From contig NZ_AP022599.1 of NCBI RefSeq assembly GCF_010725725.1, positions 124,001 to 188,000 of the forward strand: a stretch of 64,000 nt of DNA. The letters run 5' to 3'. Under the pieces are notes generated by a model, which was not told where the DNA came from, ran no database searches, and saw only the letters and a program-made list of their open reading frames with translations. Within the stretch, counting starts at the first letter, position 1; every line of letters begins with the position of its first letter. The position numbers and the translations under genes are program-made. This stretch comes from Mycolicibacterium pulveris (GTDB lineage Bacteria > Actinomycetota > Actinomycetes > Mycobacteriales > Mycobacteriaceae). Positions 1 through 64,000 of the stretch are shown in pieces.

Positions 1-1
1 C

Positions 2-1567
2 ATCTGCGGTATCTGCGGTGACAACCACGCGACGTGCTCCTGCTACACCCAGAACATGGCCTACGGCGTGCGCCCGCCGCATCTGGGTGAATGGCTGATC
101 AACCTCGGTGAGGCCGCCGAGTACATGTTCGACCACAACATCTTCCAGGAGAACCTGGTCGGCGTGGACTACTGCGAGAAGATGGTCTCGGAGACCAACC
201 CCGGCGTGCTGGCCAAGGCCGAGAACACCCAGGCGCCGCACGCCGGCATGCACGGCTACCACACGATCGCCGACATCATGCGGGCGCTCAACCCGTTCAC
301 CGGAGAGTTCTACCGCGAGGCGCTGCAGGTCAGCCGGTGGACGCGAGAGATGTTCTGCCTCATGGAAGGTCGGCACGTCCATCCGTCCACGCTCTATCCC
401 GGCGGCATCGGCGTCACCGCGACGGTCCAGCTGATGACCGACTACATGACACGGCTGATGCGGTACGTGGAGTTCATGAAGCGGGTCGTGCCCATGCACG
501 ACGACCTCTTCGACTTCTTCTACGAAGCCCTCCCCGGTTACGACCAGGTGGGCCTGCGCCGCACGTTGTTGGGCTGCTGGGGTTCCTTCCAGGACCCCGA
601 GGTGTGCAACTTCGAATACAAGGACATGGAGCGCTGGGGCGACGCCATGTTCGTCACGCCCGGCGTGGTGATCGACGGCAAGCTGCACACCCACTCGCTG
701 GTGGACATCAACCTCGGCATCCGAATCCTGTTGGGCCACTCGTACTACGACGACTGGACCGATCAGGAGATGTTCGTCAAGACCGATCCGCTGGGCAACC
801 CGATCGACCGGCGCCACCCGTGGAACCAGCACACCAACCCCAAACCGCAGAAGCGTGACTTCGACGGCAACTACAGCTGGGTGATGTCACCGCGCTGGTT
901 CGACGGCAAAGACCACCTCGCGCTCGATACGGGCGGTGGCCCGCTGGCGCGGCTGTGGTCGACCGCGCTGGCCGGTCTGGTGGACATCGGCTACGTCAAG
1001 GCCACCGGCAACAGCGTGCAGATCAACCTGCCGAAGACCGCGCTGACGGGGCCGGTCGAACTCGAATGGAAGATCCCGCAATACGGCAGCAACACCTTGG
1101 AGCGCAACCGCGCGCGCACCTATTTCCAGGCCTACGCCGCGGCGTGCGCGCTGCACTTCGCCGAGAAGGCGCTGGTGGAGATCCGCGCGGGCCGCACCAA
1201 GACGTGGGAGAAGTTCGAGGTGCCCGAGGAGGGCATCGGTTGCGGGTTCACCGAGGCCGTGCGCGGAGTGCTGAGCCACCACATGGTGATCCGCGACGGC
1301 AAGATCGCCAACTACCACCCGTATCCGCCCACCCCGTGGAACGCCAACCCGCGCGACAGCTACGGCACACCCGGGCCGTATGAAGACGCGGTGCAAGGCC
1401 AACCCATCTTCGAAGAGAACGACAGGGAGCATTTCAAGGGCATCGACATCATGCGCACGGTCCGCAGCTTCGACCCGTGTCTACCGTGCGGTGTGCACAT
1501 GTACCTGGGCAAGGGGAAGAGCCTGGACCTGCTGCACTCCCCCACCCAGTCCGTCACCGGGGAATAG
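2..1567 (+). CDS. hhyL: Group 1h [NiFe]-hydrogenase large subunit (5' truncated by window)
   Basis: Catalytic subunit of a high-affinity H2-oxidising hydrogenase. The reading frame is open from base 2 and opens inside the proximal nickel-binding L1 motif (ICGICGDNHATCSC); the true start lies left of the window, so the methionine at 56 is internal. The distal L2 motif DPCLPCGVH lies near the C-terminus, followed by a tail of about 22 residues (MYLGKGKS...) of the kind removed by a maturation protease, and a protease gene lies downstream at 5195. The L1 sequence and the GVHMYLGKGK tail are typical of group 1h enzymes such as mycobacterial Hyd2, which scavenges atmospheric H2 and feeds electrons to the respiratory chain. 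The small subunit gene should lie just upstream, out of view. Confidence 0.93.
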   Translation: MCGICGDNHATCSCYTQNMAYGVRPPHLGEWLINLGEAAEYMFDHNIFQENLVGVDYCEKMVSETNPGVLAKAENTQAPHAGMHGYHTIADIMRALNPFTGEFYREALQVSRWTREMFCLMEGRHVHPSTLYPGGIGVTATVQLMTDYMTRLMRYVEFMKRVVPMHDDLFDFFYEALPGYDQVGLRRTLLGCWGSFQDPEVCNFEYKDMERWGDAMFVTPGVVIDGKLHTHSLVDINLGIRILLGHSYYDDWTDQEMFVKTDPLGNPIDRRHPWNQHTNPKPQKRDFDGNYSWVMSPRWFDGKDHLALDTGGGPLARLWSTALAGLVDIGYVKATGNSVQINLPKTALTGPVELEWKIPQYGSNTLERNRARTYFQAYAAACALHFAEKALVEIRAGRTKTWEKFEVPEEGIGCGFTEAVRGVLSHHMVIRDGKIANYHPYPPTPWNANPRDSYGTPGPYEDAVQGQPIFEENDREHFKGIDIMRTVRSFDPCLPCGVHMYLGKGKSLDLLHSPTQSVTGE

Positions 1568-1570
1568 GAC

Positions 1571-2470
1571 ATGGCCCCGCCGACACTGCCAGGCCCGGAC
1601 GGAATCCAGGACGACGCGCAGTGGCGCACGGCGGGCGATCGTATCCAAACCCTGCTTGACGCAGCGGCTTCGGGCGGTGCGGCGGCGCGAGAACGCGCCG
1701 AGCAGTTGGTTCGTGAGGTCACCGACCTCTACGGGGCCGCGTTCGAGCGGATGATGGACGCGGTGACGGTCGCCAGTCCGGAACTCGCCGACCGGTTCGC
1801 GGCCGACGACCTCATCGCCAGCCTGTTGTTGGTGCACGGGTTACACCCGCACGGTGTGGAACACCGGGTGGCCCAGGCGCTGGACGGCGTGCGGCCCTAC
1901 CTGGGTTCGCACGGCGGGGACGTCGCACTGCTCGGAATCGACGCGGGCGTGGACGGCCACACGGTGCGACTGCAGTTGCGGGGCAGCTGCAAGAGTTGCC
2001 CCTCCTCCGCGGTCACGCTGGAATTGGCCATCGAGGACGCCGTGCGCGCGGCGGCACCGGAGGTGTGCTCGATCGAAGTCGTTGCCGCAGCGGGAGATCC
2101 CGATCGGGAGGTCATTCCGGCCGAGGCTCTGACCAGCCGGCTGCGCCAGCCGACCGCGTGGCAGCCGGTGCCCGAGCTGGCCGAACTGTCCGACGGCGAA
2201 GTCGGTGGGTTCCTGGTGGCGGGCGCGACCGTACTGGTCTGCCGGTTCGGCGCAAACATCTACGCCTACCGGGACCGATGTCCCAGTTGCACAACCACGT
2301 TGGCAGGTGCCCGCCTTGCCGGCGCCGTGCTGAAGTGCCCGGTGTGCGGCGCCGGTTTCGACGTCGTGCACGCCGGTGCGGGCGTCGGCGGCGACGCCTA
2401 CCTGGAGCCGGTACCGGTGCTGGTGCGTGACGGTGTGCTGTCGATGGCCGCGCCGCAGGGGGTGGCGTGA
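1571..2470 (+). CDS. hhyE: NifU-like / rubredoxin-like iron-sulfur accessory protein
   Basis: A 299-residue protein starting 3 bases after hhyL. Residues about 95-170 form a NifU C-terminal Fe-S scaffold domain with a C-x2-C pair at C140/C143. Residues about 200-290 look like a Rieske-fold or rubredoxin-like domain, but the metal ligands are two C-x2-C pairs (C237/C240 and C256/C259) instead of the Cys-His pairs of a true Rieske protein. In M. smegmatis the gene in this position (hhyE) encodes a putative Fe-S protein needed for Hyd2 activity. It could load clusters into HhyS or relay electrons from the hydrogenase; the sequence cannot decide. It ends in a TGATG overlap with the next gene. Confidence 0.8.
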   Translation: MAPPTLPGPDGIQDDAQWRTAGDRIQTLLDAAASGGAAARERAEQLVREVTDLYGAAFERMMDAVTVASPELADRFAADDLIASLLLVHGLHPHGVEHRVAQALDGVRPYLGSHGGDVALLGIDAGVDGHTVRLQLRGSCKSCPSSAVTLELAIEDAVRAAAPEVCSIEVVAAAGDPDREVIPAEALTSRLRQPTAWQPVPELAELSDGEVGGFLVAGATVLVCRFGANIYAYRDRCPSCTTTLAGARLAGAVLKCPVCGAGFDVVHAGAGVGGDAYLEPVPVLVRDGVLSMAAPQGVA

Positions 2471-3111
2471 TGGACGGCACCGGCAGCGTCACCGATGTCC
2501 TGGCCCGCATCCGCGCCGGGCGCCCGACCCGGCAGCAGGCAGGCGAACGCTGCGAGATGTGCGCGGAACCCATCGCCGATGAACACCAGCATGTGGTGAA
2601 CATGGAAGGCCGACAGCTGATGTGCGTCTGCCGCGGCTGCTATCTGCTGTTCACCGACACCGAGGCCGAACTTCGCTACCGCGCCGTTCCGGACCGCTAC
2701 CTGGCGTTCGAAGACTTCCTGCTGGAGCGGCCGCTGTGGGAGGCCCTGCAGATCCCGGTCGGTCTCGCGTTCTTCTTCCGCAATTCGGCGATGGGCCGCA
2801 CGGTGGCGTTCTATCCCGGACCGGCCGGCGCCACCGAATCGGAGTTGGATCTGCAGGCCTGGAACGAGCTGCGAGCCACCGACCCCCGGGTCGACATGCC
2901 CGCCGAAGACACCGAGGCGCTGTTGGTGCGAGTACCCGCAGACGACGGCGCGCCGCGCGCCTATCTGCTGCCGATCGATGCCTGCTACGAGTTCGTCGGT
3001 CGGCTGCGCATGTTGTGGCGCGGTTTCGACGGCGGGCAGGACGTCCGCTCCTACGTCGACGAGTTCTTCGACCTGCTCGATGCTCGCAGCCGGCGGGTGG
3101 CGCGGACATGA
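2470..3111 (+). CDS. DUF5947 family hydrogenase-associated protein
   Basis: A 213-residue protein with ATG at 2470 overlapping the hhyE stop; a GTG one codon earlier (2467) is also possible. The N-terminal third holds CEMC and later CVCRGC, a likely zinc- or Fe-S-binding cysteine cluster with an intervening DEHQH. The C-terminal part holds the family-typical FYPGPAGATESELDL and PIDACYEFVGRLR stretches. DUF5947 proteins occur in actinobacterial hydrogenase clusters and have no established function. It is coupled to the next gene by an ATGA overlap, which suggests equal amounts of both proteins. Confidence 0.8.
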   Translation: MDGTGSVTDVLARIRAGRPTRQQAGERCEMCAEPIADEHQHVVNMEGRQLMCVCRGCYLLFTDTEAELRYRAVPDRYLAFEDFLLERPLWEALQIPVGLAFFFRNSAMGRTVAFYPGPAGATESELDLQAWNELRATDPRVDMPAEDTEALLVRVPADDGAPRAYLLPIDACYEFVGRLRMLWRGFDGGQDVRSYVDEFFDLLDARSRRVART

Positions 3112-3752
3112 ATGACGTCAGCTTCGCCGTCCTCGACGTCGCGCCGGAGCCCTACTCGGTGACACCGATCCTGATGGCGCGCATCGGCATCGCGTGCATC
3201 GCCGAAGAACCGGTGCATGCGATCGCGCTGAAATGCCAGGTGCGCATCGACCCGTCGCGTCGCCCGTACGACGACGAGGAAGCCGCCGGGGTCGTGGAGC
3301 TGTTCGGGCCGCGAGAGCAGTGGCCCGCCAGCCAGCACACCTTCCTGTGGCAGCACGCCACCGCCATGGTGCCGGGCTTCACCGGCACCACCCAGATACA
3401 GTTGCCGATTTACTGCACGTATGACTTCGAAGTGGTGGCCGCCAAGTACCTACACGCGCTGCACGAGGGCGCCGTCCCGCTTCAGTTCCTGTTCAGCGGA
3501 ACGGTTTTCACCGCGGGCAACCGCGGGTTCGTGGTCCACCAGGTGCCGTGGGACCGCGACGAGCGCTACGACATGCCGGTGACCGTGTGGCACGACCTGA
3601 TGCGCCAGCACTTCCCCAACACCGGATGGCTGCGGCTAAACCACGACACCATCGAGGCGCTGGCCGCCTATCGCGCCGCGCGCGGACTGCTCGGGCTCGA
3701 CGACGCGATCACCTCCCTACTGGCGCAGGATTCGGCGAGGAGTGCACGGTGA
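3108..3752 (+). CDS. DUF6084 family hydrogenase-associated protein
   Basis: A 214-residue soluble protein. The ATG at 3108 sits in the ATGA overlap with the DUF5947 stop. Family features seen are the N-terminal FAVLDVAPEPYSVTP, the ALKCQVRIDPSRRPYDDEEA region, a PIYCTYDFEV core and a C-terminal VPWDRDERYDMPVTVW segment. No catalytic motif or signal peptide is visible. The family is known only from hydrogenase-type operons, so a role in assembly or stability of the group 1h complex is inferred from context. The stop overlaps the GTG of the next gene (GTGA). Confidence 0.8.
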   Translation: MNDVSFAVLDVAPEPYSVTPILMARIGIACIAEEPVHAIALKCQVRIDPSRRPYDDEEAAGVVELFGPREQWPASQHTFLWQHATAMVPGFTGTTQIQLPIYCTYDFEVVAAKYLHALHEGAVPLQFLFSGTVFTAGNRGFVVHQVPWDRDERYDMPVTVWHDLMRQHFPNTGWLRLNHDTIEALAAYRAARGLLGLDDAITSLLAQDSARSAR

Positions 3753-5080
3753 GCACTGACACGGCACAGGTGTGGCGCCAGGCCCGCGCCGTCGCCGATG
3801 CGGTGCTCTACGAGGGCTACCTGCTCTACCCGTATCGGGCCGGCTCGCGAAAGAACCAGTCACGCTGGCAGTTCGGCGTGCTTGGACCACCCCGCGCCGC
3901 CGACACCGGCATCGGCGAGGACAGCTCGCTGTCCGCCCAGGTGCTGCTGCGCCCACACGGGCTGCCGTGGATATCGGGGGCGGTCCGTTTCCTGCAGCTG
4001 CAACACCGCGGCCCCGAACGTGATCTCGGTGACGGCCGTTTCGCGCCGGTCGAGGAACTCGACGCGGGCGCCCAGACGTGGCTGCGCTGGGACGAGGCCG
4101 TCGAGCGCGAAATCCCCATCGACCGCGTCCCCGCCCCCAGCCTGCCCCGAACCGTCGAGATCTCGGTGCCCGCAGGACATGAGGTGGAGGTCGTGCACGG
4201 CGGCCGGCTCGTCCGCACCCGGCAGCAGCTGCGCGGTCTGCTCTCGATATCCGCCGAGCCCGATGGTGACTTGCTGCGGCTCACGTTCGACGTACGCAAC
4301 ACCGCAACTCCCGTCGCCGACAAGGACCAGGCCATCGCCACCTCACTGATCGGCACGCACCTGCTCATCGAGGTCAGCGGCGGCGAGTTCATCTCGTTGC
4401 TGGACCCGCCCGATGCGGCCGCCGACGCGGTGGCGCGGCTGCGTCAGCACCGGTGCTTTCCGGTGCTCGCCGGACCTCCGGGCAGCGGGCATCTCATGCT
4501 CGCGTCGCCGATCATCCTCTACGACCATCCGCAGATCGCCGAACAGAGCGCCGGCGCGCTCTACGACTCCACCGAGATCGACGAGATCCTCACGCTTCGG
4601 GTCATGACGATGACCGATGAGGAAAAGGCGCAAGCCCGCGCCACCGATCCGCTGGCCGCCCAGATCATCGACCGCTGCGACTCGATGTCGCCCGAGGCGA
4701 TGCTGAATCTGCATGGCGTGCTGCGTGATCCGCATGCCGACCTGGTTCCCGAGGTGCCCGCGGGCGTGAACTGGTGGGACCCGTCAGCCGATACCGCTGT
4801 GCGCCCGGAAACAGATGCGGTGCTGGTGAACGGCGTACCGGTGGCGCGCGGCAGCCGGGTACGGCTGCGGCCGTCGCGTCGGGCCGACGCACAGGATCTG
4901 TTCTACGCCAACCGGATCGCGCATGTCACCTCGGTGCACGAGGACGTCGACGGCGCTCAGCACATCGGCGTCGTGCTGGACGACGATCCGGCCGCCGACA
5001 TGCACGACTGGTACGGCCGGTCCCTGTACTTCGCCCCCGATGAAGTCGAACCGCTCGAAGGGAGTCCGAGATGGAAGTAG
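3749..5080 (+). CDS. Conserved hydrogenase-cluster protein of unknown function (443 aa)
   Basis: GTG start at 3749, overlapping the DUF6084 stop. I do not recognise a named domain. The N-terminus (VWRQARAVADAVLYEGYLLYPYRAGS) leads into a beta-rich central region, and the last 100 residues (VLVNGVPVARGSRVRLRPSRRADAQD cut short here) resemble a small beta-barrel. No signal peptide, membrane segment or cysteine cluster is visible, so it is probably cytoplasmic. Its place in the run of overlapping genes suggests a dedicated partner of DUF5947 and DUF6084. It overlaps the downstream 39-codon gene by 10 bases. Confidence 0.75.
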   Translation: MSTDTAQVWRQARAVADAVLYEGYLLYPYRAGSRKNQSRWQFGVLGPPRAADTGIGEDSSLSAQVLLRPHGLPWISGAVRFLQLQHRGPERDLGDGRFAPVEELDAGAQTWLRWDEAVEREIPIDRVPAPSLPRTVEISVPAGHEVEVVHGGRLVRTRQQLRGLLSISAEPDGDLLRLTFDVRNTATPVADKDQAIATSLIGTHLLIEVSGGEFISLLDPPDAAADAVARLRQHRCFPVLAGPPGSGHLMLASPIILYDHPQIAEQSAGALYDSTEIDEILTLRVMTMTDEEKAQARATDPLAAQIIDRCDSMSPEAMLNLHGVLRDPHADLVPEVPAGVNWWDPSADTAVRPETDAVLVNGVPVARGSRVRLRPSRRADAQDLFYANRIAHVTSVHEDVDGAQHIGVVLDDDPAADMHDWYGRSLYFAPDEVEPLEGSPRWK

Positions 5081-5190
5081 TGGGTTGGGTCGCCGTCGGT
5101 CTCGCCGCCGCCGTCGTGCTCGTCGCGGTCGTGCTGGGCATCAGGTCGATCCCAGATGCACAGCGCTACCTCAAGATGCGCCGGATGTAA
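5071..5190 (+). CDS. Small single-pass membrane protein (DUF6893-like, 39 aa)
   Basis: A 39-codon gene with ATG at 5071 inside the end of the preceding gene, preceded by GAAGGGAG as ribosome site. The product has one hydrophobic helix (residues about 4-25, WVAVGLAAAVVLVAVVLG) followed by a basic tail IPDAQRYLKMRRM. The size, helix and RYLKMRRM end fit the DUF6893 small-protein family. A role as a membrane anchor or small subunit of the hydrogenase complex is inference. It is too short for most gene callers. Confidence 0.7.
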   Translation: MEVVGWVAVGLAAAVVLVAVVLGIRSIPDAQRYLKMRRM

Positions 5191-5194
5191 CCAG

Positions 5195-5689
5195 GTGTCG
5201 GCGCCCCTGGGGATATTGGTTGCCGGGATCGGCAACATCTTCCTCGGCGACGACGGGTTCGGCTCCGAGGTGATCCGCCGTGTTCCCGAGCACGTCGCAG
5301 CGCCGGGAGTTCGCATCGTCGACTACGGAATCCGCGGCGTGCACCTGGCGTATGACCTGCTGGACGGATGTGCCGCCCTGGTGCTCGTCGACGCCATTCC
5401 GAGCCGAGGTGCGCCCGGTACGTTGCACGTCTTTGCCGCCGACCACGAAAGCCTCACCGCCGCTTCGGGTCTGGATGGGCACGCGATGGATCCGCAGGCG
5501 GTGTTCGCCACCCTGACCGCGTTGGGCGGCACCCCGCCCGACACGGTGGTGATCGGCTGCGAGGCAGCCAGCCTCGAGGAGGGCATCGGCCTGTCCGACG
5601 CGGTCGAGGCCGCCGTTCCCGGCGCTATACAGGCCGTGATCGACGCGGTCGCCGACCTCTCCGCGCGCTCCGCCGTGAGGGGAGGCTGA
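5195..5689 (+). CDS. [NiFe]-hydrogenase maturation protease
   Basis: HyaD/HybD-type endopeptidase that removes the C-terminal tail of the large subunit after Ni insertion. Motifs seen are GIGNIFLGDDGFG near the N-terminus, containing the conserved metal-binding Asp/Glu region, and the central RGVHLAYDLLDG with ALVLVDAIP. GTG at 5195, four bases after the preceding stop, is chosen because the MHSATS... extension further upstream overlaps the small membrane protein and carries no conservation. That gives 164 residues, the usual size. Its substrate is most likely HhyL, whose DPCLPCGVH-MYLG tail is intact. Confidence 0.88.
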   Translation: MSAPLGILVAGIGNIFLGDDGFGSEVIRRVPEHVAAPGVRIVDYGIRGVHLAYDLLDGCAALVLVDAIPSRGAPGTLHVFAADHESLTAASGLDGHAMDPQAVFATLTALGGTPPDTVVIGCEAASLEEGIGLSDAVEAAVPGAIQAVIDAVADLSARSAVRGG

Positions 5690-5692
5690 ACC

Positions 5693-5947
5693 ATGTGCCT
5701 CGGAATACCGGGACAGGTCGTGCACATGCTGGCCGGCTACGGCGATCAACTGGCCCTCGTCGACGTCGCAGGCGAGCAGCGCAAGGTCAACGTCGGGATG
5801 CTGCCGGAGGAGACGTTTCACCCCGGCGACTGGGTGATCATCCACATGGGCTTCGTCGTCGAGAAGACCGACAAGGCCGGTGCGGACGCGGCGATGTCGG
5901 GCCTGCAGCTGATGGGCCGGGGGCAGGACACCGAGGATCCGCCATGA
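5693..5947 (+). CDS. hypC: Hydrogenase maturation chaperone HypC (copy 1)
   Basis: An 84-residue protein beginning MCLGIPGQVV, with the invariant Cys2 that carries the iron precursor between HypD and the large subunit, and the GDWVIIHMGFVVEK motif near residues 45-60. It starts three bases after the protease stop and ends in an ATGA overlap with hypF. A second hypC lies at 11473; the tails after residue 62 differ strongly. Confidence 0.93.
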   Translation: MCLGIPGQVVHMLAGYGDQLALVDVAGEQRKVNVGMLPEETFHPGDWVIIHMGFVVEKTDKAGADAAMSGLQLMGRGQDTEDPP

Positions 5948-8220
5948 CGGGCAGGGTGAGGTTGCGTGTCGACGTGCACGGCGTGGTGCAGGGGGTGGGC
6001 TTCCGGCCGTTCGTGTACTCGTGCGCGGCGGCGCTGAACCTGTCCGGCTGTGTGCGCAACGACAGCTCCGGCGCGGTCATCGAAGTCGAGGGCGACGCCG
6101 ACGACGTCGAGAACTTCCTGCGCCGGCTGCGTGACCGGCCGCCCCCGCTGGCGGTGATCGAATCCGTCGAAACCAGGCCGGTGGCGCTGGTCGGCGGCAC
6201 CGGGTTCGTCATCTCCGACACGTCGCGCAGCGACGGCGGCCGGACCCTGACATCACCTGACGTCGCCATGTGCGCGCAGTGCGCCGCCGAGCAGGCCGAC
6301 CCCGCCGACCGGCGCTACCGGCACCCGTTCATCAACTGCACCAACTGCGGACCCCGCTTCACCATCATCGGCTCGCTGCCGTACGACCGCGCATCCACCA
6401 CGATGGCCGCGTTCGAGATGTGCGCTGAATGTGCCCGCGAATACCACGATCCCGACGACCGCAGGTTTCACGCCCAACCGATCAGCTGCCCGGACTGCGG
6501 GCCCACGCTGACCTACCGGGACGCATCCGGCAGGCCGTCGAACGGCGAGGCCGGGCTGCGCGCCGCCCGCGAACTGCTGCGCGACGGCGGTGTGCTGGCG
6601 GTCAAGGGCATCGGCGGCTACCACCTAGCCTGCGACGCGGGCAACGGCCGCGCGGTCGCCGACCTGCGGTTACGGAAACGCCGCGGGGACAAGCCGTTCG
6701 CCGTCATGGTGCCCGACATGGCCACCACCCGGGATATCGCCGAGGTGGACGACGCGTCGGCGCGGCTGCTGTCGGGTCCGCAGCGCCCGATCGTGCTGAT
6801 GCCGCGGCGGGTCGGCGCGCCCGTTGCCGAGGCCGTCGCGCCGCACAACCCGGACCTGGGTGTGCTGCTCGCCTACGCGCCGTTGCACCCGTTGCTGTTC
6901 GGGCTGGCCGGCGACCCGCCCGGACCGGCCGTGCTGGTGATGACCTCCGGCAACCTGGCCGGAGAGCCGATCTGCTTCGCCGACGAGGACGCGCTCGACC
7001 GGCTCGCGCACCTCGCCGACGGGTGGCTGATGCACGACCGCGCGATCCTGGTGCCGTGCGACGACTCCGTCATCCGCGCGGTGGCGGGCCGGGAGGTGCC
7101 GATCCGGCGCTCCCGCGGATATGCCCCGCTGCCGATCGCATTGCCCGTGCCGGTACCGCCCACCCTGGCTGTCGGCGCCGACCTCAAGAACACGATCGCG
7201 GTCGCCGACGGCAAGTACGCCTGGCTCAGCCAGCACATCGGCGACATGGACGTCCTGGCGACGGTCTCGGTGTTCGATGCGGCCCGGCGGCACCTGCAGG
7301 CGCTCACCGCGGTCACACCGCAGGTGCTGGTCGCCGACGCGCACCCGCTGTACCGGTCGACGCAGTGGGCCGACCGCAACGCCGGGCACCGGCCCGTCCG
7401 CACCGTCCAACACCATCACGCGCACATCGCCGCGGTGATGGCCGAACACGGCCTCGACGATTCCGCACAGGTGCTCGGCTTCGCGTTCGACGGAACGGGT
7501 TACGGCACCGACGGCGCGGTGTGGGGCGGAGAGGTACTGCTCGCCGGCTACAAGGGCGTCCAACGCCTCGCCCACCTCAAATACGTGCCCATGGCGGGCG
7601 GCGACGTCAGCGTGCGGCGCCCGTACCGCATGGCGCTCGCCCACCTGTGGGCCGCCGGCATCGCCTGGGATGACGAACTGGAACCCGTCGCCGCGTGTCC
7701 GCTCGACGAACGCGAAGTGCTGGCCCGTCAGCTCGACACCGGCTTCGGTTGCGTCTCCACTTCCAGCTTCGGTCGCCTGTTCGACGCGGTGTCGGCGCTG
7801 GCCGGGGTGCGCCAGGTGGTCGCCTACGAGGCACAGGCGGCGATCGAGCTGGAAGGGCTGTCTCGCGGCGCAGACTGCGGCACAGGGTCTTACACGTTCG
7901 CCCTGACCGACGGCGTGATCGATGCGGCGCCGGTGCTTCGGGCGGTGGTGGGCGACCGGCGTGCCGGGGTGAGCGCCGGGATCATCGGCGCCCGGTTCCA
8001 CCGCGCCGTCGCGGAGGTGATCGTGCGTATCGCGTGCGCCCACCGGGAGGCATCGCCGACGGTGGTGTTGTCGGGCGGGGTGTTCCAGAACCCGACCCTG
8101 TTGCGGCTTGCGCTGCAGGGACTGCAGGACAACGGTTTCGAGGCCATCACCCATCACCGGGTGCCGCCGAACGACGGCGGCATCGCGCTGGGTCAGTTGC
8201 TGGTGGGTAACTGCGGATGA
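5944..8220 (+). CDS. hypF: Carbamoyltransferase HypF
   Basis: Makes the thiocarboxamide on HypE from carbamoyl phosphate, the source of the CN ligands. ATG at 5944 in the ATGA overlap gives 758 residues, normal for HypF. Domains in order: acylphosphatase-like (VQGVGFRPFVY near residue 15-25), a double zinc finger with C-x2-C pairs (CAQC, CTNC, CAEC, CPDC; about residues 107-190), a YrdC-like domain (KGIGGYHLACDA, about 220-400), and a Kae1-like domain with VQHHHAHIAAVMAEHG and FDGTGYGTDGAVWGGE. All key motifs are present. It overlaps DUF6390 by ATGA. Confidence 0.95.
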   Translation: MTGRVRLRVDVHGVVQGVGFRPFVYSCAAALNLSGCVRNDSSGAVIEVEGDADDVENFLRRLRDRPPPLAVIESVETRPVALVGGTGFVISDTSRSDGGRTLTSPDVAMCAQCAAEQADPADRRYRHPFINCTNCGPRFTIIGSLPYDRASTTMAAFEMCAECAREYHDPDDRRFHAQPISCPDCGPTLTYRDASGRPSNGEAGLRAARELLRDGGVLAVKGIGGYHLACDAGNGRAVADLRLRKRRGDKPFAVMVPDMATTRDIAEVDDASARLLSGPQRPIVLMPRRVGAPVAEAVAPHNPDLGVLLAYAPLHPLLFGLAGDPPGPAVLVMTSGNLAGEPICFADEDALDRLAHLADGWLMHDRAILVPCDDSVIRAVAGREVPIRRSRGYAPLPIALPVPVPPTLAVGADLKNTIAVADGKYAWLSQHIGDMDVLATVSVFDAARRHLQALTAVTPQVLVADAHPLYRSTQWADRNAGHRPVRTVQHHHAHIAAVMAEHGLDDSAQVLGFAFDGTGYGTDGAVWGGEVLLAGYKGVQRLAHLKYVPMAGGDVSVRRPYRMALAHLWAAGIAWDDELEPVAACPLDEREVLARQLDTGFGCVSTSSFGRLFDAVSALAGVRQVVAYEAQAAIELEGLSRGADCGTGSYTFALTDGVIDAAPVLRAVVGDRRAGVSAGIIGARFHRAVAEVIVRIACAHREASPTVVLSGGVFQNPTLLRLALQGLQDNGFEAITHHRVPPNDGGIALGQLLVGNCG

Positions 8221-8930
8221 CTGGGTTGACGACGGGCCAGACGCTGTTCGGTCGGTACGCCTACCCGCCGAACGAACTGGGCTACTGCGGTCCGGCAGAC
8301 GGGGGCGGCACCTCCGGGCTGGCCTCGCGCGCCGCCGAGTTCGACGGCGCCTGGCCGTATCTGCGGGCCATCGCCGACGTGGTCGGCTCCGATGCGCTCG
8401 ATGACACGGTGGTCGAGAGCTACTGGGTGGGCGGTCCAGCGCTGGACAAGGTGGACCCGTCCGAACTGCTCTCCCGGCTGCGTTCGGCGTTCGCGGGCCA
8501 GATCACCGGCCTGCTCGACGTAATCTCTCCCAGCGCGGACGTGCTGGCGCACCACAGCTTCCACGTCTTCGTGGTCTACCCCTGGGTGCGTTTCCTCGGC
8601 CGCGACGCGAGCACCGCCGTGTCCGTCATGCAGAGCTGCCGCATCCGGTGGGGCACCGTCGAATCCGTCGACGACCAGCGCGCGGTGATCTCCTCCCGTC
8701 CCCTGCGGTTCGACGACGGCGGCCTGGTGCTCGGCGACCCGCAGGCCGAGACCGTGCACTGGGCGAAGCGTGACGTGTCGCTGACCTCCGCGCCGCTGCC
8801 CGGCACCGTCGTCTCGGCGCACTGGGACTGGGTGTGCGCAACCCTGACCGACACCGAATGCGCGGCGCTGGAAGACGCTACCCGCACCACGCTGAACCTC
8901 GTCAATTCACTTGTGGAAAAGGGGGGTTGA
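8217..8930 (+). CDS. DUF6390 family hydrogenase-associated protein
   Basis: A 237-residue protein, ATG overlapping the hypF stop. The conserved start is LFGRYAYPPNELGYCGPADG. A central segment, HHSFHVFVVYPWVRFL, and a C-terminal IRWGTVESVDDQRAVISSRPL segment resemble a small beta-barrel. Family name given from recall; no function is established. Placement between hypF and the SIS genes argues for a role in cofactor assembly or its control. Confidence 0.65.
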   Translation: MTGLTTGQTLFGRYAYPPNELGYCGPADGGGTSGLASRAAEFDGAWPYLRAIADVVGSDALDDTVVESYWVGGPALDKVDPSELLSRLRSAFAGQITGLLDVISPSADVLAHHSFHVFVVYPWVRFLGRDASTAVSVMQSCRIRWGTVESVDDQRAVISSRPLRFDDGGLVLGDPQAETVHWAKRDVSLTSAPLPGTVVSAHWDWVCATLTDTECAALEDATRTTLNLVNSLVEKGG

Positions 8931-8933
8931 TCG

Positions 8934-9674
8934 ATGACCGTCACCGCGCGACCGGGCGGGTCCTACATCGACGCCGAACTGTCCGCCGACCTCGCGGCGG
9001 CCGCGCTGGACATGGCCCGGCGATTCCACCAGGGCGCCACTCTCTGGGTCATCTCCCCGCAGTGGGAGCCGCACGCTCATCACGTCGCCGTCGAGTTCGT
9101 CCATCCGGTGATCATGGGCAAGCGTGCGCTACCGTCGGTCGCGCTCGTCGAACCCGATCCGGTGGCGCAGGCCCGGGTGGCCAGCCGACCCGGTGACCTG
9201 CTGATCGCGGTCGCGTCCGCCAGCGAACCCGCCGTCGTCGACGCGATGCGCCGCGCCGAGGCGTGGGGCGTGCTGACCCTGTGGATCGGATCCGGTCCAC
9301 GCCCGAAAGCCGGTGCCGCCGACCACATTCTGTGGATCGACTCCGAGGATCCGATGCTCCCGGCCACCGGGACGTTCGTGTTGATGTATCACCTGCTCTG
9401 GGAACTGACCCACGTCTGCTTCGAGCATCCCGGGCTGCTGAGATCCGCCGAGTGCACCGACGACGTCTGCATCACGTGCAGCGACCAGGGCCGGGTCGGC
9501 GAGGTGCTGCTCGAACCCAGCACCGCAACCGATCCGGCTCTCGTGCGCACCGCCCAGGGCGAGGAATGGGCGGACGTCACCCTGCTCGGTGGTGTCGCGG
9601 TCAACGACCTCGTGCTCGTCCACGCCGGGGCGGCCATCTCCCGCCTCGACATCGGCCAGGAGGTGAACCGATGA
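8934..9674 (+). CDS. SIS-like domain fused to HypC-like C-terminal domain
   Basis: A 246-residue fusion. Residues about 15-160 have the order of a SIS (sugar isomerase) fold, with DLLIAVASASEPAVVDAMRRAEAWGVLTLWIGSG matching the phosphosugar-binding loop region. Residues about 175-240 resemble HypC: CITCSDQGRVGEVL, then GGVAVNDLVLVHAGAAISRLD, which parallels the GDWVLVHVGFAMAKID of the neighbouring HypC. The N-terminal MC of true HypC is replaced by an internal C-x2-C. GGGGGG ribosome site just upstream of ATG 8934. The ATGA overlap joins it to a second SIS gene. It may hand over or sense a maturation intermediate, which is inference. Confidence 0.75.
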   Translation: MTVTARPGGSYIDAELSADLAAAALDMARRFHQGATLWVISPQWEPHAHHVAVEFVHPVIMGKRALPSVALVEPDPVAQARVASRPGDLLIAVASASEPAVVDAMRRAEAWGVLTLWIGSGPRPKAGAADHILWIDSEDPMLPATGTFVLMYHLLWELTHVCFEHPGLLRSAECTDDVCITCSDQGRVGEVLLEPSTATDPALVRTAQGEEWADVTLLGGVAVNDLVLVHAGAAISRLDIGQEVNR

Positions 9675-10345
9675 CAGAGCCCGAAAGCACCGGCTTCCTG
9701 TATCCGTTCATCGAATCCGAAGAGACCGACGCCACCAGCCTGCTCGACGATCTGAGCGCCTCGGCGCGCGGCAAGGCCGCCGAAAGCGCCCGGCTGCAAC
9801 GCGCCTCGCTCGACGAGTACGGCGCTGCACTGACCGCGGCGGGCACCGAGATGGCCGACCGATTCCGCCGCGGCGGGCGGCTCTACACCTTCGGAAACGG
9901 TGGCAGCTCCACCGACGCCGCGACGCTGGCGTCGCTGTTCAGCCGGCCGGCCCGGGGACGTCCGGTCGCCGCGTGGTCCCTTGCCGCCGACAACGCCGTG
10001 GTCACCGCGCTCGGCAACGACGTCGGCTTCGAGCTGATCTTCAAGCGCCAGATCATCGCCCACGCCCGCAGCCAGGACATCGCGATCGCGCTGTCCACGT
10101 CGGGCAATTCGGAGGATTTGATGACCGCCATCACCGAGGCCAAGCAGCGCGGCCTGCTGACCGTCGGATTCTCCGGCCACGACGGCGGACGGATGGCCGA
10201 CGCCGAGGATCTGGACTACTGCTTCACGGTGCGCTCGCAGAGCATCCACCGCATCCAGGAGAGCCACGCCATGCTCGGCTACCGCCTCTGGTCCGTCGCC
10301 CAGGAACACATGGCCCGTCCCCGCAATGGAGCGCACTCGACATGA
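9671..10345 (+). CDS. SIS domain protein, GmhA-like (phosphoheptose isomerase family)
   Basis: A 224-residue protein, ATG at 9671 in the overlap with the preceding SIS gene. It has the full GmhA layout: FGNGGSSTDAATLASLF loop near residue 77, ALSTSGNSEDLM loop near 141, and a C-terminal QSIHRIQESHAMLGYRLW helix holding the E and H residues that act in the isomerases. It therefore may still bind or convert a phosphorylated sugar. No heptose pathway genes are near; the context is hydrogenase maturation, so its substrate is unknown. hypE follows in an overlap. Confidence 0.82.
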   Translation: MTEPESTGFLYPFIESEETDATSLLDDLSASARGKAAESARLQRASLDEYGAALTAAGTEMADRFRRGGRLYTFGNGGSSTDAATLASLFSRPARGRPVAAWSLAADNAVVTALGNDVGFELIFKRQIIAHARSQDIAIALSTSGNSEDLMTAITEAKQRGLLTVGFSGHDGGRMADAEDLDYCFTVRSQSIHRIQESHAMLGYRLWSVAQEHMARPRNGAHST

Positions 10346-11448
10346 CCGGAACAGTCGACAGGGCAGCAAGCGCCGCGGAGCGCGAAGACCGCGCGCTGGA
10401 ACGCATCGACCGACAGCGGCAGCGACGGCCCCGCCTGCTCGACGACGTCGTGACGCTCGCACACGGCGCAGGCGGCAAGTCGTCGGCGACGCTGGTCGAC
10501 GCGGTGTTCCTCGAGGCGTTCCGCAACGCCGAACTCGAACAACTCGGTGACGCGGCCACGCTGCGTAGCGCATCGGGTGAGCGGATGGCGTTCTCCACCG
10601 ACTCGTATGTCGTTTCGCCGCGGCGCTTTCCGGGCGGCTCGATCGGTCACGTCGCCGTACACGGAACGATCAACGATCTCGCGGTATCGGGCGCGCGACC
10701 GCAGTGGCTGTCGGCGGCCTTCGTCATCGAAGAGGGCTTCCCGATCGCCGAACTGCGCGAGATCGTCGCCGACATGAGCGACGCGGCCACGGCTGCCGGT
10801 GTGCAGATCGTCACCGGTGACACCAAGGTGGTCGGCAGGGGCGCCGCCGACGGCGTCTACGTCTGTACGGCCGGGGTCGGTGTGATCCCCGAGGACAGAA
10901 GGCTTTCCCGAGATCTCGTGCAACCCGGTGACCGCGTGCTGCTCTCGGGGACCATCGGTGAACACGGCATGGCGGTCATGCTCGCCCGCGGCGATCTGGC
11001 CATCGACGCCGACATCGCCTCCGACACGGCGCCGGTGCACGAACTGGTGGAGATCCTGCTGGCGGCGGCGCCGTCGACCCGGTGGATGCGCGACGCCACC
11101 CGCGGCGGCGTCGGCACCGTGGCCAACGAGTTGGTCAAGGACCGGCCGTTCGCGCTGATCCTCGACGAGGACGCGATTCCCGTGGCGCCGCAGGTGCTCG
11201 GCGCCTGCGACCTGCTCGGCATCGATCCGCTGTATGTGGCCAACGAGGGCAAGTTCGTCGCCGTCGTCGCCGCCGCGGAAGCGGAGGCGGCCGTCTCCGC
11301 ACTGCGGGCCCATCCCCGGGGAGCCGACGCCGCCGTCGTCGGCGAGATCGTTCCCCAACCACCCGGAATCGTGGCGCTGCGAACATCTTTCGGCGGCAGC
11401 CGGATCGTCGACATGCTCGTCGGCGACCCGCTGCCGCGAATCTGCTGA
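10342..11448 (+). CDS. hypE: Hydrogenase expression/formation protein HypE
   Basis: Dehydrates the carbamoyl group on its C-terminal cysteine to thiocyanate for the CN ligands. The 368-residue protein ends in PRIC, the modified cysteine tail. The ATP-binding AHGAGGKSS motif lies near residue 41 and TRGGVGTVANE near 253. An N-terminal charged extension of about 30 residues precedes the usual HypE start. ATG at 10342 overlaps the SIS stop. Confidence 0.94.
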   Translation: MTGTVDRAASAAEREDRALERIDRQRQRRPRLLDDVVTLAHGAGGKSSATLVDAVFLEAFRNAELEQLGDAATLRSASGERMAFSTDSYVVSPRRFPGGSIGHVAVHGTINDLAVSGARPQWLSAAFVIEEGFPIAELREIVADMSDAATAAGVQIVTGDTKVVGRGAADGVYVCTAGVGVIPEDRRLSRDLVQPGDRVLLSGTIGEHGMAVMLARGDLAIDADIASDTAPVHELVEILLAAAPSTRWMRDATRGGVGTVANELVKDRPFALILDEDAIPVAPQVLGACDLLGIDPLYVANEGKFVAVVAAAEAEAAVSALRAHPRGADAAVVGEIVPQPPGIVALRTSFGGSRIVDMLVGDPLPRIC

Positions 11449-11472
11449 ACCGACAACCGGAGGGAGAGACTG

Positions 11473-11754
11473 ATGTGCCTGGGCATTCCCGGCCAGGTGG
11501 TCGACATCGTCGACGCCGAGCAGTCCCTGGCCAAGGTCGATGTCAACGGCGTGCGCCGCAACATCAGCGTGCGGCTGCTGGCCGACGACAACCTGCGCGT
11601 CGGTGACTGGGTGCTGGTACACGTCGGGTTCGCGATGGCCAAGATCGACGAACGTGAGGCCGAGATCACCCTCGACCAGGTGCAGAAGATGGGTGCCGAC
11701 TACGTGACCGAGATCGAAGCGTTCACTTCGTCCGAGATCGGTTGGGAGGCTTGA
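11473..11754 (+). CDS. hypC: Hydrogenase maturation chaperone HypC (copy 2)
   Basis: A 93-residue protein starting MCLGIPGQVVDIV with the essential Cys2, then VDVNGVRRNISVRLL and GDWVLVHVGFAMAKID. GGAGGGAGA ribosome site 5-13 bases before ATG 11473. The C-terminal 30 residues (ITLDQVQKMG...) extend past the core. It lies one base before hypD, its known partner, so this copy is the better candidate for the HypCD complex; copy 1 may serve as the chaperone of the large subunit. That division is inference. Confidence 0.92.
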   Translation: MCLGIPGQVVDIVDAEQSLAKVDVNGVRRNISVRLLADDNLRVGDWVLVHVGFAMAKIDEREAEITLDQVQKMGADYVTEIEAFTSSEIGWEA

Positions 11755-11755
11755 T

Positions 11756-12883
11756 ATGAGGTTCGTCGACGAATTCCGGGACCCGGCGGCGGCCCGCGCT
11801 CTGGTCAAATCGATCACCGAGCTCGCCGCGGGTGACGAGTTCAAGTTCATGGAGGTGTGCGGCGGGCACACCCACACCATCTACCGGCACGGCATCGAGC
11901 ACCTGCTGCCCGAATCCGTCGAGCTGGTGCACGGGCCGGGATGTCCGGTGTGTGTGATCCCGATGGGCCGGATCGACGACGCGATGTGGCTGGCCGAACA
12001 GCCCGGCATCATCTTCACGACGTTCGGCGACATGATGCGCGTGCCGGGATCCGACGGCACCCTGATCGCGGCCAAGGCGCGCGGCGCCGACGTGCGGTTC
12101 GTCTACTCCCCCCTCGACGCACTCAAGGTGGCCGTCGACAATCCCGACCGTCACGTGGTGTTCTTCGCCGTCGGTTTTGAGACCACCGCGCCGTCGACCG
12201 CGGTGACGCTGGTGCGCGCCCGCGCGCTGGGCGTGACGAACTTCAGCGTGTTCTGTAACCACGTCACGATCGTTCCGCCGATCAAAGCCATCCTCGAGTC
12301 GCCCGATCTGCGGCTGTCGGGGTTTCTCGGGCCGGGTCACGTGTCGACGGTGGTGGGTCTGCGCCCGTATCGCTTCGTGCCCGAGGTGTACGGCAAGCCG
12401 ATCGTGGTCGCCGGGTTCGAGCCGCTGGACATCCTCGCCTCGGTGCACATGCTGCTGCAGCAGATCCGGGAGGGGCGGTGCGAGGTGGAGAACCAGTACA
12501 CCCGGGTGGTGCGCCCCGAAGGCAACACGCAGGCGTTGAAGCTGATGGCCGAGACGTTCGAGCTGCGTCCGCACTTCGAGTGGCGCGGCCTGGGGTTCAT
12601 CTCCCAGAGCGCGCTGAAGATTCACCGTGACTACGCGCAGTTCGACGCCGAGGCGATGTTCGAGATGCCCGGCGTGCGGGTCGCCGACCCCAAGGCGTGC
12701 CAGTGCGGCGAGGTCCTCAAAGGCGTGATCAAGCCGTGGGAGTGCAAGGTGTTCGGCACGGCGTGCACACCGGAGACCCCGATAGGCACCTGCATGGTGT
12801 CTGCCGAGGGCGCCTGCGCCGCGTACTACAACTTCGGCCGGTTGCACCGGCAAACAGCGCTGGTGCTGGGGCGTCGCGGCTAG
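11756..12883 (+). CDS. hypD: Hydrogenase formation protein HypD
   Basis: Scaffold on which the Fe(CN)2CO unit is built. The 375-residue protein shows the VCGGHTHTIYRHG motif near residue 39, HGPGCPVCV near 65, GFETTAPSTA near 138, and the C-terminal [4Fe-4S] region (CQCGEVLKG, CKVFGTACTPE, GTCMVS, GACAAYY). It is the last hyp gene of the operon; the next gene starts about 60 bases on. Confidence 0.95.
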   Translation: MRFVDEFRDPAAARALVKSITELAAGDEFKFMEVCGGHTHTIYRHGIEHLLPESVELVHGPGCPVCVIPMGRIDDAMWLAEQPGIIFTTFGDMMRVPGSDGTLIAAKARGADVRFVYSPLDALKVAVDNPDRHVVFFAVGFETTAPSTAVTLVRARALGVTNFSVFCNHVTIVPPIKAILESPDLRLSGFLGPGHVSTVVGLRPYRFVPEVYGKPIVVAGFEPLDILASVHMLLQQIREGRCEVENQYTRVVRPEGNTQALKLMAETFELRPHFEWRGLGFISQSALKIHRDYAQFDAEAMFEMPGVRVADPKACQCGEVLKGVIKPWECKVFGTACTPETPIGTCMVSAEGACAAYYNFGRLHRQTALVLGRRG

Positions 12884-12941
12884 ATTCAGCCGGCACAAGC
12901 ATCGCCGCAGCCCACGCGGCGAAGGGTGAGGAGTAATGGTC

Positions 12942-13160
12942 ATGACAGAGCCGGAGGACAAGGGATCACGAGACACCGGTTCGGATGTGCCGTCGGGAGG
13001 ACCCGCCGATCGTCCGTCGGGTGAATACCAGGGTGACGAGTCCGTTCCCACCTACGGAAGCGACGAGAAACCCGACTTCGAAACGAGCTTCACCAACGAA
13101 CCCCCGCGCGATGTCGAGCCGGAGGTGCCGCCGTACGAGGGCCGCAAGGAGTCCGGGTAG
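12942..13160 (+). CDS. Small acidic, disordered hypothetical protein
   Basis: A 72-residue protein rich in Gly, Pro, Asp, Glu and Ser with no predicted helix, membrane segment or known domain. ATG 12942 is preferred over 12936 because the GGTGAGGAG ribosome site lies 8 bases before it. It could be the last gene of the hydrogenase operon or an independent gene. A dyad follows the stop. Confidence 0.55.
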   Translation: MTEPEDKGSRDTGSDVPSGGPADRPSGEYQGDESVPTYGSDEKPDFETSFTNEPPRDVEPEVPPYEGRKESG

Positions 13161-13178
13161 CAAGGCCGATTGCGCGGT

Positions 13179-13211
13179 TTCATCCGCGACACGCCGAGGC
13201 ACGCGGATGAA
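13179..13211. terminator. Dyad between convergent genes, possible bidirectional terminator
   Basis: Perfect 10-base arms TTCATCCGCG (13179-13188) and CGCGGATGAA (13202-13211) with a 13-base loop, between the end of the small acidic gene (+) and DUF3046 (-). No T-tract, which is usual for mycobacterial terminators. Confidence 0.5.
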
Positions 13212-13235
13212 TCCGCACACTCGTTGCAGTCCCCG

Positions 13236-13430
13236 TCACCACTGATCTCGCGGGACGTCGAAGTCCGCGCACAGCGCGCGCCAGACCTCCCGTGGGTCGA
13301 TGCCGTCCTCGATGGCCTGCACGGCGGTGCGTCCACCCAGCCCGCTGAGCACGTGGTCGACGATGATCGACGCGCCCCGGACGGGGCCGAACTGTTGCTC
13401 GACCAGCTCGTGGAATTCCGTCAACCGCAC
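13236..13430 (-). CDS. DUF3046 family protein (Rv2738c-like)
   Basis: A 64-residue protein, MRLTEFHELVEQQFG start and REVWRALCADFDVP end, matching the short actinobacterial DUF3046 family. In M. tuberculosis the equivalent gene sits directly next to recA. Here its downstream neighbour is the convergent hydrogenase operon instead. Function unknown. Confidence 0.85.
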   Translation of the reverse strand: MRLTEFHELVEQQFGPVRGASIIVDHVLSGLGGRTAVQAIEDGIDPREVWRALCADFDVPRDQW

Positions 13431-13439
13431 GGGTCCAAC

Positions 13440-14603
13440 CTACGTCAGCGCGTTATGGCACACGCGTACCGGATCCTCCACGCCGGAGATCGAGGAACCG
13501 GCGCGGCGCGCGGCATCCCGATACCGCGGCGATGACAGCACCTCGGTGGCCGCCGATGCCAGCGCCTCCGCGGTCAACGGCCGGACCAGCTGGCCGCTGC
13601 CTTGTCGCACAACACGATTGGCGATCTCCCACTGATCACCACCGCCGGGCACCAGCACCAGCGGCACCCCGGCCAGCAGCGCCTTGGACACCATGCCGTG
13701 ACCGCCGCCGCAGATGACCAGGTCGGCCTGCCTCAGGAGTTCGTCCTGGCGGCCCAAGCCGACGGCCGCCCACGGCGGCACCGGCGCGTCGGGCCCCGCC
13801 AGCCGCGACACCACCACGCGCGCCCCCTGCGGCAGCGTCTCCCCCGGCGTCAGCGCCTGCAGCGCCACCTCGGCCAGGCCGCGGGTGCCCGTCGTCGCGG
13901 TGGACGGCGCGACGACCACCACCGGGCCCGAGCCGGGCGGAACCGTCAGGACCTCGGAGGTCGGCTCGAAGTGCAGCGGACCCACCACCACCGCCTCGGC
14001 GGGCCAATCGGGACGCGGCACCTCCAACGCCGGCAGGGTTGCGATGAGCCGTCGCAGCGGCCCGGAATCCTCTGCGGGCAAACCGATTTCGAGGCGTGCC
14101 GCCGCCCGCTGCCGTAGCCCTTTGCGCCACGACCGGTTGCTCAGCGCACGCATCACCGCGTCGCGCACCCGGCCGCTGACCCCCACCCCGGGCGCCAGCC
14201 CGCTGCCCACCGGCGGCAGGCCCTTCGACGGCCGGTACAGCGGGTGAGGGTTCAACTCGATCCACGGCAGCCCCAGCAGTTCGGCGCAGAACCCGCCGGC
14301 GACGGTGATCGCGTCCGACACCACCAGATCCGGCGCCAGCGCCCGCACCTGCGGGGCGTTCTGCACCGCCATGCGCGCCGCGCGCTGGTTGATCTTGGCA
14401 CCGGCGTCGGCGTCGTCGTCCAGATCGGTCGGGTCCAGCCCGAGCAGCTCCACGGCATCCACCCCGGCGGCGCGCGCGGTGTCCAGCCACTGTTTGCCGG
14501 TCAGCAGCGTCGGCGCGTCGCCGCTGGCCAGGAAGCGAAGGCACAACGCGATGGCCGGGAAGGCATGCCCGGGATCGGGTCCGGCCACCACCGCGACGCG
14601 CAT
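13440..14603 (-). CDS. UGT-type glycosyltransferase (Rv2739c-like)
   Basis: A 387-residue GT-B fold protein, start chosen at ATG 14603 (MRVAVVAGPDPGHAFPAI), which gives the expected glycine-rich N-terminal motif at the very start. The C-terminal domain holds LLRQADLVICGGGHGMVSKALLAGVPLVLVPGGGDQWEIANRV, the usual NDP-sugar binding region, seen here with the G-G-G-H and P-G-G-D-Q-x-x-N-A-like elements. Acceptor unknown. It ends 9 bases before DUF3046 and is probably cotranscribed with it. Confidence 0.82.
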   Translation of the reverse strand: MRVAVVAGPDPGHAFPAIALCLRFLASGDAPTLLTGKQWLDTARAAGVDAVELLGLDPTDLDDDADAGAKINQRAARMAVQNAPQVRALAPDLVVSDAITVAGGFCAELLGLPWIELNPHPLYRPSKGLPPVGSGLAPGVGVSGRVRDAVMRALSNRSWRKGLRQRAAARLEIGLPAEDSGPLRRLIATLPALEVPRPDWPAEAVVVGPLHFEPTSEVLTVPPGSGPVVVVAPSTATTGTRGLAEVALQALTPGETLPQGARVVVSRLAGPDAPVPPWAAVGLGRQDELLRQADLVICGGGHGMVSKALLAGVPLVLVPGGGDQWEIANRVVRQGSGQLVRPLTAEALASAATEVLSSPRYRDAARRAGSSISGVEDPVRVCHNALT

Positions 14604-14645
14604 TGCCCTACCGTGCCACAGGGCCCGCGCACTAGGCTGGCGACC

Positions 14646-15086
14646 ATGACCGACCAGGCTGCCGGACTGAGACCAGACCTCGACAACGTGCGCACCGTGG
14701 AGACGTTTCTCTACGCGCTGCAGGACGAGGATTTCGATACCGTGGACAGCTCGCTCGCCGACGGGATCGAGTGGCAGAACGTCGGGTACCCCACGATCCG
14801 CGGCCGGCAGCGCATCGTCGGCCTGCTGCGGCGCGGCCAGGGCCGTTTCGGCTTCGAGGTCAAGATTCACCGCATCGCCGCGGAAGGCAACGCCGTGCTG
14901 ACCGAGCGCACCGACGCGTTGGAGTTCGGGCCGATCCGCATCCAGTTCTGGGTATGCGGCGTGTTCGAGGTGCACGGCGGACGCATCACGTTGTGGCGCG
15001 ACTACTTCGACACGCTGGACTTCCTCAAGGGCACGGTCCGCGGGCTGGTCGCCGCGGTGTTCCCGTCACTGCGTCCGAGGATGTGA
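14646..15086 (+). CDS. Limonene-1,2-epoxide hydrolase family protein (EphG-like)
   Basis: A 146-residue SnoaL-like alpha+beta barrel protein. ATG 14646. The residues expected for epoxide hydrolysis in this family appear as ERTD (R and D of the Arg-Asp pair, about residue 94-97) and WRDYFD (second Asp, about 118-123). It corresponds to Rv2740 (EphG) of M. tuberculosis by position and length. Likely acts on lipid or sterol epoxides; the natural substrate is not visible from sequence. Confidence 0.8.
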   Translation: MTDQAAGLRPDLDNVRTVETFLYALQDEDFDTVDSSLADGIEWQNVGYPTIRGRQRIVGLLRRGQGRFGFEVKIHRIAAEGNAVLTERTDALEFGPIRIQFWVCGVFEVHGGRITLWRDYFDTLDFLKGTVRGLVAAVFPSLRPRM

Positions 15087-15114
15087 GGGCCGGCCGGTAG
15101 CATCGGTGGTCGAC

Positions 15115-15531
15115 ATGAGTACCACCACACCACGCGCGCGGCCCAACCTCTGGGAGTACATCGGCTACAGCTACGGCCGGCGTCTGCCCGATTCGATGCG
15201 CGACTGGGTCCGCAACGACCTGGCCGGCGAGGGTGCGACGCGCCGCATGATGATCCGCGTCTTCGTTCCCGCGCTCCTGGTGCTGGCGCCGTTCTGGTTG
15301 ATCCCGACGACGTTCGTCGTGCATCTGTCGATGACGCTGCCGATCCTGATTCCGTTCGTCTACTTCTCGCACGCCCTCAACAAGGTGTGGCGCCGGCACA
15401 TGTTGGCCAAACACGGCCTGGACCCCGGCCTGGTCGATGAGATCTCGCGCCGTAAGAAGGCCCATGTGCACCAGGCGTACATCGAACGCTACGGCCCGCG
15501 GTCGGGACCGCCGAGCTCACACGACATCTGA
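15115..15531 (+). CDS. DUF5313 family membrane protein
   Basis: A 138-residue protein with ATG at 15115. The N-terminus carries WEYIGYSYGRRLPDSMRDWV, followed by two adjacent hydrophobic helices (about residues 45-85) and a basic C-terminal tail (RRKKAHVHQAYIERYG). It faces pspM tail to tail with two bases between the stops. Function unknown; the two-helix architecture with cytoplasmic ends is seen directly. Confidence 0.7.
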   Translation: MSTTTPRARPNLWEYIGYSYGRRLPDSMRDWVRNDLAGEGATRRMMIRVFVPALLVLAPFWLIPTTFVVHLSMTLPILIPFVYFSHALNKVWRRHMLAKHGLDPGLVDEISRRKKAHVHQAYIERYGPRSGPPSSHDI

Positions 15532-15533
15532 GG

Positions 15534-16352
15534 CTACGCGCCGCGCAGCTGACCCAGTTCGTCGAAAGCCTGCGCCCATCCGACCAGCCTGTCGGTGGCG
15601 TTGGACAGTTCGTCGCGGTAACGCTGCTGCGACATCGGTGAGCTCGACATCGGCCCAGAGTTCACCGCCGAGACCAATTGCGCTGCGGCGTTGACCATTT
15701 CGTTGTACTGCCGCGCACCGTGATGCAGCTGCGCGGTGAACGCCTGGATGGTGGGGGTCAGATGCGTACGTGACTGCGGCGCCGAGCGGACGGCGCGCTC
15801 CATCGACACCACCTCGGCGGCGGTGGCCGCCATGGTCGCGGCGGTCTGATCGGCGGCGAAAGTCAGCTCGCGCAGTTCGTCGGGCGGCAGCATGCGGCCC
15901 CGCTCCATGACGCCCAGCAGCGAGAAGAAGCCGCGCTCGGAGGCGGCCAGCGCGGCCATCGGCTGCCGCGCAGCAGAGCCCCACGGCGGCAGCCGGCGCG
16001 CCGCGCGGGATCGCCGCGGCGGCAACGGCTCGCGTCGCAGCCAGCGATACCTCAGAAACGCCAGGGTCGCCAAGAACGCCGCGCCCGCGGCGATGGGCGT
16101 CGGGATGAACAGCACCCAAAACGGCGTGCTCCACGCCGCCAGCAGCGCGGTGACCCCGATCCAGAACACGCACGACACGCTGAAAAACAGCGCCAGCCGC
16201 AGCGCCCAGCGCCGCTTGCGCAGCAATTTGGCGCGCGGATCGGATGCGGCATGCAGCCTTTCGGCCAGCACATCGGACCACTCCGCCGCGGTGTCGACGC
16301 CGCGCTGCACCATGGACCGCCAGGCCTCGGGTCGACTCGCGCGTGGGTTCAC
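15534..16352 (-). CDS. pspM: Phage-shock membrane protein PspM (Rv2743c-like)
   Basis: A 272-residue protein with GTG start at 16352. Two transmembrane helices lie about residues 50-70 and 78-97 (ALFFSVSCVFWIGVTALL; FWVLFIPTPIAAGAAFL), followed by a soluble helical domain. Known role of the family in M. tuberculosis: membrane partner of PspA in the ClgR-PspA-Rv2743c-Rv2742c envelope-stress system. It lies 18 bases after pspA. No Rv2742c (PspN) gene follows; the next gene is on the other strand. Confidence 0.8.
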   Translation of the reverse strand: MNPRASRPEAWRSMVQRGVDTAAEWSDVLAERLHAASDPRAKLLRKRRWALRLALFFSVSCVFWIGVTALLAAWSTPFWVLFIPTPIAAGAAFLATLAFLRYRWLRREPLPPRRSRAARRLPPWGSAARQPMAALAASERGFFSLLGVMERGRMLPPDELRELTFAADQTAATMAATAAEVVSMERAVRSAPQSRTHLTPTIQAFTAQLHHGARQYNEMVNAAAQLVSAVNSGPMSSSPMSQQRYRDELSNATDRLVGWAQAFDELGQLRGA

Positions 16353-16370
16353 TGTGCTTCCCTACGAAAA

Positions 16371-17183
16371 CTACTGCGACAGCGGGTTTTCCGGCTTGGC
16401 CTGCTGATCGACAGCCGGTTGTGCCTGCGCCGGTGTGGCGGTGCCGCCGGCCGGCAGCTGCTCGCCGCGCATCGACGCCCGGATCTGCTCCAGCCGGGAA
16501 TGGCCTGCCATCTGCACGCTGGCCTGCTGCACCTCGAGCATCCGGCCCTGCACCGAGTTCTGGGCCAGTTCGGCCGACCCCATGGCGTTGGCGTAGCGGC
16601 GTTCGATCTTCTGCCGCACCTCGTCGAGGCTGGGGGTGGCGCCGGGCGCGGCGAGCTCGCTCATCGACTGCAGCGACGCGCTGACCTGCTCCTGCATCTT
16701 GGCCTGCTCGAGCTGCGACAACAGCTTGGTGCGCTCGCTGATCTTCTGCTGCAGCATCATCGCGTTCTGCTCGACGGCCTTCTTGGCCTGGGCGGCCGCC
16801 TGAAGCGCCTGGTCGTGCAGGGTCTTGAGGTCCTCGACGCTCTGCTCGGCGGTGACCAGCTGGGCGGCGAACGCCTCGGCGGCGTTGTTGTATTCGGTGG
16901 CCTTGGCGGCATCCCCGGCGGCGGTGGCCTGGTCGGCCAGCGTCAGCGCCTGCCGGACGTTCACCTGCAGTTTCTCGATGTCGGCCAGTTGGCGGTTGAG
17001 CCGCATCTCCAGCTGGCGCTGGTTGCCGATGACCTGGGCGGCCTGCTGCGTCAGGGCCTGGTGCTGGCGCTGCGCCTCCTCGATGGCCTGCTGAATCTGC
17101 ACCTTCGGATCGGCGTACTCGTCGACCTTGGAGCTGAACAGCGCCATCAGGTAGCGCCACGCCTTGACGAACGGATTGGCCAT
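16371..17183 (-). CDS. pspA: Phage-shock protein A / 35 kDa antigen
   Basis: A 270-residue PspA/IM30 protein. The N-terminal amphipathic segment ([19 protein letters not shown]) is followed by long coiled coils from about residue 25 to 220 and a Pro/Gln-rich tail. It binds and stabilises stressed membranes and, in mycobacteria, holds ClgR in check. It lies 119 bases downstream of clgR in the same direction and is read from the clgR promoter. Confidence 0.93.
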
Positions 17184-17302
17184 GGATCATTCCGCCTTCG
17201 TGTCTGTGGTTGTCTCGGACTCGCCGGCGCCTCGGGTCACCGTGCTGCCCAATCTATCGGGTCGGCACCGATCGCCACACCCAGTCAGTCGTCGGAACCG
17301 GC

Positions 17303-17629
17303 TCAGGCCACAGCCATCGACACAACCTGAGGAATGACGACTTTGGTGCTCTCGTCGATGTTGGCGGCACCGGCACCGGCCACCGCGGCCAGCTCTGCGC
17401 GCTCCATCTCCTCGCCGGCGTCCGCGAGCACCCGGGACAACGGGATGTCCAGCGCACCGCAGATGGCGTTGAGCAGTTCGCTGGAGGCTTCCTTGCGGCC
17501 GCGTTCCACCTCGGACAGATAGCCGAGGCTGACCCGGGCGGTGTCGGACACCTCGCGCAGCGTGCGCCCCTGCTCGATGCGGGCACGACGCAGCACCTCG
17601 CCGATCACCTCGCGCAGCAATGCCGTCAT
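17303..17629 (-). CDS. clgR: Transcriptional regulator ClgR
   Basis: A 108-residue XRE-family regulator with helix-turn-helix at about residues 12-65 ([27 protein letters not shown] region). ATG 17629 is chosen because GGAGAG lies 5-10 bases before it; upstream codons to 17674 include the promoter. It ends in SMAVA, a hydrophobic C-terminus that in related proteins is a Clp-degradation tag. Activates clp protease genes and its own psp operon under envelope stress. Confidence 0.93.
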
Positions 17630-17672
17630 CGTGCTCTCCTTATCAACTCGAGTCGCGGGGTTCCTACTAAGC

Positions 17673-17700
17673 AACGCTATGCACCGCCGGGATGGTTCCC
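17673..17700 (-). promoter_or_regulatory. ECF (SigE-like) promoter of the clgR-psp operon
   Basis: On the - strand GGGAACC (17700-17694) is followed by CGTT (17676-17673), i.e. GGAAC-N19-GTT, 44 bases before the clgR ATG. This fits the ECF consensus recognised by mycobacterial SigE; clgR of M. tuberculosis is SigE-dependent. Confidence 0.65.
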
Positions 17701-17726
17701 GAACCGCGCGAATTCGGCTGTGAAGA

Positions 17727-18353
17727 TCAGGCCCGGGCTCGGGAATCCCTGGCCGCGGAGATGACGTAGTCGATGCCGGTGAGCACGGTCAACACGACCG
17801 CGGCCCACATCACCACCCACGCGACGGCCAGCAAGGGGCCGGACAGCGGCAGGATGAACAGGCCGATCGCCACCCCCTGCACCAGCGTCTTGAGCTTGCC
17901 GCCGCGGCTGGCCGGGATGACGCCGTGCCGCAGCACGGCGAAGCGCAGCACCGTGATGCCGACCTCACGCACCAGGATCAGCACCGTGATCCACCACGGC
18001 AGATCGCCGAGGAGTGACAGCCCGATCAGCGCGGCGCCGATCAGGGCCTTGTCGGCGATCGGATCGGCCAGGGTGCCGAACTCGGTGACCATGCCGTAGC
18101 TGCGCGCCAACGCGCCGTCGAACCGGTCGGTGACCACCGCGACGGTGAACACCACGAATGCAGCTACCCGCCAGAAGGTTTCATGGCCGTCACCGACGAA
18201 CAGCAAAACCAGGAACACCGGAACCAACGCCATGCGCACGCCGGTGAGCACGTTCGCGATGTTGGCCACTCGGGCGCGCGGAACCAGCGGATCAGTATGA
18301 GGTTGGCCCGGCACCGCCACAGAATATCGGTTGCTCAAACCGATACTCTCCAC
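17727..18353 (-). CDS. pgsA: CDP-alcohol phosphatidyltransferase (PgsA-type)
   Basis: Phosphatidylglycerophosphate synthase family, integral membrane, acting in phospholipid synthesis. The CDP-alcohol motif D-G-x2-A-R-x8-G-x3-D-x3-D is complete (DGALAR ... GTLADPIAD, residues about 78-103). Four to six hydrophobic helices follow. The longest frame starts with GTG at 18353, only 2 bases from the divergent argA start, and its first codons contain a perfect palindrome; GTG 18320 or 18314 is the more likely start (197 or 195 residues). Confidence 0.88.
18325..18349 (+). promoter_or_regulatory. Palindrome over the argA -10 region (candidate operator)
   Basis: Perfect inverted repeat TATCGGTT-gctca-AACCGATA (18325-18345). 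It overlaps a -10 hexamer TACTCT (18344-18349) that lies 6 bases before the argA GTG, the spacing of a leaderless mycobacterial promoter. A protein bound here would block argA and, if pgsA starts at 18320, its promoter region too. Confidence 0.5.
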
Positions 18354-18355
18354 GT

Positions 18356-18865
18356 GTGAGCGCAGATTCCGGTCGGGTCGTTGTGCGGCGGGCCCGGGCG
18401 TCGGACGTGCCCGCGATAAAAGCGTTGGTGGACATCTACGCCGGCAAAATCCTGCTGGAGAAGAACCTGGTGACGCTGTATGAGGCGGTCCAGGAGTTCT
18501 GGGTGGCCGCGGTCGACGACGAGGTGATCGGCTGCGGAGCCCTGCATGTGATGTGGTCGGACCTCGGCGAGGTGCGCACCGTGGCGGTGCACCCGACGTT
18601 CCTCGGCCGCGGCATCGGGCACGCGATCGTCGACCGGCTCCTGGGAGTGGCTAGGGAGCTGCGGCTCAAGCGCATCTTCGTGCTCACCTTCGAGGTGGAG
18701 TTCTTCAGCAAGCACGGCTTCGCCGAGATCGACGGCACCCCGGTGACCGCGGAGGTCTACGAGGAGATGTGCCGGTCCTACGACACCGGTGTCGCGGAGT
18801 TTCTCGACCTGTCCTATGTCAAGCCGAACATCTTGGGCAACACGCGCATGCTGCTCACGCTGTAG
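18356..18865 (+). CDS. argA: N-acetylglutamate synthase ArgA (GNAT type, Rv2747-like)
   Basis: First enzyme of arginine synthesis, acetyl-CoA plus glutamate to N-acetylglutamate. The 169-residue protein is a single GNAT domain: VRTVAVHPTFLGRGIGHAIVDRLL holds the R/Q-x2-G-x-G/A acetyl-CoA loop (GRGIG, about residue 82). This short stand-alone form replaces the long kinase-fused NAGS in mycobacteria. GTG 18356 is probably leaderless. The C-terminal KPNILGNTRMLLTL is usual. Confidence 0.88.
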   Translation: MSADSGRVVVRRARASDVPAIKALVDIYAGKILLEKNLVTLYEAVQEFWVAAVDDEVIGCGALHVMWSDLGEVRTVAVHPTFLGRGIGHAIVDRLLGVARELRLKRIFVLTFEVEFFSKHGFAEIDGTPVTAEVYEEMCRSYDTGVAEFLDLSYVKPNILGNTRMLLTL

Positions 18866-18866
18866 C

Positions 18867-18916
18867 GATTTGTGTGCGTTTTGCTGCGCTCCGCGCGCCT
18901 AGACGGAACACAAATC
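18867..18916. terminator. Dyad between argA and ftsK 3' ends
   Basis: Arms GATTTGTGT (18867-18875) and ACACAAATC (18908-18916) enclose a GC-rich 32-base loop between two convergent genes; the right arm overlaps the ftsK stop codon. It may serve as a bidirectional terminator. Confidence 0.45.
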
Positions 18917-21371
18917 ACTCGTCGTCCTCGCCCGTGTCGGCGCCGCGGATCGACGCGAGTGTGGCCGCCAGCTCGTCGGGCTTGACCAGCACCTCGCGGG
19001 CCTTGGAGCCCTCGCTGGGCCCGACGATGTTGCGGGTCTCCATCAGGTCCATCAACCGCCCGGCCTTGGCGAACCCGACGCGCAGCTTGCGCTGCAGCAT
19101 CGACGTCGAGCCGAACTGGCTGGACACCACCAGCTCGACGGCCTGCAGGAAGACGTCCATGTCGTCGCCGATGTCGGGGTCGACGTCGGTGCGCTCGCTG
19201 GTGGTCTTGGCGGTGGTGACGCCCTCGGTGTACTCGGGCTCGGCCTGTTCCTTGCAGGCGGTGACCACGGCGTGGATCTCGTCGTCGCCGACGAACGCGC
19301 CCTGCAGCCGGATCGGCTTGTTGGCGCCCATCGGCAGGAACAGGCCGTCGCCCATGCCGATCAGCTTCTCGGCGCCCTGCTGATCGAGGATCACGCGGCT
19401 GTCGGTCAGCGACGACGTCGCGAACGCCAGCCGCGACGGCACGTTCGTCTTGATCAGGCCGGTGACCACGTCCACCGACGGGCGCTGGGTGGCCAGCACC
19501 AGGTGAATGCCTGCCGCGCGGGCCTTCTGGGTGATGCGCACGATGGCGTCCTCGACGTCGCGCGGGGCGGTCATCATCAGATCCGCCAGCTCGTCGACGA
19601 TCGCCACGATGTACGGGTAGGGCCGGTACTCGCGGTTGCTGCCCAGCGGGGCGGTGATCTCCCCCGACCGCACCTTCTTGTTGAAGTCGTCGATGTGGCG
19701 CACCCGCGACGCCTGCATGTCCTGGTAGCGCTGCTCCATCTCCTCGACCAGCCACGCCAACGCGGCGGCGGCCTTCTTCGGCTGGGTGATGATCGGCGTG
19801 ATCAGGTGCGGAATGCCTTCGTAAGGCGTGAGTTCCACCATCTTGGGGTCGATCAGGATCAACCTGACCTCTTCGGGTGTCGCCCGCGCCAGCAGCGACA
19901 CCAGCATCGAGTTGACGAAGCTCGACTTGCCCGACCCGGTGGAGCCGGCCACGAGCAGGTGCGGCATCTTGGCGAGGTTTGCCGAAATATATTCGCCCTC
20001 AATGTCTTTGCCTAGACCGATCACCAACGGATGGTGGTCGGTACGGGTCGACGGATCGGTCAGCACGTCGGCCAGGCGCACCATCTCCCGGTCGGTGTTG
20101 GGCACCTCGATGCCCACCGCGGATTTGCCGGGGATCGGCGCGAGCATGCGCACGCTCTCCGTGGCGACCGCGTAGGCGATATTGCGGTGCAGCGCAGTGA
20201 TTTTCTCGACCTTGACGCCGGGTCCCAACTCGACCTCGTACCGGGTGACGGTCGGGCCGCGGGTGCAGCCGGTGACCGAGGCGTTCACCTTGAACTGCTG
20301 CAGGACCTCGTTGATCGCGTCGACCATCCGGTCGTTGGCCGCGCTGCGCCGCTTGGGCGGATCACCCATGACCAACAAGTCGAGCGACGGCAGCGTGTAG
20401 GGACCGTCGACGACGCGGTCCAGGGCCTGCGCCTGTTTCTTGGCGGGCTTCTTCTTGCGGCTGCGGGCGGCCGGCTCCGGGACGGTGGGCGTCTCGTCGT
20501 CGATCGGGTAGTTGTCCATCGGCGTGCCGGTCGGCCACGGCTGGGCCCCGTCGTCGCTGTAGCCGGCGGGGTCGTCGTAGTAGCCGTCGGAGAAATCCTC
20601 GGGCTGCGCGGCGAAGTCGACGTCGTCGTATTCGTCGTCGTCATGCTCGCCGCGGAAACCGCGCGTGGAGAACATCATCTGCAACGTCGACGGGACCTCA
20701 CGGATCGTGGTGCCCGTCACCAGCAGGACACCGAACAACGAACCCATGAACAGCAGCGGCGCGGCGATCCATGCGGTGAGCCCGTCGGAGAGCGGGCCGC
20801 CGATGGCGAACCCGAAGAACCCGGCGGCGTGCTGACGGGCCGCGGGATCGGCGGGCGAGCCGGCCCACAGGTGCCACAGGCCGAGTGCGGGCAGCGCGAC
20901 CATCGCCGCACCGAGCACCAGCCGGGGCCGGGCGTCGGGGTCCGGCTCGGTGCGCATCAGCAGCACCGCCACCGCAACCAGCACGATCGGCAACACCACC
21001 ACCGCCGAACCGACGAGCACCCGCAGGAAGGTGTCGATCCACTCCCCGACAGGTCGGGCCGCGTCGAACCAGGAGCTCGCGACGATCACCACCGCGACGC
21101 CCAGCAGGGCCAGCGCGATCCCGTCGCGACGATGGCCGGGCTCGAGGTCACGCGCGCGGCCCACCGACCGGGCCGTCGACCCGACACCCTTGGCCAGCAT
21201 CAGCCAGCCCGCGCGGACACCGCGGCCCACCGCGGCACCGGCGGTCGCGACCGGCGACGGATTGCGGCGCGATGCCGGCCTGCGTCGCGGCGCCGACCGT
21301 GACCCGCTCCGCGAACCGGTCTTTGACATGGTCGAACGGGTGCCAGAGCGCGCGGCGGTCTTACTAGCCAT
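18915..21371 (-). CDS. ftsK: DNA translocase FtsK
   Basis: Septal dsDNA pump for chromosome segregation. ATG 21371 starts a basic Ser/Arg-rich leader (MASKTAARSGTRS), which fits the family; the open frame upstream is not conserved in style and overlaps the divergent gene. N-terminal half: four hydrophobic helices within about residues 85-250, then an acidic linker. C-terminal motor: Walker A AGSTGSGKS, Walker B LILIDPKMV, and a gamma winged-helix domain (STSMLQRKLRVGFAKAGRLMD) that reads KOPS/dif. A -10-like TAGGCT lies 7 bases before the ATG, so the message may be leaderless. 818 residues. Confidence 0.95.
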   Translation of the reverse strand: MASKTAARSGTRSTMSKTGSRSGSRSAPRRRPASRRNPSPVATAGAAVGRGVRAGWLMLAKGVGSTARSVGRARDLEPGHRRDGIALALLGVAVVIVASSWFDAARPVGEWIDTFLRVLVGSAVVVLPIVLVAVAVLLMRTEPDPDARPRLVLGAAMVALPALGLWHLWAGSPADPAARQHAAGFFGFAIGGPLSDGLTAWIAAPLLFMGSLFGVLLVTGTTIREVPSTLQMMFSTRGFRGEHDDDEYDDVDFAAQPEDFSDGYYDDPAGYSDDGAQPWPTGTPMDNYPIDDETPTVPEPAARSRKKKPAKKQAQALDRVVDGPYTLPSLDLLVMGDPPKRRSAANDRMVDAINEVLQQFKVNASVTGCTRGPTVTRYEVELGPGVKVEKITALHRNIAYAVATESVRMLAPIPGKSAVGIEVPNTDREMVRLADVLTDPSTRTDHHPLVIGLGKDIEGEYISANLAKMPHLLVAGSTGSGKSSFVNSMLVSLLARATPEEVRLILIDPKMVELTPYEGIPHLITPIITQPKKAAAALAWLVEEMEQRYQDMQASRVRHIDDFNKKVRSGEITAPLGSNREYRPYPYIVAIVDELADLMMTAPRDVEDAIVRITQKARAAGIHLVLATQRPSVDVVTGLIKTNVPSRLAFATSSLTDSRVILDQQGAEKLIGMGDGLFLPMGANKPIRLQGAFVGDDEIHAVVTACKEQAEPEYTEGVTTAKTTSERTDVDPDIGDDMDVFLQAVELVVSSQFGSTSMLQRKLRVGFAKAGRLMDLMETRNIVGPSEGSKAREVLVKPDELAATLASIRGADTGEDDE

Positions 21372-21470
21372 GCCTGCAAGCCTAGTCGCAATAGTCCCAG
21401 ATACAACATCTGCCACACTGGTCACAAAAGGGTATCTGTTCAGCACCGAGCAGGCATACCGTGCCGAAAC

Positions 21471-21923
21471 ATGACCGCCAGCGATATCCGGGCCGGTATG
21501 CCCACGTCCAGCAAGGTGCTTTGCGGTGTTTACGCCGCCATTGCCGTCGCCGCCCTGATAGCGACCTGGAGCCAGAACCTGGCCTACTCCGGCCACGGTG
21601 CCGACCTGCTGCGGGTGTTCTGGGAGGACACCAAGGCCAACCCGGCGTCGCGGTCGATCACCGCCGACATCGCGCTGTTCCTGCTCGCCGCCGCGGTCCT
21701 CATGGTGGCCGAGGCCCGCAAGCACGGCGTGAAGTACGTGTGGGCCTACATCGTCGGCGGATTCCTGATCGCGATCAGCGTGACGTTTCCGTTGTTCCTC
21801 ATCGCCCGCGAGGTCCGGCTGAGCCGCACGGAGGCCAACCGGTTGTCGACGCCGGACACCGTCGGGCTGGTCGCGCTGGCGGTGGCGGTGGCCGCGTTCA
21901 CGATCTGGGTGGACGTGCTCTGA
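21471..21923 (+). CDS. DUF2834 family membrane protein
   Basis: A 150-residue protein with four hydrophobic helices (about residues 16-34, 66-82, 91-113, 132-148). The WSQNLAYSG and FWEDTKANPASRSITADI segments are typical of DUF2834. A TACCGT -10-like hexamer lies 8 bases before ATG 21471. Function unknown. Confidence 0.75.
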   Translation: MTASDIRAGMPTSSKVLCGVYAAIAVAALIATWSQNLAYSGHGADLLRVFWEDTKANPASRSITADIALFLLAAAVLMVAEARKHGVKYVWAYIVGGFLIAISVTFPLFLIAREVRLSRTEANRLSTPDTVGLVALAVAVAAFTIWVDVL

Positions 21924-21981
21924 ACGACGGGCAGTAGGCTGTGCACTCGTCCAGCAGCACTCATCGAGGAGTTCATCGCCC

Positions 21982-22296
21982 ATGCCGATCGTCGTCGTCG
22001 CAACCATGACCGCCAAGCCGGAGTCCGTGGACACCGTGCGCGATGCCTGCAAGAAGGCCGTCGAGGCGGTGCATCAGGAACCCGGCTGCGAGCTCTACGC
22101 GTTGCACGAGGCCGACGGGACGTTCGTGTTCGTCGAACAGTGGGCCGATGCCGACGCGCTGCAGGCCCACAGCGCCGCGCCCGCCGTCGCGACACTGTTC
22201 GGCACGGTCGGCGAGCATCTGGACGGGGCACCCGACATCAAGATGCTGCAACCCGTCGTCGCAGGAGATCCCACCAAGGGGCAGCTGCGCAGCTGA
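21982..22296 (+). CDS. Antibiotic biosynthesis monooxygenase (ABM) domain protein (Rv2749-like)
   Basis: A 104-residue ferredoxin-like ABM protein: [20 protein letters not shown], then [28 protein letters not shown]. Such dimeric small proteins act as quinol monooxygenases or heme-degrading proteins; the residues for heme binding are not evident here. It ends in a TGATG overlap with the SDR, so the two are coupled and may act in one pathway. Confidence 0.78.
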
Positions 22297-23108
22297 TGGG
22301 CTCCCTCGACGGCAAGGTCGCCTTCATCACGGGCGCGGCTCGCGGGCAGGGCCGCGCGGAGGCGGTCAAGCTGGCGTCCGAAGGCGCCCACATCATCGCG
22401 GTCGACATCTGCGCGCAGATCGGCTCGGTGCCCTATCCCCTTGCCACAGCTGACGATCTCGCGCTGACCGTCAAGCTCGTCGAGGACACCGGCGCGCGAA
22501 TCGTGGCGCGCCAGGCCGACGTTCGCGATCAGGCCGGGTTGGCCTCAGCGCTGCAGTCCGGGGTCGACGAGCTCGGGCGACTCGACATCGTGGTCGCCAA
22601 CGCCGGCATCGCACCCATGCAGTCCGGCGCCGACGGCTGGCGCGACGTCATCGACGTCAACCTCACCGGGGTGCACCACACCGTCGAGGTCGCGATCCCG
22701 ACGCTGGTGGAGCAGGGCGAGGGCGGGTCGATCGTGCTCACCAGTTCGGTGGCCGGGCTGATCGGCGTCGGCAGCGACGATCCCGGCGCGATCGGGTACG
22801 TGGCGGCCAAGCACGGCATCGTCGGGTTGATGCGGATCTACGCGAATCTGCTTGCCCAACACAGCATCCGGGTCAACTCGGTGCATCCGGCCGGCGTGGA
22901 CACCCCGATGATCAACAACGAGGCCACGCGGCAGTGGTTGGGCAGCATCGCCGAGAAGACGCCGCAGGAGATGGGTAACGCGTTGCCGGTGCAGGTGCTG
23001 CAGGCCGAGGACATCGCCAACGCGGTGGCGTGGCTGGTTTCCGATTCGGCGCGTTATGTGACCGGGGTGGCGCTGCCGGTGGATGCCGGCTCGGTCAACA
23101 AGCGCTGA
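22296..23108 (+). CDS. Mycofactocin-coupled SDR family oxidoreductase (Rv2750-like)
   Basis: A 270-residue short-chain dehydrogenase. NAD-binding TGAARGQG near residue 14, VANAGIAPM near 99, and catalytic S plus Y-x3-K (YVAAKHG near 168). The loop after the second beta strand is enlarged ([19 protein letters not shown]), which marks the class with non-exchangeable nicotinamide that uses mycofactocin as electron acceptor. Substrate unknown, probably an alcohol. Confidence 0.85.
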
Positions 23109-23122
23109 GGCCGCCGGTCGCG

Positions 23123-23187
23123 GCGCCGAAATAGCAGCCACGGTCGCGATTTCGTCGGTTCAACGACCCGGAATGCTATTTCGGCGC
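23123..23187. terminator. 14-bp perfect inverted repeat between convergent genes
   Basis: Arms GCGCCGAAATAGCA (23123-23136) and TGCTATTTCGGCGC (23174-23187) with a 37-base loop, between the SDR stop and the rnj stop. Candidate bidirectional terminator or a dispersed repeat element. Confidence 0.5.
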
Positions 23188-23194
23188 AGAGGAC

Positions 23195-24870
23195 TCAGAC
23201 CTCGATGACGGTCGGCACGATCATCGGCTGACGACGGTAGGTTTCGCCCACCCACTTGCCGACCGTGCGGCGCACCGCCTGGGCGATCCGCGCGACGTCG
23301 GTGACGTTGTCGCGGGCCAGGGCTTCCAGCTCCTCTTCGACCTTGCGCGCCACGGGTTCGAGCGCCTTGGGGTCCTCGGAGAACCCGCGCGAGTGCAGAT
23401 GCGCCGGCGCGGCCGCCCGCCCGGTGCCGCGGTGCACCACTACCGTCACCGCGACGAAACCCGAGGACAGGATGAGCCGTTCGCCCAGTGTGGCGTCTCC
23501 GACATCGCCGGTGACCAGGCCGTCGACGAACATCTTCCCGGTCGGCACCGCCCCGGCGATCGAGGCGCGGCCGCCCGCCAGGTCGACGCTGACCCCGTTC
23601 TCGGCGAGCATGACCGCGTCGGGGTCGACGCCGGTGCGCGCCGCCAGCGCCGCGTTGGCGCGCATCATCCGCCACGTGCCGTGCACCGGCATCACGTTGC
23701 GCGGCCGCACCGCGTTGTACAGGAACAGCAGCTCACCGGAGTAGGCGTGACCTGACACATGCACGCGCACTTGCTGATTGGTTACGACGCGAGCGCCGAT
23801 CTTCGCCAGCGCGTCGATCACGCCGTAGACGGCCTCCTCGTTGCCGGGAATCAGCGACGACGACAGGATGATCAGGTCGCCCGCGGTCAGCGTGATGCTG
23901 CGGTGTTCGCCGCGCGACATCCGCGACAGCGCCGACATCGGCTCGCCCTGCGTTCCGGTGGTGATGAGCACGACCCGCTCGGGCGGCATCATCTCGGCCG
24001 CACCGATGTCGAGCACGTCGTTGTCGTCGACACGCAGATAACCCAGTTCGCGGGCGATGCCCATGTTGCGCACCATCGAGCGCCCGACGAACGACACCTG
24101 CCTGCCCAGCGCCACCGCCGCATCGATGATCTGTTGCACCCGATCGACATTCGACGCGAAACAGGCGACGATCACCCGGCCGGTCGCGCCCCGGATCAGC
24201 CGGTGCAGTGTCGGGCCGACCTCACTCTCCGACGGCCCCACCCCGGGGATCTCGGAGTTCGTCGAGTCGCAGAGGAACAGGTCCACCCCGGCGTCGCCGA
24301 GCCGCGACATGCCCGGCAAGTCGGTCGGCTTGTCGTCGAGCGGCAGTTGGTCGAGCTTGATGTCGCCGGTGTGCAACACGGTGCCCGCGCCCGTGTGGAT
24401 CGCGATCGCCAGACATCCGGGAATCGAATGGTTGACGTGAAAGTACTGGCATTCGAACACGCCGTGCGTACTGCGCTGTCCGGCAGCGACTTCGACCAAG
24501 ATCGGCTTGATGCGGTGCTCGCGGCACTTCTCGGCGACCAGCGCGAGCGTGAACTTCGACCCGACGACCGGGATGTCGGGCCGCAGCTTGAGCAGAAACG
24601 GGATCGCGCCGATGTGGTCCTCATGGGCGTGGGTCAGGACCAGCGCCTCCACCTCGTCGAGCCGGTTCTCGATGAGGCGCAGGTCCGGCAGGATCAGGTC
24701 GACGCCCGGCTCGTCGTGGTTCGGGAACAACACACCGCAGTCGACGATCAGCAACCGGCCCAGATGCTCGAAAACCGTCATGTTGCGGCCGATTTCGCTG
24801 ATCCCACCCAGCGCGGTGACCCGCAGCGCACCTGGGGCCAGTGGTCCCGGTGGCTGAAGTTCTTCGTTCA

Positions 24871-24871
<1 letters not shown>
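23195..24871 (-). CDS. rnj: Ribonuclease J
   Basis: Metallo-beta-lactamase fold 5'-3' exo- and endoribonuclease for mRNA decay and rRNA maturation. HAHEDH motif near residue 80, GTQGE and SGHAYSGEL in the beta-CASP part, PVHGTWRM near 390. 558 residues, full length. GTG start at 24871 overlaps the last base of the dapA stop, so the two are coupled. Confidence 0.94.
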
Positions 24872-25803
<932 letters not shown>

Positions 25804-25818
25804 TCAGCCGATGGCTAC

Positions 25819-25868
25819 CTACGCCTCCGTGGCTGAGTCTGGCCAGCTCCGGCTACGCCTCCGTGGCT
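25819..25868. repeat. 16-bp direct repeat at the thyX 3' end
   Basis: CTACGCCTCCGTGGCT occurs at 25819-25834 and again at 25853-25868, where it encodes the last codons and stop of thyX. It looks like a small duplication of the gene's end into the 79-base gap before dapA. Confidence 0.6.
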
Positions 25869-26617
25869 AGCGGCGACGTGGCGACCTCCGTCCCATCCGC
25901 CAACGTGGCGATCTCGAAATCGGCGAACACCTGCGGCGCCACGCCGACCAACTGGCGCAGGCATTCGACGGCGAGCCGGCGAATCTCCACGTCGGCGTGT
26001 TCGCTGGCCCGCACGGCGATGAAATGCCGCCAGGCGCGGTAGTTTCCGGTAACCACGATGCGCGTCTCGGTCGCGTTCGGCAGCACCGCGCGAGCGGCCT
26101 GACGGGCCTGTTTGCGGCGCAGCGTGCCCAGCTTCTCCCCGGGCTGATCACCCGTGAACTTCGCCTCCAGCCTCGTCAGCAGCTCCACGTAGGCCGCGCG
26201 GCTGGCATCCGCGGCAGCGGTGAAGATCTCCAACAGTTTCGGATCGTCCTCCATTCCGGGCGGCACCACCACCTGCGAGTCGTGCTCGGGGACATAGCGC
26301 TGGGACAGCTGCGAGAAGGAGAAGTGGCGGTGCCGGGTCAGCTCGTGGGTGCACGACCGGGAGATGCCGGTGATGTAGAACGACACCGACGCGTGCTCGA
26401 GCACCGAGAAGTGCCCGACGTCGATGATGTGCCGCACGTAGGCGGCGTTGGTCGCGGTGCGCGGATTGGGCTTGGACCAACTCTGGTAGCAGGCCCGGCC
26501 GGCGAACTCCACCAGCGCAGGCCCGCCCTCGGCGTCGGTGCTCCAAGGCACGTCCGGGGGCGCCAGAAACTCCGTCTTGGCGATCAGTTGCACGCGTAGC
26601 GGCGTGGTCTCGGCCAC
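25853..26617 (-). CDS. thyX: Flavin-dependent thymidylate synthase ThyX
   Basis: Makes dTMP from dUMP using FAD and methylene-THF without the DHF by-product. The signature [14 protein letters not shown] (R-H-R-x7-S) is intact near residue 95. 254 residues. The classical ThyA is also present at 28808, as in other mycobacteria. First gene of thyX-dapA-rnj. Confidence 0.95.
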
Positions 26618-26695
26618 GCGCTCACCCTAACGCGGCGGCTTTGGCCTGCTCGGGAGGTGGTTCTGCCGACTCGGGTTTCAACCCGCGCCGGACGG

Positions 26696-26722
26696 GGAAC
26701 AAAGCGGATCCCAGCCGGTGTT
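26696..26722 (+). promoter_or_regulatory. ECF-type promoter upstream of DUF4193 gene
   Basis: GGAAC (26696-26700) and GTT (26720-26722) with 19 bases between, the same spacing as the clgR promoter, 41 bases before the start codon. Fits SigE/SigH-type sites; which sigma factor uses it is not decidable from sequence. Confidence 0.4.
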
Positions 26723-26763
26723 AACCAAGCACTGTTCGCAACAGCGATGAGGAGCGTGACCAA

Positions 26764-27063
26764 ATGTCCACGGATTACGACGCACCTCGCGTCAAGGACA
26801 CCGACGACGTCACCGATGAGTCGGTTCAGGAGATCGCCGCGCGGCGGCGCCAGGTCGACGTCGCAGTGCTGGATGTCGACGACGGCGATCCCGTCGATTC
26901 GATCGACCTGCCCGGCGCCGACCTTTCGGGTGAGGAGCTGACCGTCCGGGTGCTGCCGAAGCAGTCCGACGAGTTCACCTGCTCGAGCTGCTTCCTGGTG
27001 CAGCACCGAAGCCGGCTGGCGCTGAAGACCGGCGGTCAGACCATCTGCGCGGACTGCGTCTAG
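26764..27063 (+). CDS. DUF4193 family protein
   Basis: A 99-residue acidic protein; AGGAGCG lies upstream of ATG 26764. The C-terminus has a zinc-ribbon-like C-x2-C ... C-x2-C (CSSC and CADC). Actinobacterial DUF4193 proteins are conserved and of unknown function; a link to transcription is often supposed because of the ribbon. It stops 2 bases from the convergent alkX stop. Confidence 0.82.
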   Translation: MSTDYDAPRVKDTDDVTDESVQEIAARRRQVDVAVLDVDDGDPVDSIDLPGADLSGEELTVRVLPKQSDEFTCSSCFLVQHRSRLALKTGGQTICADCV

Positions 27064-27065
27064 GT

Positions 27066-28283
27066 TCAGCGCAGGACCGCCGCGAGCGGCGCGGCCAGCT
27101 CGCCCCTGGTCCCCACGGTGACCTCAGACAGGCCCAGCCACGCCGCCATCGTGCGCAGCTCACCTGCCAGCGGCCCGGCCACCCGCGACGGCTGCTCTCC
27201 CGGCTCGGCGAAGGCGCCGACGACGTGCAGCGCGTCGCTGGCCCGGTCGGCCTTCAGGTCGACGCGCCCGACCAGCATGCCGTCGAGCAGAAACGGCCAC
27301 ACGTAGTACCCGTACTGGCGCTTGGCCGCCGGCGTATAGATCTCGATGCGAAACCGAAATCCGTCGAACAGCCGCTCGACCCGCGGCCGGAAGAAGATCA
27401 ACGGGTCGAACGGGCACAGCAGCGCGGTGCCCCGGTCTCGCCGCGGCACCTTCTGGCCGGTCCGTAGATACGCGGGCGCCTGCCACCCCTTCACCTCGAC
27501 GGCCTCCAGCTCGCCCTCGGCCACCAGCTCGGCGACCGCCGGTTTGGACTGCCGCGGCGAGAGCCGGAAGTAGTCGCGGATGTCGGCCTCGGTGGCCACC
27601 CCCAGCGCGCCGGCCGCGCGCAACGCCAGCTGCCGCACCGCGTCGTCGTCGGCCACTTCCCGGGCGACGACCTCCGCGGGCAGCACCCGTTCGGTGAGGT
27701 CGTAGTGCCGCGCGAAGCCCACCCGGGTGGCCGTCGTCAACCGCCCCGAGGCGAACAGCGCCTCGGTCACCCATTTGGTGTCGCTGCGGTCCCACCAGGG
27801 CCCCTTGCGGCCGCGCTGTTCGGCCCCCAGGTGCGCCTCGATCTGCCCGGCCGTCGACGGCCCGAGCTCCTCGACGGCCGCGAGGATTTTCTCCGCCAGC
27901 CGCAGGTTGTTCTTGACGATGTGGGTCCCCCACCGGCCGTGGGTGTACTCGCGCATCCGCCAGCGCAGCAATGGCCAGTCCTCGACGGCCATCAGCGCGG
28001 CCTCGTGCGCCCAGTACTCGACCAGCAGCCGCGGCGAGCGGGTGGTGTGGCTCCATGCGGCCCGATCCAGCGCGTCGCGGTCATACGGCCCGAGCCGGCT
28101 GAACACCGGCGCGTAGTGGGCCCGCACCGACACCGACACCGAATCCAGCTGCAGCACCTGGATGCGCGAGATCAGCCGGCGCAGGTGGGCGCGGCTGACC
28201 GGGCCTTGCGGTCGGGGCTCGGCGAAGCCCTGCGCCGCGACGGCGATGCGGCGCGCCTGGGCAGCCGTGAGTCTGGTCGCCAC
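27066..28283 (-). CDS. Winged-helix DNA glycosylase-like protein, AlkX/YcaQ family (HTH_42)
   Basis: A 405-residue protein of the HTH_42 family, which includes interstrand-crosslink glycosylases AlkZ (Streptomyces) and AlkX/YcaQ (E. coli). The catalytic element appears as QLD in RIQVLQLDSVSV (about residue 45), matching the Q-x-D form of AlkX rather than the Q-x-Q of AlkZ. Two to three winged-helix units follow. It probably removes bulky N7-alkyl adducts. Third gene of a - strand run with thyA and dfrA, 42 bases after dfrA. Confidence 0.8.
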   Translation of the reverse strand: MATRLTAAQARRIAVAAQGFAEPRPQGPVSRAHLRRLISRIQVLQLDSVSVSVRAHYAPVFSRLGPYDRDALDRAAWSHTTRSPRLLVEYWAHEAALMAVEDWPLLRWRMREYTHGRWGTHIVKNNLRLAEKILAAVEELGPSTAGQIEAHLGAEQRGRKGPWWDRSDTKWVTEALFASGRLTTATRVGFARHYDLTERVLPAEVVAREVADDDAVRQLALRAAGALGVATEADIRDYFRLSPRQSKPAVAELVAEGELEAVEVKGWQAPAYLRTGQKVPRRDRGTALLCPFDPLIFFRPRVERLFDGFRFRIEIYTPAAKRQYGYYVWPFLLDGMLVGRVDLKADRASDALHVVGAFAEPGEQPSRVAGPLAGELRTMAAWLGLSEVTVGTRGELAAPLAAVLR

Positions 28284-28325
28284 GTCGCCATCCTGCAGGA
28301 CGCCACCGACACTTCTGGGCGGCTG

Positions 28326-28811
28326 TCAGGCGCGCTCGTAGGTGTAGAACCGGTAGCGCAGCCCCGACCTGCTGGTCTGCCACTCCCCGGCCGCGCCGAC
28401 CCAGCCCTCGTCGAGGACGGGCGCGACCGCATCGCCGTCTCGACGTGGCAGGTCGATCTCCACCTCGGTGACCTCACAGCGCGTGGCCACCGGCAATGCG
28501 GCCGCGTAGACCTCCGCCCCACCGATCACCCAAGTGGTCTCGTCGGTGAGCGCGTCGTCGAGGTTCGCGACCACATCGGCGCCGTCGGCCGCATAGTCGG
28601 CGCGACGGGTGAGCACGACGTTGCGCCGGCCCGGCAGCGGACGCACCTTGGCCGGCAGCGACTCCCAGGTCAACCGGCCCATCACCACGGTGTGTCCCAT
28701 GGTCAGCTCTTTGAACCTGGCCTGATCCTCGGGCAGCCGCCACGGAATGCCGCCGTCGCGGCCGATGACCCCGGAGGTCGATTGGGCCCAGATCAGCCCG
28801 ACCCACCTCAT
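28326..28811 (-). CDS. dfrA: Dihydrofolate reductase
   Basis: Regenerates THF from the DHF made by ThyA. 161 residues, with [19 protein letters not shown], the acidic residue in [13 protein letters not shown] and [15 protein letters not shown] 28811 overlaps the thyA stop (ATGA); GTG 28802-28804 region (VGLIWAQ) could also serve, as in other mycobacterial DfrA. Target of trimethoprim-like drugs. Confidence 0.94.
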
Positions 28812-29608
28812 ACAGCCACGGGCGCCTTGATCGCCGGATGCGGATCGTAGTTGAGGATCGCGATGTCCTCGTAGGTGTAGTCGAAGATCGAATCCCGCGG
28901 CGCCAGAACGAGTTCCGGATAGGGGCGCGGCTCGCGGCTGAGCTGCAGCCGCACCTGCTCGACATGGTTGTCGTAGATGTGGCAGTCGCCGCCGGTCCAG
29001 ATGAACTCGCCGACGTCCAGCCCGGCCTGCGCGGCCATCATGTGGGTCAGCAGCGCGTAGCTGGCGATGTTGAACGGCACGCCGAGGAACAGGTCGGCGC
29101 TGCGCTGGTAGAGCTGGCAGCTCAGCCTGCCGTCGGCGACGTAGAACTGGAAGAACGCGTGGCACGGCGGCAGTGCCATCTGAGCGATCTGGCCGACGTT
29201 CCACGCCGAGACGATGATGCGACGCGAATCGGGGTCGGTCTTGAGCAGATCCAGCGCGGCGCTGATCTGGTCGACGTGCTCGCCCGACGGGGTCGGCCAC
29301 GATCGCCATTGCACGCCGTAGACCGGCCCGAGATCACCTGTCTCACTTGCCCATTCGTCCCAGATGGTGACGCCGTGCTCCTGTAACCACCGGACGTTGG
29401 AATCGCCGCGCAGAAACCACAGCAGCTCGTAGACGACCGATTTGGTGTGCACCTTCTTGGTGGTGATCAACGGAAAGCCGGCGGACAGGTCGTAGCGCAT
29501 CTGATGGCCGAACACGCTGCGGGTGCCGGTGCCGGTGCGGTCGGATTTCGGCGTGCCATGCTCGAGCACCAGGCGCAGAAGATCCTCGTAGGGCGTTGCG
29601 ATCGGCAC
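28808..29608 (-). CDS. thyA: Thymidylate synthase ThyA
   Basis: Makes dTMP from dUMP with methylene-THF. Nucleophile in [10 protein letters not shown] near residue 150, substrate-binding [19 protein letters not shown], and N-terminal [14 protein letters not shown] 29608 ([10 protein letters not shown]) gives 266 residues, the family length; the long frame upstream is a shadow of the + strand gene. Coupled to dfrA. Confidence 0.95.
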
Positions 29609-29650
29609 GTCCGCCAGCCTAGTCCGAAACCAACGAGTAGAACGGAAGCC

Positions 29651-30391
29651 ATGCCGACTATCTCCACGACCGTCACCACCGCAGACGGCACCTGCCCCGT
29701 CACCCTGCACACCCCCAACGGCAGCGGCCCGTGGACCGGCGTCGTCATGTACGTCGACGCCGGCGGGGTGCGCGACCTCTTCCAGGACATGGCCGCCCGG
29801 CTCGCCGGTTTCGGGCACGCCGTGCTGCTGCCCGACGTGTACTACCGCCACGGCGAGTGGGAGCCGTTCGACATGAAGACGGTCTTCAACGATCCCAAGG
29901 ACCGCGCACGGCTGTTCCGGATGATCGGCAGCATCACGCCCGACATGATGGCCGCCGACGCCGAGGCGTTCTTCGACTTCCTGGCCGCGCGCCCGGAGGT
30001 CAAGGGCGACGCGTTCGGCGTGTGCGGCTACTGCATGGGCGGGCGCACGTCGATCATCGTGGCCGGCCGGGTACCCGACCGGGTCGCCGCGGCGGGATCG
30101 TTTCACGCCAGCGGACTGGTCACCGACGAGCCCACCAGCCCGCACCTGCTCGCCGACCGGATCAAGGCCACCGTCTACGTCGCCGGCGCCGCCAATGACC
30201 AGGGCTTCACGCCCCGCCACGCCGAGATCCTGGACCAGGCGCTGACCGACGCGAACGTCACCCACACCGTCGAGTTCTATCCGGCCGGCCACGGGTTCGC
30301 CGTGCCCGACAACGCGCCCTACGATCCCGAGGCCGCCGAACGGCACTGGGTGGCGCTTCAGGGCCTGTTCAAGACGGCGCTGCCGAACTGA
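29651..30391 (+). CDS. Dienelactone hydrolase family protein (Rv2765-like)
   Basis: A 246-residue alpha/beta hydrolase. Nucleophile Cys in GYCMGG (about residue 125), Asp in the NDQGF region and His in PAGHGF, so the Cys-Asp-His triad of dienelactone hydrolases is complete. ATG 29651, divergent from thyA with 42 bases between. Substrate unknown. Confidence 0.85.
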
Positions 30392-30445
30392 CCCTTCGAC
30401 CGACCCTGGCGCGACCGCTGCGGAGCGATGCGCGACGATTATTAG

Positions 30446-31369
30446 ATGCACGACCAGGAACCGCCTGACCAACCGGCCGGCAGTGAGGTCGGGTTCCGCA
30501 TCGATCCGGTGCTCGCCCGCAGCTGGCTGCTGGTGAACGGCGCGCAGTACGAGCGGTTCGAGCCCGCGGCGAAGTCGCGCGCCGACATCGTGGTCCTCGA
30601 CATCGAGGATGCGGTCGCCCCCAAGGACAAGGTGACCGCCCGCGACAACGTGGTCCGGTGGCTGTCGGAGGGCCACAGTGACTGGGTACGCATCAACGGT
30701 TTCGGCACACCGTGGTGGGCCGACGACCTGGAGATGCTGGCCGGCACATCGGTTGGCGGCGTGATGCTGGCCATGGTCGAGTCCGTCGACCACGTCACCG
30801 AAACCGCCAACCGGCTGCCCAACGTCCCGATCGTCGCGCTGGTGGAGACGGCGCGCGGGCTGGAGCGCATCACCGAGATCGCCGCCGCCAAGGGCACCTT
30901 CCGGCTCGCGTTCGGGATCGGAGATTTCCGCCGCGACACGGGGTTCGGCGAGAACCCCACCACGCTCGCCTACGCCCGGTCCCGATTCACCATCGCCGCC
31001 AAGGCCGCACACCTGCCGAGCGCGATCGACGGGCCGACCGTCGGGCACAGCGCGCTGGTGCTCAGCGAGGCCACTGCGGTATCGGTCGAGTTCGGCATGA
31101 CCGGCAAGATCTGCCTCACCCCCGAGCAGTGCGTGACGGTAAATGAGGGGCTGTCCCCGTCACCTGATGAAATCGCTTGGGCCAAGGAGTTTTTCATCGA
31201 GTTCGAGCGCGACGGCGGCGAAATCCGCAACGGCTCCGATCTGCCCCGCATCGCCCGGGCGAACAAGATCTTGGATCTGGCGCGCGCCTACGGCATCGAG
31301 GTGTCCGAGTTCGACGACATCGACGACCCCGCACACATTCCGGCGCCGTCGGACACCTACCACTACTGA
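30446..31369 (+). CDS. HpcH/HpaI aldolase / CitE-like lyase
   Basis: A 307-residue CitE-type TIM barrel that would cleave or make a CoA thioester or oxo-acid. Seen: RSWLLVNG (Arg for carboxylate), [11 protein letters not shown] (metal-binding Glu/Asp), LVETARGL (metal Glu) and [11 protein letters not shown]. No CitD/CitF partners lie nearby, so it is a stand-alone CitE-like enzyme. The 3' end overlaps the convergent membrane-protein gene by 7 bases. Confidence 0.85.
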
Positions 31370-31824
31370 GGGTCGTCGTCCTGCCTGCGCAGGAACGTTC
31401 GCATTGCGCGCAAAACGCCCCGTCCCGCGTAGATGCCTGCCGCGACGGACAGCACGATCATCGCGACGAACATGATCAGCCAGTTGGACCGGTCGTGGCT
31501 GACGTTCCACCACACGATGGTGAACAGCACCGCGCACAAGAACACCACGATGTCGCGCCAGTTGCCCTTGTACGACAACGCCGCTTCGCGCAGTTCGCGG
31601 CTGCGCTCCCCGGCCGAGATCAGGTCGTCGATGCGCTGATCGATGCTGGCCTGCAGCCGGGCCCGCCGCTCCACCTGCTCCGGCGGAATGCGTTCCAACA
31701 GGTCGAAATCCTTCATGAGCTGGCCGCGGACGTCGGGCGGTTTGAGGTTGCCCGCGATCACGCCCAGCATGGCACCACCGGCGATCGGTGCTGCGCCCAA
31801 GGCCAATTCGGCGATTCCCGGCAT
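31363..31824 (-). CDS. Conserved membrane protein
   Basis: A 153-residue protein, ATG 31824, 2 bases after the flavoprotein stop. N-terminal hydrophobic Gly/Ala-rich segment, a central charged helical part (LLERIPPEQVERRARLQASIDQ cut here) and two transmembrane helices (about residues 95-112 and 117-135). Last gene of the dapB operon. I do not recognise a named family. Confidence 0.65.
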   Translation of the reverse strand: MPGIAELALGAAPIAGGAMLGVIAGNLKPPDVRGQLMKDFDLLERIPPEQVERRARLQASIDQRIDDLISAGERSRELREAALSYKGNWRDIVVFLCAVLFTIVWWNVSHDRSNWLIMFVAMIVLSVAAGIYAGRGVLRAMRTFLRRQDDDPQ

Positions 31825-31826
31825 GT

Positions 31827-32281
31827 CTATCCTTCCATCAGTGTCGCGGCCAGGGTGCCGCCGAGCTCGTAGGCGCGCTCACGTGCCTCGCGGTCGATGC
31901 CGCCGACGATTTCCAGCGCGTCGGCGGACTTGGCGAGCGCAAGCCCGGTCGCCAGCTTTTCTACCGCGTTGACCGCCCCCGCGGTGTCGTTATTGCCGTG
32001 CACCCACAGCCCGTACGGCCGGCCGGCGACGTGATCGAGGCTCGGGTAGTAGACGGTGTCGAAGAAGTGCTTGAGGGCCCCGCTCATGTAGCCGAAGTTG
32101 GCGGTGGTGCCGAACAGGTAGCCGTCGGCGCCGAGCATGTCGGGCAGCGTCGCGGCCAACGCAGGACGAACCTCGACATCGACGCCGCTGATGCCGGGGT
32201 CCCTGGCGCCCTCGAGGACGGCCTCCAACAGTTCGCGGGTGGCAGGCGAGGGGGTGTGGTGCACGACGAGCAGCGTCTTGG

Positions 32282-32285
<4 letters not shown>
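31827..32285 (-). CDS. Flavodoxin / NADPH-dependent FMN reductase family protein (Rv2771c-like)
   Basis: A 152-residue flavodoxin-fold protein. FMN phosphate loop near the start (VVHHTPSPATRELL) and the FGTTANFGYMSGALKHFFDTVYY segment typical of the WrbA/FMN-reductase class. GTG 32285 overlaps the preceding stop (GTGA). Likely an FMN-dependent redox enzyme; substrate unknown. Confidence 0.78.
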
Positions 32286-33492
<1,207 letters not shown>

Positions 33493-33581
33493 TTATCGAC
33501 ACCTGCCTGGCCGCCGAATCTGAGCTTGTGCTCGCATTTCGGGCGACATCTCGCGCAATATCTTCAGTTTCGACCGGCATA

Positions 33582-33597
33582 TCGAACGAATGTTTGA
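33582..33597 (+). promoter_or_regulatory. LexA (SOS)-box-like palindrome
   Basis: TCGAAC-gaat-GTTTGA, 11 of 12 arm bases matching the mycobacterial SOS box TCGAAC-N4-GTTCGA. It lies 58 bases before the epimerase start and 98 bases from the divergent dapB start. Confidence 0.55.
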
Positions 33598-33655
33598 TCC
33601 CCGCCAGACGACGAAAGCGACGACGGCGCGCCGTGGCGGTGCTTACCATCACCGC

Positions 33656-34561
33656 ATGCGCGACGCGAAGATCCTGATCTCGGGTGTGACCGGTCAGGTG
33701 GCGTCGCCGGTCGCCCAAGCGCTTTCGGCGGACAACCAGGTCTGGGGCATCGCCCGGTTCACCGACCCCGCCGCCCGTGACCGTCTCGAACTGGCAGGCG
33801 TGCGGTGCGTGACCGTCAACCTGGCCGCCGGTGATTTCACCGGGGTGCCCGCGGATTTCGACTACGTCCTCAACTTCGCCGTCGCCAAAAGCGGCAGATG
33901 GGACAAGGACCTGGCCGCCAACGCGGAGTCGGTCGGCCTGCTCATGGCGCACTGTCCCGACGCCGTGGCTTTTCTGCACTGCTCGTCGGCAGCGGTCTAC
34001 GACCCGCCCGACGACGAGCCGCGCACCGAACGCGCCGCGCTCGGTGACAACCACAAGGCGTTGTTCCCAACGTATTCCATCTCCAAGATCGCCGGCGAAG
34101 TCGTCGCCCGGTCGATGGCCCGCGCGCTCGGTGTGCCCACCACCATCGCCCGGCTCAACGTCCCGTACGGCGACAACGGCGGCTGGCCCTACTTCCACAT
34201 GGAGATGATCCTCGCCGGGATGCCGATCCCCGTGCCGCCTGGTGATACCGCGCGGTACAACCCGATCCACGAAGACGACATCATCGCCACCCTCCCCAAA
34301 CTGCTCGAGGTCGCGTCCGTCCCGGCGACCACGCTGAACTGGGCAGGCGACCAACTGGTCAGCCTTCAGGAGTGGTGCACCCATCTCGGCTCGCTGGTCG
34401 GCCGTGAGCCGATCTTTGAAGAAAGCGAGCAGGCCCTGCGCGGTAACCCGGTCGACATCACCAAGTTGCAGGAGCTGACCGGTGCCCGAACGACGGTGGA
34501 CTGGCGCGACGGCCTACGCCGGATGGTGACCGCGTTTCATCCGGAACTCACCGGTGCATAA
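33656..34561 (+). CDS. NAD-dependent epimerase/dehydratase family protein
   Basis: A 301-residue extended SDR. Nucleotide loop SGVTGQVASPVAQAL (G-x2-G-x2-A pattern), catalytic Ser/Tyr/Lys as HCSSAAVYD and YSISKIAGE. ATG 33656 (MRDAKILISGVTG) is chosen since it puts the Rossmann strand at the start. Substrate unknown. The LexA-like box upstream suggests DNA-damage control. Confidence 0.82.
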   Translation: MRDAKILISGVTGQVASPVAQALSADNQVWGIARFTDPAARDRLELAGVRCVTVNLAAGDFTGVPADFDYVLNFAVAKSGRWDKDLAANAESVGLLMAHCPDAVAFLHCSSAAVYDPPDDEPRTERAALGDNHKALFPTYSISKIAGEVVARSMARALGVPTTIARLNVPYGDNGGWPYFHMEMILAGMPIPVPPGDTARYNPIHEDDIIATLPKLLEVASVPATTLNWAGDQLVSLQEWCTHLGSLVGREPIFEESEQALRGNPVDITKLQELTGARTTVDWRDGLRRMVTAFHPELTGA

Positions 34562-34574
34562 CGGATTTGGTGAG

Positions 34575-35090
34575 CTACAGCGGTGAGGCTCCGCGCAGAT
34601 GCTCGAAGATCAGCGATGTCTGGGTGCCCGCCACGTCGGCGTCGGCATTGAGGTTCTCCACGACGAACGACCGAAGGTCGTCGATGTCGCGCGCGGCGAC
34701 GTGCAGGATGAAATCGTCTGCGCCCGCCAGAAAGTAGACGTCCATCACCTGCGGCATGAGCCGGACCTGCTCGATGAAGCGGTGGATCTTGCCCCGCGCG
34801 TTGGACTGCAGGCTCACCGAGATCATCGCCTGCAGCGGAAGACCGATGGATGCCGGATCGACGTCGGTGTAGAAGCCGCGGATCACCCCCATCTCCTGCA
34901 GGCGCCGAACCCGGCCGTGGCACGTCGACGGCGCGATGCCGACCTGCTCGGCCAGCGCGCTGTTGGAGATCCGCGCGTCGGTATGCAGCGCGGTGAGGAT
35001 CCGGCGGTCGACGTCGTCGATGGCCGCGGGTTGAAGATTCTTCGGCTGACGCCGCCGATGCACGGCACCGGTCGAAGTTTCCACGCTCAT
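34575..35090 (-). CDS. aldR: Lrp/AsnC family regulator AldR
   Basis: A 171-residue Lrp-type protein with winged helix-turn-helix (DVDRRILTALHTDARISNSALAEQ; ISNSALAEQVGIAPSTCHGRV core) and a RAM effector domain (MDVYFLAGADDFILHV). Divergent from ald with 91 bases between, as in M. tuberculosis, where AldR regulates ald in response to alanine. Confidence 0.9.
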   Translation of the reverse strand: MSVETSTGAVHRRRQPKNLQPAAIDDVDRRILTALHTDARISNSALAEQVGIAPSTCHGRVRRLQEMGVIRGFYTDVDPASIGLPLQAMISVSLQSNARGKIHRFIEQVRLMPQVMDVYFLAGADDFILHVAARDIDDLRSFVVENLNADADVAGTQTSLIFEHLRGASPL

Positions 35091-35181
35091 GACCGTATTC
35101 TATGGATGTATCACCGGATTTGTTGCTGGTATTCCGACGTTTCTTCATACTTGTCTTCAGCGAGCGGTCGAAGGAGCGGTC

Positions 35182-36297
35182 ATGCGCGTCGGGGTGCCCA
35201 CCGAGATCAAGAACAACGAATTTCGTGTCGCCATCACCCCGGCCGGGGTCGCCGAGTTGGTCCGCGCCGGCCACGAGGTGCTCGTGCAAACCGGCGCGGG
35301 CGAAGGTTCGGCCATCTCCGATGCGGACCTCAAATGCGCTGGGGCCCAATTGATCAACAGCGCGGACCGGGTGTGGGCCGAAGCGGACCTGGTCTTGAAG
35401 GTCAAGGAGCCGATCGAGCCCGAGTTCCACCGGATCCGCAGAGGCCAGACGCTGTTCACCTTCCTGCATTTGGCGGCGTCGAAGACATTGGCCGAGGTGT
35501 TGCTGGCCTCCGGGGTCACCGCGATCGCCTACGAAACGGTGCGCACCGCCGACGGTGCCCTACCGCTGCTGGCGCCGATGAGCGAGGTCGCCGGGCGGAT
35601 GAGCGCCCAGGTCGGGGCCTACCACCTGATGCGCAGCCACGGCGGCCGCGGCGTGCTGATGGGCGGCGTGCCCGGGGTGGCACCCGCCGAGGTCGTCGTG
35701 ATCGGCGCGGGCACAGCGGGGTGCAACGCCGCCCGCGTCGCCGCCGGGATGGGCGCGCACGTCACGGTCTTCGACGTCGACCTGAACAGGTTGCGAACGC
35801 TGGACGCCGAGTCCGGCGGCCGCATCCAGACCCGGTACTCCTCGCCGTTGGACCTCGACGACGCGGTCCGCCGCGCCGACCTGGTGATCGGCGCGGTGCT
35901 GGTTCCCGGAGCCAGGGCGCCCAAGCTGGTCACGAACGCCACCGTCGCGCGCATGCGGCCCGGCGCCGTGCTCGTCGACATCGCGATCGACCAGGGCGGA
36001 TGCTTCGAGGACTCGCGACCCACCACCCATGACGACCCCACGTTCACGGTCCACGACGCCGTTTTCTACTGCGTGGCCAACATGCCCGGGGCGCTGCCGC
36101 GCACGTCGACGTTCGCCTTGACCAACGCCACCGTGCCCTATGTCCTCAGATTGGCCGATCTGGGCTGGCAGGCGGCCTGCCGAGCCGATCCCGCGCTGGC
36201 CAACGGACTGACCAGCCACGACGGTGCGCTGCTGTCCGAGGAAGTGGCCCGCGCCCTCGGTATACCGCACACCGATCCGGCATCTTTGCTGGTCTGA
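35182..36297 (+). CDS. ald: L-alanine dehydrogenase
   Basis: NAD-dependent interconversion of alanine and pyruvate, important in nitrogen balance and low-oxygen NAD recycling. 371 residues. RVGVPTEIKNNEFRV start, catalytic His in FLHLAAS (about 95), Lys in VKEP (about 74), Rossmann VIGAGTAGCNAARVA (about 173). AAGGAG ribosome site 7 bases before ATG 35182. The 91-base gap to aldR is AT-richer than its surroundings and must hold both promoters. Confidence 0.95.
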   Translation: MRVGVPTEIKNNEFRVAITPAGVAELVRAGHEVLVQTGAGEGSAISDADLKCAGAQLINSADRVWAEADLVLKVKEPIEPEFHRIRRGQTLFTFLHLAASKTLAEVLLASGVTAIAYETVRTADGALPLLAPMSEVAGRMSAQVGAYHLMRSHGGRGVLMGGVPGVAPAEVVVIGAGTAGCNAARVAAGMGAHVTVFDVDLNRLRTLDAESGGRIQTRYSSPLDLDDAVRRADLVIGAVLVPGARAPKLVTNATVARMRPGAVLVDIAIDQGGCFEDSRPTTHDDPTFTVHDAVFYCVANMPGALPRTSTFALTNATVPYVLRLADLGWQAACRADPALANGLTSHDGALLSEEVARALGIPHTDPASLLV

Positions 36298-36489
36298 GGC
36301 CCGATCCGGCGGCCGTGAGTTTGCTGACATAAGGGTCAACGGGTCAGAAACATAGGGTTTCGCCCGATTCCTCCACGCGACGTTTGTCATAGCGTTGTTC
36401 CAGCGGCTGGCGCTTCATACGCGTGGGGGGCGGCCGCTCAAACCAGTTAGCCCCCGGCCAGGAGGGGAGGTCGGGTGGCGCTGGTTTTG
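36298..36489. other. 192-bp gap without recognisable gene
   Basis: Between ald and blaS. Lower GC than its neighbours in the left half. An open - strand reading extends 48 codons past the blaS-opposite frame (…KRQPLEQRYDKRR…) but lacks a start of its own or recognisable similarity. No clear hairpin. Confidence 0.4.
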
Positions 36490-37377
36490 TCAGGCCAACA
36501 GTGCCGGCAGCACAACACTCGTCAGCTCGCCGATCAGCGGGCGCAGCCCTTGCGCGTTCGGATCGCTTGTCTGCGAACGGGTCATCAGCGCGAACAGCAC
36601 CCGCTGATTTTCGGGTCCGTAGGCGATGCCCACGTCGTTGGTGCTGCCGTAATCGCCGCTGCCGGTCTTGTCCGCGTTGGTCCACCCGTCTGGAAGACCC
36701 GTCCGCATGCTCGACGTCTGGTTCGCGCGCATCCAGTCCTCGAGGAGACTGCGTTGCGGTGGGGCCAGGGCGTCGCCGGCTAGTAGGTTGCGGTAGCCGT
36801 TGCCGAGCGCCCGCGGTGTGCTGGTGTCCCGCGGGTCGCCGGGGATCGCCGAGTTCAACGCGGTCTCCCAGCGGTCCAGCCGGGACTCCGCGTCCCCGAT
36901 GCTGCGCGCGAACGTGGTGATGGCCTGCGGGCCGCCCAGCGTCGCCAGCAGCATGTTGGCTGCGGTGTTGTCGCTGCGTTGTAGCGCCGCCTGACACAGC
37001 TCGGCCAGCGTCAACTCGCCGCCGGCCCGCGCTTCGGTGATCGGCGAGTTGATCAGGATGTCCTTGGGGTCGACGAACAGGGATTGCTCCAGCGACAATT
37101 CGCCGCGGTCCGCCATCTGCAACACCCGCGCGGCCGCGTAGGTCTTGAACGTCGAGCACATCGCGAACCGCTCCTGTGCCCGGTGCGCCACCGTCCGGGG
37201 TGAATCCAGGTTCGAGGCGTAGACACCGATCACCGCGTTGTGGCGTCGTTCCAGCGCCGCGATCTGGGCCTCGATGGGCAAGCCCGGGTCGGCGATCGCG
37301 AGTTTGGGCGCGGTCGCCGCGGTCGCGATGATGGTCATCCCGCCGATCAGCGCGCGGCGCCGAGAGAGTCGAGTCAT
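36490..37377 (-). CDS. blaS: Class A beta-lactamase, Tat-exported
   Basis: Hydrolyses beta-lactams in the periplasm. The N-terminus has a twin-arginine signal ([20 protein letters not shown]) and Ala-x-Ala-type cleavage region near residue 28. Active-site motifs are complete: STFK (S70-x-x-K), SDN, ETALN in the omega loop, and KTG (DKTGSGDYG). 295 residues. Same place as the chromosomal blaS of M. smegmatis. 18 bases after pepR and probably cotranscribed. Confidence 0.93.
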
Positions 37378-37395
37378 CGACCCCAGCGTAGGTGA

Positions 37396-38748
37396 TCAGC
37401 CCGCGATCGCCCGAAGCGGCTGCGGCAACGTTCTTTTCGACCGTTGCGGACCCAGGACCGCCGCACCGTAGGGCCGGGTCAGAAGCCGGCGCGCCACCGC
37501 GTTCACCTCGTCGACGGTCACGGCGTCGATCTTGGCGAGGGTCTGTTCGATGGTGCGGTGTTCGCCGAAATTCAGTTCGTTGCGGCCGAGGCGGTTCATT
37601 CGCGAGCCCGAGTCCTCGAGCCCGAGAACCAGCCCGCCGCGCAGCGAGCCTTTCGCGATCCGGCACTCCGCCTCGGTGATGCCGTCGCGCGCCACCTCCT
37701 GCAGTACATCGGTGGTCACCCGGACCACGTCGTCGAACCGCTCGGGCAGGCACGCGGTGTAGACGGACAGCGCACCGCTGTCGGAGAAGGTGTCGACGGT
37801 CGAATACACCGAGTACGCCAACCCGCGGCGCTCGCGGATCTCTTGGAACAGGCGCGAACTGAGCCCGCCACCCAGCGCGTTGTTGAGCACCGCCAGCGCC
37901 CATCGGTGTTCCCAGTGGCGCCCCGGCGTGCGCACACCCAGCGACAGATGGGTCTGCTCGGCGTCGCGACTGACCAGTCGCAGGCTCGGCTGTCCGCCTA
38001 CGCGGCCGGTGCCCTTACGCGGCGGCACGGGGTCGCGGCCGTGGACCAGTCGCGGCCCGAAGTAGTTGCGCACCAACGTGACAACGTCGTCGTGGTCGAC
38101 CTTTCCGGCGACCGCCACCACCATCCGCTGCGGTGTGTAGCGGCGAAGATGAAACGAATGCAGTTGCGCGCGGGTCATCGCCGAGACCGAGTCGACGCTG
38201 CCGATCACCGGCCTGCCGACCGGATGCGTGCCGAACATCGCCGAGAGGAAGACGTCGCCGAGCGTGTCCTCGGGGTCGTCGTCGCGCATCGCGATCTCCT
38301 CGAGCACGACATCGCGTTCGACCTCGACGTCGTCTTGCGCGCACCGGCCGCGCAGCACCACGTCCGCGACCAGGTCGACGGCCAGCTCCAGGTCGGTGTT
38401 CAGCACGTGGGCGTAGTAGCAGGTGTGCTCCCTGGCCGTGAAGGCGTTGAACTCTCCCCCGACGGCGTCCATGGCCTGGGCGATGTCGACGGCCGTGCGC
38501 GTCGGGGTCGACTTGAACAGCAGGTGCTCAAGAAAGTGCGCGGCACCGGCCACGGTCGGTCCCTCGTCTCGGGACCCCACGTCCACCCACACCCCGACCG
38601 ACGCCGAATGCACCGACGGCAGGTATTCGGTGACCACGCGCAGCCCTCCGGGCAGGAGCGTGCGGCGAACGGTGAAAAGGTCCCGGGTCGAAGACTCCGC
38701 GTCATCTCCGACCCGGCGCAACGCCCTAGCTGCTGCCCGTGGTGGCAT
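37396..38748 (-). CDS. pepR: M16 zinc metalloprotease PepR
   Basis: A 450-residue processing-peptidase-like enzyme. Inverted zinc motif H-x2-E-H in [14 protein letters not shown] (about residue 63), with the distal Glu in the ECRIAK / [16 protein letters not shown] neighbourhood. ATG 38748 overlaps the 3' end of pnp by 23 bases. The pnp-pepR order is conserved in actinobacteria. Confidence 0.9.
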
Positions 38749-41023
38749 CTGCCGGTGCGGTCTCCGAGTCGGATTCCTCCGAGTCGTCTTCGACGAGGAT
38801 CAGCGAGATCTTGCCCCGAGTGTCGATGTCGGCGATCTCCACGCGCAGCTTGTCGCCGACCTTGACCACGTCTTCGACCTTCGCGATGCGCTTGCCCTTG
38901 CCGAGCTTGGAGATGTGCACCAGCCCGTCACGGCCGGGCAGCAGCGAGACGAAAGCTCCAAAGTCAGTGGTCTTCACCACCGTGCCGAGGAACCGCTCGC
39001 TGACCTTGGGCAGCTGCGGGTTGGCGATCGCGTTGATCTTGTCGATGGCGGCCTGCGCCGACGGGCCGTCGGTGGCGCCGACGAACACGGTGCCGTCGTC
39101 CTCGATGGAGATCTGCGCACCGGTTTCCTCGGTGATCTGGTTGATCACCTTGCCCTTGGGTCCGATCACCTCGCCGATCTTGTCCACCGGCACTTTGATC
39201 GTGGTGATCCGCGGCGCGTACGGGCTCATCTCGTCGGGACCGTCGATCGCCTCGTTCATCACCTCGAGTATCGTCAGCCGGGCATCCTTGGCCTGCTCCA
39301 GCGCGCTTGCCAGCACCTGCGACGGGATGCCGTCGAGCTTGGTGTCGAGCTGCAGCGCGGTGACGAAATCCTTGGTGCCCGCCACCTTGAAGTCCATGTC
39401 GCCGAATGCGTCCTCGGCGCCGAGGATGTCGGTCAGCGCTACGAAGCGGCGTTCGATCGTGGTGCCGGAGGGCCCCTCGACCTCGACGTCGTCGGACACC
39501 AGACCCATCGCGATGCCCGCGACCGGCGCCTTCAGCGGCACGCCCGCGTTGAGCAGCGCCAACGTCGACGCGCACACCGAGCCCATCGACGTCGAGCCGT
39601 TGGAGCCCAACGCCTCTGACACCTGACGGATGGAGTACGGGAACTCCTCGATGCTGGGCAGCACCGGCACCAACGCCCGCTCGGCCAGCGCGCCGTGACC
39701 GATCTCGCGGCGCTTGGGTGAACCGACGCGACCGGTCTCACCGGTCGAATACGGCGGGAAGTTGTAGTGGTGCATGTAGCGCTTGGTGGTTTCGGGCCCC
39801 AGCGAGTCGATCTGCTGGGCCATCTTCATCATGTCCAGCGTGGTGATACCGAGGATCTGCGTCTCGCCGCGCTCGAAAAGGGCGCTGCCGTGTGCGCGCG
39901 GCACCACGGCCACCTCCGCGCTCAACGCGCGGATGTCGGTGACACCGCGACCGTCGATGCGGAAATGGTCGGTCAAGATGCGTTGGCGCACAAGCTTCTT
40001 GGTCAACGACCGAAATGCGGCGCCGATCTCCTTCTCGCGGCCCTCATACTGCTCGCCCAGTCGCTCGAGCACCTCGGCCTTGATCTCATCGGTGCGGTCG
40101 TTGCGCTCCTGCTTGCCGGGGATGGTCAGCGCCTCGGCCAGCGCGTCGTTGGCCACCGCGGACACGGCGTCGTAGACGTCGTCGGCGTACTCGGGGAACA
40201 CCGGGTATTCGCCGACCGGCTTGGCGGCGCGCTCGGCCAGCTCCTGCTGGGCACGCACCAGGGTCCTGATGAACGGTTTGGCGGCCTCGAGCCCTTCGGC
40301 GACAACGGATTCCGTCGGGGCTTGGGCGCCACCCTCGATCAGTTCGATGACGTTGTCGGTGGCCTCGGCCTCGACCATCATGATCGCGACCTCGTCGTCC
40401 TGCTCGCCGGTGCCCGCGACGACGCGGCCGGCGACGACCATGTCGAACACCGCACGCTCGAGCTGCTCGACGGTCGGAAACGCCACCCAGGTAGCCCCTG
40501 CATCTCCGGCATCGGGGACCAGCGCCACCCGCACACCGCCGATGGGGCCGGAGAACGGCAGCCCGGCCAGTTGGGTGGACATCGACGCGGCGTTGATGGC
40601 CACCACGTCGTAGAGCTGGTTGGGATCCAGCGACATCACGGTGACGACGATCTGGATCTCGTTGCGCAGGCCGTCGACGAACGACGGGCGCAGCGGGCGG
40701 TCGATCAGCCGACAGGTCAGGATCGCGTCGGTGGACGGGCGGCCCTCTCGGCGGAAGAACGAGCCGGGGATGCGGCCCGCGGCATACATGCGCTCTTCGA
40801 CGTCGACCGTCAGCGGGAAGAAGTCGAAGTGGTCCTTGGGGTTCTTGCTGGCGGTGGTCGCCGACAACAACATGGTCTCGTCGTCGAGGTAGGCGACGGC
40901 GGAGCCGGCGGCCTGCTGGGCCAGCCGACCGGTTTCGAAACGGATGGTGCGGGTGCCGAAGCTCCCGTTGTCGATCACGGCGGTCGATTCGTATACGCCG
41001 TCTTCGATTTCAACTACAGACAT
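38726..41023 (-). CDS. pnp: Polyribonucleotide nucleotidyltransferase (GpsI/PNPase)
   Basis: Phosphorolytic 3'-5' exoribonuclease and RNA tailing enzyme. Two RNase PH domains (first with [25 protein letters not shown]; second with [32 protein letters not shown], quoted only in part: [18 protein letters not shown]), then KH (VGKVINQI-like [15 protein letters not shown]) and S1 ([20 protein letters not shown]) domains. 765 residues. Follows rpsO. Confidence 0.95.
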
Positions 41024-41120
41024 ATGCGTCCGTATGGCCTCTCTGGATTCATTTCAGCTGTTTCGCGACATCACAGCGTGAAAACCATCGGCCTGGATGC
41101 GGCTACGGCCATCGATCGAA

Positions 41121-41155
41121 GCTGCCGGTCTACCCCGTGGTGGGGAACCGGCAGC
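41121..41155 (-). terminator. Strong hairpin between rpsO and pnp
   Basis: Arms GCTGCCGGT (41121-41129) and ACCGGCAGC (41147-41155), with inner CCCC/GGGG pairing. It sits in the 286-base rpsO-pnp gap. In other bacteria a hairpin here is an rpsO terminator/attenuator or an RNase III site in pnp control. Confidence 0.6.
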
Positions 41156-41309
41156 CACTACCGAAGACCGCGCGATCAGGCGGGTTCGCGATATGACGCG
41201 CGGGAGCGGTTTGCGCGGAACTGCGAAAACCGCACCCAGACGTTCGAGCCGGATGGCTTGTATGAACTCATCCATCCTACATTGCCGCAGGTACGGCGAA
41301 GTGTGGGCG

Positions 41310-41579
41310 TCAGCGACGCAGGCCCAGCCGCTCGATCAGCGAGCGATACCGCTCCACGTCGACCTGGGCGACGTACTTCAGCAGCCGGCGCCGACGGCCG
41401 ACCAGCAGCAGCAGCCCGCGCCGGGAGTGGTGGTCGTGCTTGTGCACCTTCAGGTGCTCGGTCAGGTCGGTGATCCGCTTGGTCAGCAGCGCGACCTGGG
41501 CTTCCGGGGAGCCGGTGTCGGTCTCATGCAGGCCGTACTGGCTGAGAATCTCTTTTTTCTGTTCGGCGGTGAGCGCCAC
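41310..41579 (-). CDS. rpsO: Ribosomal protein S15
   Basis: 89 residues; GTG 41579 gives the standard start [11 protein letters not shown]. Contains the conserved [16 protein letters not shown] and [22 protein letters not shown] rRNA-binding parts and ends in LIERLGLRR. The longer in-frame extension to 41645 is not part of S15. Confidence 0.97.
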
Positions 41580-41766
41580 GAAGTAACTCCATATCCATCG
41601 GTCCGCGACAGGTCTCATCCGGGTGGCCACCGCGAACTGCAGCACACGCCGGGTCGGCTGTGGAGTTTAGCAGCGCGCGGGTACGGCGACGAAATCGCTC
41701 GCGAAACGTACAAGGGCTGCTATCAGCGCCGGATCACGACCCTGGTGTACATCTCGCGACGGGAAC

Positions 41767-42750
41767 TCAGTGCGCCGCCAGGATCGAGCGGGCCCGCTCG
41801 GTGTCGGCGCCCATCGCTTCGATCAGGTCCTCGACATTGGCGAACTTCTCCTGCCCGCGGATGCGTGCGACGAAGTCCAGCGCGACGTGTTGGCCGTACA
41901 GGTCGGCGTTGGTGTCGAGGACGAACGCCTCGACCGTGCGGGTCCGCCCGGAGAACGTGGGGTTGGTGCCCACCGACACCGCGGCCTGATACCGCTCCCC
42001 CGGAATCACCGACCCGGCGATGGGCCCGTGGCCCAGGACGGTGAACCACGCGGCGTAGACGCCGTCGGCCGGGATGGCCGAGTACATCGGCGGCGCCACG
42101 TTGGCGGTCGGAAAGCCGAGCACCTTTCCGCGCCCGTCGCCGCGGACCACCACCCCTTCGACGCGGTGCGGGCGGCCCAGCGCTTCGGCGGCGGCGACGA
42201 CGTCACCGGCGTCCACGCACGACCGGATGTAGGTCGACGAGAACGTGACGACCTCCTCGTGGTTGTGGTCGGTGACCTCCGTGACCAGCGACATGCTTTC
42301 GACCGCGAAGCCGAACCGCTCGCCGGCCTTGCGCAGCAGCTGGACGTTGCCCGCGGCCTTCTTGCCGAACGTGAAGTTCTCCCCGACCACCACCTCCACC
42401 ACGTGCAGGCGTTCGACCAGCAGTTCGTGGATGTAGCGCTCCGGGGTCAACTTCATGAAGTCGGCGGTGAACGGCATCACCAGAAACACGTCGACGCCGA
42501 ATTCCTCGACCAGTTCGGCGCGCCGGGTCAGCGTGGTCAGCTGGGCGGGATGGCTGCCCGGGAACACGACCTCCATCGGGTGGGGATCGAACGTCATCAC
42601 CACGGTCGGCACGCCGCGTTCCCGACCGGCCTTGACCGCGTGCTTGATCAACTCCTGGTGGCCGCGATGCACACCGTCGAACACGCCGATCGTGATGACG
42701 CATCGGCCCCAGTCGGTGGGGATGTCCTCCTGTCCGCGCCAACGCTGCAC
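41767..42750 (-). CDS. ribF: Bifunctional riboflavin kinase / FAD synthetase
   Basis: Makes FMN and FAD. N-terminal adenylyltransferase domain (TIGVFDGVHRGHQELI; FTFGKKAAGN; FSSTYIRSCVDAGDV) and C-terminal kinase domain (GRGKVLGFPTANV; VSVGTNPTFSG). 327 residues, GTG 42750. Lies between rpsO and divergent mntR. Confidence 0.95.
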   Translation of the reverse strand: MQRWRGQEDIPTDWGRCVITIGVFDGVHRGHQELIKHAVKAGRERGVPTVVMTFDPHPMEVVFPGSHPAQLTTLTRRAELVEEFGVDVFLVMPFTADFMKLTPERYIHELLVERLHVVEVVVGENFTFGKKAAGNVQLLRKAGERFGFAVESMSLVTEVTDHNHEEVVTFSSTYIRSCVDAGDVVAAAEALGRPHRVEGVVVRGDGRGKVLGFPTANVAPPMYSAIPADGVYAAWFTVLGHGPIAGSVIPGERYQAAVSVGTNPTFSGRTRTVEAFVLDTNADLYGQHVALDFVARIRGQEKFANVEDLIEAMGADTERARSILAAH

Positions 42751-42818
42751 AGTCGCAAGCCTAACGGCGCGCCGTGCCGCCCGGCTGCGCGAGATCCCCA
42801 GATGAGGTGATGATTGCC

Positions 42819-42824
42819 TAAACT
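42819..42824 (+). promoter_or_regulatory. -10 element of a likely leaderless mntR promoter
   Basis: TAAACT ends 8 bases before the mntR GTG (42833). With the usual 6-8 base distance to the transcription start, the message would begin at or next to the start codon. No ribosome site precedes the GTG. Confidence 0.45.
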
Positions 42825-42832
42825 TTGTACTT

Positions 42833-43537
42833 GTGAGTGTGGCCGGCGATGCGCGTGACCTGACGACGGTTGCCCAGGACTACTTGAAAGTCATCTGGAC
42901 CGTCCAGGAGTGGTCGCTGGAAAAGGTCAGCACCAAGCTGTTGGCCGAGCGGATCGGCGTGTCGGCCAGTACCGCGTCGGAGTCCATTCGCAAACTGGCC
43001 GACCAGGGGCTGGTCAACCACGAGAAGTACGGCGAGGTGACGCTGACCGAGGCCGGGCGGGCGGCCGCGCTGGCGATGGTGCGCCGGCACCGGCTGATGG
43101 AAACCTTCCTGGTGCGTGAACTCGGTTACAGCTGGGACGAGGTGCACGACGAGGCCGAGGTGCTCGAGCACGCGGTTTCCGACCGGATGCTCGACCGCAT
43201 CGACGCCAAGCTCGGCTATCCGACCCGCGATCCGCACGGCGACCCGATCCCCGCCCGCGACGGGCGGGTGCCGACCCCGCCGGCGCGCCAGTTGTCGGTC
43301 TGCGACGACGGCGACACCGGCACCGTGGCCCGGATCTCGGACGCGGACCCGGAGATGCTGCGCTACTTCGACAGCGTCGGCATCAGCCTGGACTCGCGAT
43401 TGCAGGTGCTGGCCCGCCGCGATTTCGCGGGAATGATCTCGGTGGCCGTCAAGTCGGCCGACGCCGGTGAGAACGATCCGGGCACCACAGTGGATCTGGG
43501 CAGCCCTGCCGCCGAGGCGATCTGGGTGATCGGTTAG
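42833..43537 (+). CDS. mntR: DtxR-family metalloregulator (SirR/MntR, Rv2788-like)
   Basis: A 234-residue DtxR-type repressor. Winged helix (VSTKLLAERIGVSASTASESIRKLADQGLV), metal/dimerisation domain (HRLMETFLVRELGYSWDEVHDEAEVLEHAVSD, partly: LGYSWDEVHDEAEVLEH with its Glu and His ligands) and C-terminal FeoA-like domain. The M. tuberculosis counterpart acts as a manganese-dependent repressor (MntR). The stop overlaps the convergent htpX remnant. Confidence 0.88.
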   Translation: MSVAGDARDLTTVAQDYLKVIWTVQEWSLEKVSTKLLAERIGVSASTASESIRKLADQGLVNHEKYGEVTLTEAGRAAALAMVRRHRLMETFLVRELGYSWDEVHDEAEVLEHAVSDRMLDRIDAKLGYPTRDPHGDPIPARDGRVPTPPARQLSVCDDGDTGTVARISDADPEMLRYFDSVGISLDSRLQVLARRDFAGMISVAVKSADAGENDPGTTVDLGSPAAEAIWVIG

Positions 43538-43899
43538 CCGATCCACGCGCTGCGCGCGGGTCGGCCATCGCGTGCCAGCGATTCGAGCCGGGCGATGCGC
43601 CGCTGCACCGGCGGGTGCGTGGAGAACAGCCGCGGCATCGGCTGACCCGCCTGATCGGCGAGATCGCCGACCATGGCATACAACCGGGGCGCCTCGGTAC
43701 GGCTCAACGGCCGGGCCCGCATCGCCCGCAACGCGATCCGGTCGCTGTAGAAGTAGATCACCGCGTTGAACGCAACCGAAACGATGCCGGCGATGACCAG
43801 CCCGGCGCTGCCGCCCAACCACTGACCGACCAGCAGAATCATCGCGGTCAGCAAACCGAGCAGAGCGGCGGTCTTCAGCCAGTTCGTGGCGCGGCGCAC
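43534..43899 (-). pseudogene. htpX: htpX remnant with in-frame loss of the catalytic core
   Basis: 121 codons with GTG 43899 after AAGGGGGTTG. Residues 1-90 match the HtpX membrane protease N-terminus (RRATNWLKTAALLGLLTAMI, then YFYSDRIALRAMRARPLS and APRLYAMVGDLADQAGQPMPRL), including two transmembrane helices. Residues 91-121 match its extreme C-terminus (FSTHPPVQRRIARLE). Everything between, including the HExxH zinc site, is missing without a frameshift; a full HtpX has about 285 residues. It cannot be an active protease, though a small membrane product could still be made. Confidence 0.8.
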
Positions 43900-43900
43900 T

Positions 43901-44083
43901 TCAACCCCCTTCCGTAACAAAGCCTTCGAGTTTCATGAAATGAAACGCCCCGCGCACACCCTGTAATTCCAAGTACCGCAGGCTCTCTCGGGTCAGATAG
44001 GTCTGGCCGGGAATATTCGCAGGCCGAATTTCGTCGATGGTTAGTGGGTTGGTGCACGCCATTTTTCGAGTACCAACCGCCAC
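43901..44083 (-). CDS. Small hypothetical protein upstream of the htpX remnant
   Basis: Up to 60 codons (GTG 44083; ATG 44059 gives a 53-codon form MACTNPLTIDEIRPANIPG). It ends one base before the htpX remnant's GTG, so translation may be coupled. Lower GC than neighbours. No known domain. It may be a chance frame, but length and coupling make it worth listing. Confidence 0.35.
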   Translation of the reverse strand: MAVGTRKMACTNPLTIDEIRPANIPGQTYLTRESLRYLELQGVRGAFHFMKLEGFVTEGG

Positions 44084-44127
44084 AAGAACTTTGAGAACCT
44101 TCGAGTATTTGCCATTGCGAGGGAGTG

Positions 44128-44868
44128 ATGAGCTTGCATAGCAACGGTTTTCCTCCAGCGTTGGGCGAACTCGAGCATGAGTTCGCGCAGTTGGCGTCCG
44201 AGATACCCGAGGGTGCGCACAAGAAGGCGTTATCGGTTCTGCACGGCATCGTCATGGAGATGTGGCGCAGCATCGAGCGTGACCGCGCGTCGGCCGCCGG
44301 AACGGGCACCACGCTGACGACCCGGGACATCGCAGACCTGTGGCAGGACGCGCCTCCGATGGAGGGTGCGGCCGTCAACCAGCCGCTGCCCGTCGGCAGC
44401 CAGGCGCCCGATTTCGCGTTGCCGGACTCCTCCGGCGACATGGTTCGGCTCAGCGACTACCGTGGCCGGCCCGTCGTGCTGGTGTTCTACCCGCTGGACT
44501 GGAGCCCGGGTTGCAGCCAGCAGCTCGACCTCTACCAGCAGGAGATCGACGAGTTCGAGGCCAGGAATGCGCAGGTACTCGGCATCTCGGTGGACAGTGT
44601 CTACAGCCATGGCGCGTGGGCCGCCACCCGCGGGTTGTCGATCCCGCTGCTGTCGGACTTTCACCCCAAGGGTGAGGTGGCGCTCCGCTACCGGGTGTGG
44701 CGTGACGGCGACGGCTTCAGCGAGCGCGCGATCTACGTGATCGACCCGCAGGGGCGGATCTCCTACCGCCACATCTCGCCATACCTGCACCACGTCCCCG
44801 ACATCTATGAATTACTGGGCGCGGTCGATGCCGCGCGCGCTGACCGCCCCGAGCGGCTGACAGCGTGA
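44128..44868 (+). CDS. Peroxiredoxin (AhpC/TSA family)
   Basis: A 246-residue protein: an N-terminal helical extension of about 85 residues (LEHEFAQLASEIPEGAHKKAL...), then a thioredoxin-fold redoxin domain starting VGSQAPDFALPDSSG. The peroxidatic Cys is in YPLDWSPGCSQQ (P-x3-S-x2-C pattern). A resolving Cys is not evident, so it may be recycled by the glutaredoxin/thioredoxin encoded next. ATG 44128. Confidence 0.85.
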   Translation: MSLHSNGFPPALGELEHEFAQLASEIPEGAHKKALSVLHGIVMEMWRSIERDRASAAGTGTTLTTRDIADLWQDAPPMEGAAVNQPLPVGSQAPDFALPDSSGDMVRLSDYRGRPVVLVFYPLDWSPGCSQQLDLYQQEIDEFEARNAQVLGISVDSVYSHGAWAATRGLSIPLLSDFHPKGEVALRYRVWRDGDGFSERAIYVIDPQGRISYRHISPYLHHVPDIYELLGAVDAARADRPERLTA

Positions 44869-44884
44869 AAGGAGGTATGAGGCA

Positions 44885-45184
44885 ATGACAACGCTTTCCA
44901 CGGTTTCTCCGCGCGGTCGCATGGCGGCACCGTCGGTGCGGCCCGTCGTCGTCTACGGCCGACGCTGGTGTGCGCTGACACAGATGGTGCGCCGCTACCT
45001 CGACCGCAGCGCGATCCCCTACCGCTACGTCGATCTCGACCAGCACCCGGAGGTCCACTCGCAGCTGGCGTGGATGACCGGGGGCCGGGTGGTCAACCCC
45101 GTGGTCGACGTCGGCGGCCGGCTGCTGGTCCAGCCGAGCATCGGAGAGCTGCAGTGGTCGTTGAGGCGAGGCGGGCGACGATGA
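44885..45184 (+). CDS. Glutaredoxin-like protein
   Basis: A 99-residue protein with VVVYGRRWCALTQMVRRYL: a single active-site Cys (C-x2-T), then a conserved thioredoxin-fold end (VVNPVVDVGGRLLVQPS). AAAGGAGGT ribosome site 8 bases before ATG 44885. It ends in an ATGA overlap with the thioredoxin gene, so the three genes form a redox relay operon. Confidence 0.8.
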   Translation: MTTLSTVSPRGRMAAPSVRPVVVYGRRWCALTQMVRRYLDRSAIPYRYVDLDQHPEVHSQLAWMTGGRVVNPVVDVGGRLLVQPSIGELQWSLRRGGRR

Positions 45185-45636
45185 GCGACCCCACGGCACA
45201 GGCGGTTTCGGTCATCACCTGCCCCGAGTGCGGCAAGGGCAACCGCGTGCGCCCGACGCCACGCGGAACCCCTCGCTGCGGCAACTGCCGAAAGCCGTTG
45301 CCGTGGCTCGTCGAGGCCGGCGCCGCGACCTTCGATACCGAACTGCAGTCGTCGGTGCCGGTGCTGGTGGACTTCTGGGCGCCCTGGTGCGGCCCGTGCC
45401 GCGCCGTGGCGCCCGCCCTCGAACAACTCGCCCGCCAGCGCGCCGGCCGCCTCAAAGTGGTCAAGCTCAACGTCGACGAGGCGCCGACAGTGGCCTCCCG
45501 CTTCGGCATTCAGGGCATTCCGCTGCTGATCCTTCACCGCGACGGCCGCGAAATCGCCCGGCTCACCGGTGCCGTGCCGCTGGCCCAGCTGCAGAGTTGG
45601 CTGGATCAGCAGCTCACGGCCGAGCCGAGTCCGTAG
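45181..45636 (+). CDS. Thioredoxin with N-terminal zinc finger (Trx2 type)
   Basis: A 151-residue thioredoxin-2-like protein. N-terminal zinc ribbon CPEC ... CGNC (residues about 14-37) and active site WAPWCGPCRAVAP with CGPC near residue 70; cis-Pro in GIQGIPLL. ATG 45181 overlaps the glutaredoxin stop. The 3' end overlaps the convergent DUF6632 gene by 23 bases. Confidence 0.9.
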   Translation: MSDPTAQAVSVITCPECGKGNRVRPTPRGTPRCGNCRKPLPWLVEAGAATFDTELQSSVPVLVDFWAPWCGPCRAVAPALEQLARQRAGRLKVVKLNVDEAPTVASRFGIQGIPLLILHRDGREIARLTGAVPLAQLQSWLDQQLTAEPSP

Positions 45637-46048
45637 CGGCACCGAAGTGCCGGGCCCGGTCGTCGCCGACTCTGAGACCGGAGGCCCGCACGAGCACCGC
45701 CAGCACGATCGCACCCAACATCAGCGCGGGCACATCGCCCACCAGATGGCCCATGTGATGCTCGCTGCGCACCGATTGCACGGCCATGATCACCGCGTGG
45801 ACGGCACTGGACCACACCACGAACCAGATCAGGCTGACGTGCGCGCGTGGGTTTCGCGCCGCCCACAACGCGAAGACACCGAGCGTCGCGTAGAGCCCGA
45901 CGATCATCATGAAGTAGTCGGAGTGGTGGGGCGAACCGGAATGCCACGCCCATCCCGACGGCCACAGTGCGGCCAGCGGATACAGCCCTATGGCCAGCAC
46001 GCCGAACACGCCGAGCGCGACTTGAAGCAGCTTGTATGGAGAGGCCAT
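45614..46048 (-). CDS. DUF6632-like four-helix membrane protein
   Basis: A 144-residue membrane protein with about four helices (residues 6-28, 42-62, 68-90, 102-120). It carries PLAALWPSGWAWHSG and HMGHLVGDVPALMLGA, both with conserved His and Trp. Name from recall. Function unknown. Confidence 0.68.
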   Translation of the reverse strand: MASPYKLLQVALGVFGVLAIGLYPLAALWPSGWAWHSGSPHHSDYFMMIVGLYATLGVFALWAARNPRAHVSLIWFVVWSSAVHAVIMAVQSVRSEHHMGHLVGDVPALMLGAIVLAVLVRASGLRVGDDRARHFGAATDSARP

Positions 46049-46129
46049 GTCGGCTCCCGTCTGTGGACGCGGGCGTCAGTATGCGCCCGCGACCGCGTGT
46101 TTCGCCCGCGAATCCCGAAGCACCGTGGG

Positions 46130-47011
46130 TTAGAGCGTCGCCGGGCGCAGCACGACGACGGATTTCGTGCGCGCCGACCGGTCCTGCAGCAACGCGATGA
46201 CGTGTCCGTCGGGGGCGGTGGCGGCGTAGATGCCCTCGATGCCTGCGGGGGCCAACGCCCGGCCGTGGCTGGCGGATTCGGCCTCCTCGGCCGTCAGGTC
46301 ACGGCGCGGAAACGACAGCAGGCAGGCTTCGTCGAGCGAGTACGACAGCCGCGGCTCATCGGCGAGGGCGTCGAGGTCGAGCGCCTCGTCCAACCCGAAG
46401 TTTCCGACCCGGGTGCGGCGCAGCGCGGTGAGGTGGCCGCCGACGCCCAGTGTGGCGCCGACGTCGCGGGCCAGCGCCCGGATGTAGGTGCCGCTGGAGC
46501 AGTCCACTTCCACGTCGATGTCGACGAGCCCGTCTTGGCGGCGGATTTCGAGCATGTCGAACCGGTCGATCCTGACGCGGCGCGGAGCCAACTCGACCGG
46601 CCGCCCCTCGCGGGCGAGCTTGTAGGCGCGCTGACCGCCGACCTTGACCGCGCTGACCGCCGACGGGATCTGGTCGATCTCGCCGCGCAGCGCGGCGATC
46701 GCGGATTCGATCTGGGCGTCGCTGACGTCGGCCGCCGAGACCGTTTGCAGCACTTCGCCTTCGGCGTCTTCGGTGGTCGTGGTCTGGCCCAGCCGGATCG
46801 TGGCCCCATACGACTTGTCGGCCGACGTCAGCAGGCCGAGGATCTTCGTGGCGCGCTCGATGCCGACGACCAGCACGCCGGTCGCCATCGGATCGAGGGT
46901 GCCCGCGTGCCCGACCTTGCGGGTGCCGAAGATACGCCGGCAGCGCCCGACCACGTCGTGGCTGGTCATTCCCGCCGGCTTGTCGACGATGACAAGACCC
47001 GCCTGGCTCAT
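46130..47011 (-). CDS. truB: tRNA pseudouridine(55) synthase TruB
   Basis: 293 residues, ATG 47011 overlapping the pptT stop. Catalytic Asp in [15 protein letters not shown]; also [17 protein letters not shown] and [15 protein letters not shown]. Modifies U55 of tRNA. Confidence 0.95.
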
Positions 47012-47688
47012 AAGACGACGGCGGTGAGCGTCAGGCCGTCGCGCACCGACCAGCGGCCCGACAGCGTCTCCAGCGGCGGGCCGGACTCGGCGGCCGGGTC
47101 GATGAGAATCCGCGAGATGAATCGGCCTGCGCTGCCGCTGTCGTCGACGTAGAACACGATGTGCGCATCTTCGAAGCCCAGCCAGCGGCGGGTCACCGGA
47201 AACCATGCCTTGTAGGTCGCCTCCTTGGCGCAGAACAGGATTCGGTCCCAGTGCAGTCCGGCGGGCAGTTCGGCCAGTTCGGCTCGCTCGGCAGGCAGGC
47301 TGATCGCGTCGAGCACGCCGTCGGGCAGCACCCCGTGCGGCTCGGCGTCGATGCCCACCGAGCGCACCGCGCCCTGTTTGGCGACGGCCGCGCCGCGGAA
47401 CCCCTCGCAGTGGGTCAGGCTGCCGACCACGCCGTCCGGCCAGCGCGGTTCGCCCTTCTCCCCCTTGAGGATCGGGACCGGACCGACGCCGAGCTGGCTC
47501 AGCGCCTGGCGGGCGCAGTAGCGCACGGTGACGAACTCGTTGCGCCGCTTGGCCACCGATCTCGCGATCAGCGGCTCCTCTTCGGGCAGCGGCGTGATCT
47601 CGGCCGGGTCGTCGTAGCGTTCGGCGGCGGCGAGCTCGGGGATGGCCGCGGGCAGCACACCCGACAGCAAGGTGGCCGTGGTCGTCAT
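47008..47688 (-). CDS. pptT: 4'-phosphopantetheinyl transferase PptT
   Basis: Activates acyl and peptidyl carrier proteins for mycolate, polyketide and siderophore synthesis; essential in mycobacteria. 226 residues. Mg-binding VGIDAEPH and [13 protein letters not shown] motifs, plus [11 protein letters not shown] 47688 overlaps the phosphoesterase stop. Confidence 0.95.
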
Positions 47689-48635
47689 GACTGTCTCGCC
47701 CTGATGCGCTGGCTGACCTTGGCGGCGTTGTCCCGCATCTCCTGGGTGATCTGGAAATGGCCGCCGAACTCGTTGAGGTAGCCGGGCGGATACGCGGGGT
47801 CGGGCAGGATCTGCCGCAGCCAGCGATACGGCTTGCGGCGCCGCCACTCCCGCGGGTAGCCGACCGACACCTCCTCGAACCGCACCCCGTCATACCAGGT
47901 GGTGCGCGGAATGTGCAGGTGCCCGTACACCGAGCAGACCGCGTTGTAGCGGGTGTGCCAGTCCGCGGTGGCGGTGGTGCCGCACCACAGCGAGAACTCG
48001 GGATAGAACATCGCCTCGCACGGCTCCCGAACCAACGGGAAATGGTTGACCAGCACCGTCGGCGTCATCCAGTCGAGGTCCTCGAGCCGCTTGCGGGTGT
48101 GGGCCACCCGCTCGCGGCACCACGCGTCGCGGGTGGCGTACGGCTCGGCCGACAACAGGAACTCGTCGGTGCCGACCACGTTACGTTCGCGCGCGAGCGC
48201 CAGGCCTTCGGCCTTGGTGGCGGCGCCGGCCGGCAGGAACGTGTAGTCGTACAGCAAAAACATCGGCACGATGGTGGCCGGGCCGCCCTCCTCGGTCCAC
48301 ACCGGATACGGGTGCTCGGGAGTGACGATGCCCATCTCGTCGCACATGTTGACGAGGTAGTCGTAGCGGGCCTTGCCGAAGATCTGCATCGGGTCCCGGT
48401 TGGTGGTCCACAGCTCGTGGTTGCCCGGGATCCAGATGACCTTGGCGAAGCGCTTACGCAGCAGATCCAGTGCCCACCGGATCTCGTCGGTGCGCTCAGC
48501 GACGTCGCCCGCGACGATCAGCCAGTCGTCGGGGGTCGCCGGGTGCAGCGCCTCGGTCACCGGTTTGTTGCCCGTGTGACCGGTGTGAAGGTCGCTGATC
48601 GCCCAGAGGGTGGGTCGTCGGCCATCGCGGGTCAC
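47685..48635 (-). CDS. Calcineurin-like metallophosphoesterase (Rv2795c-like)
   Basis: A 316-residue protein with all five metallophosphoesterase motifs: [25 protein letters not shown] and YGHLH. GTG 48635 starts [16 protein letters not shown], putting motif I near residue 14. Always paired with pptT in mycobacteria, where the partner is reported to oppose PptT by releasing phosphopantetheine from carrier protein (PptH); this assignment is from synteny. Confidence 0.9.
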
Positions 48636-48702
48636 AGCTGACCAGCCTACTTGCGCGGTCGCGGACAGCGTTCGCCCGCGGGTGCCACGCCCGCCCGGCA
48701 AC

Positions 48703-48716
48703 TAGAACATGTTCTT
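48703..48716. promoter_or_regulatory. Perfect 12-bp palindrome, KstR-operator-like
   Basis: TAGAACATGTTCTT contains the perfect palindrome AGAACATGTTCT (48704-48715). It matches 13 of 14 positions of the mycobacterial KstR site TAGAAC-N2-GTTCTA. It lies 67 bases from the phosphoesterase start and 94 bases from the DUF3558 gene start. Confidence 0.45.
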
Positions 48717-48810
48717 ATTTGCCCGTCGGGACCGCCGGGGGCACCGCTACACTCCCGGCAGGGTCGGACAACCGCCGGCGGCGTGGCCGCCGCAACGAGC
48801 AGGAGGTGTG

Positions 48811-49383
48811 ATGGTCGCCAAACTGCGCCTTGCCGCGGCGGCATGTGCGCTGGTCGCGGCGGTGATCGTGGTGTGGCAGACCAATCCGTCCGGCCGGCCG
48901 ACCCAGGTGCGCGCGGTGGATCTGCCGATGACGAACGTCACCACCACGATCAAGTGGCCGGTCGTCGAAACGGTCGACCCGTCGCCGTTCAATCCGTGCA
49001 CCGAGATCCCGCTCGAGGTGGTGCAGGGCCTGGGTCTGGCGTTCACCCCACCGGTGCCGGAGGATCAGCTGCGCTGCAAGTACGACGCCGGCAACTATCA
49101 GATGGCCGTGGAGGCGATCGTCTGGCGCAGCTACGAGGAGACGCTGCCGCCGGACGCGGTCGAGATGGACATCGACGGTCGACGCGCCGCGCAGTGGTGG
49201 ATCATGAAGCCCACCGACTGGAACAACCGCTGGTGGATCACCTGCATGATCGCGTTCGACACCAGCTACGGCGTCCTGCAGCAGTCGCTGTTCTACTCGC
49301 CGATCTATTCCGATCCCGACCCGGACTGCATGCAGACCAACCTGCAGCGCGCCCACGAATTGGTGCCCCACTACGTGTTCTAG
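48811..49383 (+). CDS. DUF3558 family exported protein (LppV-like)
   Basis: A 190-residue protein with an N-terminal hydrophobic segment (residues 5-22) that serves as signal or anchor but has no lipobox cysteine, unlike LppV. DUF3558 core seen in PSPFNPCTEIPLEVVQGLGL and the paired Cys residues further on (CKYD, CMIAF, CMQTN). AGGAGG ribosome site before ATG 48811. Function unknown. Confidence 0.75.
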   Translation: MVAKLRLAAAACALVAAVIVVWQTNPSGRPTQVRAVDLPMTNVTTTIKWPVVETVDPSPFNPCTEIPLEVVQGLGLAFTPPVPEDQLRCKYDAGNYQMAVEAIVWRSYEETLPPDAVEMDIDGRRAAQWWIMKPTDWNNRWWITCMIAFDTSYGVLQQSLFYSPIYSDPDPDCMQTNLQRAHELVPHYVF

Positions 49384-49395
49384 GTGTTAGGTGTT

Positions 49396-50475
49396 CTAGC
49401 GGTCGTCGAGCTGGTCGGTGGGGCTGGAACGCTCCAGCATGCCGATCGTCTCCTCGCCGTCCCAGCGGTACCGCGCGCCCGCCTGCTGCAGCGCCGGAAA
49501 GCTCCAGTCGGCCATCTTGGCGCGGTGCTCGGCGGGGATCTCGCCGGGGTCGGTGATGTCGTGGGTGGAGACCACGGTTTCGCCCTGGATGCGCACGGTG
49601 CCGCGGTCGGTTTCCAGCACGACGGAGACGTCCTCGCCGCGGGCCTGCAATCGGCGCAGCCACGGCGCCTCGACGACGCGCGCGGGAATGAGGCCGCCCT
49701 TTTCGCCGAGGTACAGGTAGCCCTCGTTGTAGTTGGGCTGGCCGTCGGGTCGGGGCGGATACGCGATGTAGCCGAAGGCCCGGCCGCTGCCGAACAACGC
49801 CGACTGCCAACAGTGGCCCCAGAATCCCTCAAGCCGCCGCACCCCCTGGCGCCGGATCCGCAACCCGCTGCCGGAGATCGCATGATGGCGGCCGGCCGCG
49901 GACACCGCGCCCGTCGCCCGGAAAAGCTGTTCGTAGCGCGCCCCGCCCATGAGGTCACCGACGACCGTCGTCTTCAGCTGCTCCTCGGCCGCGGCGTGCA
50001 TCGCGCCCTGGACCCACGGTGGCACCGCCATCTTCGCCTCCACCTCGAACCGAAGATCGACGAGCGGGCCGTCTTTGCGTCCCGCGGCCAGGTCGGCCGA
50101 CGACGTCTGCACGGCCTGCCCGTCAAACGTCATGGTCCACACGTCGAACGGGGAAACGCATTCGAAAGCCAGCGGACCGGCGCCCAGCACCGTCGGCTTT
50201 CCCGTCGTGCCCTGAACCGGCCTACTCGGCGCGTCGTCGCGCAACCGGTACACCGTGCCGTCGGCGAACGCGACGTTGACCTGCACGCTGTGGGCCTCCC
50301 AGCTCGACGCGACCGCTTCGATGCCGATGCGGGGCAGCCCGACCTGCCCGCCGTCGTCAAACACCCAGAAGCTCACCGAATCCCGCATCTCGGGGTTGTC
50401 CGGGCGGGTGGCGAACACGAACTCACGGGCCTGGTCGATGCCGCCGGTCAGATCGCCCCCTCTGCCATTGCTCAT
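49396..50475 (-). CDS. Conserved mycobacterial protein, partner of sulfotransferase
   Basis: A 359-residue beta-rich protein; ATG 50475 overlaps the sulfotransferase stop. Features: a Trp/Gly-rich core (EGFWGHCWQSALFGSGRAFGYI cut short), IGMLERSSP near the end. I recall similar proteins (DUF7064/7065-like) beside sulfotransferase-family genes, but cannot confirm. No signal peptide or catalytic motif recognised. Confidence 0.6.
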   Translation of the reverse strand: MSNGRGGDLTGGIDQAREFVFATRPDNPEMRDSVSFWVFDDGGQVGLPRIGIEAVASSWEAHSVQVNVAFADGTVYRLRDDAPSRPVQGTTGKPTVLGAGPLAFECVSPFDVWTMTFDGQAVQTSSADLAAGRKDGPLVDLRFEVEAKMAVPPWVQGAMHAAAEEQLKTTVVGDLMGGARYEQLFRATGAVSAAGRHHAISGSGLRIRRQGVRRLEGFWGHCWQSALFGSGRAFGYIAYPPRPDGQPNYNEGYLYLGEKGGLIPARVVEAPWLRRLQARGEDVSVVLETDRGTVRIQGETVVSTHDITDPGEIPAEHRAKMADWSFPALQQAGARYRWDGEETIGMLERSSPTDQLDDR

Positions 50476-51608
50476 GCGCGTTTCCTCTCTGCGGGCACGT
50501 AGGTGTTGACGTAGTCGGCGAACAGCGGCCGAATCGCGTTGGCGTCCAACCCGAACACCTCGGGGTCCGCCTTCGGGTGAGGCTCCCGGTTCTCGGCGTT
50601 CTCGACCCACCACGACCGCATCCGTGCGGTGAACTCCGCGGTGACCGGTTCGCCGAGCCACCCGTACAGCCGGGTCACTTCGCCGACGGGGTCGGCCTGC
50701 ATGGCGCGAAAGTCGATGTCGTAGAAGCGGTTTTCGGCACCGCCGGCACGAAACGCCATCACCCGCTGCATGCCCGTCGACCACTGCGCGACATTGAGCC
50801 CGCCGAGGTAACGGGTGTCGACGTGGTCGGTGAACCCGCCGACGATGTCGGCGTACACGTCGGCCACCGACAGCATCACGTCGGCGGGGTCGCGGTGGGT
50901 CATCACGAACCGGGCGTCGGGAAACGCCTGGTCCAGGTAGGGCAGCGAGAGCACGTGCGCAGGCGATTTCAGCCGCCACCGCCGGGTCTCTTCGCCCCAC
51001 TGCAGCAGCTTGAGCACCCGCAGCTCATAGCGGTAGGTGGACGTGAAATCGGCTTGGTCGACCAGCCATTCGGAATACGACGGTATTTGGGCGTAGGCCT
51101 GAAAGATCTGCGATTTGAAGTCGAGCGCCATCAACTCCAGGCACTCCATCGGGCCGCGGATGTCGTTGGGCACGTGACGGCGACTGCCGGCGATCGGCGT
51201 GCGCTGCTCCGGCGGGATGCGCGGGTCGGCACCGGTGACGGTCGACGGCGGCGGGCACGGCTGCGCGGATTCCCAGCTGCGCAGATACCGCACATTCGGG
51301 TCCTGGGCGAGCAGGAATGACAGCGCGGTGGAACCGGTGCGCGGCAGCCCGAGCCCGAACAGCGGCGCGACGATCTGCTCGTCGGCGATCTCGGGGTGAC
51401 GCCGGTACCAGTCCTCCACCTGCAGCCGCTGACCCAGGTGCAGCCCGATGCGTTGGTAGATGAACCGTTCGCCGCGCGCGTTCAGCCGGGCTTCGTCCCG
51501 CAGCGCCCGGGTGAGGATCTCCAGCCCTTCGCGGAACGCGTCGTCGCCGAAGTCGTCGCACCCGGTGCGGCTGACGGCTGCTGCCATCAACTCCTTGGCT
51601 GATGCCAC
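50472..51608 (-). CDS. PAPS-dependent sulfotransferase family protein
   Basis: A 378-residue protein. GTG 51608 has GGGAGGT 8 bases upstream. 5' phosphosulfate loop LGLPRTGSTALSFLLAQDP (about residue 90) and 3' phosphate-binding FVMTHRDPADVMLSVADVY (about 230). Such Stf-like enzymes sulfate lipids or sterols in mycobacteria; substrate unknown. Coupled to the next gene, and divergent from a tetR gene that likely controls it. Confidence 0.85.
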   Translation of the reverse strand: MASAKELMAAAVSRTGCDDFGDDAFREGLEILTRALRDEARLNARGERFIYQRIGLHLGQRLQVEDWYRRHPEIADEQIVAPLFGLGLPRTGSTALSFLLAQDPNVRYLRSWESAQPCPPPSTVTGADPRIPPEQRTPIAGSRRHVPNDIRGPMECLELMALDFKSQIFQAYAQIPSYSEWLVDQADFTSTYRYELRVLKLLQWGEETRRWRLKSPAHVLSLPYLDQAFPDARFVMTHRDPADVMLSVADVYADIVGGFTDHVDTRYLGGLNVAQWSTGMQRVMAFRAGGAENRFYDIDFRAMQADPVGEVTRLYGWLGEPVTAEFTARMRSWWVENAENREPHPKADPEVFGLDANAIRPLFADYVNTYVPAERKRA

Positions 51609-51633
51609 GATGCACCTCCCGCGCAATTCGTGA

Positions 51634-51643
51634 CAGTATACTG
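51634..51643. promoter_or_regulatory. Palindrome carrying -10 elements of both divergent promoters
   Basis: CAGTATACTG is self-complementary and contains TATACT on both strands (51637-51642 on +, 51640-51635 on -). Each fits a -10 for tetR (+) and for the sulfotransferase gene (-). A TetR dimer bound here would shut both. Confidence 0.5.
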
Positions 51644-51651
51644 CCGCTATT

Positions 51652-52284
51652 ATGGCCGATTCGTCAATGGCGCCGCGCCGCTCCTACGACAACCGCGCCC
51701 GCGCGCAGAAGGCCGCCCAGACCCGCGAGCGCATCGTCGCCGCGGGCAGCGAGCTGGTGCACGAGTTCGAGAGCTGGGATTGGCGCGGGCTGACGTTTCG
51801 CGCGGTCGCCGAGCGCGCCGGCGTGGGCGAGCGCACGGTGTACCGGCACTTCCCCACCGAACGGCATCTGCACGACGCGGTGATGGCGCGACTCGAGGCC
51901 GAGGCGGGCGTGCGCTACGAGGACGTGACCCTCGAGAGCCTCGGCGAGGTGACCGGGCGCGTCTTCGCGTCGCTGCAGCGGTTCTCGGTGCGGGAATCGG
52001 TTCCGACCCCACGCGATTCGGCGTTCGCCGGCTCCGATGAGCGCCGCCGCGACGCCCTGCTGCGCGCGGTGTCGGCGGCGGCCCCCGACCTGCCGGAGGC
52101 GCAACGACACACGATGGCCGGGTTGCTTGATGTGCTGTGGAGCCCGGCGTCCTATGAACGGCTCGTCGGCGGGTGGGGCCTGCGCGGTGAAGACGCCACC
52201 CGCGCGATCGAGTGGCTGATGGCCCAGGTGGTGCAGGCGATCCGGCGTGACGGCGGCGCCGCCTGTATAGCCTCGGTGGAGTGA
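51652..52284 (+). CDS. TetR family transcriptional regulator
   Basis: A 210-residue protein with a TetR DNA-binding domain (TRERIVAAGSELVHEF ... LTFRAVAERAGVGERTVYRHFPT, about residues 24-70). ATG 51652. Divergent from the sulfotransferase pair and coupled by GTGA overlap to the CocE hydrolase, so these are its likely targets. Ligand unknown. Confidence 0.88.
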   Translation: MADSSMAPRRSYDNRARAQKAAQTRERIVAAGSELVHEFESWDWRGLTFRAVAERAGVGERTVYRHFPTERHLHDAVMARLEAEAGVRYEDVTLESLGEVTGRVFASLQRFSVRESVPTPRDSAFAGSDERRRDALLRAVSAAAPDLPEAQRHTMAGLLDVLWSPASYERLVGGWGLRGEDATRAIEWLMAQVVQAIRRDGGAACIASVE

Positions 52285-53954
52285 CCGAAGTTTCCTCGCC
52301 GGCAACCGCCAAACCCCGCTCGAAGGCCAGGCGGCTGGCCGGGCGCACGGCGGCACGCCTGCTGCGCCTGCCACCGCACACCACGGATTTCACGGTGAGC
52401 CGCGTGCGCGTGCCGATGCGCGACGGGGTGGAGCTGATGGCCGACCACTATGCGCCCGCGACGCCGGACCCGGCCGGCACCTTGCTGATCAGATGTCCAT
52501 ACGGTCGGGGCTTCCCGTTCTCGACGCTGTACGCGGGCGCGTACGCCTCGCGCGGCTATCACGTGCTGTTCCAGAGCGTGCGCGGCACCTACGGCTCCGG
52601 CGGTGAGTTCATGCCGATGTCGCACGAGATCGCCGACGGCGCCGACACCGTGGCGTGGCTGCGTGAACAGCCCTGGTTCACCGGCACGTTCGGCACCATC
52701 GGACTGTCGTATCTGGGCTTCACCCAGTGGGCGCTGTTGGTCGACCCGCCACCGGAGATGAAGGCCGCCGTCATCACCGTCGGCCCGCACGACACCAGCG
52801 GGCCGCGCTGGGGCCCGGGTTCGTTCGGCCTCAACGACTTTCTGGGCTGGAGTGACCTGGTCGCGCGCCAGGAGGATCCGCGTCGCGTCCGGCTGCTCAT
52901 CAGGCAGCTCAACGCCCGTCGCGCCCTGGCACGCGCGACCACCGGACTGCCGCTCGGCGAATCGGCCCGCAAACTGCTCGGCACCGGCGCGCCGTGGTTC
53001 GAAGACTGGCTGGCGCACCCCGAACCGGGCGACCCGTACTGGTCGGCGATGCGGCTGCAACAGGCATTGGACCGCGCCGAGATTCCGGTGCTGCTCATCA
53101 GCGGCTGGCAGGACCTGTTCCTCGAGCAGACGCTGACGCAGTATCAGCGCCTGCATGAGCGCGACGTCGAGGTCGGGCTGACCGTCGGATCGTGGACGCA
53201 CACGCACCTGACGACCAAGGCCGCCCCGATCGTCCTCCGCGAATCGCTGGACTGGCTGGGCAGCCACCTCTCCGGGCGGCGCAGCGCCCGGCCGCAACCG
53301 GTGCGCGTCCACGTCAACGGCGGGGGCTGGATCGATTTGCCGCAGTGGCCGCCGGCCAGGCCCGAGGTGGTGCGGTATCTGCAGCCCGGTGGCCGCCTCG
53401 GTGACACGGTGCCGCCGGAGACGGCGCCGCCGTCGACGTTCACCTACGATTCGGCCGACCCGACGCCCACCGTCGGCGGCCGGCTGCTCGCGCCCCAGGG
53501 CGGGTATCGCCGGGACGACAGCCTGGCGCGGCGCCCCGACGTGGTCAGCTTCACCGGGGACCGGCTGCCCGCCGACCTCTACGTCGTCGGCACGCCGGTC
53601 GTCGAGCTCGCGCACAGCTGCGACAACCCGCACAACGATCTGTTCGTCCGGATCAGCGAGGTCGACGCCAAGGGCACATCACGAAACGTCAGCGACGGAT
53701 ACCTCAGGGGCGCACCGGATTCCGCGACGGTGCGCATCGAACTCGACGCGGTCGCACACCGGTTCCGCGCCGGCTCACGCATCCGGGTGCTGGTCGCGGG
53801 CGGCTCGCATCCGCGCTTCGTGCGCAACCTGGGCACCGACGAACCGGTCCTGTCGAGCCGACGCCTGGTACCCGCCACCCACACGGTGCACCTCGGCGAC
53901 GGCGCGTCGCGGCTGGTGCTGCCCGCCGGCCCGCGTCCGCCGTCAGGCGACTGA
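52281..53954 (+). CDS. CocE/NonD family hydrolase (S15 peptidase-like)
   Basis: A 557-residue protein: alpha/beta hydrolase with nucleophile Ser in GTIGLSYLGFTQW (about residue 155), Asp in SGWQDLFLEQ, His in SWTHTHL, followed by a C-terminal jelly-roll domain as in cocaine esterase. GTG 52281 overlaps tetR. No signal peptide. Acts as an acyl-peptidase or esterase; overlaps the convergent DUF1802 gene by 12 bases. Confidence 0.85.
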   Translation: MTEVSSPATAKPRSKARRLAGRTAARLLRLPPHTTDFTVSRVRVPMRDGVELMADHYAPATPDPAGTLLIRCPYGRGFPFSTLYAGAYASRGYHVLFQSVRGTYGSGGEFMPMSHEIADGADTVAWLREQPWFTGTFGTIGLSYLGFTQWALLVDPPPEMKAAVITVGPHDTSGPRWGPGSFGLNDFLGWSDLVARQEDPRRVRLLIRQLNARRALARATTGLPLGESARKLLGTGAPWFEDWLAHPEPGDPYWSAMRLQQALDRAEIPVLLISGWQDLFLEQTLTQYQRLHERDVEVGLTVGSWTHTHLTTKAAPIVLRESLDWLGSHLSGRRSARPQPVRVHVNGGGWIDLPQWPPARPEVVRYLQPGGRLGDTVPPETAPPSTFTYDSADPTPTVGGRLLAPQGGYRRDDSLARRPDVVSFTGDRLPADLYVVGTPVVELAHSCDNPHNDLFVRISEVDAKGTSRNVSDGYLRGAPDSATVRIELDAVAHRFRAGSRIRVLVAGGSHPRFVRNLGTDEPVLSSRRLVPATHTVHLGDGASRLVLPAGPRPPSGD

Positions 53955-54491
53955 GCGCCGCACCCACTCGGCCACCTCGGCCAGCGTCGCGTCGTCGTGC
54001 ACCGGATCGGCCCAGCTCGGCGCGACCGGCAGCGACACCCAGCTGGTGCAACCGGCGTAGTCGGCCGTGCGCGCCAGCCGCAGCGGCTCGGCCAACGGGC
54101 TGGCTTGCACCACCAGCACGGCGAGCCGGTGTTTGGGCCGAAAGTCGAGCCGGTCGCTGCGCACCGACTCATCGGTCCAGATATGAAGGGGTGCAATGTC
54201 TTTGAGTGCATCGGGCCGGTTGACTTCGACGGCGGCGACGACGCTGGCCCCGGCGCGGATCACCACCGAGTCCTCGGTGCTGTCGGCGGACGCGACGTCG
54301 AGCAGCTCGCGATGCTCGGGCCGCACCCGTTCGGCGTGGCTGTGCGCGACGGTCGGGAACAGCAGGAACCGCGACGCCGTCACCGCGAACCGCTTTTCGT
54401 GGATGCCGCCCTTGCGCAGCAGCACGGTCTGCCTGCCGTCGAGCAGCGCGTGCACCGCCGCGCTCCACTCCTTGAGCGCGGGCTGGCTCAC
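53943..54491 (-). CDS. DUF1802 family protein
   Basis: A 182-residue protein with GTG 54491 (SQPALKEWSAAVHALLDGRQTVLLRKGGI cut short: ALKEWSAAVHALLDGRQ). GGIHEKRF and FLLFPTVAHSH are family marks. Function unknown. Coupled to DUF2277 by a 4-base overlap. Confidence 0.78.
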   Translation of the reverse strand: MSQPALKEWSAAVHALLDGRQTVLLRKGGIHEKRFAVTASRFLLFPTVAHSHAERVRPEHRELLDVASADSTEDSVVIRAGASVVAAVEVNRPDALKDIAPLHIWTDESVRSDRLDFRPKHRLAVLVVQASPLAEPLRLARTADYAGCTSWVSLPVAPSWADPVHDDATLAEVAEWVRRSVA

Positions 54492-54763
54492 GGTCCCTTG
54501 GCGGCGGCCAGGCGCGCGCGCACCTCGGGCCTGCGCAGCGGCGGCACGGTCTTGGGCGGCTGCCGCCGCGGCGGCAGGCCCGCCAACAGCCGCGTGGTGG
54601 TGGCGGCGACCTCGGCGACGGCGGCCTCGAAGGCGTCGGCGTTGGCCGCCGTGGGCCGGGTGATGCCGCTGACCTTGCGGATGTACTGGCGCGCGGCCGC
54701 CTCGATCTCCTCGTCGGTCGCGGCCGGCTCCAGACCACGCAGCTCGGTGATGTTTCGGCACAT
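54488..54763 (-). CDS. DUF2277 family protein
   Basis: A 91-residue protein, MCRNITELRGLEPAATDEEI start with the conserved Cys2, ARQYIRKVSG in the middle. Function unknown; divergent from the crotonase gene. Confidence 0.85.
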   Translation of the reverse strand: MCRNITELRGLEPAATDEEIEAAARQYIRKVSGITRPTAANADAFEAAVAEVAATTTRLLAGLPPRRQPPKTVPPLRRPEVRARLAAAKGP

Positions 54764-54786
54764 GCCTCCACGATATGTTCAGGCCC

Positions 54787-55554
54787 ATGGTCAGCTCAGA
54801 AACACCGGACATCTTGCTCATCGACACCGTGGAGCGCGTGCGCACCTTGACGCTCAACCGGCCGCAGTCCCGCAACGCGTTGTCGGCTGAGCTGCGCAAA
54901 CGCTTCTTCCGCGCGCTGGGGGACGCCGAGGCCGACGACGACGTCGACGTGGTGATCGTCACCGGCGCCGATCCGGTGTTCTGCGCCGGGCTCGACCTCA
55001 AGGAATTAGGTGAGACCGCGGACCTCCCCGATATCTCGCCGAAGTGGCCGCCGATGACCAAGCCGGTGATCGGCGCGATCAACGGTGCCGCGGTGACCGG
55101 CGGCCTGGAGATCGCGTTGTACTGCGACATCCTGATCGCCTCCGAGCAGGCCCGGTTCGCCGACACCCACGCCCGCGTCGGGCTGCTGCCGACCTGGGGG
55201 CTGTCGGTGCGGCTGCCGCAGAAGGTCGGTGTCGGGCTGGCCCGGCGGATGAGCCTGACCGGTGACTACCTCTCGGCCGCCGATGCGCTGCGGGCGGGGC
55301 TGGTCACCGAGGTGGTCCCGCACGACGAATTGCTGCCGACCGCGCGCCGGGTCGCGGCGTCGATCGTCGGCAACAACCAGCGGGCGGTGCGGGCGCTGCT
55401 GGCGTCGTATCACCGCATCGACGAGGCGCAGACCAACGAGGGGTTGTGGATCGAGGCGGCCTCGGCGCGGGAGTGGATGCGCACGGCCAGCGGCGACGAC
55501 ATCGCCGCCAACCGTGACGCGGTGTTGCAGCGAGGCCGCTCCCAAGTCCGCTGA
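54787..55554 (+). CDS. Enoyl-CoA hydratase/isomerase family protein
   Basis: A 255-residue crotonase fold protein. ATG 54787 preferred to 54775. Oxyanion-hole residues in NALSAELRK and CAGLDLKEL, NGAAVTGGLEIALYCD holds the first catalytic Glu. The position of the second catalytic Glu (normally P-E in FxxPEI) reads ADTHARVGL, so it is absent; a standard hydratase reaction is doubtful and another crotonase chemistry is possible. Confidence 0.85.
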   Translation: MVSSETPDILLIDTVERVRTLTLNRPQSRNALSAELRKRFFRALGDAEADDDVDVVIVTGADPVFCAGLDLKELGETADLPDISPKWPPMTKPVIGAINGAAVTGGLEIALYCDILIASEQARFADTHARVGLLPTWGLSVRLPQKVGVGLARRMSLTGDYLSAADALRAGLVTEVVPHDELLPTARRVAASIVGNNQRAVRALLASYHRIDEAQTNEGLWIEAASAREWMRTASGDDIAANRDAVLQRGRSQVR

Positions 55555-55571
55555 TGTTTCCCCCTTTTTTG

Positions 55572-55630
55572 GCGAGCGTGCGTGTCAGAGGGCGACACGC
55601 CGAGTTCTTTCGCGATTTCACGCACGCTCG
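55572..55630. repeat. 59-bp dyad repeat, left copy
   Basis: Begins GCGAGCGTGCGTG and ends CACGCACGCTCG, which pair as a hairpin stem. It is the reverse complement, with 6 mismatches, of the copy at 56220-56278. Overlaps the promoter side of the methyltransferase gene. Confidence 0.75.
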
Positions 55631-55642
55631 TAGGCTGCGATC

Positions 55643-56206
55643 GTGAACGAACTGCACGAGTACTGCGGCAGCGACGAATGGCGACAGCTGATCCGTGAGG
55701 TGATCCTGCCGTGGGCGCTCGGCGAAACCGACCTCGGTGACAACGTGCTCGAGGTCGGCCCCGGATACGGCGCCACCACCGACGTCCTCGGCGAGGTCGC
55801 CGCCCGGGTGACGTCGGTGGAGATCGACGACGAGCTCGCCGCGATGCTCACCGAGCGCTTCGCCGACACCCCGTCGGTGAAGATCATCAACGGGGACGCG
55901 ACGCGGTTGGCCTTCGCCGACCAGACCTTCACCGGCGCAGCGTGTTTCACGATGCTTCATCATGTGCCCACCACCGAGCTGCAGGACCGGGTGTTCGCCG
56001 AGGTCGCGCGTGTGCTGCGGCCCGGGGCGGCGCTGGTGGCCAGTGACAGCCTCGGCAGCGACGAGTTGGCCGCCGCGCACGAGGGCGACACGTACAACCC
56101 GGTGGATCCGGCGACACTGCCGGATCGGTTGGCGGCGGCCGGATTCGGTGACGTCTCGGTGAAGACGACAGAGTTCGGCTGGGCGGCGATCGCCCGGATC
56201 TCCTGA
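55643..56206 (+). CDS. Class I SAM-dependent methyltransferase
   Basis: A 187-residue Rossmann methyltransferase. Motif I VLEVGPGYGATTD (about residue 34), acidic SVEID (about 58), INGDATRLAF (about 80) and FTMLHHVP (motif IV region). GTG 55643 lies 12 bases after the left repeat copy. Substrate unknown. The gene is bracketed by inverted copies of a 59-bp repeat. Confidence 0.85.
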   Translation: MNELHEYCGSDEWRQLIREVILPWALGETDLGDNVLEVGPGYGATTDVLGEVAARVTSVEIDDELAAMLTERFADTPSVKIINGDATRLAFADQTFTGAACFTMLHHVPTTELQDRVFAEVARVLRPGAALVASDSLGSDELAAAHEGDTYNPVDPATLPDRLAAAGFGDVSVKTTEFGWAAIARIS

Positions 56207-56218
56207 TCCGCATCCGCG

Positions 56219-56278
56219 GCGAGCGTGCGTGAACTCGCGAAAGAATGCGGCGTGTCGGCCGCAGACACGCACGCTCGC
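56219..56278. repeat. 59-bp dyad repeat, right copy
   Basis: Begins GCGAGCGTGCGTG, ends CACGCACGCTCGC; 12-base perfect stem arms. Sits between the convergent methyltransferase and dinF stops, where it can act as a terminator. About 90 percent identical to the left copy in inverted orientation. Confidence 0.75.
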
Positions 56279-56299
56279 CCAAGGAGGCGCCCGAACGAG

Positions 56300-59103
<2,804 letters not shown>

Positions 59104-61791
59104 CTAGGACCTCTCTTTTTCGACCAGCTCGTACGTCTCGATGACATCGCCTTCCTTGATGTCGGAGTAGGTCAACGTCAAGCCGCATTCGTAGCCCTCG
59201 CGGACCTCGGTGACGTCGTCCTTCTCCCGACGCAGCGAGGCCACCGTGAGGTTCTCCGCGACGACGACGTTGTCACGCAGCAACCGCGCCTTGGCGTTGC
59301 GGCGCACGACCCCGGAGGTGACCAGGCAGCCCGCGATATTGCCGACCTTCGACGACCGGAAGATCGCGCGGATCTCGGCACGACCGAGCTCGCGCTCCTC
59401 GTACACCGGCTTGAGCATGCCCTTGAGGGCCTTCTCGATGTCGTCGATCGCCTGGTAGATCACCGAGTAGTAGCGGATCTCCACGCCTTCGCGGTTGGCC
59501 AGCTCGGTCGCCTTGCCCTCGGCGCGCACGTTGAACCCGAGGATGATCGCGTCCGACGCCGACGCCAGGTTGACGTTGGTCTCGGTGATGCCACCGACAC
59601 CGCGGTCGATGACGCGCAGCTGTACCTCGTCGTCCACCTCGATGCCCATCAAGGCCTCCTCGAGGGCCTCGACCGTACCGGCGTTGTCGCCCTTGAGGAT
59701 CAGGTTCAGCTGGCTGGTTTCCTTCAGCGCCTTGTCCAGGTCCTCCAGGCTGATGCGCTTGCGCGAACGCGCGGCCAGCGCGTTGCGTTTGCGCGCGTTG
59801 CGCCGGTCGGCGATCTGGCGGGCGATGCGGTCCTCGTCGACGACCAACAGGTTGTCGCCGGCACCTGGCACCGACGTGAAGCCGATGACCTGCACCGGCC
59901 GCGACGGAAGCGCCTCGGTGACGTCCTCGCCGTGCTCGTCGACCATGCGGCGCACGCGGCCGTAGGCGTCGCCGGCCACGATCGAGTCGCCAACGCGCAG
60001 CGTGCCGCGCTGCACGAGCACGGTCGCCACCGGGCCGCGGCCGCGGTCAAGGTGGGCCTCGATGGCCACGCCCTGGGCTTCCATGTCGGGGTTGGCCCGC
60101 AGATCCAGGGCGGCGTCGGCGGTCAGCAGCACGGCCTCGAGCAGCTGATCGATGTTGGTGCCCTGCTTGGCCGAGATGTCGACGAACATGGTGTCGCCGC
60201 CGAAATCCTCGGCCACCAAACCGTATTCGGTCAGCTGGCCACGGATCTTGGCCGGGTCGGCACCTTCCTTGTCGATCTTGTTGACCGCCACCACGATCGG
60301 CACGTCGGCGGCCTGCGCGTGGTTGATGGCCTCCACCGTCTGCGGCATGACGCCGTCGTCGGCGGCCACCACCAGGATCGCGATGTCGGTGGCCTTCGCG
60401 CCGCGGGCACGCATCGCGGTGAACGCCTCGTGACCCGGGGTGTCGATGAAGGTTATGAGCCGTTCCTCACCCTCGTGCTCCACGCTGACCTGGTAGGCAC
60501 CGATGTGCTGGGTGATGCCGCCGGCCTCTGCCTCACCGACGTTGGCCTTACGGATGGTGTCGAGCAGTCGGGTCTTGCCGTGGTCGACGTGACCCATCAC
60601 GGTCACCACCGGCGGACGGCTCACCAGGTCGGACTCGTCGCCCTCGTCCTCGCCGTAGGTGAGGTCGAAGGATTCGAGCAGTTCGCGGTCCTCGTCCTCG
60701 GGGCTGACGACCTGAACCTTGTAGTTCATCTCGCTGCCGAGCAGCTCGAGGGTGTCGTCGCCGACGGACTGCGTCGCGGTGACCATCTCACCGAGGTTGA
60801 ACAGCGCCTGCACCAGCGCAGCCGGGTTGGCGTTGATCTTCTCGGCGAAGTCGCTCAGCGATGCGCCGCGCGCAAGGCGGATCGTCTCACCGTTGCCGTG
60901 CGGCAGCCGCACGCCGCCGACGACCGGCGCCTGCATCGAGTCGTATTCCTGGCGCTTTTGCCGCTTCGACTTGCGACCGCGCTTGGGCGCCCCGCCCGGA
61001 CGGCCGAAGGCACCGGCCGCGCCCCCGCGCTGACCGGGACGGCCACCGCCGCCGGGACGACCGCGGAAACCGCCGCCTCCTGGGCCGCCGCCGCGGAAAC
61101 CGCCGCCACCACCCGGACGACCACCGCCGCCGCCGGGTGCCGGACGACCACCGCCGCCTGGCCCCGGACGCGGACCGCCGGGGCGACCCACGGCGCCGGG
61201 ACGCGGCCCGGCCGGCCGCGGAGGCATGTTGCCCGGTGACATGCCGGGTCGAGGCGCGCCGGGTCGGGGCGCGCCCGGGCGCGGCGCAGGCCGCGGAATC
61301 GGCCGGTCGACCGGCTGCTGCGTGGAGAACGGGTTGTTGCCGACGCGCGGTGTGCGCGGCGCCGGTTTCGGCGCGCTCGGCGAAGGGCCGGGTCGTGGAC
61401 CAGGCGTCGGGCCGGGCCGGGCCGGCGGAGCAGCCGGGGTTGCCGGCGGTGCGGCCGCGGCAGGCGGCGGCGCGGTTGCCGCCGCAGGTGGTGCGGTCGC
61501 CGCAGGCTCTGCCGGCGCGGCCGGCTTGGGCGCCGCCGACTTGGCCGGGGCCTTGGCAGCCTTGGCCGCCTTGGCGGGAGCGGCCGCCGAAGCGCCGTTG
61601 CCGTCGGCCTTGACCTTCTCTTCAGCGGCCTTGCCGCCGCCGAACGATTCGCGCAGCCGGCGCGCGACGGGTGCCTCCACGGTGGAGGACGCTGATTTGA
61701 CGAACTCGCCCTGTTCGCTCAGCCGGGCGAGTACTTCCTTGCTGGTGACACCGAGTTCCTTGGCCAACTCGTGTACACGGGCCTTTGCCAC
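59104..61791 (-). CDS. infB: Translation initiation factor IF-2
   Basis: 895 residues. N-terminal IF2-N helix domain ([23 protein letters not shown]), then a low-complexity Ala/Pro/Gly/Arg-rich linker (about residues 60-290, with repeated [13 protein letters not shown] runs), and the GTPase core with [27 protein letters not shown] and NKIDKEGAD. Full length with all G motifs. Confidence 0.96.
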
Positions 61792-61858
61792 TACATCTCC
61801 ATCTCTAGAGGCGTCAGCGGTGGTAGGCGCCGCGCCTCGGTTTAGCTATGACACATGG

Positions 61859-62263
61859 TCATCGGGACTTCACGGTGTGCTCATGTTCTTCGCTACCTGT
61901 TCTGTTGCCGGGTGGATCGGCCGGTTCGGCGCTGCTGGCAGCGCTAACGTACTCGATCACCGCAGTTAGGTCCGGTGAACCGGTGATACGCAACGCTCGA
62001 CCGAAAGCCCGCCGACGAATCGCCACCTCAAGACACTGCGGATCGGGATGCAACCACGCACCCCGCCCCGGCAGCCTTCTCGCTGAATCAACGGTCAGGG
62101 CGCTGACACCATTCCCAGGCCCGCTTCCGTTGTCGACAGCGACCACTCGAAGCAGTTCGACGGCCAGCTCTCGCTTTCGGCAGCCCACGCATGTCCGCAC
62201 CGGGCCGACAATGGCGTCGGAGCTGCGTCGATGCGTCGAAGCCGAAGTCTCGCGCTGGATCAC
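61859..62263 (-). CDS. ylxR: YlxR-family RNA-binding protein
   Basis: A DUF448/YlxR protein: RTCVGCRKRELAVELLRVVA with its two Cys and the GRGAWLHPDPQCLEVA segment. GTG 62263 gives 134 residues; a start nearer VGPVRTCVGC or further up at 62299 is possible, since no clear ribosome site marks one. Between nusA and infB, as usual. Confidence 0.87.
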   Translation of the reverse strand: MIQRETSASTHRRSSDAIVGPVRTCVGCRKRELAVELLRVVAVDNGSGPGNGVSALTVDSARRLPGRGAWLHPDPQCLEVAIRRRAFGRALRITGSPDLTAVIEYVSAASSAEPADPPGNRTGSEEHEHTVKSR

Positions 62264-62336
62264 AGGTGAGTCTACCGTCCCGTCTGGTGCGATTCGCAAC
62301 GGCTGTGCTGGTCGGCGTGTGGGCTAGCAGCCGACC

Positions 62337-63380
62337 CTAACGGTCGTGGACGGCGCCGCGCGCCGGGTCGGCGTCGGGTTCGGGCTTGTCGGCGACGGCG
62401 GCATCGCTGCGGATGTCGATCCGCCAGCCGGTCAGCCGTGCCGCCAATCGGGCGTTCTGGCCCTCCTTGCCGATGGCCAGCGACAGCTGGAAGTCGGGCA
62501 CGACGACGCGCGCCGCGCGGGCCGCCTCATCGATGATGCTCACCGACACCACCTTGGCCGGGGAAAGCGCGTTGGCCACGAACTTCGCCGGGTCGGGGTC
62601 GTAGTCGATGATGTCGATCTTCTCCCCGGACAACTCGCTCATCACGTTGCGCACCCGCTGGCCCATCGGGCCGATGCAGGCGCCCTTGGCGTTGAGGCCG
62701 GGCACCCGCGAGGTCACCGCGATCTTCGAGCGGTGGCCGGCCTCCCGCGCGACCGCCACGATCTCCACCGACCCGTCGGCGATCTCGGGCACCTCCAGCG
62801 AGAACAGTTTGCGCACCAGGTTGGGGTGGGTGCGCGACAGCGTGATCAGGGGTTCGCGGGCGCCCCTGGTGACACCGACGACGTAGCACCGCAGCCGGTC
62901 GCCGTGCTCGTAGCGTTCCCCGGGCACCTGCTCGGCCACGGGGATGACGCCCTCGGAGCCCTTGGTTTCGCTGCCGATCCGGACGACGACGAGGCCGCGG
63001 GCGTTGGCCCGGGCGTCGCGCTGGATGACGCCGGCGACGATGTCGCCCTCGCGCGCCGAGAACTCGCCGTAGGTCTTCTCGTTCTCGGCGTCGCGGAACC
63101 GTTGCAGCATCACCTGCCGTGCGGTGGTCGCGGCGACCCGGCCGAACCCTTCCGGGGTGTCGTCCCACTCGGTGACGATGTTGCCGTCGGCGTCGCGTTC
63201 GGTGGCAATCACCTTGACCTCGCCGGTCTTGCGGTCGATCTCGATGCGGGCCTCGTCGGCGTGCCCCTCGGTGTGCCGGTAGGCGGTCAACAGCGCCGAT
63301 TTGATCGTCTCGACGAGTTCACCCACCGGGATGCCCCGGTCCACCTCGATCGCATGCAGTGCCGCCATGTCGATGTTCAC
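62337..63380 (-). CDS. nusA: Transcription termination/antitermination factor NusA
   Basis: A 347-residue actinobacterial NusA: N-terminal RNAP-binding domain, S1 domain ([20 protein letters not shown]), and two KH domains ([39 protein letters not shown]). The acidic repeats of E. coli NusA are absent, as in other actinobacteria. GTG 63380 overlaps rimP stop. Confidence 0.95.
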
Positions 63381-63916
63381 GCCCCGGCCTCCTTCCCAGA
63401 TCGGCCGACCAGCTCCAGCTCTCGCGGATTTGGCGGTGAAAACTCCACCTGGACAACGGCTTTCGCGATAGATTCCAACGGAAGTTCGCGCACCGTGAAG
63501 TGGGCGTTGCGGCCCTCGCGAACCACCAATCGCACCGCGCCGCCGCCGGTTTCACCCAGCCGGCCGGTGAGCTGGGAGCCGTCGGACAACGTCAACTCCA
63601 CCTTGCGACCGTGGGCGCGTCGATAGTGCTTCTCGGCGGTCAGCGGCCGGTCCACGCCCGGCGAGGTGACCTCGAGGACGTAGGGTGCCGCCGTGGCGTC
63701 CACACGGTCGAGCAGCTGTGACGCCGAGCGGGACAGCTCGGCCAGGGATTCCAGGTCGAGGCCGTCGTCGGCGTCGACCACCACCGTGACGCGCGGCGGA
63801 CGCGCGCCCGCATTGATCACCACGTCCTCGATTTCATAGCCGGCACGCGCGAACTCGCCGTCGAGCAGCTCGATCACCTGTTTCTGCGACGGCAATTCCG
63901 CAGACCGCTCCGTCAC
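63377..63916 (-). CDS. rimP: Ribosome maturation factor RimP
   Basis: 179 residues from GTG 63916 (GAGGAGCT ribosome site upstream); an in-frame extension to 63961 lacks support. Contains [22 protein letters not shown] and [14 protein letters not shown], the family signature. Head of the rimP-nusA-ylxR-infB-rbfA-nrnA-dinF operon in view. Confidence 0.93.
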
Positions 63917-64000
63917 GGCGAGCTCCTCATCTTGAGTTGTTCGGACATAGGCTCGGCGCACGCTTTACAAGACACTGAAACCGACTACCCACGATACGCC

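What the first reader, a model, noticed from the sequence alone, without database searches (positions are those of the whole stretch)
8934..10345. SIS-HypC fusion coupled to a GmhA-like SIS protein inside the hyp operon
Two SIS-fold proteins lie between hypF and hypE, coupled by overlaps. The first ends in a HypC-like domain (GGVAVNDLVLVHAGAAISRLD) whose N-terminal MC is replaced by CITC. The second keeps the full phosphosugar loops and the C-terminal His of GmhA. Canonical hydrogenase maturation has no sugar-phosphate step. Inference: a phosphosugar or similar ligand may gate or supply maturation (for example control of the CO ligand source or sensing of carbon state), or the SIS fold was recruited to hold the iron precursor.
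Basis: partly seen in the sequence, partly recalled or inferred. Interest (0 to 1): 0.72.

Follow-up and report, generated by a model that had tools for sequence, protein, structure and literature searches.

The report
Split sugar-isomerase module in hydrogenase maturation
Two neighbouring genes in a hydrogenase-assembly operon appear to encode the two halves of one sugar-phosphate-isomerase-like metal site, one half fused to a HypC-like domain, and such genes recur with one branch of the assembly protein HypD in several bacterial phyla, though their chemical role is unknown.

Summary
The two genes are real and overlap by 4 bp (ATGA), but a DUF6390 gene lies between hypF and the first. SIS1 (8934-9674) is a diverged GmhA-fold domain fused to a HypC-like barrel (HypC*). 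SIS2 (9671-10345) keeps the phosphosugar loops but only one of four zinc-site residues; the "C-terminal His of GmhA" is Tyr204 here. In solved GmhA the zinc takes His, Glu and His from one chain and Gln from its neighbour. SIS1 has the His/Glu/His and SIS2 the Gln, invariant or nearly so in 230 SIS1/SIS2 pairs. The second possible site (SIS1 Gln with SIS2 Asp/Asp) is present as a unit in 133 pairs and absent as a unit in the other 96 readable ones. Five Pseudomonadota operons read, Cupriavidus necator H16 among them, carry one SIS protein with all these residues. In a tree of 99 chosen HypD sequences, SIS and HypC* occur only in one clade (43 and 46 of 52 rows; 0 of 47 outside). SIS1 and SIS2 probably form one composite metal/phosphosugar site docked on the HypC/HypD scaffold. 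The reaction is unknown; a carbonyl-ligand role is testable but not clearly supported by the HypX distribution. The association has been noticed in print; I found no interpretation.

The parts
8934..9437 (+). SIS1: diverged GmhA-fold SIS domain (residues 1-168) that keeps the zinc-site His50, Glu54 and His153, but not the Gln (Thr145 by the alignment) and not the phosphosugar loops
   Evidence: fold and profile; residues
9468..9674 (+). HypC* domain (from Cys179): CITCSD motif followed by a HypC-like beta barrel, fused to SIS1
9671..10345 (+). SIS2: GmhA-like protein with intact GNGGS and STSGNS loops and the trans Gln196; the His64/Glu68/His183 places are Thr85/Leu89/Tyr204
10342..11448 (+). 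hypE, start overlaps SIS2 stop by 4 bp
   Evidence: TIGR02124
11473..11754 (+). hypC (canonical, MCLGIPG)
11756..12883 (+). hypD, of the SIS/HypC*-associated clade
   Evidence: PF01924 match; trees
8217..8930 (+). DUF6390 gene between hypF and SIS1; in other loci it can lie after hypD
5944..8220 (+). hypF
   Evidence: matches the annotated hypF of C. necator pHG1
5693..5947 (+). second canonical hypC/hupF-type gene, next to the protease
5156..5689 (+). hydrogenase maturation protease
56..1567 (+). Hhy [NiFe]-hydrogenase large subunit, the hydrogenase of this operon (503-aa part inside the window; 'Hhy' and 'group 1h' are recalled labels)

Best explanation
SIS1-HypC* and SIS2 are two halves of one [NiFe]-hydrogenase maturation factor. 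Shown: both halves have the GmhA fold or profile; their conserved residues are complementary; single-chain relatives in other hyp operons carry all of them; and among the HypD sequences examined the genes go with one HypD clade. Inferred: SIS1 and SIS2 assemble as a hetero-oligomer (one chain in many other actinobacteria and in Thermus) with a metal held by SIS1 His50/Glu54/His153 and SIS2 Gln196, and a phosphorylated ligand gripped by the SIS2 loops. Inferred: HypC* docks this site on HypD or on the HypC/HypD scaffold. Most likely, but not shown: it is a metal-dependent enzyme acting on a sugar phosphate (enediol chemistry, as in GmhA), and its turnover supplies or licenses one step of Fe(CN)2CO assembly, with ligand or iron delivery as candidates.
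For: Composite site: N. gonorrhoeae GmhA binds zinc through H61, E65 and H183 of one monomer and Q175 of the neighbour (PMC5387315, passages read); B. pseudomallei GmhA uses H64, E68, Q175 and H183, called completely conserved among orthologues (PMC5705639, passages). In 80 named loci SIS1 His50, Glu54 and His153 are 80 of 80 and the Gln place (residue 145) is Thr in 80 of 80; SIS2 Gln196 is 79 of 79 readable. Covariation over 230 pairs: SIS1 Gln with SIS2 Asp/Asp in 133, neither in 96 of 97 (one SIS2 unreadable); SIS1 Glu 229 of 230, SIS2 Gln 229 of 229 readable (there the Gln place of the window-like rows reads mostly Ala, a gap-placement difference, never Gln). Single SIS proteins between hypC and hypD in the 5 Pseudomonadota plasmid records that I opened carry H, E, Q, H and both loops, 5 of 5. 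Fusion logic: SIS1-SIS2 tandem in one chain (the 120 listed relatives); HypC* separate between hypC and hypD, or fused to SIS1. Tandem model pLDDT 85, pTM 0.87. HypD tree: SIS in 43 and HypC* in 46 of 52 rows of one clade (99/89 support), both 0 of 47 outside; the HypC* motif check agrees. M. smegmatis MSMEG_2706 (gmhA), next to its hypE, is listed with the hyp/hydrogenase genes in an 'Oxygen Limitation' expression table (PMC5445863, passage).
Against: No biochemistry, and no complex could be predicted with coordinates. The residue split along the chain boundary alone is 2 of 16 possible partitions, and the covariation counts related rows: it may rest on one or two evolutionary events. SIS is missing from 9 of the 52 clade rows, so it may be dispensable with that HypD; some of these are short contigs. 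SIS2 has lost the acidic pair and often the His, so a purely binding role is possible. The SIS1-HypC* model is only pLDDT 71, with residues 57-72 and 168-184 under 50. The tree rows were chosen, not drawn at random.
Confidence: 0.6

Rival explanations
1. Phosphosugar sensor: SIS1:SIS2 binds a sugar phosphate without turnover and gates the HypC*/HypD step according to carbon state, as SIS domains do in RpiR-type regulators and GKRP (functions recalled).
For: SIS2 keeps the binding loops in 79 of 79 readable sequences while losing acid/base residues. The tandem model also aligns along its length to GKRP and GlmS-type tandem SIS proteins (TM by query about 0.5-0.6). Absence of SIS from 9 of 52 rows of the HypD clade fits a regulator better than an essential enzyme.
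Against: The SIS1 His/Glu/His set is invariant in 80 of 80 named loci, 118 of 118 listed relatives and, but for one Glu, 120 of 120 tandems, and the metal set of single SIS proteins is complete in 5 of 5: more than a sensor needs.
Confidence: 0.2
2. Metal carrier: the SIS fold was recruited to hold iron, which is passed through the HypC* CxTC motif to HypC/HypD; no sugar chemistry.
For: Extra His next to the site: His57 80 of 80, His160 and His165 79 of 80 in the named loci and all 118 of 118 in listed relatives; His57 and His160 counterparts in 5 of 5 single SIS proteins; Ser at the His57 place in B. pseudomallei GmhA. Cys179, Cys182 and Asp184 are invariant (80 of 80).
Against: The phosphosugar loops of SIS2 would not be kept invariant (79 of 79 readable; loop residues checked in tandems 120 of 120).
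Confidence: 0.1
3. Hitch-hiker: a heptose or envelope-sugar isomerase that happens to sit in the operon.
For: Sources call tandem and separate-SIS1 relatives 'D-sedoheptulose 7-phosphate isomerase', and M. smegmatis MSMEG_2706 is annotated gmhA.
Against: SIS2 falls below the cut-offs of the four heptose-isomerase models it matches (for example 107 bits against 209). SIS1 is fused to a HypC-like domain. The genes lie in hyp operons in Actinomycetota, Pseudomonadota, Deinococcota and Bacillota records. Exceptions: tandem SIS away from hyp genes in L040 and L046.
Confidence: 0.05

Closest known systems
GmhA, sedoheptulose-7-phosphate isomerase (SIS_2 family; PDB 2x3y, 5lu6, 5i01)
   Same: Fold, phosphosugar loops (SIS2), His/Glu/His/Gln metal site once both proteins are counted, site shared between chains
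   Different: Residues split over two diverged subunits; HxxxEFxHPV and YHxLWxLxH signatures with extra His; fused or linked to HypC*; in hyp operons
HypC/HybG/HupF chaperones (PF01455)
   Same: Barrel homologous to solved HypC (E 7e-8); operon neighbours of hypD
   Different: No N-terminal Met-Cys; internal CxTC ahead of the barrel (CxVC in some relatives); an added copy beside two canonical HypC in this operon
HypX, CO-forming maturation protein of aerobic hydrogenases
   Same: An extra maturation factor present in some hyp operons; in L056 and L202 it lies upstream of hhyS
   Different: Unrelated protein (formyltransferase plus enoyl-CoA hydratase-like domains, PMC12134894 passage); the 3 HypX rows lie outside the SIS-bearing HypD clade; C. 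necator pHG1 has one operon of each kind
Published notices of the association
   Same: PMC5900883 Fig. 5B legend marks a putative phosphoheptose isomerase (gmhA) and a glutaredoxin at hydrogenase loci of Acidobacteria (passage); PMC12727194 has a table row 'SIS domain', number 68, among gene sets near [NiFe]-hydrogenases (passage); PMC3231954 links GmhA with HypD/HypE by a network method (passages)
   Different: In the passages I read none mentions SIS1, HypC*, the residue split, the HypD clade or a mechanism; the papers were not read whole

Membership tests
GmhA (sedoheptulose-7-phosphate isomerase) | SIS fold with GmhA as nearest solved relative | tested here: met
GmhA (sedoheptulose-7-phosphate isomerase) | Zn ligands H64, E68, Q175 and H183 all in one polypeptide | tested here: not met
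   Window SIS2 lacks three of four, window SIS1 lacks one; met for the 5 single-SIS proteins of Pseudomonadota
GmhA (sedoheptulose-7-phosphate isomerase) | Score over curated equivalog cut-off | tested here: not met
   SIS2: TIGR00441 107 bits against 209; PRK13936 114 against 276
GmhA (sedoheptulose-7-phosphate isomerase) | Turnover of sedoheptulose 7-phosphate | not testable with these tools
   needs assay
HypC/HupF chaperone | HypC-like beta barrel | tested here: met
   Profile A7 finds HypC 3vyr/2z1c at E 7e-8; five strands, residues 187-238, in the model; no HypC among the rows listed by the fold searches
HypC/HupF chaperone | N-terminal Met-Cys with the Fe-binding Cys (motif recalled) | tested here: not met
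   Internal CxTC; the Cys place reads Asp184 by my extension of the alignment
HypC/HupF chaperone | Pfam gathering score | tested here: not met
   26.4 bits against 28.5 for the window protein; but the precomputed Pfam column lists PF01455 for it and for most of the 120 listed relatives
HypX | Formyltransferase plus enoyl-CoA hydratase-like protein | tested here: not met
   C. necator HypX finds no match in the window's genome at E<=1e-10 (which has positive genomes)
[NiFe]-hydrogenase hyp maturation operon | hypA-hypF with structural genes and protease | tested here: met

The most novel reading that the evidence does not exclude
The SIS module is a second, HypX-independent route to the carbonyl ligand (or another small precursor) of Fe(CN)2CO. 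A metal-bound enediol made from a sugar phosphate on SIS1:SIS2 would be cleaved so that the fragment passes through HypC* to the iron on the matching HypD clade. C. necator would then carry both routes on one plasmid, one per hyp set.
Probability: 0.13. Interest if true: 0.92.

Novelty: new variant of a known kind. Interest (0 to 1): 0.66.

Why it matters
[quoted passage not shown] a word search found 'sugar' nowhere in its main text. A conserved metal/phosphosugar site tied to one HypD clade, found beside the Hhy hydrogenase (Hyd2 of M. smegmatis takes up atmospheric H2; PMC4109961 abstract in a search listing) and in C. necator H16, gives a defined gene to delete and label. It also matters for making such hydrogenases in foreign hosts: a matching hyp set may need its SIS and HypC* genes.

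Tried and rejected
1. HypX replacement (SIS = CO source). One genome, G086, has both. In 394 genomes of the class, 77 have the Hhy large subunit at E<=1e-100: SIS1 profile match at E<=1e-30 in 20 (for G401 the match is its SIS2; a SIS1 frame was then read next to it), HypX in 24, both in 2, neither in 35. Independence would give 6.2 overlaps, without correction for kinship. Against the idea: the 35 with neither; loci of the clade without SIS whose genomes also gave no HypX (G165, G172, G175; G288; G342, G378); and intact His and Glu of SIS1 in the two genomes with both. In its favour: no annotated locus holds both HypX and SIS. Not supported, not excluded.

2. Aerobe-only module: COX1 is in 56 of the 153. 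SIS1 is in 26 of those 56 and in 10 of the 97 without. Associated, not exclusive.

3. SIS1 degraded where HypX is present: checked in G401 and G585; His and Glu are intact. Rejected.

4. HypC* as a fusion-only oddity: rejected; it is a separate gene in many loci and is found without SIS.

5. Literature: ten searches gave no paper that I saw interpret the SIS genes of hyp operons; listings were not all opened (PMC13374853, the only paper, was not), and most subscription papers are not held.

6. Fold searches list only SIS-fold proteins for the SIS1-HypC* model; HypC does not appear in the listed rows, so the HypC assignment rests on sequence profiles.

Full report
What is there. The window is positions 124001-188000 of one chromosome; the closest listed relatives of the SIS1 protein with a name are in Mycolicibacterium elephantis (92%). 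The first 12.9 kb is an uptake-hydrogenase operon: Hhy large subunit (56-1567 is the part inside the window), NifU/Rieske protein, DUF5947, DUF6084, a 510-aa conserved protein, protease, a first HypC-type gene, hypF, DUF6390, SIS1-HypC*, SIS2, hypE, hypC, hypD. hypA, hypB and the small subunit lie just upstream, outside the window. SIS1-HypC* is 8934-9674 and SIS2 is 9671-10345, with ATGA overlaps at both ends of SIS2.

SIS2. It resembles GmhA (E 3e-27) and keeps GNGGS and STSGNS, but the zinc-site places read Thr85, Leu89, Gln196 and Tyr204.

The halves are complementary. In GmhA the zinc is held by two His and one Glu of one chain and a Gln of the neighbouring chain (PMC5387315, passages; PMC5705639, passages). 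SIS1 supplies the first three, and SIS2 the Gln and the phosphosugar loops. In 80 named loci, SIS1 His50, Glu54, His57 and His153 and the HypC* residues Cys179, Thr181, Cys182 and Asp184 are 80 of 80. SIS2 Gln196, Thr85, Leu89 and all loop residues checked are 79 of 79 readable; Tyr204 is Tyr 72, Phe 6, His 1. In 118 listed relatives of SIS1-HypC*, His50, Glu54, His57, His153, His160, His165, Cys179, Cys182 and Asp184 are 118 of 118. In 120 tandem relatives the corresponding first-half His/Glu/Gln/His are 120, 119, 120 and 120 of 120, and the second-half loop residues checked are 120 of 120.

A second test. If the pair works like GmhA, there could be a reciprocal site made of SIS2's first-chain residues and SIS1's Gln. 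SIS1 lacks the Gln in 97, and SIS2 lacks Asp/Asp in all 96 of those that could be read. The first site stays; the second is present or absent as a unit. Rows are related, so this is not 230 independent tests; on the first HypD tree the state without the second site falls in two groups, but the nodes between are weak.

One protein elsewhere. Tandem SIS1-SIS2 proteins (about 410 aa) replace the two genes in many actinobacterial genomes, in Thermus thermophilus SG0.5JP17-16 and in Sulfobacillus acidophilus, where the gene is unannotated and its frame is broken. A single SIS protein of 214-230 aa lies between hypC and hypD in Cupriavidus necator H16 pHG1, Afipia carboxidovorans pHCG3, Mesorhizobium huakuii pMHb, Bradyrhizobium guangxiense and Sphingopyxis alaskensis. 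These five were opened among 100 plasmid records matched by the tandem query; of the 25 listed, the last six match only its second half and may be ordinary GmhA, and 75 were not listed. All 5 carry the complete set: both loops, His, Glu, Gln, His, and the EFxHP and WDLxH signatures with the extra His. The simplest history is duplication of a complete single SIS followed by division of labour; I did not test this with a tree of the SIS domains.

Link to HypD. In a tree of 92 HypD sequences, one clade of 45 rows (support 100/98) holds every row with SIS or HypC*: 36 with both and 7 with HypC* only; of the 2 labelled 'none', one (L188) has a HypC* under my 60-bit cut-off. With the Pseudomonadota, Thermus and Sulfobacillus rows added (99 rows, L188 relabelled) the clade has 52 rows (99/89): SIS in 43, HypC* in 46, one with neither; 0 of 47 outside have either. 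The 5 single-SIS rows form a group (100/99) beside the other 47 (98/90). Some outside rows match the HypC* profile at up to 56 bits; the two strongest (L173, L177) begin MCLAVP like ordinary HypC, and none of the two best profile hits of any outside locus has the C-x-(T/V)-C-x-D motif, while the HypC* rows re-read do. The loci were chosen, not drawn at random: many SIS-negative genomes were picked, and 14 named rows come from a SIS search. C. necator carries both kinds of hyp set on one plasmid: one with HypX and one with SIS.

What the pattern says about function. The HypC* fusion, the operon place and the HypD link put the module at the HypC/HypD scaffold, where Fe(CN)2CO is built (review PMC12134894, passages). 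The conserved metal set argues for chemistry; the loops argue for a phosphorylated ligand. Which ligand, and what is made, cannot be read from sequence. Replacement of HypX is the boldest reading. But 35 of 77 Hhy genomes have neither in the genome, and 2 have both; in the phylum sample, 1 of 36 SIS1 genomes also has HypX. L033 is a natural case of loss: SIS2 is absent from the locus, the SIS1 part is reduced and has lost the His/Glu set, yet HypC* is kept.

Known before. The co-occurrence has been drawn or listed (PMC5900883 figure legend; PMC12727194 table row; PMC3231954), and M. smegmatis gmhA (MSMEG_2706), beside hypE, appears in a table with its hydrogenase genes (PMC5445863). None of the passages I read interprets it. 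The SIS1 assignment, the residue split, HypC*, the covariation and the HypD clade are, to my searches, not in print in the held library.

Noticed in passing
L056:3172-4953 (G023) and L202 (G633): In Hhy operons of two unnamed same-class genomes a full-length HypX gene lies upstream of hhyS; their HypD is outside the SIS clade and they have no SIS or HypC*.
   Followed up: partly
L034:5280-5639 (G150): A same-genus genome keeps a hyp operon with SIS1-HypC*, SIS2 and hypD, but its hhyS looks like a 119-aa remnant joining two parts, and no Hhy large subunit was found at E<=1e-100.
   Followed up: no
L205:10121-10381 and L206:10120-10347: A small glutaredoxin-like gene (annotated Uxx-star in Thermus) sits directly after the tandem SIS gene in Thermus and Sulfobacillus; PMC5900883 also draws a glutaredoxin at Acidobacteria hydrogenase loci.
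   Followed up: no
L033:9082-9717 (G288): A same-family genome's locus has no SIS2 and keeps a shortened SIS1 without the His/Glu motif, still fused to an intact HypC*.
   Followed up: partly
L054, L055, L060, L188, L189: HypC* genes occur with the matching HypD but without any SIS gene in the locus, so HypC* seems to have a role of its own.
   Followed up: partly
window 8217-8930: The DUF6390 gene changes place: between hypF and SIS1 in the window and many Mycobacterium loci, after hypD in many others. Function unknown.
   Followed up: no
window 3548-5080: A 510-aa frame, conserved in Hhy operons (called DUF6893like in my scripts; a working label, not a test result), of unknown function.
   Followed up: no
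L040 and L046 (G092, G189): Tandem SIS genes with no hyp gene in the 20 kb read around them, while HypD lies on another contig: apart from short contigs, the only loci read where the module is away from hyp genes.
   Followed up: no
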